From positions 1 to 52,795 of the forward strand of contig JAHHHO010000038.1 in NCBI GenBank assembly GCA_019359315.1: a stretch of DNA of 52,795 bases. The letters run 5' to 3'. Numbering within the stretch: position 1 is the first letter of the stretch; each line of letters begins with the position of its first letter. Below the pieces are notes generated by a model that worked only from the letters and a program-made list of their open reading frames with translations, searched no databases and was not told where the DNA came from. The stretch comes from Myxacorys californica WJT36-NPBG1. GTDB lineage: Bacteria > Cyanobacteriota > Cyanobacteriia > Leptolyngbyales > Leptolyngbyaceae. Shown piece after piece: positions 1-52,795 of this stretch. A program made the translations under genes and the position numbers.

Positions 1-114
1 TAGTGCTGTTGCATGCAGGACAGTGTACGGGTTCAAGTACCATCACCATAATCTAGGAATTATCTAACGGGTTCAAGTCGTCCTATTCTCCCTGATCCTC
101 GTCCCCATGTCTAG

Positions 115-1242
115 AACACGACCCCAATTTGCTATGCCGATTCTGGAGCAGAAGAGGTTTCAAGCACTAATCAACCCCGGCGTCACCGTAGTTTAGAGGT
201 CGTTGAACGCCTACTGGATAACATCGTTGCCAACGAGGTTGAACCTGATATTGTTCAGATTAGCGGCGGCGAACCCACGATTCATCCAGAATTTTTTGAG
301 ATTCTAGACATCGCAAAACGCAAGCCGATCAAGCATCTGATGATCAATACAAACGGGCTACGAATTGCTCAAGATCGAGCGTTCTGCGATCGCTTGAGCC
401 AATATATGCCGGGAATCGAGATTTATTTGCAGTTCGATAGTTTTGAAGAAAAAGCGCTGCGAGAATTGCGGGGCGCAGACTTGCGGCAGGTGAGAGCACG
501 CGCGATCGCACATCTCAACGAGTTCAATATCTCCACAACGCTGGTGTCAACGGTTAAAAAAGGACTGAATGATCACGAAATTGGTAAGACCATTGACTTT
601 GCCTTACAGCAACGATGCGTTCGTGGGGTCAGTTTTCAGCCCATTCAGGCGACAGGACGGCTAGAGAATTTTGAGCCGAAGCGCGATCGCTATACTTTGA
701 CCGAAGTTCGCCGGGCTATTTTAGATCAGAGTCCTCACTTTCAGCCAAAAGATCTTTTACCTGTGCCGTGTCATCCTGACTGTCTAGCCATGGCCTATGC
801 GCTTAAAGTGAAAGGTCAAGTCATTCCTCTAACAGGATTGCTCGATCCTACTGCGTTTCTCGATGTGATGCCAAACTCGGTTCTATATGAACAGAACGCA
901 GAATTAAAAAAACAGATCTTCAAGTTGTTTTCGACCAATCATTCTCCCGATTCATCCGCGACGACGCTGAAGCAACTATTGTGTTGTCTACCCCTAATTC
1001 CGGTTCCAACAGGGATTACATACGAGAATGTGTTTCGGGTTGTGATTATGCAATTTCTCGATCCGTTTAATTTTGATGTTCGTTCTGTAAAACGGTCTTG
1101 CATTCACATTGCTCATCCCGATGGTCGAATCATTCCGTTTGATACTTACAACATGTTCTATCACAAAGGTAGCGCAGGACATCATCTTGTTGATCCTTCA
1201 GAACTTCGAGACGCGAATCACGCTGTGCAGGAGCAGGTGTAA
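115..1242 (+). CDS. radical SAM protein, COG1964 / Tes (MJ0619)-like, 5' end damaged or missing
   Basis: The frame is open from an in-frame TAG at 112-114, and the first ATG is at 340. Homology clearly begins before that ATG: codons from 115 read NTTPICYADSG, the second half of a radical SAM CxxxCxxC cluster motif, and the SAM-binding GGEP motif is at 265-276. Downstream, NTNGLRIAQ, IEIYLQFD, KGLNDHEIG and VRGVSFQPIQATGR match the order seen in the MJ0619/Tes group of radical SAM enzymes, some of which join lipid tails in archaea. The cyanobacterial substrate is unknown. The first cluster cysteines are absent: a stop and a missing codon sit where they should be. The gene is therefore either a pseudogene, a truncated copy, or affected by a sequence error near the edge. 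It overlaps the next gene by one base (TAATG), so the two are probably co-translated. Confidence 0.72.
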   Translation, partial: NTTPICYADSGAEEVSSTNQPRRHRSLEVVERLLDNIVANEVEPDIVQISGGEPTIHPEFFEILDIAKRKPIKHLMINTNGLRIAQDRAFCDRLSQYMPGIEIYLQFDSFEEKALRELRGADLRQVRARAIAHLNEFNISTTLVSTVKKGLNDHEIGKTIDFALQQRCVRGVSFQPIQATGRLENFEPKRDRYTLTEVRRAILDQSPHFQPKDLLPVPCHPDCLAMAYALKVKGQVIPLTGLLDPTAFLDVMPNSVLYEQNAELKKQIFKLFSTNHSPDSSATTLKQLLCCLPLIPVPTGITYENVFRVVIMQFLDPFNFDVRSVKRSCIHIAHPDGRIIPFDTYNMFYHKGSAGHHLVDPSELRDANHAVQEQV

Positions 1243-1601
1243 TGTCTGCGATCAGTCGAGGAATTTTCACTGCCGTTGGATTGAATCTAATTGCTTGGGG
1301 GTTCTACAGCGTCTGCTTGTCAGGTATGGAAGGGTATTTTTCTCCCGAAGCTTGGCAGCCTGGAGGCGTTGCTCCACCAATTCGTGCGCTTCACAATGCA
1401 CTGGTTTATCTGTCTTATGGAATTGGCTTTTCTCAAGCGCTTCACATCAGTCCCCTGATCGTTTGGCTGACGGCCCGGCGACGGTTTGAATTTGTGAAAG
1501 GTGTCATCATTGGAGCACTAATTACCGCATTGCTATGTGGAGGATGCTTTGCGTTAGTCTTCCCGTACGTTACTTCTCAGAGCAATGTGTTCTGGCGATA
1601 A
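1242..1601 (+). CDS. small three-helix membrane protein coupled to the radical SAM gene
   Basis: This is a 119-residue protein with three hydrophobic segments (about residues 5-27, 48-77 and 86-109) and no recognised domain. Its ATG overlaps the stop codon of the radical SAM gene by one base, the usual sign of translational coupling. I infer that it is a membrane partner or anchor for that enzyme, which would fit a lipid or membrane substrate, but no catalytic motif is visible. A fourth segment is not apparent. The family is unknown to me. Confidence 0.65.
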   Translation: MSAISRGIFTAVGLNLIAWGFYSVCLSGMEGYFSPEAWQPGGVAPPIRALHNALVYLSYGIGFSQALHISPLIVWLTARRRFEFVKGVIIGALITALLCGGCFALVFPYVTSQSNVFWR

Positions 1602-1771
1602 CGCATTCACTCGAAATTCGCTATTTCCTCCGTTTAATCATCTACTTGCGCTTTCAATTTTTGTTCTTTTTAATGTTTGTTCTTGTTGAAGCGTTGCTCA
1701 ATTGATTGATTTACTCAATTCATTTATTTCAAATGATTTATTTCAAGCAAATCTGATTGTGTGTCAAAGGG

Positions 1772-1797
1772 CATGTTTTACACTCATGTTTTACACT
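1772..1797. repeat. 13-bp perfect tandem duplication upstream of pyrB
   Basis: The unit catgttttacact occurs twice head to tail in the AT-rich spacer before pyrB. It is one of many short tandem duplications in this window. Confidence 0.95.
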
Positions 1798-1870
1798 GTG
1801 AATAATTCATTATGAGTAATTCAGCTTGAATCATCTCAATGAATCATCAATTCACTGCCCTTACAATCTC

Positions 1871-2860
1871 ATGATCTGGACTCGTCACCACGTTTTGTCG
1901 CTTGCGGAGTTTACGCCCGAGGAATACGACACTGTTCTGCAAACAGCGAGTAGTTTTCGTGAGGTGCTATCTCGCCGGACAAAAAAGGTTCCAACGCTTC
2001 AGGGGCAGGTTGTGGCGAATCTGTTTTTTGAGCCATCCACTCGGACACGCAGTAGCTTTGAGCTTGCTGCAAAACGCTTGTCGGCGGATACGCTAAATTT
2101 TGCACCCGGATCGTCATCGCTTACAAAGGGAGAAACGATTCTCGACACGGCAAAAACTTACCTGGCGATGGGAACCGATATGATGGTCATTCGCCATAAA
2201 GAAGCGGGAGTGCCGCAAGCGATCGCAGATGAAATGGATCGCTTGGGGGTGAAGGTCGGAGTTCTCAACGCAGGCGATGGGCAGCATGAACATCCATCGC
2301 AAGGATTGCTCGACTTGTTTACCATCTGTTCGTTGCTCGATCCAAATAATCCTCGGTTAGAGCTTTTACAGAATAAAAAAATTGCGATCGTTGGGGACAT
2401 TCTGCATTCGCGGGTTGCTCGCTCCAACATATGGAGTTTGACGGCCAGCGGAGCCGACGTGCATCTCGCTGCGCCACCAACCTTACTTCCAAAGTGGTTT
2501 ACGAATTTTGTGGCAGACGATGCGCTACCTCGAAAATTATCCCTGCATTGGTCGCTTGATCCCGCGATCGCGGATGCCGATTTTGTCATGACATTGCGCT
2601 TACAGAAAGAGCGGATGGCAACTCATCTGTTGCCAAGTTTGCGGGAGTATCATCAGCAGTTTGGTATTACTCGCGATCGTCTGAAATTATCTCAGCCTGA
2701 TGTGAAAGTGCTGCATCCAGGCCCGGTCAATCGCGGCGTTGAAATCAGTTCGGATCTGATGGATGATCCGGAGTTTAGTTTGATCTCGCAGCAGGTCACT
2801 AGTGGCGTGGCGGTACGGATGGCATTGCTGTACTTGATGGGCGGCGGCAAAGCCGGATAA
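1871..2860 (+). CDS. pyrB: aspartate carbamoyltransferase catalytic subunit
   Basis: The enzyme condenses carbamoyl phosphate with aspartate in the first committed step of pyrimidine synthesis, in the cytosol. The carbamoyl-phosphate loop [11 protein letters not shown], the HPSQGLLD segment and the C-terminal [11 protein letters not shown] motif are all present, so it should be active. I start at the ATG at 1871 (MIWTRHH, 329 residues). The frame extends to an ATG at 1826, but the extra 15 residues (MNHLNESS...) do not look like the family N-terminus. No pyrI regulatory gene is nearby. It converges on the next gene with only 9 bases between stops. Confidence 0.95.
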
Positions 2861-2869
2861 AAGGTTGGA

Positions 2870-3646
2870 CTAACTCATCTTTCTAGATTTGTACTGTGTA
2901 AATAGAATGAGTAGCGTCAGCGCGATCGCGAGTCCAACCGCGACGATGGATAGGGCCGGTTGACCTATGTGCCGCACTGCGATCGCAATCAGCGCCCACA
3001 CAATCACAAAGCCAAAGGCGGCATCGTGGAATTGAAAGGTGATGGTTGCGGTAATTGCAGCAGCGATCGCCAACATGATTCCTGTCCACACCACGGGATC
3101 AATTCCCCAGCCATTCCACTCGGAAATATATAACGCTGATGCAACGTTCACGATCGACGCAACGCTAATCCATCCTAGATAAATGCTGATCGGAATTTGA
3201 CTAAAAATCTTCTCGTCTCGCGCCACGCGATCAAAACGGCTCCATGCATATGCTGCAATTAAGCTCAAAAGAATTCCGAACATCAGCACAACAGATAACC
3301 AAAACTGTTTGGCTGTAAACGCAAACACCCAAATCATTTGAAAGACGCAAGCTGCCACAATCGGAGCGCGAACTTTTTCTAGACGCGGATTGTTCCGCTG
3401 GGCCGGTGATGCTTGATAAATACCAAACGCGATTAGCCCAATGTAAATTAAGCCCCAAATCGCAAAGGCATAATTTGCAGGTGTAACTAAAACTGGAGCA
3501 AGAATCGTGTTAGAAATCTGCCCGATGTTTTGTCCGCCAATCGGAAAGAAATTAGATATCGCGTTGACAGCGATCGCGGTCAGAATCGAAACGACGACAG
3601 CGCTTTGCCACATCTTCTGAGAAGAACCCTGCTGGGAGCCTTGCAT
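2870..3646 (-). CDS. TspO/MBR-related tryptophan-rich membrane protein
   Basis: The 258-residue protein has about eight predicted membrane segments. An early segment carries the motif TPANYAFAIWGLIY, typical of the cyanobacterial proteins annotated as tryptophan-rich sensory proteins and distantly related to the TspO/peripheral benzodiazepine receptor family. Classical TspO proteins are about 160 residues with five helices, so this is the longer relative, and tetrapyrrole binding should not be assumed. It is transcribed alone, convergent with pyrB. Confidence 0.6.
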   Translation of the reverse strand: MQGSQQGSSQKMWQSAVVVSILTAIAVNAISNFFPIGGQNIGQISNTILAPVLVTPANYAFAIWGLIYIGLIAFGIYQASPAQRNNPRLEKVRAPIVAACVFQMIWVFAFTAKQFWLSVVLMFGILLSLIAAYAWSRFDRVARDEKIFSQIPISIYLGWISVASIVNVASALYISEWNGWGIDPVVWTGIMLAIAAAITATITFQFHDAAFGFVIVWALIAIAVRHIGQPALSIVAVGLAIALTLLILFTQYKSRKMS

Positions 3647-3772
3647 ATGCTTTTTCCTAACTTACTCTTTCAGGTTAACGAGGTTAGGGCGACTTGGACT
3701 CTCTCTAATTTCAGGTTTTCGCTTTCAAGTAATTGCACCAAACCTTCCTGTCATCAGAAATATAAGTTGCAC

Positions 3773-3811
3773 AAAAAAGGAGCCGCGATCGTAGATTTAG
3801 ATCGTGACTCC
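3773..3811 (-). terminator. Rho-independent terminator of the ribosomal operon
   Basis: On the minus strand, just past rplL, a 12-position stem (11 pairs, including one G-U, and one mismatch; arms at 3800-3811 and 3779-3790) with a 9-base loop is followed by six T residues. This is a textbook intrinsic terminator. Confidence 0.85.
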
Positions 3812-3843
3812 AACAATTATCAGAAAAGGTAGGGTGGTTTGGC

Positions 3844-4239
3844 TTATTTAACCGAAACCTTACCGCCAGCTTCCTCGATTTGCTTCTTAATATCTTCTGC
3901 TTCAGCCTTCGCTGCGCCTTCTTTGATGGCTTTAGGAGCGGCTTCCACGAGGTCTTTCGCTTCCTTCAGACCCAATCCTGTGATCGTCCGAACGACCTTA
4001 AGAATTGCAATCTTCTTATCAGCTGGGACTTCTTCCAGAATCGCATCGAATTCGGTCTTCTCTTCGACTTCTTCAGCCGCAGCACCGCCACCCGCGCCCG
4101 GAGCCATCATCATCATACCGCCAGCCGGAGCCGCCGCACTCACGCCAAAGGTCTCTTCGATTTGCTTTACGAGTTCAGAAGCTTCTAGAAGGGACAAACC
4201 CTTCAACTTTTCAACGATTTCATCGGTAACAGCAGACAT
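3844..4239 (-). CDS. rplL: 50S ribosomal protein L7/L12
   Basis: This is the stalk protein that recruits translation factors, present in several copies bound to L10. The sequence (131 residues) shows the N-terminal dimerisation helix ([18 protein letters not shown]), an Ala/Gly/Met-rich hinge at about residues 32-55, and the conserved C-terminal domain ([36 protein letters not shown]). It is last in the operon, 48 bases after rplJ, and is followed by a terminator. Confidence 0.98.
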
Positions 4240-4287
4240 GAGTTAACTCCTAGAAAATAGTGAGTGAAATTGGACTGTAGCGCCACT

Positions 4288-4818
4288 CTAAGCAGCGTCT
4301 TCCTTCTCGGAAATTTGTTGGATTGTTCGCGCCAAGCCGGACGGAACTTCGTTGATTGCGACTGCCAGTTGCGTTGCCACGCCATTGATCGCGCCTGCAA
4401 TCTGAGCGATAAGCTGCTCTCTAGACGGAAGATCTGCGATCGCTTTGAGATCCGCTTCTCTCAGCAACTTGCCTTCCATGACGCCGCCGCGCATTTCGGT
4501 CTTTTTGACGGCTTTCTGGAAGTCTTGGTATGCCTTGATTGCACCCCCAAGATCGTCTTGAACAATCACAAATGCTGAATCGCCTTTGAGAATTTCGCTA
4601 ATCGGCTGCCATCGCTCATCGTTCGCGATCGCAATATTCATCAGCGTGTTCTTCGACACCGTACAAACCGCACCTTTCGGGCGTAGACGGTTGCGCAGAT
4701 CAGAAATTTCAGAAACTGTTAGACCGCTGTAGTTAACGATAAACATTAACTGAGCCGTGCTAAGCGATTCTTGAATTTCCGCAACCGCATTTTTCTTGTC
4801 TTGCAACGTTTTTCCCAT
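4288..4818 (-). CDS. rplJ: 50S ribosomal protein L10
   Basis: L10 is the base of the ribosomal stalk. It binds 23S rRNA and anchors L7/L12 dimers through its C-terminal helix, and its complex with L7/L12 represses the operon by binding the L10 leader. The protein has 176 residues of normal length, beginning MGKTLQDKKNAVAEIQE with a strong Shine-Dalgarno (aaggaggt on the minus strand) upstream. The ordered N-terminal domain (VNYSGLTVSEISDLR, VSKNTLMNIA) is intact. Confidence 0.97.
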   Translation of the reverse strand: MGKTLQDKKNAVAEIQESLSTAQLMFIVNYSGLTVSEISDLRNRLRPKGAVCTVSKNTLMNIAIANDERWQPISEILKGDSAFVIVQDDLGGAIKAYQDFQKAVKKTEMRGGVMEGKLLREADLKAIADLPSREQLIAQIAGAINGVATQLAVAINEVPSGLARTIQQISEKEDAA

Positions 4819-5051
4819 TCGATTTCACCTCCTTACATTGGGATCTGTGAGACAAACTTGAATTACTCTTCCATTCCAAACAAAAACCTCGATTTTGGTA
4901 AACCGAGGTCGCTTAATTTCGATGTGCCCCTGCAATCAGGGCAGACCAGAAATCAAACCTCGGCAGGACATTAAGCTTAAAGCGCCCGCTGTCTTTGGTT
5001 TGGAATATTCAGTTAGAGCAAAATTCTTCGATATCGTGCCTCTGAAACGAA
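4819..5051 (-). promoter_or_regulatory. L10 leader: autoregulatory attenuator before rplJ
   Basis: The 233-base spacer between rplA and rplJ holds a ribosomal L10 leader. In transcript order there is CCGAGGU (4963-4957), a CCCUG/CAGGG hairpin (4941-4937 with 4932-4928) likely to be part of the L10 binding structure, ACCUCGG (4909-4903), then CGAGGU (4891-4886) followed by UUUUU. The middle arm can pair either with the first arm (antiterminator) or with the last arm (terminator). The two folds exclude each other, which gives a clear attenuation switch. Feedback by the L10-(L7/L12) complex is known for this element; the pairing is read directly from the sequence. Confidence 0.85.
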
Positions 5052-5762
5052 TTAGGCTGCTTCGATTTTAAGATCGCGCAGGGTATTGATGTCAACCTGG
5101 ATCGACGGACCCATGGTAGAAGATACATACATCGTACGCCAGTAGCGACCTTTTGCGCCAGAGGGGCGGTTGCGATCGATGGTTTCCTGAAGCGCCTTCA
5201 GGTTGACCAATAGATCATTGGCAGCGAACCCAGCTTTACCAAACATGACGTGAACGATGCCAGTCCGGTCTGCCCGAAATTCGAGTTTACCCGCTTTGAA
5301 CTCAGCGATCGCTTGCGGTAAATCAAACGTGACTGTACCGCCTTTCGGAGACGGCATCAAACCACGAGGACCCAAAACCCGACCTAACTTTGCCACTTGC
5401 GGCATCATGTCCGGCGTCGCAATCAGCAAATCAAAATCCATCATGCCTTTGCCGATCTGTTCGATCAATTCTTCAGAACCGGCAATATTAGCCCCTGCAC
5501 CAGTCGCTTCCGCAACTTTCTCACCACGAGCAATGACGGCAACCCGGACGTCTTGACCTGTCCCTTTCGGAAGTGCCACCGTGGTTCTAAGCTGCTGATC
5601 GGTGTATTTTGGATCAATGCCCAACCGAATGTGCGCTTCGGCGGACTCAGGAAACTTCGCAGTTGCAGTTTCTTTCAGTAAATTCAACGCTTCCAAAGGT
5701 TCATAAGGACGATCCTCTACCTTTGCCAGCAATTCTCTCAATCGCTTTGATACTTTTGCCAT
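5052..5762 (-). CDS. rplA: 50S ribosomal protein L1
   Basis: This is the L1 stalk protein at the E site, which binds 23S rRNA and helps tRNA leave. It has 236 residues, typical length. Recognisable segments are [13 protein letters not shown], the [11 protein letters not shown] loop, [15 protein letters not shown] and the C-terminal [13 protein letters not shown]. It lies 74 bases downstream of rplK and 233 bases upstream of rplJ, and that gap carries the L10 leader. Confidence 0.98.
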
Positions 5763-5836
5763 AGGTTACTCCTGGGGTAATTGCGAGGAAATCCTCTCCC
5801 CCGAACACTAGATTACTGAACGATGACTTAACGGAA

Positions 5837-6259
5837 CTATTTAACGGTGACACCCATGTTGCGAGCCGTTCCTTCAATGATCTTCATCGCCGCCTCAATG
5901 TCATTAGCATTGAGATCAGGCAACTTGGTTTTAGCGATGTCTTCAAGCTGAGCGCGGCTGATACTGCCCACTTTCTTCTTGTTTGGTTCGCCAGAACCCG
6001 TTGAAATGCCTGCGGCTTGAGCAATCAGCTTAGACGCTGGCGGCGTTTTCAGAATGAAGGTAAAACTGCGGTCTTCATACACCGAGATTTCTACCGGAAC
6101 CACCATCCCTGCTTGATCTGCAGTTCTAGCGTTATATTCCTTGCAGAACATCATGATGTTGACCCCGTGCTGACCGAGGGCAGGACCGATCGGCGGCGCG
6201 GGGTTTGCTTTGCCAGCATTAATTGCCAGCTTAATCACGGCGGTGACTTTCTTAGCCAT
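5837..6259 (-). CDS. rplK: 50S ribosomal protein L11
   Basis: L11 forms the GTPase-associated centre with 23S rRNA and is the target site for thiostrepton-class antibiotics. The 140-residue sequence shows the N-terminal [27 protein letters not shown] signature region (proline-rich, [11 protein letters not shown]) and the C-terminal rRNA-binding domain with [18 protein letters not shown] residues at the end ([15 protein letters not shown]). It starts 17 bases after nusG. Confidence 0.98.
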
Positions 6260-6276
6260 CGGTTACTCTCTATCGA

Positions 6277-6912
6277 TTAGATCTTCTCAACTTGGTTCAC
6301 TTCCAATTCCACAGGCGTATCGCGCCCGAAGATCGAAAGCAGCGCCTTGAGTTTACTGCGCTCTGGGCTAACTTCGATCACTTCGCCTTCAAATTCCTTA
6401 AACGGACCTGAAAGCACTGTAATCTTCTCGCCCGCCGCCAGATCAATTTTTCTGACTGGCTCCTGCTCTTGAGAATGCTTGAAGATGCGTTCCACTTCTG
6501 CATGTCCCAAGGGCATTGGTTTGACGTGACCGCGCCCGCGTCCGTAGCGACGCTTCTGCTCTGCGCCCACGAAATTGATCACGTTGGGAGTGTTTTTGAC
6601 CACCTGCCAACTCTCATCGTCCATCAGCATCCGAATTAAAACATAGCCAGGAAACACTTTCTCAGCGCCTTCCTTCGAGCGTCCGTCTTTCTGATGCTTG
6701 AGAATGGGAGTTTCAGGAATCTGAACTTCCAAAATTCGGTTGGCAACGTCGAGGGTGTCGATTCGTTGCTCTAGGTTGGCTTTGACGCGCTTCTCGCAGC
6801 CTGAAGCAACCTGGACAGCATACCAGCGTGCTTTGCCGAGCTCAGCCGTCTCTTCTGGGTTGCCCTCAGGGGAGCGATCGTCAAATTGAGTCTCGTCTGA
6901 GGTAAACGTCAT
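6277..6912 (-). CDS. nusG: transcription termination/antitermination protein NusG
   Basis: NusG binds RNA polymerase and modulates pausing, Rho action and transcription-translation coupling. The NGN domain (ARWYAVQVASGCEKRV, FPGYVLIRMLMDDESW) is followed by a KOW domain (GEKITVLSGPFKEFEGEVIE). I choose the ATG at 6912 (MTFTSDETQ, 211 residues) because it overlaps the secE stop as ATGA. A longer reading to 6936 adds eight residues inside secE. An acidic N-terminal extension before the NGN domain is common in cyanobacteria. Confidence 0.95.
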   Translation of the reverse strand: MTFTSDETQFDDRSPEGNPEETAELGKARWYAVQVASGCEKRVKANLEQRIDTLDVANRILEVQIPETPILKHQKDGRSKEGAEKVFPGYVLIRMLMDDESWQVVKNTPNVINFVGAEQKRRYGRGRGHVKPMPLGHAEVERIFKHSQEQEPVRKIDLAAGEKITVLSGPFKEFEGEVIEVSPERSKLKALLSIFGRDTPVELEVNQVEKI

Positions 6913-7133
6913 CCGAACACCTTCACTTGTCCCCATTGGAACAACTGGTCAACTAAGTAGATCAGCGTTGCCGAGAGCGTCACCATCAAAATCACGGCGA
7001 CCGATTCGCTAATGAGTTGTTGACGGCTGGGCCAAACCACTTTGTTGAGTTCTTCTTTTGTTTCGTTAATAAACGAACTAGGATTAAATCCAGCTTTTTG
7101 CTCTTGGATAGCCGCTTCTTCTTTCTTTGCCAC
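6909..7133 (-). CDS. secE: preprotein translocase subunit SecE
   Basis: SecE clamps the SecY channel in the plasma or thylakoid membrane. The 74-residue protein has a charged N-terminus, the amphipathic NETKEELNKVVWPSRQQL region that defines the family, and one membrane helix (about residues 43-63). It is the short single-helix form normal outside enterobacteria. Its stop overlaps the nusG start (ATGA). Confidence 0.96.
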   Translation of the reverse strand: MAKKEEAAIQEQKAGFNPSSFINETKEELNKVVWPSRQQLISESVAVILMVTLSATLIYLVDQLFQWGQVKVFG

Positions 7134-7384
7134 AGCGTTCAGCGCTCCATCATTGCAAGTAACGACAGATACTCAGGTATTGAGCCATCTGCCTGGTAGA
7201 AATTTCCGACTGTATGGAAGATATCCACAGAAATCAGAGATCTCTATTCTAGGCTGATCTACCGCTCTCAGCTAAAAGAGGACACAATCTCGTACAAGGG
7301 GTGGAGTGTGTCCTTGAGGTATGAATCAACCGATGAGTGGTATACCGTAAAAATACAACGGTTAAAACAAATCAGAGTATTCAG

Positions 7385-7457
7385 CGCGCCCTGGAGGACT
7401 TGAACCCCCGACATCAGGTTTTGGAGACCTGCGTTCTACCAACTGAACTAAGAGCGC
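7385..7457 (-). tRNA. trnW: tRNA-Trp (anticodon CCA)
   Basis: The minus strand folds into a 73-base cloverleaf: acceptor GCGCUCU/AGGGCGC with one G-U pair, D-loop UUCAGUUGGUAGAAC, anticodon loop UCUCCAAAA with CCA, T-loop GGGUUCAAGUCCU and a G discriminator. CCA is not encoded. Its position between rplS and secE is the conserved cyanobacterial arrangement. Confidence 0.97.
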
Positions 7458-7589
7458 ACAAGCTGAATGAACTCTGATTGCTATCCTCTATATAGTTTAA
7501 CAGGTATTGGGATGGGTCTTGTGAGTTTTGATAGTTTTCCACCCCTCATCGCGTTAGGGTTGCCTCGCGGCGTCCTTCATCCCTCTTTC

Positions 7590-7955
7590 TTAGGTGAGGG
7601 CACGATCGAAGCGCTGCTTCAAGCGAGTTGCTTTTCCGACGCGATCGCGCAAGTAGTAGAGCTTTGCCCGACGCACTCTGGAGCGACGCAAGATTTTGAC
7701 GCTCTCAATTCGGGGAGAATGTAGCAAGAAGACTCGCTCCACGCCAACGCCTTGAAAGGTCTTGCGAACCGTAACAGTCTTAGAAATGCCTGTGCTTGCC
7801 ATCGCGATTACGACGCCTTCATAAGGCTGAGTGCGTTCTTTCTCGCCTTCTTGGATGATCACACCAACTTTGACGGTATCGCCGATCTGGATGTTCGGCA
7901 AATCTGACTTCATTTGCTCCGCTTCAATTGAGCGAATAATTTCTTGCGCTTTCAT
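7590..7955 (-). CDS. rplS: 50S ribosomal protein L19
   Basis: L19 sits at the interface of the 30S and 50S subunits. The 121 residues include [49 protein letters not shown] and the basic end [20 protein letters not shown], all diagnostic. The frame begins [20 protein letters not shown], as in cyanobacterial homologues. It leads the minus-strand block that continues with trnW and secE. Confidence 0.98.
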
Positions 7956-8075
7956 AATAAGGCTTCAAAACTCACAATTGCTCACTTTAGCTTATGAAGG
8001 GGCATTTCGTCTAGGTTCACTGTAAAAACTTTTGCAACAATCGTTAAGTCACACTTAAATTCCCGCTCCCATGCC

Positions 8076-8108
8076 CCCCATGGGGATTGAATTCAACTAC
8101 CTAGGTAG
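8076..8108. promoter_or_regulatory. two perfect palindromes upstream of the cobalt/nickel importer
   Basis: Palindromes ccccatgggg (8076-8085) and ctacctaggtag (8097-8108) lie 66-98 bases before cbiM. They could be operators for a metal-responsive regulator, but no known box is matched. I see no cobalamin riboswitch here. Confidence 0.35.
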
Positions 8109-8173
8109 CTTTACTGAGCTTTATGACAAACACACTTCATCTACATAAAGCCGCAGCCAAAGGAACTCATTAA

Positions 8174-8893
8174 ATGTCCGTAACTGTTTCCCTATTCCAA
8201 CCTCAGTTAGCTCTGCACATTCCCGATGGCTTTCTGAGTTTGCCCATCATTCTAGTAACCTGGATACTGGCGATCGCACTGATTGCAATCTGTCTTCAGC
8301 GTGTCCAAGCGACTTATCAAGAACGAGCCGTTCCCCTGATGGGTGTATGTGCTGCCTTTATTTTTGCAGCCCAAATGATTAACTTCCCGATTCCGGGGGG
8401 TACGTCGGGTCACTTGCTGGGTGGTACGCTGGCAGGGGTTTTATTGGGGCCGTGGGCAGGATCGCTAGTGATGGCAGTCGTGTTTATTGTGCAGAGCGTT
8501 TTGTTTCAAGATGGTGGCTTGACGGTATTGGGAGCCAACATTGTAAATATGGGGCTGATTGGTACATTTGGCGGCTATTACCTCTACAGATCGATTCGGT
8601 ATGCTCTAGGACGAGATTCGCTGCGGAGTGTTTTGATTGGGGCAGCGATCGCCGCGTGGACGAGTGTATTTGTTTCGTCAATTGTTTGTGCCTTTCAGCT
8701 TGCTTTCTCTGGAACCGTTCCGCTCAATGTCGCCATTTCTGCAATGGCGTTCTGGCATTTCATGATTGCGATTGGAGAAGCGGTGATTACAGTAGTAGCC
8801 GTGAGCTACATTTGGCGCACTCGCCCAGACTTGATGTATCATCCGCCTCGCCATGCGGTAGCAGACACCTCTCGTTCTTATTCATCGCGTTAG
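8174..8893 (+). CDS. cbiM: ECF-type cobalt/nickel transporter substrate-binding subunit CbiM
   Basis: CbiM is the membrane S-component that binds Co2+ or Ni2+ in an energy-coupling-factor importer. The 239-residue protein has the HIPDGFLS motif near its N-terminus, GGTSGHLLGGTLAGVLLGPWAG-type residues carrying the second metal His, and about seven membrane helices. The ATG at 8174 has an aaagga ribosome site about 9 bases ahead. In most CbiM/NikM proteins the motif starts at residue 2 (Met-His), and the free N-terminus helps chelate the metal. Here His is residue 15 and follows Leu, so processing or a different site is needed. Confidence 0.92.
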   Translation: MSVTVSLFQPQLALHIPDGFLSLPIILVTWILAIALIAICLQRVQATYQERAVPLMGVCAAFIFAAQMINFPIPGGTSGHLLGGTLAGVLLGPWAGSLVMAVVFIVQSVLFQDGGLTVLGANIVNMGLIGTFGGYYLYRSIRYALGRDSLRSVLIGAAIAAWTSVFVSSIVCAFQLAFSGTVPLNVAISAMAFWHFMIAIGEAVITVVAVSYIWRTRPDLMYHPPRHAVADTSRSYSSR

Positions 8894-8947
8894 ACTTGCG
8901 GCATTAAAACAGCCTTATCCGTCGTTAAAAAAGGAAAGCTTTAACTT

Positions 8948-9295
8948 ATGAGTAATGCTTCTAGAACTAGAAATCGTGCGTTTCTGCTGAGTGGATTGGG
9001 AATTGCACTACTAATTGCAGTATTTCTGTCACCGTTTGCGAGCCAAGATCCCGATGGTCTCGATCGCGTATCGCAAGATCAAGGCTTTGAGAATAAAGCA
9101 TCGGAAGAACCCGTCGCACACAAGCTGCCGTTCTATCAGGTATTCGATGAGTATGCGCTACGAGGTGTACCAGAGCAGGTGGCAACTCCAATCGCGGGAT
9201 TGGTTGGAACTTTGGCAACCTTTGGTTTAGCTTGGGTAGCGGGAAAGGCATTGATTCGGAACAAGTCTGAAGGGAGTGATGTGCAAGACAGGTAA
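8948..9295 (+). CDS. PDGLE-domain protein, CbiN-like component of the Co/Ni importer
   Basis: The 115-residue protein has an N-terminal helix (about 12-31), the motif DPDGLDRV, a 50-residue extracytoplasmic loop and a second helix (about 83-104). PDGLE-domain proteins replace or accompany CbiN in many cobalt/nickel ECF systems and are needed with CbiM for metal uptake. It sits 54 bases after cbiM and is followed by a terminator-like hairpin, suggesting that cbiM and this gene are made in excess of cbiQO. Confidence 0.88.
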   Translation: MSNASRTRNRAFLLSGLGIALLIAVFLSPFASQDPDGLDRVSQDQGFENKASEEPVAHKLPFYQVFDEYALRGVPEQVATPIAGLVGTLATFGLAWVAGKALIRNKSEGSDVQDR

Positions 9296-9300
9296 TAGAT

Positions 9301-9339
9301 AAGCTGATGGACGTTAAGGTTCTCTATCAGCTTTTTTTA
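9301..9339 (+). terminator. intrinsic terminator between the CbiN-like gene and cbiQ
   Basis: Arms aagctgat (9301-9308) and atcagctt (9326-9333) form an 8-bp stem with a 17-base loop, followed directly by T residues. It could partly separate cbiM expression from that of cbiQO. Confidence 0.7.
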
Positions 9340-9346
9340 ACGGTGC

Positions 9347-9373
9347 TAATCACAGAGATGTTAATCACAGAGA
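9347..9373. repeat. 15-bp-period tandem duplication
   Basis: taatcacagaga is repeated at a 15-base period in the spacer before cbiQ. Confidence 0.85.
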
Positions 9374-9535
9374 GGAGTCTTGGCACAGGCTTGTGCCTGC
9401 TGCTTCGTGTTTGCATAACAAGTGCGTAAATAACTCCAAAAAATTTGTCTAGGCAACTCCAACAGATTGCTCTTACAAATTCCATTCTAAAACTTGCCTT
9501 CGATCCAGCCCTATTTACTTACCGATTATTCCTTA

Positions 9536-10306
9536 ATGCTTTTACATCTTGGAGCTGTCCTCCTCGCAACCGAAAGTCAGACGAACACGATTTGGACACG
9601 GTTAACGGCGCGATCGCGGCTTTTATGCACGCTGCTCATTGTGTTCGCAACGGCCCTCACCCCAAATGGGCGGTGGTGGACATGGGCAGTGTATGCGATC
9701 TCGATCGCACTGCTCATTTTGATCAGCCGAGTCCCGTTGCTGCCTCTGTTGAAACGGGTCGCCGTCGAACTAGTATTTGTGGGTGTTGTGCTAATCGGCA
9801 CGTTATTTCGTCAGGGCGGAGACGTATTGTTTCAGTGGGGGTGGATCCAGATCACCACTGAGGGCGTTACGGTTTTGGGTAGCGTTACCCTAAAAGCCTT
9901 TTTATCGCTGTTAACCGTAAACGTTCTAATTCTCACTACATCGATTACAGCATTGCTTCATGCGTTGGCTGAACTGAGGACTCCACCATTATTAGTCGCT
10001 ATTTTTTCGTCTATGTACCGCTACATTAATGTTTTAGTGGATGAGTTTAATTCTATGCAAAGAGCGGCGCGATCGCGTAATCTCATGAGCGATCCGAGGC
10101 GGCAGCGTACTGTGATTGGAAATATGATTGGATCTTTATTTATAAGAACGTATGAGCGAGGCGATCGCGTTCATCAGGCGATGTTAGCGCGGGGTTATTC
10201 AGGGCTGCCTCCCGTTGCAAAAATGCCTCAACCCTCGCGCCTCGATGTTGCCCTTCTCACGCTCACTATTGTTATTTTGTTGATTGGTCAAGCTATTTAT
10301 CTGTAA
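9536..10306 (+). CDS. cbiQ: ECF transporter transmembrane (T) component CbiQ
   Basis: CbiQ couples ATP hydrolysis by CbiO to the CbiM substrate unit. Five or so membrane segments are seen, and the cytoplasmic coupling region carries the Ala-Arg-Gly signatures AARSRNL and AMLARGYSG. I give the ATG at 9536 (MLLHLGAVLLATES). An in-frame TTG at 9494 would add 14 residues, and neither start has a convincing Shine-Dalgarno. It lies 3 bases before cbiO, so the two are cotranscribed. Confidence 0.9.
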   Translation: MLLHLGAVLLATESQTNTIWTRLTARSRLLCTLLIVFATALTPNGRWWTWAVYAISIALLILISRVPLLPLLKRVAVELVFVGVVLIGTLFRQGGDVLFQWGWIQITTEGVTVLGSVTLKAFLSLLTVNVLILTTSITALLHALAELRTPPLLVAIFSSMYRYINVLVDEFNSMQRAARSRNLMSDPRRQRTVIGNMIGSLFIRTYERGDRVHQAMLARGYSGLPPVAKMPQPSRLDVALLTLTIVILLIGQAIYL

Positions 10307-10309
10307 TTC

Positions 10310-11074
10310 ATGCATCATAATCCGATCACGATTTATAACCTCAGCTATCGCTACACAGATGGCACACAAGCTTTAAACTCGATTAGTTTATCCATTCGAG
10401 CAACTGAGCGAGTAGCATTGGTGGGCGCAAACGGCTCAGGGAAATCAACGCTATTGATGCATTTTAATGGTTTAATTTCGCCTCAAGTGGGAGAAGTGGT
10501 CGTCGGAGAGTTGACGGTTGAGCCTCAAAATTTGAAGCAGATTCGCAATTTTGTCGGGTTAGTGTTTCAAAATCCCGACGATCAAATTTTTATGCCAACG
10601 GTTTGGGAAGATGTGACCTTCGGGTTGCTCAACCAAGGCATTCGGGGTGAAGAACTAGAACATCGAGCCGCTCACGCCTTGCGATCGGTAGAGCTTGATC
10701 CAGAACTTTTTGGGTCTCGAAACGCCACAGGGCTATCTGGAGGTGAGAAAAAACGAGTAGCGATCGCCGGGGTTCTGGCGATGCAGCCCCAGGTGCTGGT
10801 GTTAGATGAACCCTCTGCTCAACTCGATCCGCGATCGCGGAGGCGATTAATTGAGTTATTAGATTCATTGCCTCTGACCCAACTGATTGCCACTCATGAT
10901 TTAGATCTAGCGTTGGAGTTGTGCGATCGCACCATTGTTCTTAGCGAAGGAGAAATTGTTTACGATGGCAATACGCATCGCGTGATGAGCGATCCAGAAC
11001 TGCTCGAAAGACATGCTTTAGAATCGCCGCTTAGCTATAGCCGTCCCTATTGCCAAATTGAACATTCTCCTTAA
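10310..11074 (+). CDS. cbiO: ECF transporter ATP-binding subunit CbiO
   Basis: This ABC ATPase powers the cobalt/nickel importer. In order the 254-residue sequence shows Walker A GANGSGKST, the Q-loop region VFQNPDDQIF typical of ECF ATPases, signature LSGGEKKRVAIAG, Walker B VLVLDEPSAQLD and the switch histidine IATHDLD. All catalytic elements are intact. A single CbiO would act as a homodimer. It starts 3 bases after cbiQ. Confidence 0.95.
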   Translation: MHHNPITIYNLSYRYTDGTQALNSISLSIRATERVALVGANGSGKSTLLMHFNGLISPQVGEVVVGELTVEPQNLKQIRNFVGLVFQNPDDQIFMPTVWEDVTFGLLNQGIRGEELEHRAAHALRSVELDPELFGSRNATGLSGGEKKRVAIAGVLAMQPQVLVLDEPSAQLDPRSRRRLIELLDSLPLTQLIATHDLDLALELCDRTIVLSEGEIVYDGNTHRVMSDPELLERHALESPLSYSRPYCQIEHSP

Positions 11075-11216
11075 TCCGCGATCGCTACTCTTCCATATAA
11101 CTTCGGATAAAGTTAAATTGCAGAACGGCTGTTAAAGCCTCTGAGTAGGCGCTACAGTGGAATTTGCACTCTATGCGGGGATCTTCAGATCGAAGATTCC
11201 AATCCTCTTTTGAAAG

Positions 11217-14015
11217 GTGTTTCATCGTCTTATGTCTTTTCTGACTTTTCTACGACGATATCGTCTCTCTGGTTTACTATTTGCCCTCTGTTTCAGTGGG
11301 GTTCTACTAGCAGGAAACGTTTCCTTATTGCAAGCAGCCAATGCCGTTGAAGCTCCCGTAACGGAATCAACTACAGCAACAGTCCGCAAAACCGTACTTC
11401 AAAATGGGTTGACTGTTCTGACCAAAGAAGTGCCTACTGCACCAGTTGTCACGGTGCAAGTTTGGTATCGGGTTGGGTCGCGCAACGAAGCGCCGGGGGT
11501 GAATGGCATTGCCCACCAACTTGAACATCTCATGTTTAAGGGCACGAAAGATCGCCCGATTCAGTTTGGTCGATTGTTTAATGCGCTAGGCAGCCAATCC
11601 AACGCGTTCACCAGCTATGACCAAACTGCCTACTTTGGCACTGTGGAGCGCGATAAGCTGCGATCGCTCCTTGCTCTTGAAGCCGATCGAATGCAGGGTG
11701 CACTGATGACCGCAGATGCGCTGAAAAGCGAAAATCGTGTCGTGATTTCTGAGTTGCAAGGCTATGAAAATAGCCCAAGTTATCGCCTCAGCCGCGCAGT
11801 GATGAAAGCCGCAATGCCAACGTCTCCCTACGGTTTGCCCGTTGGCGGCACGAAAGCCGATGTTGAGAAATTTACGATCGAGCAAATCCGGTCTTACTAC
11901 CAAAATTATTACAGCCCCAACAATGCAACCCTGCTGATCGTGGGTGACTTTCAAACTGAGCCGACTTTAAAGGCAGTTCAAGAACTGTTTGGCAAAGTGC
12001 CGAATCGCGGTAAAGCTGCCGAAGCGCCAACTCCCCAGAGCGCATTTAAGACAGACGGAGCGAACTTAAACGCGACCCAGAAGTCTGCATCGCCAATCGT
12101 GCTGCGTGAGCCAGGGAGCGCCTTTTTAATGCAAGCGGTTTACCCCTTACCCGATGCCAAGCACCCTGACGTACCCGCGCTGAACGTTCTCGATTCGATT
12201 TTGACGCAAGGACGCAGCTCTCGTTTCTATCAAACGTTAGTCGAAGGCGGACTTGCCAGCGACTATAGCGGTTACGCTGCCAACATGATCTCCGGCGGAT
12301 GGTATCAACTCTCTGCTACCGCTACACCAGGGCAAGAGTTGGCTAAGCTCAGTCAGACGGTTGAAGCGGTGTTCGCCGATATTCGTAGCAAGGGAGTCAC
12401 ACCAGAAGAATTGAAACGTGCGAAAACTCAGTTGCGATCGTACATTCTGCTGCGCAACCGGGATGTCACTAGCCAAGCCTTTCAGCTAGGCGATGACCAG
12501 ACGACGACAGGAGATTACCGTCGTACCGATCGCCTCTTAGCGGCGATCGACCAGGTTACAGTTGCCGATATTGAGCGCGTCGCAAAAACCTATTTTGCAC
12601 CTCAGAAGCTAACGTTAGGCTATTTTGAGCCGAGTACGCTCGACAAAAAAGCAGGCGGCGCGGTGAATTCTGGACAAACGACGGAGCAGTTTAACGCTGG
12701 TCCGCCCGTTGATCCCTCTCAAGTTGCAAAGTATCTCCCCGCGACGACCCAACAGACCAACCAACCTGCTCAAGCTCTGCCTGAGAAAGTTGTGCTTCCG
12801 AACGGCTTACGGGTGCTGCTGCTCAGAGATTCGAGTACCCCGACCGTATCTTTGAGTGCCCACGTATTTGCAGGGCAGGAGTTTGATACGATCGCTAAAG
12901 CGGGTCTTGCTAAACTCACCGCTGACAATTTAACCAATGGCACAACGACCAAAGATGCGCTAACACTAGCAAAAACGCTAGAGGATCGCGGGATCAACTT
13001 TAGCATCAGCGCTAACCGTGAAGGCGTGTTGATGAATGGAAGTGCATTAGTTGAAAACCTGCCAACTTTGATTCAGACAATGGCAGATGTGTCGCAAAAT
13101 GCATCGTTTCCAGACAAAGAACTGGAACTGAGCCGTCAACGGGCACTGACCGCCTTAAAAGTGCAGTTGGACAACCCACAATACGTGGCGAGACAAGTCT
13201 TTCAGCAAACGGTTTATCCTGAAAATCATCCCTTCCACAGCTTCCCAACCGAGGCAAGCTTGAAGGCGATTGCGCGTCAGGATGTCGTGAACTTTTACAA
13301 ATCGCACTATCGTCCTGATAGGACCATTATTTCCTTGGTTGGCGATTTTGACCCAGCGCAGGTAAGGACGCTATTGCAACAAGAACTAGGAGGCTGGAAA
13401 GTAGAAGGTAAAGCCCCTACTCTGGTATTCCCAAGCGTTGCCCAACCGACTCAGGTCGTGCGTCGCTATCAAGGCATTCCGGGTAAAACTCAATCGGTGA
13501 CGCTGATTGGAAACGTGGGAATCAATCGTCAAGATCCGCGTTTCTATAATGCCTCTGTGATGAACCAAATTTTGGGAGGCGATACGCTGTCGAGCCGCTT
13601 GGGAGGAGAGGTGCGCGATCGCCAAGGTTTGACCTACGGTATCTACAGCTACTTCCAAGCGGGGAATCGGCAGGGCCCATTCTTAGTGTCGATGCAAACT
13701 GCGCCGGAAGATGCTGACAAAGCGATCGCAAGTACGCTGAAGTTGCTAGGCGAATTCCGCAACCAGGGCATTAGCAACGCAGAATTGACGACTGCCCAGC
13801 GATCGCTCACCAGTGGCTATCCGGTTGACCTAGCAAATCCGGATAGTTTGGCAAGCGCAATTCTGCTCAATGAAGTCTATGGTTTGAATGTGTCAGAGTT
13901 GCGCCGATATCCGAAACAAATTGAAGGGGTGACTCAAGCGCAAGTCAATCAAGCGGCTCAAGACCTGCTGCATCCCGACAAAATCGTAGTTGTTACCGCC
14001 GGACCGCCGAAATAA
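11217..14015 (+). CDS. M16 family zinc peptidase, two-domain secreted form
   Basis: This 932-residue protein fuses two M16 modules. The N-terminal module (about 55-480) has the inverted zinc motif H100-Q-L-E103-H104 and a downstream glutamate in ENRVVISELQGYEN. The C-terminal module (about 520-925) lacks HxxEH but keeps the R/Y region near its end (DRQGLTYGIYSYF), as in clamshell peptidases of the pitrilysin type. A hydrophobic stretch at about 17-42 ending in a small-residue segment is a likely signal peptide or anchor, so it probably acts in the periplasm on short peptides. A GTG at 11217 and an ATG at 11232 are alternative starts. Confidence 0.93.
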   Translation: MFHRLMSFLTFLRRYRLSGLLFALCFSGVLLAGNVSLLQAANAVEAPVTESTTATVRKTVLQNGLTVLTKEVPTAPVVTVQVWYRVGSRNEAPGVNGIAHQLEHLMFKGTKDRPIQFGRLFNALGSQSNAFTSYDQTAYFGTVERDKLRSLLALEADRMQGALMTADALKSENRVVISELQGYENSPSYRLSRAVMKAAMPTSPYGLPVGGTKADVEKFTIEQIRSYYQNYYSPNNATLLIVGDFQTEPTLKAVQELFGKVPNRGKAAEAPTPQSAFKTDGANLNATQKSASPIVLREPGSAFLMQAVYPLPDAKHPDVPALNVLDSILTQGRSSRFYQTLVEGGLASDYSGYAANMISGGWYQLSATATPGQELAKLSQTVEAVFADIRSKGVTPEELKRAKTQLRSYILLRNRDVTSQAFQLGDDQTTTGDYRRTDRLLAAIDQVTVADIERVAKTYFAPQKLTLGYFEPSTLDKKAGGAVNSGQTTEQFNAGPPVDPSQVAKYLPATTQQTNQPAQALPEKVVLPNGLRVLLLRDSSTPTVSLSAHVFAGQEFDTIAKAGLAKLTADNLTNGTTTKDALTLAKTLEDRGINFSISANREGVLMNGSALVENLPTLIQTMADVSQNASFPDKELELSRQRALTALKVQLDNPQYVARQVFQQTVYPENHPFHSFPTEASLKAIARQDVVNFYKSHYRPDRTIISLVGDFDPAQVRTLLQQELGGWKVEGKAPTLVFPSVAQPTQVVRRYQGIPGKTQSVTLIGNVGINRQDPRFYNASVMNQILGGDTLSSRLGGEVRDRQGLTYGIYSYFQAGNRQGPFLVSMQTAPEDADKAIASTLKLLGEFRNQGISNAELTTAQRSLTSGYPVDLANPDSLASAILLNEVYGLNVSELRRYPKQIEGVTQAQVNQAAQDLLHPDKIVVVTAGPPK

Positions 14016-14533
14016 TGCGTCATTCAGGTCATTGAGGCATTTCAGCAAAATAGGGTGCGATTGTTGCAAAGCGCAACTCGGTAACAATCACTAAGAGCTT
14101 TGCAATAACGAATCGCGCCCTATCTTTGTAGCTAATCGCTTTGAGAAGATTTCCGATCATTTCACGAGCTTGACTTGAATATCACTATCCAATTGCTTAA
14201 GCACAGAACCTGTTTAGGTCGGCTATATTGACTCATGTTTGTTCTTGATTAACTTGAGCTATAAACTGATCAAACTGAACTAATCGAACTCCACCTTGCG
14301 ATCGCGCCCTCTCTTCCAATGGTGCGGTCTTGGAGGAAACCCTCTACCAAACCCTAAGCGGTTCCTGTCGAGCGCATCCTTTAAGGAAAGCATCGAGCCG
14401 CAGATCCCCGAAGAAACCATTAAATAAAGACACCAGAGGCACGTTCCAACGCAAACTGGAAATGCTCTAATGTCTGAATCTAGTTAATTAAGAGTGAATT
14501 TGTGAGGTACACGAACCGATGAGAGACGCCCCT
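14016..14533. other. 518-base gene-free spacer
   Basis: It lies between the M16 peptidase and the convergent PPC gene. It contains a long inverted repeat (14050-14123). A GC-richer block at about 14285-14430 has several short self-complementary segments and a stretch of roughly 60 open codons without a start or ribosome site. I recognise no RNA family or gene in it. Confidence 0.6.
14050..14123 (+). terminator. long imperfect hairpin after the M16 gene
   Basis: Left arm 14050-14072 (atagggtgcgatt, gttgcaaagc) pairs with 14097-14123 with one mismatch and a 4-base bulge. There is no strong T-tract, so it may be a terminator or mRNA 3'-end stabiliser, or the remnant of a small inverted-repeat element. 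Confidence 0.55.
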
Positions 14534-15007
14534 CTAATTGGCTGGTCTTAGCTTCGTAAGTTTCAGTTTGAAAGGTCCGCCTGTCGTTTCTCCGAACGCC
14601 TTGACTCGAATAATGTAATCTCCAGTTTTCGCGATGCGGGTAAACAACAGTGAATTGGTTGTGCCATCTAAACCATCATCATTTTCAGCCACCGTTGAGC
14701 CTCGATTGGTCATCAACGTCACGATCGTATCAAAGGTGTTGGAGACCAAATCCACCGAAATTTGATCGCCGGTTTGTAGTTGAATTGCGTAATCCCGCGC
14801 AAAATTTCCTTGGCCTGTAGGAATATCAGATTCTGACAAGCGATCGCTGATCTCCTGCCCCGATGTGAGAGGAATGGGCGTATAAATCCGGCTTTGAGCA
14901 GGTTTCGATGGTTGGGCTTGAGCAAGTTTCGACGGTTGAGCTTGAGCAGGCAACAGAACTAAAGCGGGTAGAACAGACAGTAAAGCAGTCAGTCGTTTCA
15001 TGATCAT
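14534..15007 (-). CDS. secreted PPC-domain protein
   Basis: The 157-residue product has a signal peptide (about 1-23, cleavage after an Ala-Gln-Ala run), a short QPSKLAQAQPSKPAQ repeat linker, and one bacterial pre-peptidase C-terminal (PPC) domain at about 45-155. The domain shows YAIQLQTGDQISVDLVS, FDTIVTLM, ENDDGLDGTTNSLL and YIIRVKAFG. PPC domains usually sit beside secreted proteases; here the domain stands alone, so it may bind protein or carbohydrate outside the cytoplasm. No enzyme part is present. The alternative Met at residue 3 (MKRL) is an equally good start. Confidence 0.85.
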   Translation of the reverse strand: MIMKRLTALLSVLPALVLLPAQAQPSKLAQAQPSKPAQSRIYTPIPLTSGQEISDRLSESDIPTGQGNFARDYAIQLQTGDQISVDLVSNTFDTIVTLMTNRGSTVAENDDGLDGTTNSLLFTRIAKTGDYIIRVKAFGETTGGPFKLKLTKLRPAN

Positions 15008-15025
15008 CGTCTTAGGTCAGTGAAG

Positions 15026-15059
15026 CTTATTTGGTTGAAACTCTTATTTAGTTGAAATA
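15026..15059. repeat. 17-bp-period tandem duplication across the dsbA-like stop codon
   Basis: Two near-identical 17-base units (cttatttggttgaaact and cttatttagttgaaata) adjoin at the 3' end of the DsbA-like gene. The second unit contains its last codons and stop. Confidence 0.85.
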
Positions 15060-15787
15060 AGCGTGGCTTCGAGATCGGATAGCTCGACTGCCCCAGAGAA
15101 TGTTCGCCCATTCATGACAAAGAACGGTGTGCCTTCGATCCCCAGTTTTTCGGCCAGATCAACATCGGTTGCGATCGCGGCAGCAGCGGCTTGACTTGTG
15201 CGATCGCGATTAAACCGATCGACATCCAAGCCTAACCTCTTAGCAGTCTCCAGGTAGAATGCTTCACCCATTCTCTTCTGACCATCAAACAGCGCATCGT
15301 GAAACTCCCAAAACTTTCCTTGCTCCCCAGCTGCCCAGGCTGCCTTAGCGGCAGGCAACGCCTGATCATGAATACCCGTCAAGGGGAAATTTTTATAGGT
15401 TAATGTCACTTCACTGCTATGTTTCGCCATAAATTCTCTTAGCGTTTTGGAAGCGGAGGCACAGTAGGGGCACTGAAAATCGGAAAACTCAACCAAAACG
15501 GCTTTCCCTTGCTTTGCTCCTTTGGTTGGAGATTTTCCAATTACCGCTTTTGGATTGCGTTGTAAGTTTTGTATAAAAGACTGTTGTATTTTGCGTTGTT
15601 CATCCTGTTGCTGTTTTTGATAGGATTGCACGGATTCTAAAATGACTTCCGGATGCGCCCGAATAATTTGCAGCACTTGTTCCTCTAGTTGAGGAGTGGT
15701 CATGTTATCGGCTCTGACCGAATCCGGCCAGCTAAACAATGCCAAACCAATCAACACTAGTGCTGCCCACTGTTTGATTCTCTTCAT
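15044..15787 (-). CDS. DsbA-family thiol oxidoreductase, exported
   Basis: The protein begins MKRIKQWAALVLIGLALFSW, a signal peptide with cleavage near SVRADN (about residue 27). I choose this ATG (247 residues) over a 33-residue longer reading. A helical, Gln-rich region (about 30-80) precedes a thioredoxin fold with the active site C106-P-Y-C109 in VEFSDFQCPYC and a cis-proline loop GIEGTPFFVMNG. This is the DsbA/BdbD-like layout of periplasmic disulphide-forming enzymes; the partner (often VKOR in cyanobacteria) is not in the window. It is divergent from gatA. Confidence 0.9.
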   Translation of the reverse strand: MKRIKQWAALVLIGLALFSWPDSVRADNMTTPQLEEQVLQIIRAHPEVILESVQSYQKQQQDEQRKIQQSFIQNLQRNPKAVIGKSPTKGAKQGKAVLVEFSDFQCPYCASASKTLREFMAKHSSEVTLTYKNFPLTGIHDQALPAAKAAWAAGEQGKFWEFHDALFDGQKRMGEAFYLETAKRLGLDVDRFNRDRTSQAAAAAIATDVDLAEKLGIEGTPFFVMNGRTFSGAVELSDLEATLISTK

Positions 15788-15950
15788 CGTCCCAGCCTTG
15801 GTTGCGCGTGGTGCATTTGAAATATAGCTCAAATCAGGAAAGGGAGTGCGCTGGAACAAGTTGAGCCGCAAGAAAAATAACTCCATACCCTATACTCCAA
15901 CCCGTATACTGTTACTTTGAAGAACGCGCTAAACAGAAAGAGGGCAGTGT

Positions 15951-17399
15951 ATGGCATCCATTCGCGAGTTGCATCAACAACTTCTTCGCAAAGAACGATC
16001 GGCTGTGGAAATCGCTCAAGAGTCGCTAAATCAGATTGACGCCTTGGAGCCAAAGTTGCACAGCTTTTTGCACATCACTCGCGATCGCGCCTTAGAGCAA
16101 GCCAACCAAGTAGACGCTAAACTCGCCGCCGGAGAAGAAATTGGGCTGCTAGCCGGGATTCCGATTGGCATCAAAGACAACCTCTGCACGCAAGGCATCC
16201 CGACCACGTGCGCCTCTAAAATTTTGCAAAACTTCGTTCCGCCCTATGAATCTACGGTGACGCAGAAGCTCCGGGATGCAGGGGCAGTAATGGTGGGTAA
16301 AACCAATCTTGATGAGTTTGCGATGGGCGGTTCGACAGAAACCTCTGCCTTTGCAAAAACGGCTAATCCGTGGGATACAGCACGAGTTCCAGGCGGATCA
16401 TCCGGCGGATCGGCGGCGGCGGTAGCAGGCGGAGAATGCGTCGTGTCGCTCGGCTCGGATACAGGCGGCTCGATTCGGCAGCCGGCGTCGTTTTGTGGCA
16501 TTGTGGGCATGAAGCCGACCTATGGCTTGGTTTCGCGCTATGGCCTAGTCGCGTTTGCGTCCTCGCTTGATCAGATCGGGCCGTTTGGGCGATCGGTTGA
16601 AGATGCAGCAATTTTGTTGAGTGCGATCGCGGGCTATGATCCCAAAGATTCCACCAGTTTAAAAGTCGAAATCCCAGACTACACCCAGTTTCTCATCCCC
16701 GACTTGAAAGGAAAGAAAGTCGGCATTATTACAGAAACCTTTGGCGAAGGGCTTGATCCGGACGTGGAGAAAGCTGTGAGAGCCGCGATCGAGCAGTTAA
16801 AGGCGCTTGGTGCAGAAGTTCGAGAAATCTCCTGTCCTCGTTTCCGCTACGGAATCGCCGCCTACTACATCATCGCGCCGTCTGAAGCCTCAGCAAATTT
16901 GGCGCGATATGACGGGGTGAGATACGGCAAGCGCATCGAAAATGCTGAAGATTTGATGGACATGTATACTCGCACCCGTGCAGAAGGTTTTGGTGCAGAA
17001 GTCAAGCGCCGCATCATGATTGGAACGTATGCGCTTTCAGCCGGATATTACGACGCGTACTATATTAAAGCTCAGAAAGTCCGAACGTTGATCAAGCAAG
17101 ATTTTGAGAACGCATTTGAAAGTGTAGATGTGTTGGTGTCTCCGACTGCGCCCACGACTGCCTTTAAAATTGGGGATAAATCTGCCGATCCGCTCAGCAT
17201 GTATCTCATCGATTTGATGACGATTCCGGTGAATCTAGCCGGCCTACCCGGAATGAGTGTTCCCTGTGGATTCGACTCGCAGGGGCTGCCGATCGGCTTA
17301 CAAATTGTTGGTAATGTGTTGCGCGAAGACCAAGTGTTTCAGGTTGCCTATGCCTATGAGCAGGCCACAGAATGGCACAAGCGGGTTCCACAGCTTTAG
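15951..17399 (+). CDS. gatA: Asp-tRNA(Asn)/Glu-tRNA(Gln) amidotransferase subunit A
   Basis: GatA releases ammonia from glutamine for conversion of Glu-tRNA(Gln) to Gln-tRNA(Gln) in the GatCAB complex. The 482-residue protein carries the amidase Ser-cisSer-Lys triad at K75 (PIGIKDNLC), S150 (GGSSGGS) and S174 (TGGSIRQ), with the same spacing as characterised GatA. gatB and gatC are elsewhere, as is usual in cyanobacteria. The start ATG follows divergent dsbA-like by about 160 bases. Confidence 0.97.
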
Positions 17400-17546
17400 C
17401 TCGATCAGCATAGAGCGCTACTTCAACATCTAACTCCAAGGAACCACATCTAATGTGATCTGATTAGCATTGATCCAATTAATTGATCTAAATAAATAGA
17501 GAGACGGCAGAACGGTAACAGCAGTTAATCCTCAAGGGACTGTCCT

Positions 17547-18707
17547 ATGTCTAAAAATTTGTGGGAGCCTCCTCGGTTACGAGTCGGTCAAGACCTTGAA
17601 GAAGAACGTCGTGCTACCTGGCTGGAATTATTTTTCGATCTAATCTTTGTGGTGGCGATCGCAGAACTGGGTCACACCCTTAGTGAAGATGTTTCGGTCA
17701 ACGGCTTCATTGGCTTCGTGGTTCTGTTCGCGCCTGTCTGGTGGTGCTGGGTAGGTGCAACGTTCTACGCCACTCGGTTTGATACCGATGATCTGGGTCA
17801 ACGCCTGCTGACGTTCACGCAAATGGCGATCGTGGCGTCATTAGCGGTCAATGTGCACTACGGATTGGGCAAAACCGCGATCGCATTTGCGCTATCCTAT
17901 GCCGCATTTCGGAGCGTTTTAATTATTCAATATTTAAATGCTGGTCATCACATCCCCATAGCTCGACCGTTGACCCGCTGGTATGCGACTGGATTTAGTT
18001 TAGGAATGCTTTGCTGGCTCCTGTCGATTGCTGTCCCCACGCCGTGGCGATTTTTGCTATGGATCGTCGGATTGTTCATCGACTTTGTGACGCCCTTGAC
18101 GGCAGGACGGTTAATTCGACAAGTTCCGCCTAGCCTATCCCACATTCCAGAACGGATGGGGCTGTTCGTGATTATTGTATTGGGCGAATCGGTCTTATCC
18201 GTGGTGCGGGGCATCTCTGGGCAAGTGTGGACTGCTCCTACAGTTGCTATTTCACTTCTAGGACTAAGTACGGCATTTAGCGCTTGGTGGCTCTATTTTG
18301 ATAGTGTTGATGGCTCTCCCCTTCAAGCAATGAGGGCCGGTCACCCACTGCCGGGTTTAGTTTGGCTATACGGGCACCTGCCATTTGTGATTGGACTTAG
18401 CGCTACCGGCATTGGGATAGGACATGCGATTAAGTATGCGACTACAGCAATTCCAGAGAACGATCGCTGGCTTTTAGCCGTGGGCGCGATGTTGAGTTTA
18501 GGAGCGTTAGCGCTGATTCACTACCTCACCTGTGCTTCCGGTGAGAGAAAGATCAGATTAGCAAAGTACCGACTGGGATCAGCGTTAGCAGTGTTAGGGG
18601 TGGCGATCGTAGGACAAAACTTTTCTCCAGTCCTGTTTGTCGGACTGATCGCCCTCGCTTATTTAGTCCAAGTTGCTTTAGGATTACGAGAAAGTCGCTC
18701 CCTTTAG
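17547..18707 (+). CDS. low temperature requirement protein A (LtrA) family membrane protein
   Basis: The 386-residue protein opens with RRATWLELFFDLIFVVAIAELGH, the hallmark of the LtrA family, and has about ten or eleven membrane helices. A second conserved piece is PERMGLFVIIVLGESVLSVVRG. LtrA was first linked to cold growth in Listeria, and its biochemical function is unknown. Its TAG stop overlaps the ribosome site of the next gene, so the two form an operon. Confidence 0.88.
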   Translation: MSKNLWEPPRLRVGQDLEEERRATWLELFFDLIFVVAIAELGHTLSEDVSVNGFIGFVVLFAPVWWCWVGATFYATRFDTDDLGQRLLTFTQMAIVASLAVNVHYGLGKTAIAFALSYAAFRSVLIIQYLNAGHHIPIARPLTRWYATGFSLGMLCWLLSIAVPTPWRFLLWIVGLFIDFVTPLTAGRLIRQVPPSLSHIPERMGLFVIIVLGESVLSVVRGISGQVWTAPTVAISLLGLSTAFSAWWLYFDSVDGSPLQAMRAGHPLPGLVWLYGHLPFVIGLSATGIGIGHAIKYATTAIPENDRWLLAVGAMLSLGALALIHYLTCASGERKIRLAKYRLGSALAVLGVAIVGQNFSPVLFVGLIALAYLVQVALGLRESRSL

Positions 18708-18719
18708 GAGGAAACCCTC

Positions 18720-19895
18720 TTGCTCAAACTGGTCACGCTTCTATTACTCAGCAGCATGACGGTCATGGCGGGTGCAACCATTTCTCCTGCCTTGCCTAAA
18801 ATTCAAGATTTCTTTCGCACCGAATCAGACGCTGAATTTTGGGTCAAGCTGCTGCTGACCATGCCTGCATTATTTACGGCAATTAGCGCACCGTTTGCTG
18901 GCGCAATCATCGATCGCTTTGGTCGAAAGCCACTGTTGATTGGCGCAGTCATCCTCTACGGCTTAGCGGGTGGTTCTGGATTAGTTCTCAGTTCTCTCAA
19001 GGGTCTGTTGATTGGACGGGCACTGCTTGGCTTATCGGTCGGCGCAATTATGACTACGGCAACAGCACTGGTCGCTGACTATTACCAAGGGATCAAACGC
19101 AATCAGGTGATGGGGACTCAGGCAGCTTTTATGGGATACGGAGGAGTTGCCTTTCTAACCTTGGGAGGGTTTTTGGCAGATGCCAGTTGGCGATTGCCGT
19201 TCCTCATTTATCTGGTGGCGTTTGCGATCGCTCCTCTTGCTATCTTTACCCTGACTGAGCCTAGAACACCTCAAACTGTGGCTTCTAGTAATAGCAATAA
19301 ACCCGTCGAGCGGTTGCCCATTGCAACGGTGGCGATAATTTTTCTGTTGACATTCATTACGATGGTTGCTTTTTACATGATCCCAGTGCAGCTACCATTC
19401 TATCTTCAAAGCCTGGGTCAGGGCGGCGGTAAGGAAAGCGGACTTGCAATTGCGGCGTGTACCTTAGCCAGTGCAACGATGTCTACCCGCTATAGAAGCG
19501 TCAAAAGCACGCTCAGCTTTCAAGGAATCTTGGTCTGCGTCTACTTATTGATGGGACTTGGCTACATTGCCGTTTCTCTGTCCGGGAACTACGTATTCGT
19601 CGTCTTGAGTCTATCGATCGCCGGACTTGGACTAGGGCTACTGATGCCAAATATGAATGTTTGGATTAATGCGATCGCTCCTGTTCAAATTCGAGGACGG
19701 CTACTAGGCGGCGTGACCTCTGCCATGTTCTTGGGACAGTTTTTCTCGCCTATCGTGGTGCAACCGATCGCCAGTCGCTTTGGTTTAGGGCTTGCCTACG
19801 GAGTGATTGGTCGCCTACTGCTAGGCTTAGCGGCTTTAATTGTTGTTGCCTCGTTCTTTAGTCGTACGAGTCTAAAGGCAACAAGTCAGGAATAA
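18720..19895 (+). CDS. major facilitator superfamily transporter
   Basis: The 391-residue protein has about twelve membrane segments and the loop-2 MFS motif GAIIDRFGRKPLLIG. It starts with TTG, placed by an excellent AGGAGG ribosome site (18706-18711) 8 bases upstream that overlaps the stop of the LtrA gene. The substrate cannot be read from the sequence; the architecture resembles drug/H+ antiporters with 12 helices. The loop between the halves is short (about 178-200, SSNSNKPVERL). Confidence 0.85.
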   Translation: MLKLVTLLLLSSMTVMAGATISPALPKIQDFFRTESDAEFWVKLLLTMPALFTAISAPFAGAIIDRFGRKPLLIGAVILYGLAGGSGLVLSSLKGLLIGRALLGLSVGAIMTTATALVADYYQGIKRNQVMGTQAAFMGYGGVAFLTLGGFLADASWRLPFLIYLVAFAIAPLAIFTLTEPRTPQTVASSNSNKPVERLPIATVAIIFLLTFITMVAFYMIPVQLPFYLQSLGQGGGKESGLAIAACTLASATMSTRYRSVKSTLSFQGILVCVYLLMGLGYIAVSLSGNYVFVVLSLSIAGLGLGLLMPNMNVWINAIAPVQIRGRLLGGVTSAMFLGQFFSPIVVQPIASRFGLGLAYGVIGRLLLGLAALIVVASFFSRTSLKATSQE

Positions 19896-20226
19896 AAGAT
19901 TTGTCAGTCTGGTCGCAAGGCTAACGTGCTAGTTTATTAGATTTTCAGTTCTGGACACTCTATCTCAGAAGTATGCGTCAGAACTCGTAAAAGCGTTGCG
20001 CAACAATTGCTAAGGCAGTAAGAGAAACTGTTCGATGGAACTCGTAAACTGGCTCTTTCTACTGAATCAAACTGAATATTAAACGGAGAACGGCAAGCTT
20101 GCATTGTCAATGGCACTACGCCTAATTGAATTGAACCATTGTGCTGAACGCCCCACACCCCAGCTTCTTTCTCACTCGCAAGAACAAAGCAAGAGATCGA
20201 GGTCGCCCATACAGATGGGATTGACC
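19896..20226. other. 331-base spacer, no gene recognised
   Basis: It lies between convergent MFS and nblA genes. I see no convincing terminator, RNA or protein in it. Confidence 0.6.
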
Positions 20227-20418
20227 TTACGGCATCTCGGGTTCTAAGCCCCACTGATGCTTCAGGAAGTGGCGGTACATCGTTTCGCGCATCAGCATTT
20301 GCTCGTACATCTTGACCAAGAAATCTTGGGCTTGTTCACGGCTCATCTTCTGCACTTGGGTCTCGAAAGAGCGGATGTTGAATTGTTGTTCCAAGCTTAG
20401 CTCTACAGGTTGACTCAT
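20227..20418 (-). CDS. nblA: phycobilisome degradation protein NblA
   Basis: NblA binds phycobiliproteins and the ClpC chaperone and targets phycobilisomes for proteolysis under nitrogen or sulfur starvation. I start at MSQPVELSLEQQFNIRSF (63 residues), the family N-terminus; an upstream in-frame ATG would add 26 unrelated residues. The conserved core FETQVQKMSREQAQDFLVKMYEQML and the end LKHQWGLEP are intact. A ggag ribosome site lies about 8 bases upstream. The 600-base upstream region is rich in short duplications. Confidence 0.96.
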   Translation of the reverse strand: MSQPVELSLEQQFNIRSFETQVQKMSREQAQDFLVKMYEQMLMRETMYRHFLKHQWGLEPEMP

Positions 20419-20427
20419 AACAAACTC

Positions 20428-20465
20428 CAATGTAAGAGAGTAGACGACAATGTAAGAGAGTAGAC
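20428..20465. repeat. 20-bp-period tandem duplication in the nblA leader, with NtcA-like half-matches
   Basis: An 18-base unit repeats at a 20-base period, 10-47 bases before the nblA ATG. On the coding strand each copy contains GTC-N8-TAC, one base away from the NtcA consensus GTA-N8-TAC. Position so close to the start makes an activator role doubtful. Confidence 0.7.
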
Positions 20466-20858
20466 AGATTACAGAATCAACGGCTGATATTGTCAACAGT
20501 GGATTCTGGCAAACGAGGTTGATTCCTTAAAAACACCCAATGAATGTGGGAAGGCATTTATCGTTTGTTGTTAACAAAGATAACAAGCATTTGACAAAAT
20601 GGCCATACCCCCCTTGGAGTGATTTAAAGCTGCAATTCATTATTCAGAGTTTGCACTAAGACAGACTCCCTCTTCTGTCTAGAGGAGAGAGGAGGAGTAT
20701 GAGCGATATTCCCTGTGAGTGAGGAAAAGCTGAAACTGCCAGTTTCGCTGGGTTACGATAGAGTTAAAGAGTCAAGAATGATACAAAAGTACATCCTGTT
20801 TTCACTGGCAGGGCGAACTACTGCATCTACCTTAATGCCTCACTTTGCCAGAGAATTT

Positions 20859-20900
20859 TTGAGTAGAGGTAACAGATAGTTGAGTAGAGGTAACAGATAG
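20859..20900. repeat. 21-bp perfect tandem duplication
   Basis: The 21-base unit beginning ttgagtagagg occurs twice head to tail without change, in the spacer between PP2C and nblA. Confidence 0.97.
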
Positions 20901-20965
20901 AGGCACTATCCGTTATGTCTGCCCTACTGTTTTCCTATTCAATGCCAATGTGCTTTGCTAAGCGC

Positions 20966-21001
20966 AACGCTTCTACCGGCTAAAACGCTTTTACCGGCTA
21001 A
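20966..21001. repeat. 18-bp tandem duplication, one mismatch
   Basis: Units aacgcttctaccggctaa and aacgcttttaccggctaa adjoin just downstream of the PP2C stop codon. Confidence 0.95.
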
Positions 21002-21027
21002 GTAGACGTTTCGTTTCGATTCATCTT

Positions 21028-21759
21028 TCACCTTCCAGCGTCGATCGAAATAACAATAACGGTGATGTTATCGCGTCCGCCCCGGTCTTTAGCCGCGTCA
21101 ATCAGAGCCAATGCTGCTTTCTCACAGACCCGAATCGACTCTAATTGGGTGGCGATGATTTGATCAGACAGTTCTTCAGTCAGTCCGTCTGTACACAGCA
21201 GGATGCGATCGCAGGGCTGCACCTCAATCGGCTGAATGGCGACGGGCTGGAGGTCTTCTCGCCCCAAACATTGGGCTAACACATGCCGCCACGGATGCGA
21301 TCGCGCTTGCTCAGGGGTGAGTTCTCCTAGCTGCACCGCCCGTGCCACCCAGGTATGGTCTTCTGTCAGTTGCTGTAATGTCGCGTCTCGCAGCCGATAT
21401 AGCCGAGAATCTCCAACATGAGCGCAGAGCGGTTGCTCATCTCGAAACATCAGAACAACCAGCGTCGTACCCATATCAGCGCGCTCTGGATGCTGAGTTT
21501 GATCGTTTAGAATGGCTTGATTTGCCTCTAAAATCGCTTTTTCCAGGAGTTGTTCAGACGGAATCTCAGAATTCCAATACTGGGTAAGAAACGTTTGAAT
21601 GACTTCTGTAGCAATGCGGCTAGCTTCTTGCCCCCCTGCGTGTCCACCCATACCATCTGCCACCACAAAAAAGCGCCCATCAGAGTCAATAACGTAGGAA
21701 TCTTGATTGGCAGAGCGGACTAACCCGGTATCGGTCATCCCGGTAAAAAGGCGTTTCAT
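21028..21759 (-). CDS. PP2C-family serine/threonine protein phosphatase
   Basis: A soluble 243-residue PPM phosphatase of the bacterial PrpC/Stp type, which removes phosphate from Ser/Thr using two or three Mn/Mg ions. Metal and phosphate motifs are present in order: RSANQDS, VVADGMGGHAGG, GDSRLYRL, TDGLTEEL and GGRDNITVIVI. The start MKRLFTGMTDTGLVRSANQD is typical. It is the last of a minus-strand group containing an ABC1 kinase and a kinase-like protein, which suggests a shared phosphorylation role. Confidence 0.95.
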   Translation of the reverse strand: MKRLFTGMTDTGLVRSANQDSYVIDSDGRFFVVADGMGGHAGGQEASRIATEVIQTFLTQYWNSEIPSEQLLEKAILEANQAILNDQTQHPERADMGTTLVVLMFRDEQPLCAHVGDSRLYRLRDATLQQLTEDHTWVARAVQLGELTPEQARSHPWRHVLAQCLGREDLQPVAIQPIEVQPCDRILLCTDGLTEELSDQIIATQLESIRVCEKAALALIDAAKDRGGRDNITVIVISIDAGR

Positions 21760-21865
21760 GATTCGATCAGCAAGAAACTTGGGTGAAAAAGGTTGAGCTT
21801 CCTAAATACTATTCAACTCGATTCGTACCCAAGTGGGCGAAAACTTCACTTGAGCCATACCCTAA

Positions 21866-23773
21866 CTAGGGCATTCGATCGTAACGATCTAGCTTCAGCA
21901 TCAGTCGAATAAGCGCTACCCCGCTAATCAAGGCAGCAACGGCGGGAATCGTCGCGGCCCAGGCAAGCTGGCTCACAAGCAAGATGGTCGCTGATATCGT
22001 AAAAGCACAAGTCAACAGCGTGTAGTTTGTGCCCATGTTGACCCCACTGATGCGGCGCAACACCCGGTCAGTTTCCGTCGATCGCACCCGCACCCGGATA
22101 TCCCCCCGCTCTAACTTATCAAGCGTGTCTTCGATCCGACGCGGTAATCCAAACGCCGTGTTGCCAACCTGCACGGCTTGCCGACCTAACTCGTTGATGA
22201 TGCTACTTCCGGCTTCTGAAGAATTTCCATTGGTCATAAGCTGCATTGCAAATGGTCTTGCAACCTCCATAAAGTTGAATTTTGGATCTAGCCCTTTGCC
22301 TACCCCTTCAAGGGTGGAGAACGCTCTCATGACGAAGGTAAACGTCGCTGGAAACCGGAACGGCTGACCGTAGGCAACTTCATACAAATCATCGCTAATG
22401 GCTGAAATGGACTGGTCTTCAAAAGGCTTGTCCATGAAATTGTCCAGCATAAACTGGACAGAACGACGCACCGGACCCATATCCTCGGCAGGAGCCAGCG
22501 CGCCGAGATCGATTAGCGATCGCACCACACGGTCAGCATCTTTCTGAGCAACGCCAAAAAAGGTATCCAATAGGCGTTCGCGAGTGACGGGTTGAATCTG
22601 TCCCATCATGCCGAAGTCGTAGAAAATCAGATTGCCATCGGGACTGACGGCAATGTTGCCAGGGTGGGGATCGGCGTGAAAGAACCCATTAGTTAATAAT
22701 TGATGGAGATAGGCTTCTGCTCCCAGGTTCGCAAGGCGGCTGCGATCGAGCCCTGCTGCTTCTAAAGCTTCGTAGTGACTAATTTTAATCCCCGGTAGGT
22801 ATTCCAGCGTCAAGACTCGCGGCGAAGCATAGCGCCAGTACACTCTTGGCACATGTACCCAGTCATGCCCTCGGAAGTTGCGTCGGAAGGTATCTGCGTT
22901 GCGACCTTCATTCAAGTAGTCAATTTCTTGCCAAAGAATTTTGCAGCATTCCTCATAAATGCCTGACCAGTCGCGACCTTTGCCCCACTCTGGGTGACTC
23001 TGAAAATAGCGAGCAATGCCTTTGAGAATCTGGAGGTCAATCTCGAATAATTTTCGGAGTCCGGGGCGTTGAACCTTGACAACGACTTCTTCACCAGAAT
23101 GTAACTGCGTTCGGTGCACCTGTCCTAGACTAGCGGCAGCTAAAGGAATCGGGTCGAAGCTGCGATACAGATCCTCAACAGATTTTCCTAAATCTTGCTC
23201 AATGATTGCCGCCGCCTGCTCGTAGCTGAAGGCAGGCACCCGATCTTGTAGTTTAGACAGTTCTTCAACAAACTCAATGGAAAATAAGTCAGCACGAGTT
23301 GAGAAGAGTTGTCCAAGCTTAATGAAAGTTGGTCCAAGATCAAGCAACGTTTCTCGAATCCAACTAGCTAAGGTTCGTCGCCGCTCAGCTTTGCTAGCGT
23401 CAGTCATGCCTCCCCGATAGCTCCAAGACTTGTTGTAGAGCCATCTAGCCGCCATCAGTTTCAGCACAAACGACCAAATATCGATATACCGACGCTGTTT
23501 GGAGTAGCTTTCTCGACTCCAACGATAAGCCTTCGCACGACGAGCTTGACCCCTCACTTGGCGTTTGGTGGGCAATCCGCTGGGGTAATCCGATAGTGGC
23601 ACTTGTGGCTCAGTCAGCAGATCTTGCTCCACTGTTTCAAACGGCGGCGTTACTCTGAGGTGCTTGCCATTGTCTTCGGCATGCTTAAGCTGCGAGTCAG
23701 CGCTCACAGGCAGATCTGCTGAGTGCTGAGAGGGGCTGGAGTCATTAGAAGAAACAGACACTCGACTTTCCAA
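21866..23773 (-). CDS. ABC1/AarF (UbiB/ADCK) family kinase-like protein
   Basis: The 635-residue protein has a disordered N-terminus (about 1-85), then the ABC1 core: the KxGQ motif in LGPTFIKLGQLFSTRADL, the Ala-rich loop AAASLGQVHR replacing the glycine loop, VVVKVQRPGL, catalytic ADPHPGNI and YDFGMMGQ. Two C-terminal hydrophobic stretches (about 580-625) should anchor it in the membrane. Relatives act in quinone or prenyl-lipid metabolism in cyanobacteria and plastids (plastoglobule ABC1K proteins). Key residues are kept, so ATP binding is likely. It lies 64 bases after the DUF6825 gene. Confidence 0.93.
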   Translation of the reverse strand: MESRVSVSSNDSSPSQHSADLPVSADSQLKHAEDNGKHLRVTPPFETVEQDLLTEPQVPLSDYPSGLPTKRQVRGQARRAKAYRWSRESYSKQRRYIDIWSFVLKLMAARWLYNKSWSYRGGMTDASKAERRRTLASWIRETLLDLGPTFIKLGQLFSTRADLFSIEFVEELSKLQDRVPAFSYEQAAAIIEQDLGKSVEDLYRSFDPIPLAAASLGQVHRTQLHSGEEVVVKVQRPGLRKLFEIDLQILKGIARYFQSHPEWGKGRDWSGIYEECCKILWQEIDYLNEGRNADTFRRNFRGHDWVHVPRVYWRYASPRVLTLEYLPGIKISHYEALEAAGLDRSRLANLGAEAYLHQLLTNGFFHADPHPGNIAVSPDGNLIFYDFGMMGQIQPVTRERLLDTFFGVAQKDADRVVRSLIDLGALAPAEDMGPVRRSVQFMLDNFMDKPFEDQSISAISDDLYEVAYGQPFRFPATFTFVMRAFSTLEGVGKGLDPKFNFMEVARPFAMQLMTNGNSSEAGSSIINELGRQAVQVGNTAFGLPRRIEDTLDKLERGDIRVRVRSTETDRVLRRISGVNMGTNYTLLTCAFTISATILLVSQLAWAATIPAVAALISGVALIRLMLKLDRYDRMP

Positions 23774-23837
23774 CTAACTTTTGTTTGATTATCAACGCTA
23801 TATAGAGGGGCTGCCCAGCCCCTTGCGGTAGAACCCG

Positions 23838-24191
23838 CTAAGGCTGTTCTGAGCGACTGCGGTAAAGTTGTAACTGCGATCGCAGTTCGGCAATCTCAGC
23901 TCTTAGGTCATCAATTGTGGCCTGTAAGTCACTCGACGGGGTTCCGGCAAAGTCGACGACGGTTGTGCCTGGAGTAGCAGTTGCAGAGCGAGATTGCATC
24001 GCGATTTCTTCTTCGCGAGCAGCTCGCTCCATCACATCATCGACAAAATTCCGTAGATTTTCTCGCTGCTCGGCGTCAAACTTGCCCAATTCGCTGAGCG
24101 CTTCTGTGACGCCAGCCTCAACCTGCTCATACACGACCTCTGCGATCGCGCGACCCACAAAAAAGGCACGAAGTAAAGAACTATTATTCAT
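23838..24191 (-). CDS. DUF6825 family protein of cyanobacteria and plastids
   Basis: The 117-residue protein starts [23 protein letters not shown] (I use the ATG at 24191; the frame runs 8 residues further). The N-terminal half is a conserved helical region ([34 protein letters not shown]), and the end is a short coiled coil ([19 protein letters not shown]). I assign it to the DUF6825 family from memory of that pattern; the function is unknown. Its spacing to the ABC1 gene downstream suggests one transcript. Confidence 0.7.
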
Positions 24192-24316
24192 AAAAATTAT
24201 TCCAGCGCTGCCCAAATTATAGCTTGTTCCCGCTTAGGAAAGGGATGAAGGCTAAAGTAAGCAAAACCATTCTTTCATCCCTTATGTCTAGTTTAATCGA
24301 CCTCTAAAAGTCTTCT

Positions 24317-25978
24317 TCAGTTTCCAGTCACGCTCCTCGTGGGGGGTTCTGGTGCGCTCTCGCGCGACTCCAAATTAGAAGGATTGGTAGCAGGCGAAAC
24401 AGGAGCAACCGCAGGCACTTCGGGAGCCGTTGGCAATGGCGGTTCCACAGGAGAAACAGCTTTAGGAATAGGCTTGACTGGAGCGGGTTCGACTGGACGG
24501 TAGCGGGGTGTTTCTACAGGAACGGGAGCGCTGTCAAGCGGAGCAAGTTCGGTCTGTGGAGATGAAGGCAACGATCGCTCTAGTTCTGGTGCGCGCTGGA
24601 TAGGAGCCAGTTGGGTTGCTGGAACGTCTACTGAACCTTGCTCAGCTGAATTTGCTGGCATTGTCCAATCTGTGGTGGTAGGCGGCTTGCTGCCATAGCT
24701 CCCCGGCATCTTCTCTACAGGAATATCGCCTTGATCGACGCTTGGAGAAAGGGTGCCTTTCCAGGCGCGATCGCTAAAGGTTTGCGCGGGATGAAAAATG
24801 CTGGCTCCAGGCGCTTTAGCAGCACTAATTCGTAGGGCTAAGCCAAAGCCCAAACCTAAAGCGGTGGCAGTAGCTCCTGTAATCACCAAAAATTTCGGAA
24901 AGTGAGGGCTCATTCCAGAGTAAGCCGCAATCGGTTTTTGAGTGAGAGGTCTGGCAACAGGTGGAAGGGTCGGTTTGGGTGAAACGTTGAGCGTCGCCGC
25001 TGGTTGGGTAATTTTTAGGGGCGGCGGTGGGGGAGGAGTTTGAGGTGCTTTTACGACACTGGGTGCATTACTGGGTGCATTCTGTTTTACCACGTCACGT
25101 TCTACAACTTTAGGAGACGCTTCTCGTGGTGTCGCCATGGGAAGGGGTATGGGCTGTGAGACAGGACGAGGGGAGGATGTGGGCGCAGATGCAGCAGGGG
25201 AAGACACTCCGAGCAACGGCAGCGTCGTATTGGGTAGAAAACGCAGCCACTCCTCCACAGATTGCGATCGCAAGGCTGGATTCATCCCTTGCAAAATTGC
25301 TTCTTTAGTCGTGTCACTCCACGAATGCTGATCGAGCGACATCTGCGCGGTCGGAGCCTGACCCGATAATAAGTAATACAGAGTAACCGCGAGACCATAG
25401 CGATCGATCGCCGTCTGACTCTCAACGTCCCAATCTGGAGTAAATGGATTGATTTGAGTGGGGGGTAGGCTGGGACTAGCTAGATCATGAGCGAATCCAA
25501 AGCCAACCAGGATGGCAAGATTTGTTCCCTGACGCCGAATCAGCGATCGCGGTTGAATATTTCGGTGAATCAGTCCATTCCCATGTGCAACACTCACCGC
25601 AGAGCCAGCTTGCCGAATGTAATGAATTGCTTCGGCTTCTGCAAGCGCTCCATGCACAGAAACCAGCGTCGCTAACGCTTGACCTGACACAAATTCCATC
25701 ACCAGACAAGGAAGCTGGTCTTCTTCAAAGAAGTCTAAGACTCGAACGATGCTGGGATGCTGAGTTCTCGCCAACAGCCGGACTTCTTCGATAAATTCAG
25801 CCTTGAGCTGAGGAAAACTGCGAGTCACCTGCAAACTGGGGTCTAGTGTCTTGATGACGACTCCCTGATTAAGCAGAGTTTGGGTCGCTAGGTAAGTTGC
25901 TCCAACGCCTTCATCACCTAGCGCCTGGCTGAGCAGGTATTTCCCGTTCTGAAGGGTTGCACCCGGTTGTAGTTTCAT
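24317..25978 (-). CDS. catalytically dead Ser/Thr kinase-like membrane protein (pseudokinase)
   Basis: The first 250 residues are a protein-kinase fold: glycine loop LGDEGVGATYL, VIK43 lysine, and EEVRLLARTQHP helix C. The catalytic centre is lost: HRD is HRN (N140), the loop Lys and Asn are Gln142 and Ser145, and DFG is GFG (G159). The active kinase at 48343-49911 aligns position for position with D140, K142, N145 and D159. A Pro-rich linker (about 260-350), one membrane helix (about 363-383) and a long Pro/Ala/Glu tail follow. It probably works as a sensor, scaffold or regulator, not an enzyme. It contains the in-frame duplication NAPSNAPS. It is upstream of DUF6825, ABC1 and PP2C on the same strand. 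Confidence 0.9.
   Translation of the reverse strand: MKLQPGATLQNGKYLLSQALGDEGVGATYLATQTLLNQGVVIKTLDPSLQVTRSFPQLKAEFIEEVRLLARTQHPSIVRVLDFFEEDQLPCLVMEFVSGQALATLVSVHGALAEAEAIHYIRQAGSAVSVAHGNGLIHRNIQPRSLIRRQGTNLAILVGFGFAHDLASPSLPPTQINPFTPDWDVESQTAIDRYGLAVTLYYLLSGQAPTAQMSLDQHSWSDTTKEAILQGMNPALRSQSVEEWLRFLPNTTLPLLGVSSPAASAPTSSPRPVSQPIPLPMATPREASPKVVERDVVKQNAPSNAPSVVKAPQTPPPPPPLKITQPAATLNVSPKPTLPPVARPLTQKPIAAYSGMSPHFPKFLVITGATATALGLGFGLALRISAAKAPGASIFHPAQTFSDRAWKGTLSPSVDQGDIPVEKMPGSYGSKPPTTTDWTMPANSAEQGSVDVPATQLAPIQRAPELERSLPSSPQTELAPLDSAPVPVETPRYRPVEPAPVKPIPKAVSPVEPPLPTAPEVPAVAPVSPATNPSNLESRESAPEPPTRSVTGN
25058..25081. repeat. 12-bp in-frame tandem duplication inside the pseudokinase gene
   Basis: The unit actgggtgcatt occurs twice, encoding NAPSNAPS in the proline-rich linker. 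Confidence 0.9.
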
Positions 25979-26235
25979 TTGACACTCCCCAGCAAGATCC
26001 CAATTATGCTACCTCTTTCAGAGCAAATTCCCAACTCTCAGGACTGATTCAAATCAGGACAAATTCCCAGGACGAATCCCAAATCCTCAGAAGGCGCTCT
26101 ACCGGAGAGCGCCCTTAATTAAAATTGCTTCGATTGAATCAGATTCTGATAACTAAGAAATTAATGGGGAAAAACAAAGGTTAAAAAGCTTAAGAAATGC
26201 GATCGCTAGGGCAGCTTATCTTAGCCTTGATAGCT

Positions 26236-26424
26236 TTATGAAATGGCGCTATTGAGGCTCACTGTTTGACTTCGGACTGCACTCCAAGCCACGTGGTGGG
26301 CTTTTGCCTCTTCCCCATACCACTGAAGGGCAGAGTTAAACGCTACCCTATAGAAGTGTTGTGCAGTCTCAGAAAGTTGCTCGCGAATACCTTCGGGCAA
26401 TTCGCAATTACTTTGGTACGACAT
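26236..26424 (-). CDS. ChaB family protein
   Basis: This 62-residue protein matches the ChaB fold: LPEGIREQLSETAQHFYRVAFNSALQWYGEEAKAHHVAWSAV region, with the family pattern LP-(x)n-A-x2-Y/F-x2-AFNSA-(x)n-AH-x-VAW-x-AV. ChaB was named as a regulator of the ChaA cation antiporter in E. coli, but its role in cyanobacteria is unknown. No chaA is nearby. It is divergent from hemL. Confidence 0.85.
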   Translation of the reverse strand: MSYQSNCELPEGIREQLSETAQHFYRVAFNSALQWYGEEAKAHHVAWSAVRSQTVSLNSAIS

Positions 26425-26527
26425 TCTAGCCGCCTCCAGTAAGTGAGATAATTTTCCAGTATTGCGGCTTAGGTCAGGAAATGCGCCTGTCCTACGGAAT
26501 ATCTTCAGAATTTATAAGGAGAGAGCT

Positions 26528-27826
26528 TTGATTACGGGTACTTTGAGAACATCCAAATCAGAAGAAATTTTTGCAGCAGCTCAGCAGTTAATGCCGGGGG
26601 GAGTCAGTTCTCCGGTGCGGGCATTTAAATCGGTCGGCGGACAGCCCATCGTCTTCGATCGCGTCAAAGGCGCATACGCTTGGGATGTAGACGGCAATCA
26701 GTACATCGACTACGTAGGCACATGGGGTCCAGCGATTTGTGGGCACGCTCATCCCGATGTGATTCGAGCCATTCAGGAGGCGGCGGAGAAAGGCACTAGT
26801 TTTGGTGCACCCTGCGCCTTAGAAAATGTGCTGGCTGAAATGGTCATTGATGCCGTTCCCAGCGTCGAAATGGTGCGCTTTGTCAATTCTGGAACTGAAG
26901 CATGTATGGCGGTTCTACGCTTGATGCGCGCCTTTACTGGGCGGGAAAAGGTGATCAAGTTTGAGGGCTGCTACCACGGACACGCAGACATGTTTTTGGT
27001 GAAAGCAGGTTCGGGTGTGGCAACGTTGGGGTTACCCGATTCTCCAGGCGTTCCCAAATCCACAACGGCAAGCACGCTCACCGCTCCCTATAACGATTTG
27101 GACGCGGTGCGCCAGTTGTTTGAAGAGAATCCGGGGGAAATTGCAGGTCTGATTTTAGAACCTGTGGTAGGAAATGCTGGGTTTATTGTGCCGGAAGCTG
27201 GATTTTTGGCAGGATTACGGGAACTAACGCAAGAACACGGCGCGCTGCTGGTGTTTGACGAAGTGATGACGGGCTTCCGAATTTCTTACGGTGGGGCACA
27301 GGAGAAATTTGGGATTACGCCTGATCTTACGACGCTTGGCAAGGTGATCGGTGGCGGCTTGCCTGTTGGAGCCTATGGTGGACGCAAAGACATTATGGCG
27401 ATGGTAGCTCCCGCAGGTCCGATGTACCAAGCAGGTACGCTGTCAGGAAATCCGCTAGCTATGACTGCCGGGATTAAAACGCTAGAACTACTGCGCCGTC
27501 CTGGAAGCTATGAACACCTCGATCGCGTGACGTCCCGCCTGATTGCAGGATTGCTGGATGTGGCGAAAGAAACAGGGCACGCGGCGAGCGGCGGCTCAAT
27601 TAGCGGCATGTTTGGGCTGTTTTTTGCCGAAGGTCCGGTGCACAACTACGAGGATGCGAAGAAGTCAGATCTCGTGAAGTTCAGCAAGTTTCATCGTGGC
27701 ATGTTGGAGCAAGGCGTCTACCTTGCTCCGTCGCAGTTTGAGGCAGGCTTTACATCATTGGCGCATACCGATGAAGAGGTCGATCGCACGATCGAAGCGG
27801 CAAAAGCTGTGATGTCAAATCTCTAA
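26528..27826 (+). CDS. hemL: glutamate-1-semialdehyde 2,1-aminomutase
   Basis: This PLP enzyme makes 5-aminolevulinate from glutamate-1-semialdehyde, feeding heme, chlorophyll and bilins. I choose a TTG start at 26528, giving [19 protein letters not shown] (432 residues), the family N-terminus, with aagga about 6 bases upstream. A longer frame from 26462 is unlikely. Conserved parts are [31 protein letters not shown], the aspartate in [11 protein letters not shown], and the PLP lysine in [13 protein letters not shown] strong terminator follows. Confidence 0.96.
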
Positions 27827-27837
27827 ATCTATCCAAA

Positions 27838-27885
27838 TCTAGAGAAAAGAGGGCATGATATCGTGCCCTCTTTTCTCTAGATAAA
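27838..27885 (+). terminator. strong hairpin terminator after hemL
   Basis: Perfect 18-bp arms (27838-27855 and 27864-27881) enclose an 8-base loop. The following T-tract is weak, but the stem is exceptional and symmetrical, so it could stop transcription in both directions. Confidence 0.85.
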
Positions 27886-28048
27886 AATACAGGTGAAGAG
27901 TACCCTACTGGGTAATATCAAGAACATAGAAACTGACTTATGATTAATTTCATAAGGGGGGACTGGTAACTCCCTTGAGATGTTCATTTATAGCGCTACA
28001 GTAACGAACTCAGGATAGGTTGTTGCTTAAGATTCCGCAATTTATCTT

Positions 28049-28078
28049 TGTATCTAAAGAACTTGTATCTAAAGAACT
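28049..28078. repeat. 15-bp perfect tandem duplication
   Basis: ttgtatctaaagaac occurs twice head to tail, 48 bases before the next gene. Confidence 0.97.
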
Positions 28079-28125
28079 GAAGTAAAGCGGCTCCCCTTCT
28101 CCACCCTGAGAAAGGAGTTCCTGAC

Positions 28126-29034
28126 ATGACTCGACCTGCTTTGCTGTCTGCTGTGATGAGTGCAGTTTCAGTAACTTGTGTAGCCAGTGCGATCGCGCTT
28201 ATTCCTCAGAACGCAGTCAGGGCGATTCCTGACTGTACTGGCGATAACCCACCTCCCATCTGTGAAGGACGTCCTCCTAGACCTCCTGTGCCGCCTCAAC
28301 CTGAACCACCAGGTCAAGATGTGCGGGTTCCAGTACAGTTAATTACTGCCCTCGTAAATAACGCTGTTCAAGGAACGCAACTTCATCTCAATAACTTTGG
28401 CCCTAAGCAGGGCAAGAGTTGGCATAAACCAAACGATTCTTTTGTCCGTTTACCGCAAGCGTTAGGCGGAAATCAGTTTCCATTCAACGTTCCGGAAGGG
28501 GTCAAAGATCTAGACTGCGGTTTCTTCTGTCCGGATGCCGGGGATGCTAAGTTCTATGTCCAAGACTGGAATCTCAGCACGCCTCAGGTAGGCTGGCAGA
28601 GCCCGACTTTTAAGCTGAGTTTATTGATGGAAAGTGCTGGACGAGAGATTAAAGGATTTCATACAGGCGCTGTATCTCTAGGAGATAACGGTGTCCCCGA
28701 CGTGGAAATTAATAATGCTCGGATGGATGTCTTTCTGCGCCCGATCGCAGCGAATGGGCGGCTCTCCTATACAGTGACCCGGGTTGACTTTAATGCCAAC
28801 ATTCAAGCAACGGGCGCTTGCCGAATTTTTGGAGTCGATATTTGTAATCCGCTATTTGGCTATAAAAATACGATCGTATCTCTGGTTGAAACTCAGGTTC
28901 GCACTCGTCTAAATGATCCAACGCTGCAAGGGCGGGTTGCTAACGCCGTACAACCTGTCTTAAATCAGTTTGGAATTCGCCAAATTACCAAGGTCTCAGT
29001 TAGTGGAGACGATCTGGTAATCAGGCATCAGTAA
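28126..29034 (+). CDS. secreted protein of unknown function
   Basis: I do not recognise this 302-residue protein. It has a signal peptide (about 1-33, ending near AVRA), a Cys-containing start (CTGDNPPPICEG), a Pro-rich linker (about 48-65), and a globular body with Cys pairs (DCGFFC, CRIFGVDIC) likely to form disulphides. The C-terminal part (SLVETQVRTRLNDPTLQGRVANAV) is amphipathic and helical and recalls lipid-binding TULIP folds, which is only a guess. The ATG has an aaaggag ribosome site. It is monocistronic with a strong terminator. Confidence 0.8.
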   Translation: MTRPALLSAVMSAVSVTCVASAIALIPQNAVRAIPDCTGDNPPPICEGRPPRPPVPPQPEPPGQDVRVPVQLITALVNNAVQGTQLHLNNFGPKQGKSWHKPNDSFVRLPQALGGNQFPFNVPEGVKDLDCGFFCPDAGDAKFYVQDWNLSTPQVGWQSPTFKLSLLMESAGREIKGFHTGAVSLGDNGVPDVEINNARMDVFLRPIAANGRLSYTVTRVDFNANIQATGACRIFGVDICNPLFGYKNTIVSLVETQVRTRLNDPTLQGRVANAVQPVLNQFGIRQITKVSVSGDDLVIRHQ

Positions 29035-29066
29035 AGGCAATTCGATGAGGGTGCATAACTTGAATA

Positions 29067-29104
29067 GAGGCTCAAGGATCTTCCATCCTTGAGCCTCGCT
29101 TTTT
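29067..29104 (+). terminator. intrinsic terminator of the secreted-protein gene
   Basis: Perfect 13-bp stem (29067-29079 with 29085-29097), loop cttcc, then gcttttt. The smtA stop lies within its T-tract on the other strand, so the hairpin may serve both genes. Confidence 0.95.
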
Positions 29105-29105
29105 G

Positions 29106-29273
29106 TTAGCAATTACAACCTTTGTGTCCACAGTCACCGTGTCCATCGGGATGACCATCGGCGCAGACTTGGCTGCAATAGTATTTGCCATCTTTCTCAG
29201 TAGCGCTATCGTCGGGGGTAACGATGCAAAGACAAGGTTCGCACGCGCATTTCATTTGAGTTGCAGTAGCCAT
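29106..29273 (-). CDS. smtA: cyanobacterial metallothionein SmtA
   Basis: The 55-residue protein reads MATATQMKCACEPCLC then KDGKYYCSQVCADGH and ends CGHKGCNC. The nine cysteines and histidines match the SmtA zinc cluster (CxCxxCxC, YYCxxxC, CGHxGCxC). SmtA binds four Zn2+ with Cys and His ligands and buffers or detoxifies zinc and cadmium in the cytosol. It is too short for usual length cut-offs, and an antisense frame covers it. An SmtB-type operator lies 39 bases upstream of the start. smtB is not adjacent. Confidence 0.95.
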   Translation of the reverse strand: MATATQMKCACEPCLCIVTPDDSATEKDGKYYCSQVCADGHPDGHGDCGHKGCNC

Positions 29274-29311
29274 GATGTGACTCTTATAGAGGTTAAATTC
29301 ATCGTAACATA

Positions 29312-29325
29312 TGAACAGATGTTCA
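29312..29325. promoter_or_regulatory. SmtB-type operator of smtA
   Basis: TGAACA-GA-TGTTCA is a perfect 6-2-6 inverted repeat with flanking catA and gatat as in the 12-2-12 operators bound by the ArsR/SmtB zinc-sensing repressor. It lies upstream of smtA, where it would block transcription until zinc rises. Confidence 0.88.
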
Positions 29326-29506
29326 GATATAGAAGATTTGTACAGTGGATCGCCTATTCTCCAAGTCCACTATTCAAGTGATGAGAACGGCTGTTGCCTC
29401 TGGGCTTTGCAAAAATATCTGAGCGTGTGCAAGATGCTCACACTCTAAATCTCACTGATCAAGCTGGATAGATTTGCTACAGCGTTATTCAATTTGCCAC
29501 TGAACT

Positions 29507-29998
29507 CTATCGATAATTTGTGAATTGCAGTGCAACCGGGAAATCTTCTTGCTTCATGCGTTGCATTACGGCTTGTAATTCATCCTTCGATTTTGCCGAT
29601 ACCCGAACGGCATCGCCCTGAATTGACCCTTGAATTTTTTTAAATTCGTCGCGAATGATTTTGGTAATTTGCTTCGCGATGTCTTGGCTGATGCCTTTTT
29701 TGAGCTTAATTTCTTGCCGGACACGGCTGCCGCTTGCCGATTCTACTTTGCCGTAGTCAAAGATTTTCAAAGACAAATTGCGCTTTGAGGCTTTTAGCTG
29801 CAATAGGTTGTGGACTGCATCGAGCGTAAACTCACTATCGGTGTTGATGACGATCGCATCGTCGTTCAAATCAATCTCAGTATTGGTGTCTTTGAGATCA
29901 TAGCGACTGCTCACGTCTCGCTTGGTCTGATCGACGGCGTTGACGAGTTCTTGACGGTCAAATTCACTGACGATATCAAACGAAAATGTAGAAGCCAT
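29507..29998 (-). CDS. YajQ family (UPF0234) nucleotide-binding protein
   Basis: The 163-residue protein begins [22 protein letters not shown] and has [37 protein letters not shown] and [22 protein letters not shown]. This is the full YajQ signature. YajQ-like proteins bind nucleotides or cyclic di-GMP in some bacteria; in cyanobacteria the ligand is unknown. It is at the 3' end of a likely operon with the MAPEG and SLOG genes. Confidence 0.93.
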
Positions 29999-30034
29999 AG
30001 AAAAAATAGGGGTTATTTAAAGAACAGTTGTCTC

Positions 30035-30463
30035 CTACCTCATAGTGCTAGTGATGCTCGATCCGATCAAGGTAATGATGCAGGTTGAACCAAGGGCAAA
30101 CATCAGCGATCGCAGCAGCGGAACATCCAGAATATAAAACACCGAGTAGAGGAAGCGAATCGGCACAAACGCGATCGCAGCCCAAGCGACCGTTGCGGAA
30201 TCCTGCTGTGTCACATACGCCATTAATGCCGCAACACTAAACAGCGAAAACGCTTCTAAGGAATTTTGGTGTGCCCAGGTTGCACGTTTGCCGTATTCGG
30301 GGAGTTTATCGAGCGTTGCCCGAGGAGACGACCTCATATCTCGATTGTAGCCAACCTGCACGCGGGCAACCCCCACGAGAGCAAATGGAAGATACACGAG
30401 AACAGCAGTCGCCGCGATCGCGATTAGCAAAATGGTCGGCACAGAGAATCCGAACAGTGTCAT
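30035..30463 (-). CDS. MAPEG family membrane protein
   Basis: The 142-residue protein has four hydrophobic segments and the MAPEG pattern: RATWAHQNSLEAFSLFSVAALMAY, and FVPIRFLYSVFYILDVPLLRSLMF. MAPEG proteins use glutathione or related thiols in eicosanoid and lipid peroxide chemistry; bacterial roles are mostly unknown. It lies 3 bases downstream of the SLOG-like gene and 36 bases upstream of the YajQ gene. Confidence 0.85.
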   Translation of the reverse strand: MTLFGFSVPTILLIAIAATAVLVYLPFALVGVARVQVGYNRDMRSSPRATLDKLPEYGKRATWAHQNSLEAFSLFSVAALMAYVTQQDSATVAWAAIAFVPIRFLYSVFYILDVPLLRSLMFALGSTCIITLIGSSITSTMR

Positions 30464-30466
30464 GTC

Positions 30467-30970
30467 CTAATCAAAATAGAATATTGTCACAATTTTGCGC
30501 TGGTCTTCGGCATCGCGGCAAGTTCGCAGAAGAGTATGGCTGTCATGAAACGCAAAGCTAATGAGTTGCTGACAGCGAGACACAATCTCTTGATTGCACA
30601 AGGCACTGGCTTCAGCTAGAGAAAGACTATTGTTCTCTGGCGATTCGACCAAGTGCATCACACTTTCTAACTGCTCACGAGATTCGCGAGGTTGGCGCTC
30701 CATACTCTGCGGCAGAATCACCGTTAGCATACTTGGATCAGCCCGTAAAGCACCACGAATTGCAGCAAAATTAGTTCCGGTTGACCCTGAAGTAATGATT
30801 CGATTGCCTTCTAGAACCAGTGCATAACTCATCAACTCAATTAGAGTTTGATGGGTGATAGGAACGTGGCGTGACCCTAATAGAGCGATCCGCTTAGAAC
30901 CCGTTTGCTGAATCGTGGCGAGTTCTTGTAAAAAATCATCGACTTGAGGGAGATCGATCGACTGACTCAA
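30467..30970 (-). CDS. Rossmann-type protein of the SLOG/DprA-like group
   Basis: The 167-residue protein has one Rossmann-like domain: KRIALLGSRHVPITHQTLIE and EGNRIITSGSTGTNFAAIRGALRADPSMLTVILPQ, the nucleotide-binding pattern of DprA and SLOG proteins (GSR, TSG-x-G-x-N). Cyanobacterial homologues are annotated as DNA recombination-mediator protein A, but it lacks the DprA SAM and winged-helix parts. Ligand unknown. It is the first gene of a short minus-strand operon. Confidence 0.72.
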   Translation of the reverse strand: MSQSIDLPQVDDFLQELATIQQTGSKRIALLGSRHVPITHQTLIELMSYALVLEGNRIITSGSTGTNFAAIRGALRADPSMLTVILPQSMERQPRESREQLESVMHLVESPENNSLSLAEASALCNQEIVSRCQQLISFAFHDSHTLLRTCRDAEDQRKIVTIFYFD

Positions 30971-31368
30971 GAGACGTGCTTTATATTAACAACGCCGTAA
31001 TTGTATCAGACGCTCTTGACCTGCGGGTGATTGTAATTAGTTGAAGAATTTTATTGTGTCTAGCAACGATGCTGCGATTAGCTTTCGGGAACGGCAATGC
31101 ATTCCCACTTAGCGCTGATCTAAGTTTCATCAGTCAGTAGTTCTGCTAGTGAATTGTGGGACTGGCACAGATTGTGAGCTTGCCTCCGTGACCACAGGCA
31201 ACAGACGGCTTTTATTCACTTATTGACATATTCAAATTAGTGAATAAAATTTAGGTAATGCGATCCGTTGCATCGGTGGTCATACTTCTAAACTAGAAGT
31301 AAACGGCTTACGGCAGATGTTGCACTAGATTTCGTAAGTTTGAATACAGACTGATAAGGAAGGAATGT
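30971..31368. other. 398-base divergent regulatory spacer
   Basis: It lies between the SLOG gene and the carotenoid oxygenase. It holds a perfect 10-bp inverted repeat (31211-31220 with 31239-31248) 121 bases before the oxygenase ATG. No gene or RNA is recognised. Confidence 0.6.
31211..31248. promoter_or_regulatory. inverted repeat tttattcact / agtgaataaa
   Basis: Perfect 10-bp arms separated by 18 bases upstream of the carotenoid oxygenase. Arm centres are 28 bases apart. A dimeric regulator site or a hairpin in a leader are both possible. Confidence 0.45.
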
Positions 31369-32790
31369 ATGGTTATTGCAACACGACCTAAAGATTGGGT
31401 AGGGTCAGTTTTACATACCGCTAACGGTTTTGCTCCAACAGCTTTAGCAGTTCTGTCTGGCAAGATTCCTACAAGGTTAAGAGGGTCGCTCTATCGAAAC
31501 GGCCCAGCGCGATTAGAGCGGGGCAATACGCGGGTTTCTCATTGGTTTGATGGGGACGGTGCTGTACTAGGAGTTCATTTCACCGATGCAGGCGCAACGG
31601 GAGTGTATCGCTATGTGCAGGGCAAAGAATTTCAGGAAGAAGAAAAGGCAGGACACTTTCTCTATGGTGGGTATGGAATGCTCCCCCCTGGAGGAATTTG
31701 GAATCGGTTTACGAAGGGGCCAAAAAACGCAGGCAATACTTCAGTCCTTGCGTTTGACGATCGCGTGCTGGCATTGTGGGAGGGCGGACATCCCTATGCT
31801 TTAAATCCAGAGACGTTAAACACTGAAGGTCAAACGGATCTAAACGGTTTACCACCTTTGATGCCATTTTCGGCTCATCCGAAGCGCGATGATAGAACTG
31901 GAGAGGTTTACAACTTTGGGGTGAGCTTTGGTAAGAACGCCATGCTTAACCTCTATCGCCTTGATGCGACGGGCAATTTAAAGCAGCGAAATCAGGTGCC
32001 GCTAGATGGCTTTCCACTGATTCATGATTTCGTTATGGCAGGGCAATATCTGCTATTTTTCGTCTCGCCTATTCGATTAAATCCTCTGCTGGTCTTATCT
32101 CGCCTCAAAGGGTTTGGAGAATCGTTTGAGTGGAAGCCCGAAAAGGGAACGCAAATTCTAGTGATTGATCGGGATTCGCTAGAAGTGGTCAGTCGAGGGG
32201 AGACAGAACCTTGGTATCAATGGCACTTTGGCAACGGTGCAGTTGATAAAGACGGTCATGCTGTTGTAGATGTGGTGCGATACGAAGACTTCAACACCAA
32301 TCAGCTTTTGAAAGAAGTTGCAACAGGTCATGCAACTACAAAAGCAAGTTCTTCTTTATGGCAAATTCGATTAGATCCGATATCAGGAACCGTTTCTGAG
32401 ATAAATCGGATGTTGAATCGTGACTGTGAGTTTCCAATTGTGAAACAAGCGGATGTGGGGCAAGCGTGGCGATACACTTACCTTTCAGTTTACCGTCCCG
32501 GTCATGAGAGTCCCGGTGTGTTTGAGGCGATCGCACGCTTCGATCAACAAACGGGCGACCTGATGCAAGCAAATTTGGGCGAAAACCGCTATGCAATGGA
32601 GCCGATTTACGCGCCCGATGCTCAAAATCTGGATCAAGGTTGGATCGTGACGGTTGTATATGACGGTAATACCGATACTAGTGAAGTTTGGGTATTTGAT
32701 AGCGATCGCTTAGATGATGAACCAGTTTGCCGTTTAGCATTGCCGGAAGTGATTCCACTTGGATTTCACGGTACGTGGAAATCCGCTTGA
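31369..32790 (+). CDS. carotenoid oxygenase (apocarotenoid cleavage, RPE65/ACO family)
   Basis: The 473-residue protein is the seven-bladed propeller carotenoid cleavage enzyme. The four iron-binding histidines are visible: H170 (SAHPKRD), H219 (LIHDFVM), H286 (YQWHFGN) and H467 (LGFHGTW). RNGPARLE and FDGDGAVLGVHF at the N-terminus are also typical. Close relatives in cyanobacteria cleave apocarotenals to retinal (ACO/Diox1); substrate preference cannot be read here. A 10-bp inverted repeat lies upstream. Confidence 0.94.
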   Translation: MVIATRPKDWVGSVLHTANGFAPTALAVLSGKIPTRLRGSLYRNGPARLERGNTRVSHWFDGDGAVLGVHFTDAGATGVYRYVQGKEFQEEEKAGHFLYGGYGMLPPGGIWNRFTKGPKNAGNTSVLAFDDRVLALWEGGHPYALNPETLNTEGQTDLNGLPPLMPFSAHPKRDDRTGEVYNFGVSFGKNAMLNLYRLDATGNLKQRNQVPLDGFPLIHDFVMAGQYLLFFVSPIRLNPLLVLSRLKGFGESFEWKPEKGTQILVIDRDSLEVVSRGETEPWYQWHFGNGAVDKDGHAVVDVVRYEDFNTNQLLKEVATGHATTKASSSLWQIRLDPISGTVSEINRMLNRDCEFPIVKQADVGQAWRYTYLSVYRPGHESPGVFEAIARFDQQTGDLMQANLGENRYAMEPIYAPDAQNLDQGWIVTVVYDGNTDTSEVWVFDSDRLDDEPVCRLALPEVIPLGFHGTWKSA

Positions 32791-32860
32791 GCTTAGCTTG
32801 ATGGGGCGTTGTTCAGTCGTAGAGGAATTGCTAACTTCAGGGGGCAGCGAGTTAAGCTAG

Positions 32861-32988
32861 GCAGCGAATCGAGTAACGGACATAACAGATATGTAAATGG
32901 GTGATTCATTCATCTGTTCATTCGCTACATCTGTTACAAAATTCGCTGCCACCATCCTTCAAAGCCTTACTGCGACGCCAAAGGATGG
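32861..32988. terminator. nested inverted repeats between convergent oxygenase and pfkA genes
   Basis: gcagcgaat (32861-32869) pairs with attcgctgc (32941-32949). Separately, ccatcctt (32952-32959) pairs with aaggatgg (32981-32988) just past the pfkA stop. The second is a plausible terminator for the convergent pair. There is no clear T-tract. Confidence 0.5.
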
Positions 32989-32989
32989 C

Positions 32990-34072
32990 TCAATCTCCTA
33001 AATAGATTCCGAGTCCGCGTGCAGTTTGAACAGCAGCACTGCCTGGATCAACAGTGCAATACTGTGCGATCGCATCCGCAATCGGTACATCAATCACGCG
33101 GCGATCGCGCCATGCCACCATGCGATCGTATTTTTCTTGAGCAATCAAATCGACTGCCGCCACGCCAAACATTGAGCCGAGCAGCCGATCCAAGGGCGAA
33201 GGCGTGCCGCCGCGCTGAATGTGCCCCAGTACAGTAACGCGAGTTTCTACACCGCTACAGGCGGAGATTCTATTGGCAAGATATTGCCCAATTCCGCCGT
33301 AGCGCGATTCTCCAGAGGGATCGGTTGAACTGACGGTCTTACCTTCTTCGGTGCGCACCGCTTCCGACACAACAATCAGCGAATAGTTTTTGCCTTGCTC
33401 TTGGCGTTCTTTGAGCTTGTGACAGAGATTCGCGATCGTATAGGGGATTTCTGGAATTAAAATCACATCTGCACCGCCTGCAATGCCTGCGCTAATGGCA
33501 ATGTGTCCAGCATCGCGTCCCATGACTTCGAGAATCATGGCGCGAGAATGGCTTGCTGCGGTGAAGTGCAAGCGATCGACGGCTTCTGTAGCAATGTTGA
33601 CGGCCGTATCAAAGCCGATCGAGCATTCGGTGATGCCAACATCGTTATCAATCGTTTTAGGAATTGTGACTAAATTCATGCCGCCTTGCTGTGCCAGCTT
33701 TCGCAGAATCGCCATGCTGCCATCCCCGCCGATGCCAATCATGGCGTCTAAGCCCAGCATATGGTAGCCGTCGATAATCTCGGAGGAGCGATCGAGGAGT
33801 TCTCCGTCGGGCATCGGAAACGCAAACGGATTGCCCTTATTGGTTGTGCCAAGAAACGTTCCGCCTGCGGTCAGAATGCGATCGACGCGCTCAATATCTA
33901 ACGCCACAATGTCAGGGGGGCGCTCCATTAAGCCATTGGTGGCTCGACAAATTCCTAAGACCTTCCAGCCATACGTTCCGATCGCTCGAAAGACCACCGC
34001 TCGAATGACTGCATTTAAGCCTGAACAATCCCCGCCACTGGTCAAGATGCCAATCCGCTTTGTCCCGTCCAT
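32990..34072 (-). CDS. pfkA: 6-phosphofructokinase
   Basis: PFK phosphorylates fructose-6-phosphate in glycolysis. I start at MDGTKRIGILTSGGDCSGLNA (360 residues); an upstream in-frame start adds 15 residues with no conservation. The nucleotide loop is GGDGS (Gly, typical of ATP users), while the catalytic loop reads PKTIDND with Lys in place of the Gly found in E. coli PFK, as in the mixed group of long PFKs. Donor specificity is therefore not certain, though ATP is likelier. It is divergent from era with 103 bases between starts. Confidence 0.93.
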   Translation of the reverse strand: MDGTKRIGILTSGGDCSGLNAVIRAVVFRAIGTYGWKVLGICRATNGLMERPPDIVALDIERVDRILTAGGTFLGTTNKGNPFAFPMPDGELLDRSSEIIDGYHMLGLDAMIGIGGDGSMAILRKLAQQGGMNLVTIPKTIDNDVGITECSIGFDTAVNIATEAVDRLHFTAASHSRAMILEVMGRDAGHIAISAGIAGGADVILIPEIPYTIANLCHKLKERQEQGKNYSLIVVSEAVRTEEGKTVSSTDPSGESRYGGIGQYLANRISACSGVETRVTVLGHIQRGGTPSPLDRLLGSMFGVAAVDLIAQEKYDRMVAWRDRRVIDVPIADAIAQYCTVDPGSAAVQTARGLGIYLGD

Positions 34073-34175
34073 GTCGATTACACTGAATAAGTTGTAATGG
34101 CTAACAGCTAATCGCACTTTGAGAAAGAGTAATGAAAACTACAGAATTGATTTAGAACTGTCAGAAGAGGACGAC

Positions 34176-35117
34176 ATGACAGAGAACGAAACAACAGATG
34201 GCTGGGTAAGTTCTATTCCAGTCGCGCCGGAGGGATTTAAATCAGGGTTCGTCGGCATTATTGGTCGCCCAAACGTGGGCAAGTCTACGCTGATGAATTA
34301 TTTGGTCGGACAGAAAGTTGCGATTACCTCTCCCGTGGCGCAAACGACTCGCAACCGCTTGCGGGGCATTCTGACCACGCCAGAAGCACAGATTATTTTT
34401 GTCGATACGCCCGGAATTCATAAACCTCACCATCAGTTGGGCGAAGTCTTGGTCAAGAATGCGAGGGGCGCGATCGCATCGGTGGATATCGTGCTTTTTT
34501 TGGTCGATTGCTCGGTTGAGTTGGGTGGGGGCGATCGCTTCATCGTCAACCTGCTGACAGATATCAAAAGTCCTGTGATTCTCGGACTCAACAAAGCCGA
34601 TCAGCAAGGCTACCCTTCGCTTGATCAAGACTATATTGACTTGGCAGAATCTCAAGGTTGGACAGTTGCTAAATTCTCAGCGCTCACAGGTGAAGGGGTC
34701 GAGCCACTCCAAGCTACCTTGATTGAGAACTTAGAACCCGGACCCTATTACTATCCGCCGGATCTCGTCACCGATCAGCCCGAACGTTTTATCATGGGCG
34801 AACTGATTCGGGAGCAAATTCTGCTACATACCCGCGAAGAAGTGCCGCATTCCGTTGCGATCGCGATCGAGCGTGTCCAGGAAGAACCCCATATCACTCG
34901 CGTCTCTGCTGCCATCAATGTCGAGCGTTCCTCTCAGAAAGGCATTCTGATTGGCAAAGGAGGAACGATGTTAAAAACGGTCGGGTCTGCGGCCCGTGAA
35001 CAAATCCAAAAACTGATCGAGGGCAAAGTGCATCTAGAACTATTTGTGAAGGTGCAACCGAAATGGCGTCAGTCTCGTACGCGCCTTGCGGAGTTTGGCT
35101 ACCGCGTTGAAGAGTAG
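34176..35117 (+). CDS. era: GTPase Era
   Basis: Era is an essential GTPase that helps mature 16S rRNA and the 30S subunit. The 313-residue product starts MTENETTDGW at an ATG preceded by gaagagga; a TTG at 34119 in the same frame is not needed. G motifs are GRPNVGKST, QTTRNRLRG, DTPGIH, NKAD and SALTGEG. The C-terminal KH domain (GILIGKGGTMLKTVGSAAREQ) is intact. An acidic, cyanobacteria-like N-terminal extension precedes the G domain. Confidence 0.96.
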   Translation: MTENETTDGWVSSIPVAPEGFKSGFVGIIGRPNVGKSTLMNYLVGQKVAITSPVAQTTRNRLRGILTTPEAQIIFVDTPGIHKPHHQLGEVLVKNARGAIASVDIVLFLVDCSVELGGGDRFIVNLLTDIKSPVILGLNKADQQGYPSLDQDYIDLAESQGWTVAKFSALTGEGVEPLQATLIENLEPGPYYYPPDLVTDQPERFIMGELIREQILLHTREEVPHSVAIAIERVQEEPHITRVSAAINVERSSQKGILIGKGGTMLKTVGSAAREQIQKLIEGKVHLELFVKVQPKWRQSRTRLAEFGYRVEE

Positions 35118-35564
35118 CTCACTATGGGGCGTTTGAATCGATCCTCTTTGTCGTAGTCGTTCTACTTAAAATCCTGTTGAAAATAGGTATTTTTTTGCAT
35201 TCGGCAAGAACTATGAACTTCAGAAAATGGAAGGATCAATCCACCTCAAACGCAAATTTGAGGTGGATTGATGTGTAGCAGTTTGTAACAGAAACTCAAC
35301 TTAAATGAAGCATATTTACCTGATTTTACTAGAGACTGATAGTTAGCGCTTCATTGATCCTTTTATATTAAGTTTCGATTCATTTTAGAGTTTAGATCCT
35401 AAGAAATTTGGAAATAATTCCTAACTCTTGAAAATAGTTCTAGGATGCGGGTATTGTCCCTATTGATCTGTGAATTGCTGCAAAAATTTGACGAGTAATA
35501 TTTCGTTGATGAAGTTTATTGGTCAGCACTCCAGTACATCAAGATCCATTATCAGGAGAAGTTC
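35118..35564. other. 447-base spacer upstream of pntA
   Basis: Near its start is a perfect 16-bp stem (35235-35250 with 35257-35272), loop 6. The rest is AT-rich, with no gene recognised; the pntA promoter should be here. Confidence 0.65.
35235..35272 (+). terminator. 16-bp hairpin after era
   Basis: Arms atcaatccacctcaaa and tttgaggtggattgat are perfectly complementary with a 6-base loop. There is no T-tract, so transcription stop is inferred only from the stem and position. Confidence 0.7.
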
Positions 35565-37172
35565 ATGACGATCGCGCTGGATCAGCAAACGCATAGTGAG
35601 CATCCTTCAATTGACCCTTCAAAACCTTGTCGAAAAATCGGCATTCCTAAAGAGATTGCGACCAACGAATGTCGAGTCGCAGCAACGCCCGATACCGCAA
35701 AGATTCTTCAAAAATATGGGTTTGAAGTATGGGTTGAATCTGGGGCAGGAGATGCCGCTAATTTTTCTGATCAGGCTTTTGAAGAAGCTGGCTGTCACAT
35801 TGTTTCTGATCCCCAAACGCTATGGGCAGAATCAGATTTAATTCTCAAAGTTCGTCCTCCCGCTTGGCATTCTGGTGTGAACAAGCACGAAACAGAATTG
35901 CTGCGAGAAAACGGGACATTAATTAGTTTTATTTGGGCTGCCCAAAATGCTGAACTGGTGCAGCAACTTGCGAGTCGCAAGGCAACCGTTTTAGCGATGG
36001 ATGCAGTGCCGCGCATTAGTCGGGCACAAAAATTGGATGCTCTCAGTTCAATGGCGAATATTGCAGGCTATCGTGCTGTAATCGAAGCCGCCGAGCATTT
36101 TGGACGCTTCTTTACAGGGCAGATTACCGCTGCCGGAAAAGTGCCGCCCGCGAAAGTGCTGATTATCGGTGCAGGTGTGGCCGGATTGGCTGCGATCGGA
36201 ACCGCAAGAGGATTGGGTGCGATCGTTAGAGCTTTTGATACCCGTCCGGTGGTGAAAGAGCAAGTTCAAAGCATGGGTGCAGAGTTTTTAGAGCTTCAGT
36301 TTGAGGAAGACGGCTCTGGGGAAGGGGGTTATGCCAAAACCATGAGTCCCGAATTTATCAAAGCCGAGATGGAACTGTTTGCGGATCAAGCAAAAGACGT
36401 AGATATCATCATCACCACGGCACTGATTCCGGGCAAAAAAGCTCCGACATTGATCACGAGAGAAATGGTCGAGAGCATGAAAGACGGCTCTGTGATCGTC
36501 GATATGGCGGCAGAGCAGGGCGGCAACTGCGAAGTGACCAAGCCTAATGAAATCTACAAGTATCATGGCGTCACGATTATTGGATTAACCGATCTGCCGA
36601 GTCGGATGGCGTCGCAGTCGAGTCAGCTTTATGGCAAAAACCTATGTCACCTATTGGATGATATGGGCAGAAACGAAAACTACCGGGTTGATCTCGCCGA
36701 CGAAGTGATTCGAGGCGCGTTGGTGGTGCATCAGGGCGAAGTTATGCCGCCGCCGCCAAGACCTGCTGCCCCGCCTGCACCCAAACCCGCTACCGTTTCG
36801 TCTCAGGTCGAAACGCCTCAAGTGAGTCGGAAGACGCCTCAGTGGATCTGGGCAATTCTGATTGGTGCAGTGGTAGTAGGAATCGGCGCGATCGCACCTC
36901 CTTCATTCCTGTCTCACTTCACCGTCTTTGTTCTCGCCTGCTTTATTGGTTGGCAGGTGATTTGGAACGTTAAACCCGCGCTCCACACGCCTTTGATGAG
37001 CGTCACGAACGCCATTAGCGGCATCATCATCATCGGGGGAATGCTGCAAATTTCAGGAGCGCTGACGTCAGCAACGACAATTTTAGGCGCGATCGCAATT
37101 CTGGTTGGAACCATCAATATCGTGGGTGGTTTCTTGGTCACACAACGAATGCTCAAAATGTTCCAAAGATAG
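35565..37172 (+). CDS. pntA: NAD(P) transhydrogenase subunit alpha, undivided
   Basis: With PntB it moves hydride between NADH and NADP+ using the proton gradient, in the thylakoid or plasma membrane. The 535-residue protein contains the whole alpha subunit: NAD(H)-binding domain I (residues about 25-395, with [18 protein letters not shown] and [10 protein letters not shown]), a Pro-rich linker (about 392-420) and four membrane segments. Some cyanobacteria split this into two genes; here it is fused. The ATG has an aggagaag ribosome site. It lies 10 bases before pntB. Confidence 0.95.
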
Positions 37173-37182
37173 GGAGAGGACA

Positions 37183-38580
37183 ATGACCGATAGTATTTCT
37201 AACGTCGCTTATATTGCGGCGAGTGCCCTCTTCATTATGAGTTTGGGTGGCTTGTCAAATCAGGAAACTGCCAAGAAAGGCAACATTTATGGCATCGCTG
37301 GAATGATCGTTGCCTTCATCGCCACGATTATTAGAAGTGATGTCACTGGCTATGGAATTCTCGCCACAGCAATTCTTCCGGGGGCGATCGTTGGGGCGAT
37401 TCTTGCTGCACGCGTTGCCATGACCGAAATGCCGGAACTTGTGGCAATGCTGCATAGTTTTGTCGGACTGGCGGCAGTTCTGGTAGGCATTGCTAATTAC
37501 CTCAGCCCGCAATCGCTGACCGGAGCGGAAGCCACAATTCACGAAGTTGAAATTTTTGTGGGTGTGTTTATTGGTGCGGTCACGTTTACCGGATCGATCA
37601 TTGCTTTTGGAAAACTGCGCGGATTGATTAGCAGTAAGCCGCTCACGTTGCCTGCTCGACACCTTCTTAACATTGGCATGTTAATCGCTTGTGTTTGGCT
37701 GGGGCAGCAGTTTCTAGGAGAAGGAATCCTATCTGGACTTCAAGCATTAGTGATCATGAGCGCGATCGCAGGTGTGCTAGGACTCCATCTCGTCTTGGGA
37801 ATTGGCGGCGCAGATATGCCTGTTGTCATTTCAATGCTCAATAGCTATTCGGGCTGGGCTGCTGCCGCCGCCGGCTTTATGCTCTCTAACGATCTGTTGA
37901 TCATTACGGGCGCATTAGTTGGCAGCAGTGGCGCGATTCTAAGTTACATCATGTGCAAAGCGATGAATCGATCGTTTATCAGCGTCATTCTCGGCGGCTT
38001 TGGCACAGGTGGATCGAGCGCTACAGAAGCGATCGCAGGCGAAGCAAAATCAATTTCTGTAGACGAAACGATCGAGGCGCTAGAAAACGCAAATAGCGTC
38101 ATCATCGTTCCCGGTTATGGAATGGCCGTGGCACAAGCGCAGCATCCGATTTCCGAAATTACAAAACGATTGCGCGATCGCGGCGTCAATGTCCGCTTTG
38201 GCATTCACCCCGTCGCAGGTCGCTTGCCGGGACACATGAACGTCCTGTTGGCTGAAGCGAATGTGCCTTACGACATCGTGTTAGAGATGGAAGAAATCAA
38301 TGATGACTTTCCTCAAACCGATGTGGTGTTAGTAATTGGAGCTAACGACACAGTGAATCCAAGTGCGATGGAACCCGGAAGTGCGATCGCCGGAATGCCC
38401 GTTCTGGAAGTGTGGAAAGCCAAGCAAGTCATTGTGCTAAAGCGCAGTATGGCAAGCGGCTATGCAGGCGTTGAGAACCCACTTTTCTACAAAGAAAACA
38501 CTCGAATGCTTTTTGGTGATGCAAAGAAAAATGCGGATGCTGTTCTGAGTCAGTTAGGCGTTTTAGAACTTGCCAAATAA
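37183..38580 (+). CDS. pntB: NAD(P) transhydrogenase subunit beta
   Basis: This is the beta subunit: eight or nine membrane helices (domain II, about 1-260) then the NADP(H)-binding domain III (about 285-465) with [34 protein letters not shown] and [11 protein letters not shown] start at [12 protein letters not shown] (465 residues) with a gggagagga ribosome site; the frame runs upstream into pntA but that part is not conserved. An intrinsic terminator follows 69 bases downstream. Confidence 0.96.
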
Positions 38581-38649
38581 CCCGTTGCCTCAAGGAGTGG
38601 CAACCGCAAAAGCGTTTTGCCTTTGCGTTTCTGTTCGCTAGTCATGGTT

Positions 38650-38687
38650 AAACGCCTGTTTAGATTCTTCTAAATGGGCGTTTTTTT
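38650..38687 (+). terminator. intrinsic terminator of pntAB
   Basis: Stem aaacgcc-t-gtttaga with tctaaat-gggcgttt, loop ttct, followed by a T run. A textbook Rho-independent terminator. Confidence 0.95.
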
Positions 38688-38770
38688 AGTGTCTAGCGCA
38701 CAAAATTAGCTTCGTGAGGAATGCAAACCTAAGAAACACAAACCTGAAACTAATAAACGCTTTTGTAAAT

Positions 38771-38921
38771 AAAGTAATTCTTATGTGAAATCGACAAACG
38801 CAAACCTAAAATCAACAAACGCTTATGGAAAATCAAAGAACGCCCTTGTGAGTAAAGTAATTCTTATGTGAAATCGACAAACCCAAACCCAAAATCAACA
38901 AACGCTTATGGAAAATCAAGA
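38771..38921. repeat. 83-bp tandem duplication, nearly two copies
   Basis: Unit 1 runs 38771-38853 and unit 2 38854-38921, with few differences. Each contains internal copies of atcaacaaacgcttatgg and atcgacaaac. It is not coding. Confidence 0.93.
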
Positions 38922-39130
38922 AATGGAGTTGTATTGCAAACATTTCAGCTACAGTACAACCGTGTTAAATAGCCGATCCGCCGATTCTATTGAAAGTGGG
39001 ATGCTCGTTCGAGATGCTCGCTTCCAATAAAATCTACGAAACAACTGTATCCATCTACTAATGTGCCATCTCGAGCTTGCTTTTATAGAATGCGCCTAGG
39101 TGTCGGATAATGACCAGAAGCATTTTGTCG

Positions 39131-39169
39131 CAAGGCAATTATTCAAGGCAATTATTCAAGGCAATTATT
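39131..39169. repeat. 13-bp perfect tandem repeat, three copies
   Basis: caaggcaattatt occurs three times head to tail. Confidence 0.97.
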
Positions 39170-39197
39170 CTAAGTGTGAGGAGCTAAGTGTGAGGAC
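39170..39197. repeat. 14-bp tandem duplication covering the ribosome site of the NahK-like gene
   Basis: ctaagtgtgaggag and ctaagtgtgaggac adjoin directly before the ATG at 39198. The gagg ribosome site is thereby doubled, giving two possible sites 14 bases apart. Confidence 0.93.
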
Positions 39198-40358
39198 ATG
39201 ACCCATCATCAAACAACTGATCAAACTCCTGTCGGTCAATCTTCAAATTGCCTAAGTGCGGTTGGCGTTGCCAAGCTCCAAAGGATCGCAGCTCAATTTT
39301 CTTCTGGAGCTGACATTACTGCGGTGGAAGCGTTTGGCAGTGGCAATATTAACGACACATTTCTTGTAACGGTTAAGAATATCAGTCAACCGCGCTTTGT
39401 GCTGCAACGCATCAATACTCACGTCTTTCGCCAGCCTCAATTGGTCATGCAAAACATGAGCATTTTCACTTGCCATGTTCGCGATCGTTTACAGCGTTCT
39501 CCGCTTGCTCGTCGTTGGGAAGTGCCGCGTGTGCTGTTAACCCATGAAGGAGACGACCATTGGATTGAGTCTGATGAGTCAGTTTGGCGAGCGATTAGTT
39601 TTATTGAAGGGTCAGAATCATTTGACGCGATGCATGACGTAGACCACGCCAGAGAAGTTGGCTATGCCTTGGGCACGTTTCACAGTTTGATCAGCGACTT
39701 GCCGCCTGATCAGTTAGCCGATACCTTAGAAGGCTTTCACATCACGCCGCGCTATCTTCAGCACTACGAGCAAGTGTTAGCAACCACAACGGTGAACCTG
39801 TCTTCAGAAGTGACTTACGGATTGCAGTTTGTGCGCGATCGCGCGGAGTGGTGTTCGGTTCTTGAACACGCTAAAGCGGGTGGTAAACTGCCGCTTCGAC
39901 TGATGCATGGTGATCCAAAGGTGAACAATGTTATGTTTGATTGCTCAACTGGAAAAGCCGTTAGCGTCATCGATCTCGACACCGTGAAACCTGGACTGGT
40001 GCATTACGATATTGGCGATTGCCTGCGATCGGGTTGCAATCCGATCGGTGAGGAAACGGAGCAGTGGGAGACGGTTTACTTCGAGCCTGACCTTTGCCAA
40101 GGTATTTTACAAGGCTATCTTTCAGTGGCAAAAGCCTTTCTGACTAATCACGATTACGATTATCTATTTGATGCAATTCGACTCATTGCGTTTGAGCTAG
40201 GGCTAAGATTTTTAACCGATCATCTAGCGGGCAACGTCTATTTCAAAGTCAAGCATCGGGATCACAATTTGATGCGAGCCCTGGTTCAGTTTCAACTGAC
40301 TCAGAGTATTGAATCTCAAGAAACAGTGATCCGCTCTCTCATTGCGGAGATGCGATGA
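39198..40358 (+). CDS. aminoglycoside-phosphotransferase-fold kinase, NahK-like
   Basis: The 386-residue protein resembles N-acetylhexosamine 1-kinase (NahK) and other small-molecule kinases of the APH fold: SGNINDTFLV (loop), FVLQRINTHVF, LMHGDPKVNNVMFD (Brenner motif HGDxxxxN) and VSVIDLDTVKPGLVHYDIGD (metal Asp). Both catalytic aspartates are present, so it should be active. The substrate is probably a sugar but is not proven. Its stop overlaps the next gene (ATGA), giving translational coupling. Confidence 0.82.
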   Translation: MTHHQTTDQTPVGQSSNCLSAVGVAKLQRIAAQFSSGADITAVEAFGSGNINDTFLVTVKNISQPRFVLQRINTHVFRQPQLVMQNMSIFTCHVRDRLQRSPLARRWEVPRVLLTHEGDDHWIESDESVWRAISFIEGSESFDAMHDVDHAREVGYALGTFHSLISDLPPDQLADTLEGFHITPRYLQHYEQVLATTTVNLSSEVTYGLQFVRDRAEWCSVLEHAKAGGKLPLRLMHGDPKVNNVMFDCSTGKAVSVIDLDTVKPGLVHYDIGDCLRSGCNPIGEETEQWETVYFEPDLCQGILQGYLSVAKAFLTNHDYDYLFDAIRLIAFELGLRFLTDHLAGNVYFKVKHRDHNLMRALVQFQLTQSIESQETVIRSLIAEMR

Positions 40359-40879
40359 ACGAGTTTTTACTGAAGCCTTTCTCTTCACCTAGCATTGATC
40401 TAACCATTACAGGTAGCATTGAACGTCGCAGTGGTTACCTCACGATTCGTTATGATCTGCGTGGTGACCTAACGGCAGTTGTGATTCCAATTCCTGCCTC
40501 GGCTGTGCGTCAACATGACCTCTGGAAGACTACGTGTTTCGAATTCTTTCTGGGTCTCAAGCATTCCAAGCAGTATTGGGAATTCAATCTCTCCCCTGCC
40601 GGACATTGGAATGTTTACCGATTTGATGGCTATCGACAAGGAATGCAAGAGGAACTAGCGATCGCAGCGCTTCCAGTGGAGGTGCGGCAGACCTCTGACG
40701 CGCTAATGCTGACGATCGCGCTGAGTTTGGAGCAGCTTGAGGTAGCTGAGCAAGGTTTGGACGTTGCGATCGCATCTGTAATTGAATCTAAGAGCGGTGA
40801 GATCACGTACTGGGCACTAACCCATCCTGAACCAGAAGCCGATTTTCACCGCAGAGATAGCTTTCTCATTCAGTTGTGA
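40355..40879 (+). CDS. DOMON-like domain protein
   Basis: The 174-residue single-domain protein matches the bacterial DOMON-like family (CBM9-type beta sandwich): LTIRYDLRGDL, DLWKTTCFEFFLGLKHSKQYWEFNLSPAGHWNVYRFDGYR, and a C-terminal TYWALTHPEPEADFHRRDSF. DOMON folds bind heme or sugar. With no signal peptide it is cytosolic, and its coupling to a NahK-like kinase makes a sugar ligand plausible (inference). The start overlaps the upstream stop by four bases. Confidence 0.82.
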   Translation: MNEFLLKPFSSPSIDLTITGSIERRSGYLTIRYDLRGDLTAVVIPIPASAVRQHDLWKTTCFEFFLGLKHSKQYWEFNLSPAGHWNVYRFDGYRQGMQEELAIAALPVEVRQTSDALMLTIALSLEQLEVAEQGLDVAIASVIESKSGEITYWALTHPEPEADFHRRDSFLIQL

Positions 40880-40989
40880 ACCTATATGTCATCAGTAAGT
40901 GGATGTAAATATCAAGTCCCAAGTTCTTAGAGAACCGGGGATAGAGGCCACAAGTTGCGTAACCAACTTTGGCTATCTACTTATTCATC

Positions 40990-41553
40990 TTATTCATCCA
41001 ACACTAATTCCCATTCTGCTGCCCCAGCGTTCCAAGCTAGGCCATCAGTTTCACCCACCACAAACGGCCCCCAGTACCGTTGCGATCCATCCTGAGCAAA
41101 GGCAACGACCACATCCCCTTTCTTCAACTTAACCTCGCGATCGGGCAACGAAACGAGCAATCCTTCTGTACTTCCCTCTCCTGGCGCAAAATCCCAATGG
41201 GCCGGAGTCGCAAATCCGGTCGATGCTCCTTTATTCACTTCTTTTTGGCGAGAGAGCAACGCCACTCTGAGCGGGTGATCTGAGCGGTTGCGGATTCGCA
41301 ACTTACCTTGGCGAGCGGCAGCGTCTGCGGGATCAGGCTTAGCCGCAGTCGTCGCCTTAGAATTTGTAGAAGCACGGGTGGCTGGAGCGTCTGAAGGTTG
41401 AGTTTTGATCACCGGAACTCGATCCGATTCAGACGGTAAAAACTCAATACCAATCTGAAATCGTTGGAGGAGTAGCCACCCAGGAATTAGCAAAACCGCC
41501 GCCGCGATCGCGGCCTTAAGCGCAGGGTGCAGTTTGTCATTTATCGGTTTCAT
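40990..41553 (-). CDS. single-pass membrane protein of unknown function
   Basis: I do not recognise this 187-residue protein. It has one N-terminal membrane helix (about 14-30), a disordered Ala/Thr/Ser-rich stretch (about 45-80) and a compact beta-rich domain (about 82-187, RNRSDHPLRVALLSR, AHWDFAPGEGS, WELVLDE). I use the second Met (MKPINDKLH) as start. Homologues appear restricted to cyanobacteria as far as I know. It converges on the DOMON gene. Confidence 0.7.
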   Translation of the reverse strand: MKPINDKLHPALKAAIAAAVLLIPGWLLLQRFQIGIEFLPSESDRVPVIKTQPSDAPATRASTNSKATTAAKPDPADAAARQGKLRIRNRSDHPLRVALLSRQKEVNKGASTGFATPAHWDFAPGEGSTEGLLVSLPDREVKLKKGDVVVAFAQDGSQRYWGPFVVGETDGLAWNAGAAEWELVLDE

Positions 41554-41623
41554 CAGACCCCGCAACCTTTGATCAATCGTTGTACTTTAGTGATAACAAG
41601 CTTTAAGGCGATTGTGGGAAGAT

Positions 41624-41647
41624 TTTTTGAGTAAATTTTTGAGTAAA
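41624..41647. repeat. 12-bp perfect tandem duplication upstream of ycf20
   Basis: tttttgagtaaa occurs twice head to tail, 27 bases before the ATG. Confidence 0.95.
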
Positions 41648-41673
41648 GTAGTTGTAAGTTGCCTCTAACCGCC

Positions 41674-42006
41674 ATGCAAAACACTCGCCTTAATACATTG
41701 GTACAAACGACGACGAGACAGGTCGATCAACTGTTTCGCAATCCGTGGCGGCGCATCTCGCTTTTAGTGATTGGTCTGCTCCTCGGTTTTTTTATCGGCA
41801 ATGTGATGTCTACAACCGCCGGACAGCGCTCAGAATTAGATGTAGTGGCGGCGCTGCTGATCGTGGCAGCGACCGAAGTTATCAGCCGCATCTTCTATGG
41901 CAGTCGCGAACGATTCGGGCGATCGCTAGGTGCCGAATTCTTAAACGTTCTAAAAATTGGTGTGAGTTACAGTTTGTTTTTAGAAGCGTTCAAACTAGGA
42001 AGCTAG
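41674..42006 (+). CDS. Ycf20 (DUF565) family protein
   Basis: The 110-residue protein has two or three hydrophobic segments and the Ycf20 pattern: RTTRQVDQLFRNPWRRISLLVIGLLLGFFIGNV-type residues, then TTAGQRSELDVVAALLIVAATEVISRIFYG and FLNVLKIGVSYSLFLEAFKLGS. Ycf20 is conserved in cyanobacteria and in plastid genomes of red algae. Its role is linked to non-photochemical quenching in green algae, but the mechanism is unknown. The ATG at 41674 is preferred over TTG at 41659. Confidence 0.9.
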   Translation: MQNTRLNTLVQTTTRQVDQLFRNPWRRISLLVIGLLLGFFIGNVMSTTAGQRSELDVVAALLIVAATEVISRIFYGSRERFGRSLGAEFLNVLKIGVSYSLFLEAFKLGS

Positions 42007-42049
42007 AGGCGGCTATCCGTCCTTAACGTCCGTTCTTCAATAGCACGCT

Positions 42050-42610
42050 TTAAGTGGCAAGGCGACCATCACCGCCTTCTAAAATAGTTCCGTCTAGATT
42101 CGTGTCTTGCAAATTTGCACCGCTCATCGTGGCTCGAATTAATTCGGCCTCACTTAGGTTGGCTTGGTGCAAGTCAGCTACCGTCAGATCTGATCCGCTC
42201 AAATCAGCGGATTCTAAATTCGCGCCGCTTAAATCTGCCTGAACCAGTTCAGCTTGTGACAGCGCTGCCTGAGACAGATTAGTCACTTTAAGATCGGCTT
42301 GACTTAAATTGGCTCGCTCTAAAATTGCTCCCTCTAGCACAGCTCCATCCAGCACGGCATTACTTAAATCTGCGCCGCTTAGGTCTGCTCCACTTAAGTC
42401 TGCTTCAGCAAGATCAGCGCCACTGAGATCTGCCCCGCTTAGGTTAGCGCGCTTCAAATTTGCTCTGTTTAGCGAGGCAGCGCTCAAAACGGCTCCGCTT
42501 AAATCCACCCCCTCTAACTGAGACTCGTTTAGGCTAATTGCACTGAACTCACGCTCACCTGCTTCGTACCGACGGATTAGTTCTTCCGCATTCATATCTT
42601 CCGCATTCAT
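42050..42610 (-). CDS. pentapeptide repeat protein
   Basis: The 186-residue protein has about 28 tandem A(D/N)LxX pentapeptides (residues about 25-180) forming a right-handed quadrilateral helix. It has no signal peptide and no other domain. Such proteins are very abundant in cyanobacteria and mostly of unknown function. The N-terminus holds an in-frame 15-bp duplication (MNAEDMNAEE). Confidence 0.95.
   Translation of the reverse strand: MNAEDMNAEELIRRYEAGEREFSAISLNESQLEGVDLSGAVLSAASLNRANLKRANLSGADLSGADLAEADLSGADLSGADLSNAVLDGAVLEGAILERANLSQADLKVTNLSQAALSQAELVQADLSGANLESADLSGSDLTVADLHQANLSEAELIRATMSGANLQDTNLDGTILEGGDGRLAT
42583..42610. repeat. 15-bp in-frame tandem duplication at the pentapeptide gene start
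   Basis: The first five codons are repeated directly, giving MNAEDMNAEE and two possible starts. The second ATG is equally usable. Confidence 0.95.
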
Positions 42611-42730
42611 AATTAATTCATTATTAACAACGTGTGACCAGTGATTCTAGCGGACGATTTCTAGCTTTTAGAATAAGTCAAACTGTGACTTTGAGTGCCC
42701 ATCTACAGGCACACAAGCCTCATCAAATCA

Positions 42731-42758
42731 TAAAAATAGCCCTGATCTAAACAGGGCT
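42731..42758 (-). terminator. intrinsic terminator after the 115-residue gene
   Basis: Minus-strand stem agccctg/cagggct (arms at 42752-42758 and 42738-42744), 7-base loop, then atttttat. It lies between this gene and the pentapeptide gene and so separates them. Confidence 0.85.
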
Positions 42759-42793
42759 GTGGGTCATTGTATAAAAATAACTAGCGAGAAGTT

Positions 42794-43141
42794 CTACTTG
42801 CTATGCTGTTGAATCCATAGCCTCAGTTCCGCTTCAGAGTCTGCACAAATCTCTTGTCCAGTTTGGGGATCAATGGTATACCACCAGCGATCGCTGCCAT
42901 TCTCAAATCGATGGATAGACTGAGCAGAACGGTTGAAAAAGGATTGGATCAGCGCTTGCCAAGTCAAAGTCGCTTTCTGCGTAGCGATAGGGGCCGTCAC
43001 TTCTTCCTTCTCTCGTTCCAGTAGCTTAATCAGTTGAACATTATTGGCAGCTTTGGCCGCTTCTAGACGATGCGCAAGGGAAGTCAGAATGTTGTTTAGA
43101 TGCTGATCGAGCGTGCTGTAGGAATAAGATGTGTTTGCCAT
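42794..43141 (-). CDS. small cyanobacterial protein of unknown function
   Basis: The 115-residue protein starts MANTSYSYSTLDQHLNNILTS (I use the Met at 43141; the frame runs 6 residues further). It is helical in the first half (LAHRLEAAKAANNVQLIKLLEREKEEV), with a C-terminal part WWYTIDPQTGQEICADSEAELRLWIQQ that recalls short cyanobacterial DNA or stress proteins. I do not recognise the family. A terminator follows it. Confidence 0.75.
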   Translation of the reverse strand: MANTSYSYSTLDQHLNNILTSLAHRLEAAKAANNVQLIKLLEREKEEVTAPIATQKATLTWQALIQSFFNRSAQSIHRFENGSDRWWYTIDPQTGQEICADSEAELRLWIQQHSK

Positions 43142-43279
43142 GACAGTCGGGTTTTGCAAGCGGTATTGCTAAGAGGGAAACTAAATTTCACCTCTATAAT
43201 CATATTATATTCTGTAGCAAAAACTACAAAAATCTCCCTTTCTGACCAAGGAAGCCGTTAATTTGCTCATCCCATTGGA

Positions 43280-46200
43280 TTACTCCCACGCTTGCAGTTG
43301 CTCTAGCCAGGTTTGCATCAGCGTCGTTACTTGCCCACGACGAGTTTCAAAGTTTGCGGCAATCCAAATCAGGACAATGCCAATGCACAAGCCAATGACC
43401 CACTTGAGGAGCGAATAAGTAGTTGCTAAAACAACGAGTTGATACAAGACGTTGAGACAAAAAACGATTGTTCCCACATATAAAAATGCTCGGATTTTTA
43501 ATCCTAATCCAGCAAAAATTGCAATCAAACTAACTAGGCCTGGTAGAATGCCGTAGTTATTTTGAGTGAGCAATGCAGTAATACAAATTAAGCTCGTTCC
43601 GCACAGCCTAACGTAATGCTTTGATGATTGGGCCTGAGCCAGCTTAAGCGACGGCTCAACGGCTGCGAAGTATAGAATTGACAATCCGACTGGCAACACT
43701 TGCCAAAATAAAATATTTAAGTTGAGTTGATCAAGTTGCTTGAATACAACCCAATTCAGCAACGCCATGCTGAGATAAGTCCAGCGAATTTCTCGACGAA
43801 TAGAAGCGATTAAGCTGTAGAAAACAGCCAAAACAATCAGACTTAGCCCATGAACGATCGTAGCGGTTCCAGCTAAAGCTAACAGTGGAACAACGATCGA
43901 TACCCGTTGCCAAGGCCGACGCATCCAGCCTAGCCGTTCCCACGGTAGGACAAATATCACGAATGCTACGATCGCGGCGATTGCCACTGCATACGGACGC
44001 AATTGGGCAAAAACTCCGCTAAACCACGGTTTTGTACTGAGATACCAAACCAGAGCCGCCGCTTCTAGAAGCCCTGCGTAAAGCCAAATTTCTGCGCTTC
44101 GTAGGTTTGGATGGCGACGTGCCTGAAAAATGGCATACAGCGATAAGCCAACTCCAGTAATAAATCCGATCAAGGCTAATGTTCCGGGAGCAGAAATCAG
44201 TAGGGTTAAACTTGCGGCAACGCTCAGAACAACGCTACTGATTGCCCAATGTCCATGAGCAACAGATTTAATTTCTACTGCACTGAGATGTAGATAATTT
44301 AGCTTTTCTATTAATAGATAGCGATAGACTAGCGTTAACACGGTGCCTAATGCCGCGATCGCCATTAACTGATTGCTGAGCGATTCGTTGCGAAGAGGGT
44401 ATAACACTAATTCGCTCAGTCCGATTGACAGTCCAAATAGTCCTAAAAACGTGAGAGATCTGAACGCGGATCGCTGCCGTCCGACACCGATGAAGATCAA
44501 TGCAACACCAAGAGAAATGCACCCTGTCCACGCTTCAAAGGTTCCCAGGCGAAGCCCGATCGCACCGATTCCGTAGGCCAATGGCAAGCCATACCATCCT
44601 CCAAATATCGATTCTGAAGGAGCCTGTCGGCGTCGAATTTCATCTGCAAGCTGCGTGGCTAACCCCAATCCTACATTTGCGACGCTAAGCCGAATGATGG
44701 AAGGGTCTCCCCACGCCAAACTGTGAGCAACCAACAGTTCGATTCCAAGTCCTAACCCGATCACCGCACTCATAGAAGTCGTTCGCCAAGCCCGCGCTGC
44801 TAAGACACCTGTTGTTAGCGCGATCGCAGCCAGCCCTATCAACGTTGGAGCCTGCATATCGGCGTATTTTCTCAACACTTGGAGACCAGAACCGAATAAG
44901 AGGAGCGCACTTAGCACTGCCGCCCAACGGTTGGCCACCTGGACAAAAAGCGCGATTAAGCGAGACGGTTGTTGCGCAGTTTCCCCTTGGGTTAATTGTG
45001 TCTGTCCCCAACGCGTGCCCAGCCATAGCAGCAAAAGTACCGTTGCGCCAACAAGCAGCCACACATCAATCTGACGCATTCCAGGCAACTGATGCCACAA
45101 TCCCCAGCCCAAAGCTGTCAACCCGTATCCAATCGTGAGATTGGCAAATAGCGGGTGCGGCAATAAGCGAGTGTTGCCCACCATCAGTACGGTGGCACAC
45201 ACCAATCCTAGTAATCCAGTTTCAGGGCGGTTGAGCGTCAGCAGTTGCGCCATGCCAAGCGCGATCGCGCTAAGTTGAGCCGCGATTTGCTGTTGCTCAG
45301 GTCGCCTGGCTGCAATTAGCGTTAATGCGAGTGGAACCGCGAGCCAGCTGCTAGCGATTGGCGGCGCAGAGCCAAGGGGTTCAACCCACAGAACATAGGA
45401 TAAAGTTGCAAATCCTGGCCCAACATGCCACGCGCTACGCTGCCAAATCGATCGCGACCCAATTGCGCTGATCATCCATTGCGCGATCGCAATACTCAAA
45501 AACAGAAGCGCCCACGTTGAACTGTTTAGCGCCGGAAATCGGTATTGAATGGCTGAAATTATTGTTGCTAATCCGCCTAAATGAGTTGCATAAACCAGAG
45601 ATACGATATCTTGCTGCCGCGAGCGGCGTTGGCGTAGCAACCAGGCTAGTGTAACGGTAGATGCAAAGAGATTGAGCGTTCGAGTCGCAGGCGCGATCGC
45701 ACTGATCGCAAACAGCAACACTCCAAAGCCTAGCGCAATACCTTCTGAAAAGTTCGCTAACTGTGGTTGCTGTCGTCGTTGCAACCACAGTGAAAACGCC
45801 AGAATGACGATCAAGTATGGAAATAAAGCAATTCCCAATAGCGCAATTGGGGACAATTCGGTATCTGTAATGCGGGTGACACTATCAACGATTTGAGTTT
45901 GAAGCGAGGCAGGAATGAGTCTCCAAACCAGCCAGAGCATTTGTAACTCAATTGCCAATAATAAAGCTACATCAAACCGTCGCCAAAATCGTTGCAACGC
46001 TTGGTAGCTTACGAAAATTGCGATACAACTCGCGGCCAAGGCTTGCCATGGAACCGAGCCAACGGACACAAGCCAACCCAGCAATAGCAACGCGCCGCTC
46101 AATCTCCATCCCGTTGATCCGGTTCGACGGTGGGCAAGTCTAGCCACTCCACCGCCGCAGAGCGCGACCGCAAGCCCCAACTGCGCGACATCAACATTGG

Positions 46201-47059
46201 TCACAAAGACGGCTCGTAAAAATAGTAATGCGATCGCACTTCCTAAAAGCGCAAATCGAGACAACGCCAGAATCGGAGCAATGACCAGAAGCAGCGATCC
46301 TAAATAAATAGCGATAGGCGGAATCACCGAAACCGACCAGCCTAACTGAAGATAACTCAAGCCTAGATAACTTAAGACGAATCGAGAATTAAAATTTGAG
46401 GACGCTTTTAACAACAAAACTGCGATCGCACTTAGAACTATCGCAGCAACGGCAGCTATGCTGATGGATTGAACCTGAGGAAACTGTAAAAGAAATCGAT
46501 CGATCGCCCAAAAATTAACCGGAACCAGCAGTAATGTTAGCGTTTGTAATGTTGTTGCCGTCAGCCTTAAATTTGGTCGGCGATTCGCCCAAAACGAAGC
46601 GCCCCAAAAGCTGACCGTGTAGCCCAACAGCACAAGATACTGTCCGGTTGGTGAAACAGCCTGCCACTGGCTTGCTGCCAGCACTGCCGAAGAAACCACC
46701 ACCAAAAACACACCCAACACCAGTAACCAAACAACACTGAGTTCCTGTTGCAGCGATCGCAGAATTCGAGTAATCACATTCTCTGAAGGCGCTACTCGTT
46801 CGGGGCGCTCGGCCCTGGTAGAAGTCACAAAATCAGGAGTGGAAGTCACAAAATCAGGAGACGAGGAACGCCCTAGCGCTGCGATCGGACGGGTAGGAGA
46901 CTCTACGGCTTCAGGCAGTAGGCAGGTTAGATGCTGACGGCTTAACTGCTCGATTTGCTGCTGAGTCAGCAAGCCAAGATCCAGCAATACATCAAGCCCG
47001 CGCAGCAAATTAGGATGATCAGCATCAAGTTCTAGTGTGAAGCGGTCTGGTGGGTTCAT
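43280..47059 (-). CDS. giant polytopic membrane protein (DUF2157-like N-terminus)
   Basis: The 1259-residue protein has a cytosolic N-terminal region (about 1-90: LLDLGLLTQQQIEQLSRQHL, then a low-complexity linker) followed by more than 35 closely spaced hydrophobic helices to the end. The first membrane pair (WLLVLGVFLVVVSSAVLAASQW) resembles the start of DUF2157 proteins. No catalytic or transport motif is visible. Similar giant proteins are found in other cyanobacteria. An in-frame 21-bp duplication in the linker gives PDFVTSTPDFVTST. It is monocistronic. Confidence 0.85.
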   Translation of the reverse strand: MNPPDRFTLELDADHPNLLRGLDVLLDLGLLTQQQIEQLSRQHLTCLLPEAVESPTRPIAALGRSSSPDFVTSTPDFVTSTRAERPERVAPSENVITRILRSLQQELSVVWLLVLGVFLVVVSSAVLAASQWQAVSPTGQYLVLLGYTVSFWGASFWANRRPNLRLTATTLQTLTLLLVPVNFWAIDRFLLQFPQVQSISIAAVAAIVLSAIAVLLLKASSNFNSRFVLSYLGLSYLQLGWSVSVIPPIAIYLGSLLLVIAPILALSRFALLGSAIALLFLRAVFVTNVDVAQLGLAVALCGGGVARLAHRRTGSTGWRLSGALLLLGWLVSVGSVPWQALAASCIAIFVSYQALQRFWRRFDVALLLAIELQMLWLVWRLIPASLQTQIVDSVTRITDTELSPIALLGIALFPYLIVILAFSLWLQRRQQPQLANFSEGIALGFGVLLFAISAIAPATRTLNLFASTVTLAWLLRQRRSRQQDIVSLVYATHLGGLATIISAIQYRFPALNSSTWALLFLSIAIAQWMISAIGSRSIWQRSAWHVGPGFATLSYVLWVEPLGSAPPIASSWLAVPLALTLIAARRPEQQQIAAQLSAIALGMAQLLTLNRPETGLLGLVCATVLMVGNTRLLPHPLFANLTIGYGLTALGWGLWHQLPGMRQIDVWLLVGATVLLLLWLGTRWGQTQLTQGETAQQPSRLIALFVQVANRWAAVLSALLLFGSGLQVLRKYADMQAPTLIGLAAIALTTGVLAARAWRTTSMSAVIGLGLGIELLVAHSLAWGDPSIIRLSVANVGLGLATQLADEIRRRQAPSESIFGGWYGLPLAYGIGAIGLRLGTFEAWTGCISLGVALIFIGVGRQRSAFRSLTFLGLFGLSIGLSELVLYPLRNESLSNQLMAIAALGTVLTLVYRYLLIEKLNYLHLSAVEIKSVAHGHWAISSVVLSVAASLTLLISAPGTLALIGFITGVGLSLYAIFQARRHPNLRSAEIWLYAGLLEAAALVWYLSTKPWFSGVFAQLRPYAVAIAAIVAFVIFVLPWERLGWMRRPWQRVSIVVPLLALAGTATIVHGLSLIVLAVFYSLIASIRREIRWTYLSMALLNWVVFKQLDQLNLNILFWQVLPVGLSILYFAAVEPSLKLAQAQSSKHYVRLCGTSLICITALLTQNNYGILPGLVSLIAIFAGLGLKIRAFLYVGTIVFCLNVLYQLVVLATTYSLLKWVIGLCIGIVLIWIAANFETRRGQVTTLMQTWLEQLQAWE
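46821..46860. repeat. 21-bp-period in-frame tandem duplication
   Basis: Direct repeat inside the giant membrane protein gene, encoding PDFVTST twice in the cytosolic linker. Confidence 0.93.
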
Positions 47060-47281
47060 TCCAGCCTCCAGGTAGTTATTCTACCGACCAGTAAAGATAG
47101 GTTTTACTTTACTCGCGCTTGTGATCTAAACAATGCTGAAATCACCCATTTCTTACATTGTCACAACAACTGTCACATTTCTTAGTGCAGCGATCGCGTT
47201 TCAGATTCTTAGATTGATGGAATGTTAGTCACTCTTTCTTTAGAAGAATGACAGAGCACGCCAAATTCCGGTAATAGAGAG

Positions 47282-48307
47282 ATGAAAAGATTGATGAGAG
47301 CTATGCAGCATATTCTATTTGTTGAACTGTTAGGTGGCATTGGTGATGTACTGATTGCATTGCCCGCTATTCAAGCGTTAGCGCGCTCTCATCCTCAAGC
47401 AAGTGTCACCGTTCTTACCTTTGCGCCAGGAGGACAACTGCTCGAAACTGATCCACTCATTGATCGAGTCATTTATGCCGAAAAGGGTAAGGCGGATCAC
47501 ACAGTCCAGCAGCTATTGAATACTCAACCATTCAATTTAATTGTTTCTGATACCAACTACGATCGCATTGATAAAATCATTCAAACTAGCAATGCTAAAC
47601 AGGTTGTTACAAATTTATGGCGCTCTCCACCTCCAGAGCAGTTTGTGAGCGATCGCTTTCTAGAAATTCTCCTCGCTGAAAAACTCATCACACCAGAATC
47701 AATCAAACCGCCAACGCTACATCCAACGCTAGAAGAAATTCAACTTGCTCAAGCCAAATTAGACAACCCAAACCGGCCGATCGTTGTTCTCTGTCCTGAT
47801 GCTGGAATGCAGATCAAGCGTTGGTCAGAGCAGAATTTCGTCCGGTTGGGCCAAGTGTTGCAGGAGAAATACGAGGCGTCAATCGTTGTTTTGGTTGGCT
47901 CGGACGCAGAACAAGCTACCCGCATTGTGGAGAGCATTGGTGAGCGATCGCGACTTTGGCAACCGGGAAGCCTGCGATCGCTTGCTGCCATGCTCTCTCA
48001 AGCTGATGTTATGATCGCTCCCGATACAGGCCCTGCCCGAATTGCCGCTGCTGTAAATGTTCCAACAATTACGCTATTTGGCCCGTCTTGGCATCAGCGC
48101 TATGGACAGCCCGTTCCTCACATCAACCTGCAAGGCTATCTAAACTGTTCAGAACGACGCATTGAGAATTTCACTGTGCAGGAGTGTTGGTATAGCGGTG
48201 AGTGCCCGTTTGAGTGGGATACTTGCGTCAATGAAATCTTAGTGGAATCAGTAGTGTCAGCTGTTCATAAAATTATTGACAAAATTGTGAAAGAAAAACT
48301 CAATTGA
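47282..48307 (+). CDS. glycosyltransferase family 9 (heptosyltransferase-like)
   Basis: The 341-residue protein shows the GT9 pattern: a Rossmann start HILFVELLGGIGDVLIALPAI, DAGMQIKRWSEQNFVRLGQ and the donor-binding APDTGPARIAAAVNVPTITLFGPS. These enzymes add sugars to lipopolysaccharide or other cell-surface glycans. Most cyanobacteria lack heptose, so another donor is likely. MKRLMRAM may be trimmed to the Met at residue 8. It is isolated, convergent with the Ser/Thr kinase. Confidence 0.88.
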   Translation: MKRLMRAMQHILFVELLGGIGDVLIALPAIQALARSHPQASVTVLTFAPGGQLLETDPLIDRVIYAEKGKADHTVQQLLNTQPFNLIVSDTNYDRIDKIIQTSNAKQVVTNLWRSPPPEQFVSDRFLEILLAEKLITPESIKPPTLHPTLEEIQLAQAKLDNPNRPIVVLCPDAGMQIKRWSEQNFVRLGQVLQEKYEASIVVLVGSDAEQATRIVESIGERSRLWQPGSLRSLAAMLSQADVMIAPDTGPARIAAAVNVPTITLFGPSWHQRYGQPVPHINLQGYLNCSERRIENFTVQECWYSGECPFEWDTCVNEILVESVVSAVHKIIDKIVKEKLN

Positions 48308-48342
48308 GATAAATCTGTCACTACACGTTTTTCAACACAACT

Positions 48343-49911
48343 CTATTTCCTGCCTTTTCCTTTTCCATTACCTTTATCTTCCTTATCCTGTCCTTTTCCA
48401 CCTTTATCTTGTCCTCTCTTTTTTCCATGACCTTTGTCTTCCTTAGGCGGCTTTTCTTGCACCACTTGTGGTTCTGCCTGAGGGACGGCTTGTGATGGCA
48501 TCTCCGCTGGCTGGCTGGGTAAGGGTACAGGAACCGTTTGAATGGCAGACGAAGCGGGTGCGGATGATGGAGAAGGAATGGCAGACGGCGTACGAACAGG
48601 TGCAGACGAGGGAGAGACAGACAATGGAGGAACAGGAGAAGCTGGGATAGGAGAGGGAGGGGCAGAAGAGGCTGGAGTAGGTGTAATCAGCTCGACAGGG
48701 GGAGATGCAGCCGTGGCGGGTTTGGCCAGTGGTGAAGGAGAGACGGATGGTTTAGGTGAAGGAGAAGCGGCACGAGTGGATTGTATCGGAGTTGGTGGTT
48801 GTGATTCTTTAGGCTGTGGTTCTTTAAGTGATGCGGAGCCGATGGCGATCGCACCTAGAGTTGCGCCCGTTATACCTGCGATCGCGCCTAGCCGACGAGT
48901 GTTGCGTCTGCTCAACCAACCCTCAGAAGTCGAATCGCGATCGCTTGCCATTCCCTCTGAGGCAGCAGGCGCAGTGATGGGTCGCGTTGTTGCCATTCCT
49001 GCTACCGGCGTCCAGAGGACGGTTTCATCTTGAGCACCAGGCAAGAGGTCTAACCACTCATTCACATCAGCAGGACGATCGTGCGCTTCTAACGCCATGC
49101 CTTGCATCACTGCTTGATCTACCGCCTCACTCAATTCTGGACGCAACTGCCGCAGAGACAGCATCGGCTGGTTCTCCCTTGAAAGTACCTCGGTTGCATT
49201 GGTAACGGAGGTTGTGATTTTCTGGTTACGGGCTTCAATCTGGCAGCGCAAAATGGAAGCCATTGGAGTGTGTGCAGTCAGCAGCGCATAGAGGGTTGCT
49301 GCCAGAGCATAGATATCGGTAGCGGGTGTGCGCTTGGCTTGAGGCAAATATTGCTCAATCGGTGCATATCCCGACGAAATCATGCTGGTGTGAGTTTGAA
49401 TAATATCGGCAGCAAACTCTCTGGCGATGCCGAAATCGATGAGTACGACCGTTTGAGTCCCTTGGTGCAAAATAATGTTTTGTGGCTTGATGTCGCGGTG
49501 AAGCAATCCATGATGGTGAACCACTCGCAACGCTAATCCAATCTGGCGAATGTAATGAATTGCGATCGCTTCTGGTAAAGGATTGTTTGGCAACACCACC
49601 CGATCCAGCGTTTGCCCTGGTATGTAATCCATGACAATGTAGGCTTGCTCATCTTCGATGAAAAAGTCACTGATTCGGACGATGTTGGGATGGGTACACA
49701 AAGCTAACCGCCGTGCTTCATCCTGAAACTTTTGCTGGGAGTCTGGAAACGCGGAGGTGTTTCGCAAAGATGCGTTTAGAGTCTTGATGACAAAAGTTTG
49801 GTTGAGGTAGGAGTGGGTTGCTAGATAGGTGACACCAAAGCCTCCTCGCCCTAACTCTTCACCCAAGATATATTTTCCATCTTGAAGGGTTTTGCCAGTC
49901 CACGTGTCCAT
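48343..49911 (-). CDS. active Ser/Thr protein kinase with Lys/Gly-rich tail
   Basis: I start at [17 protein letters not shown] (522 residues). Kinase motifs are intact: [13 protein letters not shown]43, HRD140[14 protein letters not shown] (D159) and [12 protein letters not shown] with an APE-like site. Then come one membrane helix (about 345-365), a Pro/Ser/Ala-rich stretch (about 370-480) and a basic Lys/Gly/Asp tail (about 485-522). The tail, outside the membrane, may bind acidic polymers or the cell wall (inference). It is the best reference for the pseudokinase at 24317-25978, with which the kinase core aligns without gaps. Confidence 0.95.
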
Positions 49912-50161
49912 TGGTATCACAGAATGAATGCTTGCTCTTGCCTTAGTAGATGCTTTTTCTGGTGAAACTATTTAAATTACGCAACCTTGATTCTAAGAGT
50001 TTAACGAATTAGGCTCACTAGACGCGATCGTTGTTCGGTTTCATACCCGTGATTTCATTGCACAAATCATCTTCAAAACAATCCAGCAAAATGGCAAACT
50101 GCGGTGTCTTCGAGAAAATTCTAATGGCTTACCATAAACATAAGCTTATCGATCAGACATC

Positions 50162-50737
50162 ATGGCAAAGCACAAAAAAGGCAAACCAGAATGGATCAAA
50201 GAAACGCTCGACCTCAAAGACGATCATCGCTGGCAATCAAAGCCCGGTTATAAAATCTTTGTTGCCGATCGCGGAGCCGTTCGCTTTGATGTGCCTCAAA
50301 ATTGGTTCTTTGAACCTGACACGAAATCCTTTCGATTCTTAGACGTTGAGCCGCCTGACGATAACTGTCGCCTAGAAGTCTCATTCAATCGGCTGCCGCA
50401 AGCCGATTGGAGTATGTTTCCCCTCAAGCACATGCTGAAGCAAATTCTGGCTGACGAAAAGCGGAATGTGATCTCGACAGGCGAGATCTTTACTGAAAAA
50501 CGGCAGACGGCACGACTTGTTTGGGCTGAGATCAAGTTTCTGGACGACCAGGAGCAGCGAGAGGCCTATTCTCGAATCTGCATCGGATTAGGCTCGAACG
50601 TTCAATGCTTAATTACGTTTGACTATTGGGTAGATGATGCTGAAAAACTAACCCCCGTTTGGGATGAAGTGCTGCGATCGCTGGTTCTTGGTCTCTACAT
50701 TCGCGATCCCATGACTGGGTTTGCCTTTCCCGATTAA
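50162..50737 (+). CDS. cyanobacterial protein of unknown function
   Basis: The 191-residue protein is soluble, with no signal peptide. The N-terminus is basic (MAKHKKGKPEWIKETLDL), followed by an alpha/beta body with WQSKPGYKIFVADRGAVRFDVPQNW, RLEVSFNRLP and a C-terminal segment WDEVLRSLVLGLYIRDP. I do not recognise it. Proteins of this pattern look like PsbP/DUF1795-type lipoprotein folds (FDVPxxW, WDEVLxSL), which is a guess. It is upstream of the Uma2 gene by 31 bases. Confidence 0.75.
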   Translation: MAKHKKGKPEWIKETLDLKDDHRWQSKPGYKIFVADRGAVRFDVPQNWFFEPDTKSFRFLDVEPPDDNCRLEVSFNRLPQADWSMFPLKHMLKQILADEKRNVISTGEIFTEKRQTARLVWAEIKFLDDQEQREAYSRICIGLGSNVQCLITFDYWVDDAEKLTPVWDEVLRSLVLGLYIRDPMTGFAFPD

Positions 50738-50768
50738 TCCTACCGTCTCAACTTACGGTGTCTAAACT

Positions 50769-51413
50769 ATGCTCATTACTAAACGAGTCGCGCCGCCCAT
50801 CGGCGAAAAACGGGTTACGGTTCGGAATTTAGACTGGCCAGCCTATCAACAACTGCGATCGCTGTTAGAGCATCGCACTCATGCCCGCCTAACCTACGAT
50901 CGTGGCACTCTAGAAATCACCATGCCTCTTGAAGAACACGAATTTGCTTCAGAAATGATTGCCTTGTTTGTCCGTGTCCTGGTGACTGAGATGGGCTTAA
51001 AACTCAAGTCAATGGGATCGACAACGCTGGACAGAGAAGACCTGAAGAGGGGGGCGGAACCTGACAAAGGGTTCTACATTCAAAATCAGCAAATTGTCGC
51101 AGGTAGAACGGTCGATTTAGCGACTGATCCAGCCCCAGATTTAATTGTTGAAGTCGATATTACCAACACAGACATCGATAAGAATGAATTTTATGCCAGC
51201 ATGGGAGTTCCTGAATTCTGGCGGTTTAACGGTCGCGAATGGCGAATTTATCAGCTTCAAGGACAAACCTATGTGGAGTGCGATCTCCCGCCAACGTTTC
51301 CAATTGTCGAGAAAACAGACCTCTATCACTTTCTAGAAGCCTGTCAGCAAGACGAAATTGCAGCAGAATCCAATTTCCGAGCTTGGGTTAGACAGAAACT
51401 CGCTCAGTTGTAA
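50769..51413 (+). CDS. Uma2 family restriction-endonuclease-fold protein
   Basis: The 214-residue protein is of the Uma2 (DUF820) group, PD-(D/E)XK nuclease-like proteins hugely expanded in cyanobacteria. It shows ARLTYDRGTLEITMPLEEHE, EPDKGFYI, PDLIVEVDITN (catalytic Asp-x-Glu area), EFYASMGVPEFWRFNGREWRIYQL. The biological target is unknown; copies are often solitary. It may be cotranscribed with the preceding hypothetical gene. Confidence 0.92.
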   Translation: MLITKRVAPPIGEKRVTVRNLDWPAYQQLRSLLEHRTHARLTYDRGTLEITMPLEEHEFASEMIALFVRVLVTEMGLKLKSMGSTTLDREDLKRGAEPDKGFYIQNQQIVAGRTVDLATDPAPDLIVEVDITNTDIDKNEFYASMGVPEFWRFNGREWRIYQLQGQTYVECDLPPTFPIVEKTDLYHFLEACQQDEIAAESNFRAWVRQKLAQL

Positions 51414-51525
51414 ACCAATCCCTGAATTTGATTAGTTGGGTAGTAGTGGACTAGACCTGTGGAAATAGGGAATTCAATTTCCTCGAACGGCTCCGCTCAT
51501 TTCAAAAAGAATTGAACAAAGAGGC

Positions 51526-52128
51526 TCAAATTCGGTAAGTTTGTAGATACGCCGTAATCAAGGTCTTAGTTTCTGCTATCAGTTGTTGTCGATCGTGTTC
51601 ATCGCGGCTAAATGCCAGCCACAGTATTTCATTCGAGGCTTTGAGTACCGTTGTTGCAATCATTTCGCACCGGGCGAAACCTAGTTGAGAATTTCGCTGC
51701 GATAGAAACTTTGCAAGTTCAGTCAGAATTAACTGGTCGTACTCATCAAATGCACTAGCATCAGCAACAGTCATTAGGTCAATCAACGGTTTCATCACCG
51801 CACAATAACCGGGATGATCATCGGCAAACTGCTTAAACGCATCTATCATCTGATCGACATAGGTTGCAATATCTGTATTAGCCAGTTCTGCATGGAGTTG
51901 CACAAACAAGTGATATTCCTGCTCAAAATACCGATTGGCAAGTGCCCGCACGATCGCTTCTTTGTCGGGAAAAAACTGGTAGAGTGACCCGACTGGAACC
52001 TTTGCACGGGATGCGATCGCCCGTGTTGTGGCTTGCTCATACCCCGACTCGATAAAAAGCTGTTCGGCAACATCGAGAATGTGGTGTACTCGCTCTTGAC
52101 TGCGTGCCTGCTTGGGTTGCCGTCGCAT
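51526..52128 (-). CDS. TetR/AcrR family transcriptional regulator
   Basis: The product (200 residues from the ATG at 52128) begins MRRQPKQARSQERVHHILDVAEQLF and has the TetR helix-turn-helix TTRAIASRAKVPVGSLYQFFPDKEAIV at about residues 34-60, then a ligand-binding domain. A TTG at 52182 would add 18 residues. It is divergent from the Coq4-like gene, and two near-identical operators lie between them, so it very likely represses both itself and that gene. Confidence 0.93.
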   Translation of the reverse strand: MRRQPKQARSQERVHHILDVAEQLFIESGYEQATTRAIASRAKVPVGSLYQFFPDKEAIVRALANRYFEQEYHLFVQLHAELANTDIATYVDQMIDAFKQFADDHPGYCAVMKPLIDLMTVADASAFDEYDQLILTELAKFLSQRNSQLGFARCEMIATTVLKASNEILWLAFSRDEHDRQQLIAETKTLITAYLQTYRI

Positions 52129-52185
52129 CGTTGAGGCTTTTTGGCGGTCGTTTGCCACTGTTTGCACCCTCTTCCTTGACAAAAC

Positions 52186-52238
52186 ATGAACGTTGTTCGT
52201 ATTTTATAGATATGAATATGAACAATGTTCGTATTTTA
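52186..52238. promoter_or_regulatory. two direct 21-bp operators between tetR and the Coq4-like gene
   Basis: Two 21-base boxes (52186-52206 and 52218-52238) differ at two positions only and are 32 bases apart, about three helical turns. Each has an inverted core GAAC-NNN-GTTC. They are the likely binding sites of the divergent TetR regulator. Confidence 0.8.
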
Positions 52239-52267
52239 CTTGAGTTTCACCCACGGAAGGTCATCTC

Positions 52268-52681
52268 ATGCCATTTACTGATCGTCCTGCTCAGCTATCG
52301 CCCTTAAGCAAATTCCTAGGAAAAACGCTGCAATCTGTGGTGCAAACAATGAGAGGCATAAAAGCCTTTGTCACCCTCTTGTTTGATGAGAGCGGTAATC
52401 TTCTAGAGCCTGTTTGGGAATTGAGCAACAGTCTGGTTGACAGCCATGCCTTTGAAGCGGCGGTTGTAGCCATGAAAGCAACGCCAGAAGTTGCCGCGCT
52501 CCTGGCAGAACGCTACGTAACTCCCCCTCACGATTTAGAGGCATTGGTGCGCTATCCCAAAAATTCCCTCGGCTATGCCTATGCCAGCAGCTTGAAACAG
52601 GCAGGGTTTCAACCCTTAGAGGCAGCGCTTCGCGCTTCGCGCAACACAGACGGAACCGCTATTGCCTCAGACATCCACTAG
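52268..52681 (+). CDS. short Coq4-like protein, apparently truncated before the metal motif
   Basis: The 137-residue protein reads KFLGKTLQSVVQTMRGIKAFVTLL near the start and has TPPHDLEALVRYPKNSLGYAYASSLKQAGFQP, similar to the N-terminal half of Coq4-family proteins (LGYAYA pattern). It ends NTDGTAIASDIH at a TAG, about where family members go on to the HDxxH zinc site. No continuation is seen in the other frames within 110 bases. It may be a gene remnant or a short paralogue. The family assignment is from memory and only moderate. Confidence 0.55.
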   Translation: MPFTDRPAQLSPLSKFLGKTLQSVVQTMRGIKAFVTLLFDESGNLLEPVWELSNSLVDSHAFEAAVVAMKATPEVAALLAERYVTPPHDLEALVRYPKNSLGYAYASSLKQAGFQPLEAALRASRNTDGTAIASDIH

Positions 52682-52795
52682 ACTTAATCGGCAATAGCTT
52701 AATCTAGAAGACATATAGTTATTCTCGCTCGAAAGCTGAACCGCCTGCCATGTTGAGCTACAGCAGTGTCAGAAATAAACCTCATGTCCTCCAGA

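Follow-up and report, generated by a model that had tools for sequence, protein, structure and literature searches.

A probable membrane pseudokinase of Myxacorys californica and its single-copy cyanobacterial family with intact, half and absent kinase domains

The window, i.e., the whole stretch of 52,795 nucleotides from Myxacorys californica WJT36-NPBG1 analysed here (contig JAHHHO010000038.1), carries a gene for a kinase-like membrane protein of 553 amino acids. On the same strand, it is followed by the genes of a DUF6825 protein, an ABC1 atypical kinase and a PP2C phosphatase. The genes and the parts of the protein are as follows, with the evidence in brackets.

24317..25978, minus strand: putative membrane pseudokinase gene, 553 amino acids (open reading frame, alignment to paralogue, Pfam)
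25688..25978, minus strand: N-lobe, residues 1-97, with K43 and E65 retained and Glu in place of Gly23; in the window's clade, this lobe is the more conserved one (alignment, model, clade comparison)
25229..25687, minus strand: C-lobe, residues 98-250, with N140, Q142, S145 and G159 and a shortened activation segment and alphaG region (alignment, model, clade comparison)
24890..25228, minus strand: Pro-rich linker, residues 251-363 (composition; selection looser than on the kinase domain)
24833..24889, minus strand: predicted single transmembrane helix, residues 364-382, Gly-rich (hydropathy maximum)
24755..24802, minus strand: juxtamembrane segment, residues 393-408 (SIFHPAQTFSDRAWKG), the window's divergent form of the Q-x-F-P..W segment (segment comparison, profile)
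24320..24754, minus strand: Pro-rich tail, residues 409-553 (composition)
23838..24191, minus strand: DUF6825 protein (PF20711), between the window gene and ABC1, absent from the initial annotation (Pfam, locus order)
21866..23773, minus strand: ABC1 atypical kinase (PF03109), SpkI-like (Pfam, ABC1 scan)
21028..21759, minus strand: PP2C phosphatase, PphA-like (Pfam, solved relatives)
48343..49911, minus strand: paralogue with intact kinase motifs, 522 amino acids, used for comparison only (open reading frame, alignment)

The open reading frame of the initial annotation is present, as are the membrane helix and the long Pro-rich tail described there, both of which were found by hydropathy and composition. 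In Pfam, the protein matches kinase families only, with Pkinase (PF00069) at 84.6 bits against a gathering score of 31.7. Membership in the PASTA kinases (PknB/StkP) was rejected, as no PASTA domain was matched in Pfam and the NF033483 match of 100.4 bits lies below the cut-off of 450. An AlphaFold2 model of residues 1-262, built with 21 locus relatives, yielded a confident bilobal kinase fold (pLDDT 86.4, pTM 0.85). Foldseek returned PknA (4ow8, E 2.1e-16) as the best solved fold. By both profile and predicted bilobal architecture, the domain has a protein kinase-like fold.

Among solved structures, 5iti and 2j82, both tPphA of Thermosynechococcus, come closest to the neighbouring PP2C phosphatase (E about 1e-85, against 9e-41 for the next group). 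Judging from gene order and locus tags, the DUF6825 protein is probably the orthologue of sll1769/PG18. Sll1769 is given as the counterpart by homology of PG18 of plants, which is a protein of cyanoglobules/plastoglobules (PMC12923008). The orthology of the DUF6825 protein, if true, would link the phosphatase locus to lipid droplets. A promoter and terminator scan at the locus gave no excess over shuffled sequences (4 against a mean of 4.1 and 4 against 6.1) and no support for co-transcription. By eye, a 10-base perfect inverted repeat (AAGGGATGAA / TTCATCCCTT) without a T run was noticed at 24240-24283 on the minus strand, between the pseudokinase stop and DUF6825; it is a possible processing or attenuation site. 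Elsewhere in the window, the protein encoded at 35565-37172 on the plus strand resembles, by eye, a transhydrogenase alpha subunit and continues via a Pro-rich stretch into a membrane segment; it looks like a fusion of two subunits.

The comparison with the paralogue at 48343-49911 defines what the window protein has lost. Residues 1-160 of the two proteins align without gaps, with 78 of 160 identical (BLASTP: 48% over 168 residues, 0 gaps, E 5e-50). As initially annotated, D140, K142, N145 and D159 of the paralogue are replaced in this ungapped alignment by N, Q, S and G, and K43 is present in both. The losses thus comprise the HRD Asp (now Asn, giving HRN), the catalytic-loop Lys and Asn, and the DFG Asp (now Gly). 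A further loss, beyond those annotated, concerns Gly23 of the glycine-rich loop, which is Glu in ten and Asp in one of the 11 proteins of the window's clade. No APE motif was visible by eye in the window protein. Its C-lobe is also shortened: the distance from DFG to the alphaF Asp is 33 residues, compared to 40 in the paralogue and a Microcoleus orthologue, and that from the alphaF Asp to the last Trp-Leu is 52 residues, where the paralogue has 87 and Microcoleus 64. The naming of this protein as the active paralogue held in part. Its motifs are intact, but its activity is predicted only, and a paralogue on contig C79 is nearer to the window protein by score (172.6 versus 164.1 bits). Every scored site is intact in the 11 distinct paralogues (12 rows in the site table, one protein having been entered twice), and in the tree these form the sister clade to the locus proteins.

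Within the window's clade, the substitutions are conserved. N140 and G159 occur in 11/11 proteins, and position 145 is always S, T or A; position 142 is variable, with Lys in two. Since N140 and G159 recur throughout the clade and the Pkinase match lies far above its cut-off, the losses are not a matter of chance. Several other residues were kept in all 11 proteins, namely K43, the alphaC Glu E65, the HRD His H138, F160, G161 and the alphaF Asp D192. The clade also has fixed replacements of its own, e.g., G23E, R68L and R164H in 10-11 of 11.

Substitution rates were compared for the kinase domain and its surroundings. For the kinase domain, dN/dS is 0.09 between the window and its Myxacorys relative and 0.132, 0.072, 0.056, 0.086, 0.066 and 0.056 in six other pairs; six of these seven are near saturation (dS 0.89-1.55), the exception being the 0.072 pair with its low dS of 0.32, and an eighth pair had saturated dS. 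In the linker and tail, where constraint is looser, the finite values range over 0.11-0.37. As controls, the same Myxacorys comparison gave 0.051 for ABC1, 0.105 for PP2C and 0.031 for DUF6825, and a pair of intact paralogues gave 0.048. Mean pairwise identity in the window's clade is 0.782 in the N-lobe and 0.633 in the C-lobe, and the paralogues show the reverse (0.649 and 0.694). By these sequence measures, the kinase-like domain of the window's clade is under purifying selection. A pseudogene or a sequencing artefact is ruled out by the open reading frame, the substitutions common to 11 proteins and dN/dS well below 1.

Across the wider family, the catalytic state varies. The 53 scored locus rows retain K43 in 48, the HRD Asp in 28, the catalytic-loop Lys in 29, the Asn in 34 and the DFG Asp in 18; this set leaves out L068 and fifteen very diverged Nodosilinea-type rows (52-104 bits) that are too degenerate to score, and five of its rows (L043, L047, L050, L052, L065) have no ABC1 within the stretch covered (L, G, C and f numbers are our handles for loci, genomes, contigs and families). 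H138 and D192 are present in 53/53 rows, and K43, D140, K142, N145 and D159 are found together in 14/53. Even the very degenerate Nodosilinea form was modelled as a kinase-like fold (pLDDT 84.3, pTM 0.80; best fold PknA, E 3.2e-11). In a tree built without the catalytic columns, the 53 locus rows lie on one side of a branch (SH-aLRT 94) and the paralogues on another (99). At least six changes are needed for the state of the HRD Asp and at least seven for that of the DFG Asp. When faster rows are added, 60 locus rows need two changes, so that their monophyly is not clean; all trees were quick searches with SH-aLRT support only and contain several long branches.

The initial annotation had named orthologues with intact HRD/DFG motifs as evidence that would speak against a pseudokinase. 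Such orthologues were found: Microcoleus/Tychonema genomes have them at the corresponding position of the locus, and so do several other families. The pseudokinase assignment is strongly supported by sequence for the window protein and its clade and fails for the wider family, for which a uniform pseudokinase family is ruled out. Hence, the window protein appears to be one stage of a decay series, and catalysis probably matters in some lineages.

This series was followed in 78 genomes of the window's class, each with one gene carrying the transmembrane and juxtamembrane module. Full-length kinase domains with K43, D140, N145 and D159 occur in 19 of these genes, and 32 have a full-length but degenerate domain. 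Another 12, all of family f24 (L223-L228, L239, L240, L245, L248, L249, L252), have only an N-lobe, joined via a linker to the transmembrane helix and the juxtamembrane segment. Their kinase-profile match covers positions 1 to 95-104 of 301 in 11 cases and 1-51 in one, ending near the hinge, and the beta3 Lys is Q in ten and H in two. A kinase domain is missing altogether from 12 further genes. A six-frame search of the 2.2 kb upstream of these genes found no kinase remnant (best 0.2 bits); the three positive controls were recovered, and at L102 the search covered 579 bases only (best 0.7 bits). Three genes were left unclassified: in G041 the N-lobe frame is broken, in G043 the open reading frame begins at the contig edge, and in G154 the N-lobe is frame-shifted. 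At the latter locus (L251), the N-lobe lies in another frame upstream of the module frame, the frameshift being either real or an assembly error. The shortest forms belong to family f30 (L214, L268, L271, L272, L273), with open reading frames of only 84-99 residues that contain the transmembrane helix and the juxtamembrane segment. The one at L214 sits just before DUF6825. Mapped on a 92-row ABC1 tree, the kinase-less state must have changed at least six times, and well supported branches impose four of these changes; the count does not distinguish gain from loss. In f13 and f24, kinase loss is favoured over later gain because the genes without a kinase are placed there among those with a degenerate or half kinase. 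This reading is limited to those two families and is not extended to f9, f12, f19 and f30.

The transmembrane helix and the juxtamembrane segment are, at the sequence level, what the full-length, half and kinase-less forms have in common. The 78 genes were found with a module profile, so that their common possession of the module follows from the selection. The segment lies after the helix in many locus proteins and is close to Q-[ST]-F-P-P-x3-W-P. The strict pattern occurs in 54/78 locus rows and Q-x-F in 67/78; among the 11 paralogues and the 17 other Ser/Thr kinases of the genome, the strict pattern is absent (0/11 and 0/17), and Q-x-F is found in 0/11 and 3/17. Shuffled segments matched in 42 of 15600 cases. 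The 24 rows without the strict pattern include the window, nine Microcoleus-type rows, and L047 and L056, whose open reading frames end before the module. The window's own segment, Q399-T-F401-S-D-R-A-W406 (QTFSDRAWKG), is thus a miss. In a 36-row alignment, Gly18, Arg26, Gln42 and Phe44 are invariant, the rows having been chosen for carrying the segment.

Profile A4, which covers the transmembrane and juxtamembrane parts, matches the window protein with an E value of 8.3e-22, the window itself being one of its rows. Of the 146 class genomes, 79 contain a match, each in a single open reading frame, and one of these (G137) was set aside as chance; some of the matching genomes supplied rows of the profile. 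The resulting 78 is a lower bound, as A4 misses G134, G081, G052 and others in which the gene was seen otherwise. The profile also matches 48 of 58 relatives and 13 of 117 genomes drawn from the phylum, all 13 in the window's class, the 117 including an unstated number from outside it. Members with intact kinases differ: those of f25, f15 and f21 match well (E 4e-20 to 1e-15), and ten f26 genes (L241-L243, L247, L250, L262-L266), all of which lie more than 5 kb from ABC1, match weakly (E 6e-8 to 1e-3). The intact gene of the Microcoleus-type G134 and that of G081 were missed. In general, locus members with intact kinases, such as the Microcoleus-type ones, L208-L210 and L212, often have a weak or missing segment.

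The DUF6825-ABC1-PP2C neighbourhood of the module genes is common, not fixed. Loci were sought with 18 ABC1 sequences, and the 80 named ones that scored best were retained; DUF6825 is present in 79 of these and PP2C in 77. A kinase-like open reading frame lies upstream in 42 of the best 80, with DUF6825 in between in 42/42, an order that is partly a matter of definition since the region upstream of ABC1 is where the kinase-like frames were looked for. Eight of the remaining 38 have less than 3 kb upstream, and L102 has a kinase-less module gene. ABC1 was detected in 131 of 146 class genomes, and 10 of 40 further loci from these have a kinase-like frame at that place. The initial annotation had suggested that the protein might regulate its neighbours, the phosphatase or the ABC1 protein. 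In many lineages the order of the genes agrees with this idea, yet the distance to ABC1 is at most 5 kb for only 41 of the 78 module genes and 5-30 kb for seven more. By class, the genes within 5 kb are 22/32 degenerate, 10/12 kinase-less, 8/19 core-intact, 0/12 N-lobe-only and 1/3 unclassified.

Taken together, the window protein is most likely (probability roughly 0.55) a membrane scaffold or receptor subunit that acts without phosphorylation, via its transmembrane helix, juxtamembrane segment and N-lobe. The gene, present once per genome, would descend from PknB-type kinases and encode a cyanobacterial membrane protein whose kinase domain is followed by a single transmembrane helix. The working parts would be non-catalytic in the window's clade, the residues for phosphotransfer being gone and those supporting the fold retained. 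The constraint on the domain suggests that it is used, probably as a binding platform, and the weighting of conservation towards the N-lobe, together with the half-kinases of f24, points to this lobe as the likely docking part. The kinase-like domain would be cytoplasmic, with the pseudokinase, chiefly its N-lobe, docking a cytoplasmic partner. The juxtamembrane segment would lie in the periplasm or thylakoid lumen, where the transmembrane and juxtamembrane part may hold or sense another partner. First candidates for partners in the window's lineage are the DUF6825/PG18-like protein, ABC1/SpkI and the PphA-like phosphatase, a link to the neighbours that is weakened by the distances from ABC1, above all those of the N-lobe-only genes. 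The weak segment of many intact members and the miss of the strict pattern by the window's own segment count against the scaffold, and K43 and E65 in 11/11 would also fit nucleotide binding.

Indeed, the retained Lys-Glu pair is the reason to consider a nucleotide-binding switch, in which ATP would be bound via K43-E65 without phosphate transfer and the bound state would control the phosphatase or ABC1. The wide retention of K43 among the locus rows agrees with it. Nevertheless, the DFG Asp, which binds metal in active kinases, is Gly throughout the window's clade, the glycine-rich loop carries an acidic residue at position 23 in 11/11, and the N-lobe-only proteins (12/12) and kinase-less relatives lack the Lys or the whole domain. 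Such a switch is rather unlikely. The earlier idea that the protein senses ATP is thus possible in the window's clade and unlikely family-wide, K43 being replaced in 5/53 rows in addition to the 12 N-lobe-only and 12/78 kinase-less genes. Residual or atypical catalysis, by another phosphotransfer geometry or by AMPylation, is very improbable, as the HRD Asp, the catalytic-loop Asn and the DFG Asp are replaced together in 11/11 and the activation and alphaG regions are shortened. Unusual kinases do exist; WNG kinases, for instance, are active. Their lack of a glycine-rich loop has been described (PMC6442604), and SpkE of Synechocystis, which has no HRD Asp, is inactive according to one source (PMC2176072) and active according to another (PMC11863333).

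Neutral decay would make the kinase domain a passenger lost by drift, with function confined to the transmembrane and juxtamembrane part. The repeated changes of the kinase-less label on the ABC1 tree, whether gains or losses, and the intermediates, including half-kinases and very degenerate domains, are in line with this explanation. It is improbable in view of the domain's dN/dS of 0.056-0.132 in the window's clade, the clade's own fixed replacements, and the confident kinase-like fold of even the Nodosilinea form. More tentatively, and with some doubt, the conserved function of the family could be that of a short membrane module and not of a kinase. This module, made up of the transmembrane helix and an extracytoplasmic Q-[ST]-F-P-P-x3-W-P segment, would couple the thylakoid or periplasmic side to PG18, SpkI and PphA, a set with ties to lipid droplets and photosynthesis, where these are linked, and the kinase would be expendable and repeatedly removed. 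The route would lead from dead kinases through the N-lobe half-kinase to membrane proteins encoded in frames of 84-99 residues. If true, the family would document with unusual completeness how a kinase is turned into a non-enzyme in nature. The scaffold or receptor subunit remains the preferred reading for the window protein.

Bacterial pseudokinase families have already been described (PMC12599244). In the open-licence literature of PubMed Central, no description of the present series from kinase to kinase-less forms was found. Pseudokinases are usually studied as finished products, and here one single-copy family spans intact, half and absent kinases. A single comparative experiment could therefore address which part of a signalling kinase does the work once catalysis is dispensable. 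A pseudokinase is defined by the loss of at least one of the beta3 Lys, HRD Asp and DFG Asp (PMC12599244); the window protein has lost both Asp residues and retained the Lys. Among described families, ActPs3 comprises membrane-associated pseudokinases with lost catalytic motifs and deletions, many with a transmembrane helix C-terminal to the domain, and the pseudokinase domain of MviN is described as a recruiting platform (PMC12599244). The window protein resembles both in membrane association, motif losses and deletions. ActPs3 is marked by complete loss of the catalytic motifs and a deletion in the activation loop. Compared with this description, the motifs of the window protein are only partly lost, its activation segment is 7 residues shorter than that of the paralogue, and, in contrast to the primarily actinobacterial ActPs3, it retains the beta3 Lys and the alphaC Glu.

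The CP1 family of cyanobacteria and proteobacteria, about 40% of which are pseudokinases, has a similarly scattered loss of catalytic motifs within one family, but CP1 proteins are described as fused to COG3899 and without a transmembrane helix (PMC12599244). Membership was rejected, as the window protein has such a helix by hydropathy and matches only kinase families in Pfam. In GLW pseudokinases, GLW replaces HRD and a hydrophobic residue replaces the beta3 Lys (PMC12599244); with HRN and Lys43, the window protein is not one of them. The absence of the HRD Asp is shared with SpkE (slr1443), and a 2007 survey listed five cyanobacterial Ser/Thr kinases of this kind and excluded 17 incomplete ones (PMC2176072). 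PknB/PknA-type transmembrane Ser/Thr kinases, which rank high among solved relatives in sequence comparison and first in fold comparison, have the same order of kinase domain, linker and one transmembrane helix. Unlike these, the window protein lacks the catalytic residues and PASTA domains and, with the topology proposed above, would have a short extracytoplasmic segment and a Pro-rich tail.

The neighbourhood itself has a known counterpart. The Synechocystis sll1770 (SpkI) - sll1771 (PphA) locus contains an ABC1-PP2C pair of the same kind, for which the relevant parts of the source mention no upstream Ser/Thr kinase or pseudokinase (PMC11863333). There, SpkI is reported to matter for photosynthesis under salt stress and not to be needed for PII phosphorylation, and the PII kinase opposing PphA is reported as not identified (PMC11863333). 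The intact versions of the family would be new candidate partners of the PphA-type phosphatase, and the dead versions predict the lineages in which such a partner role must have gone.
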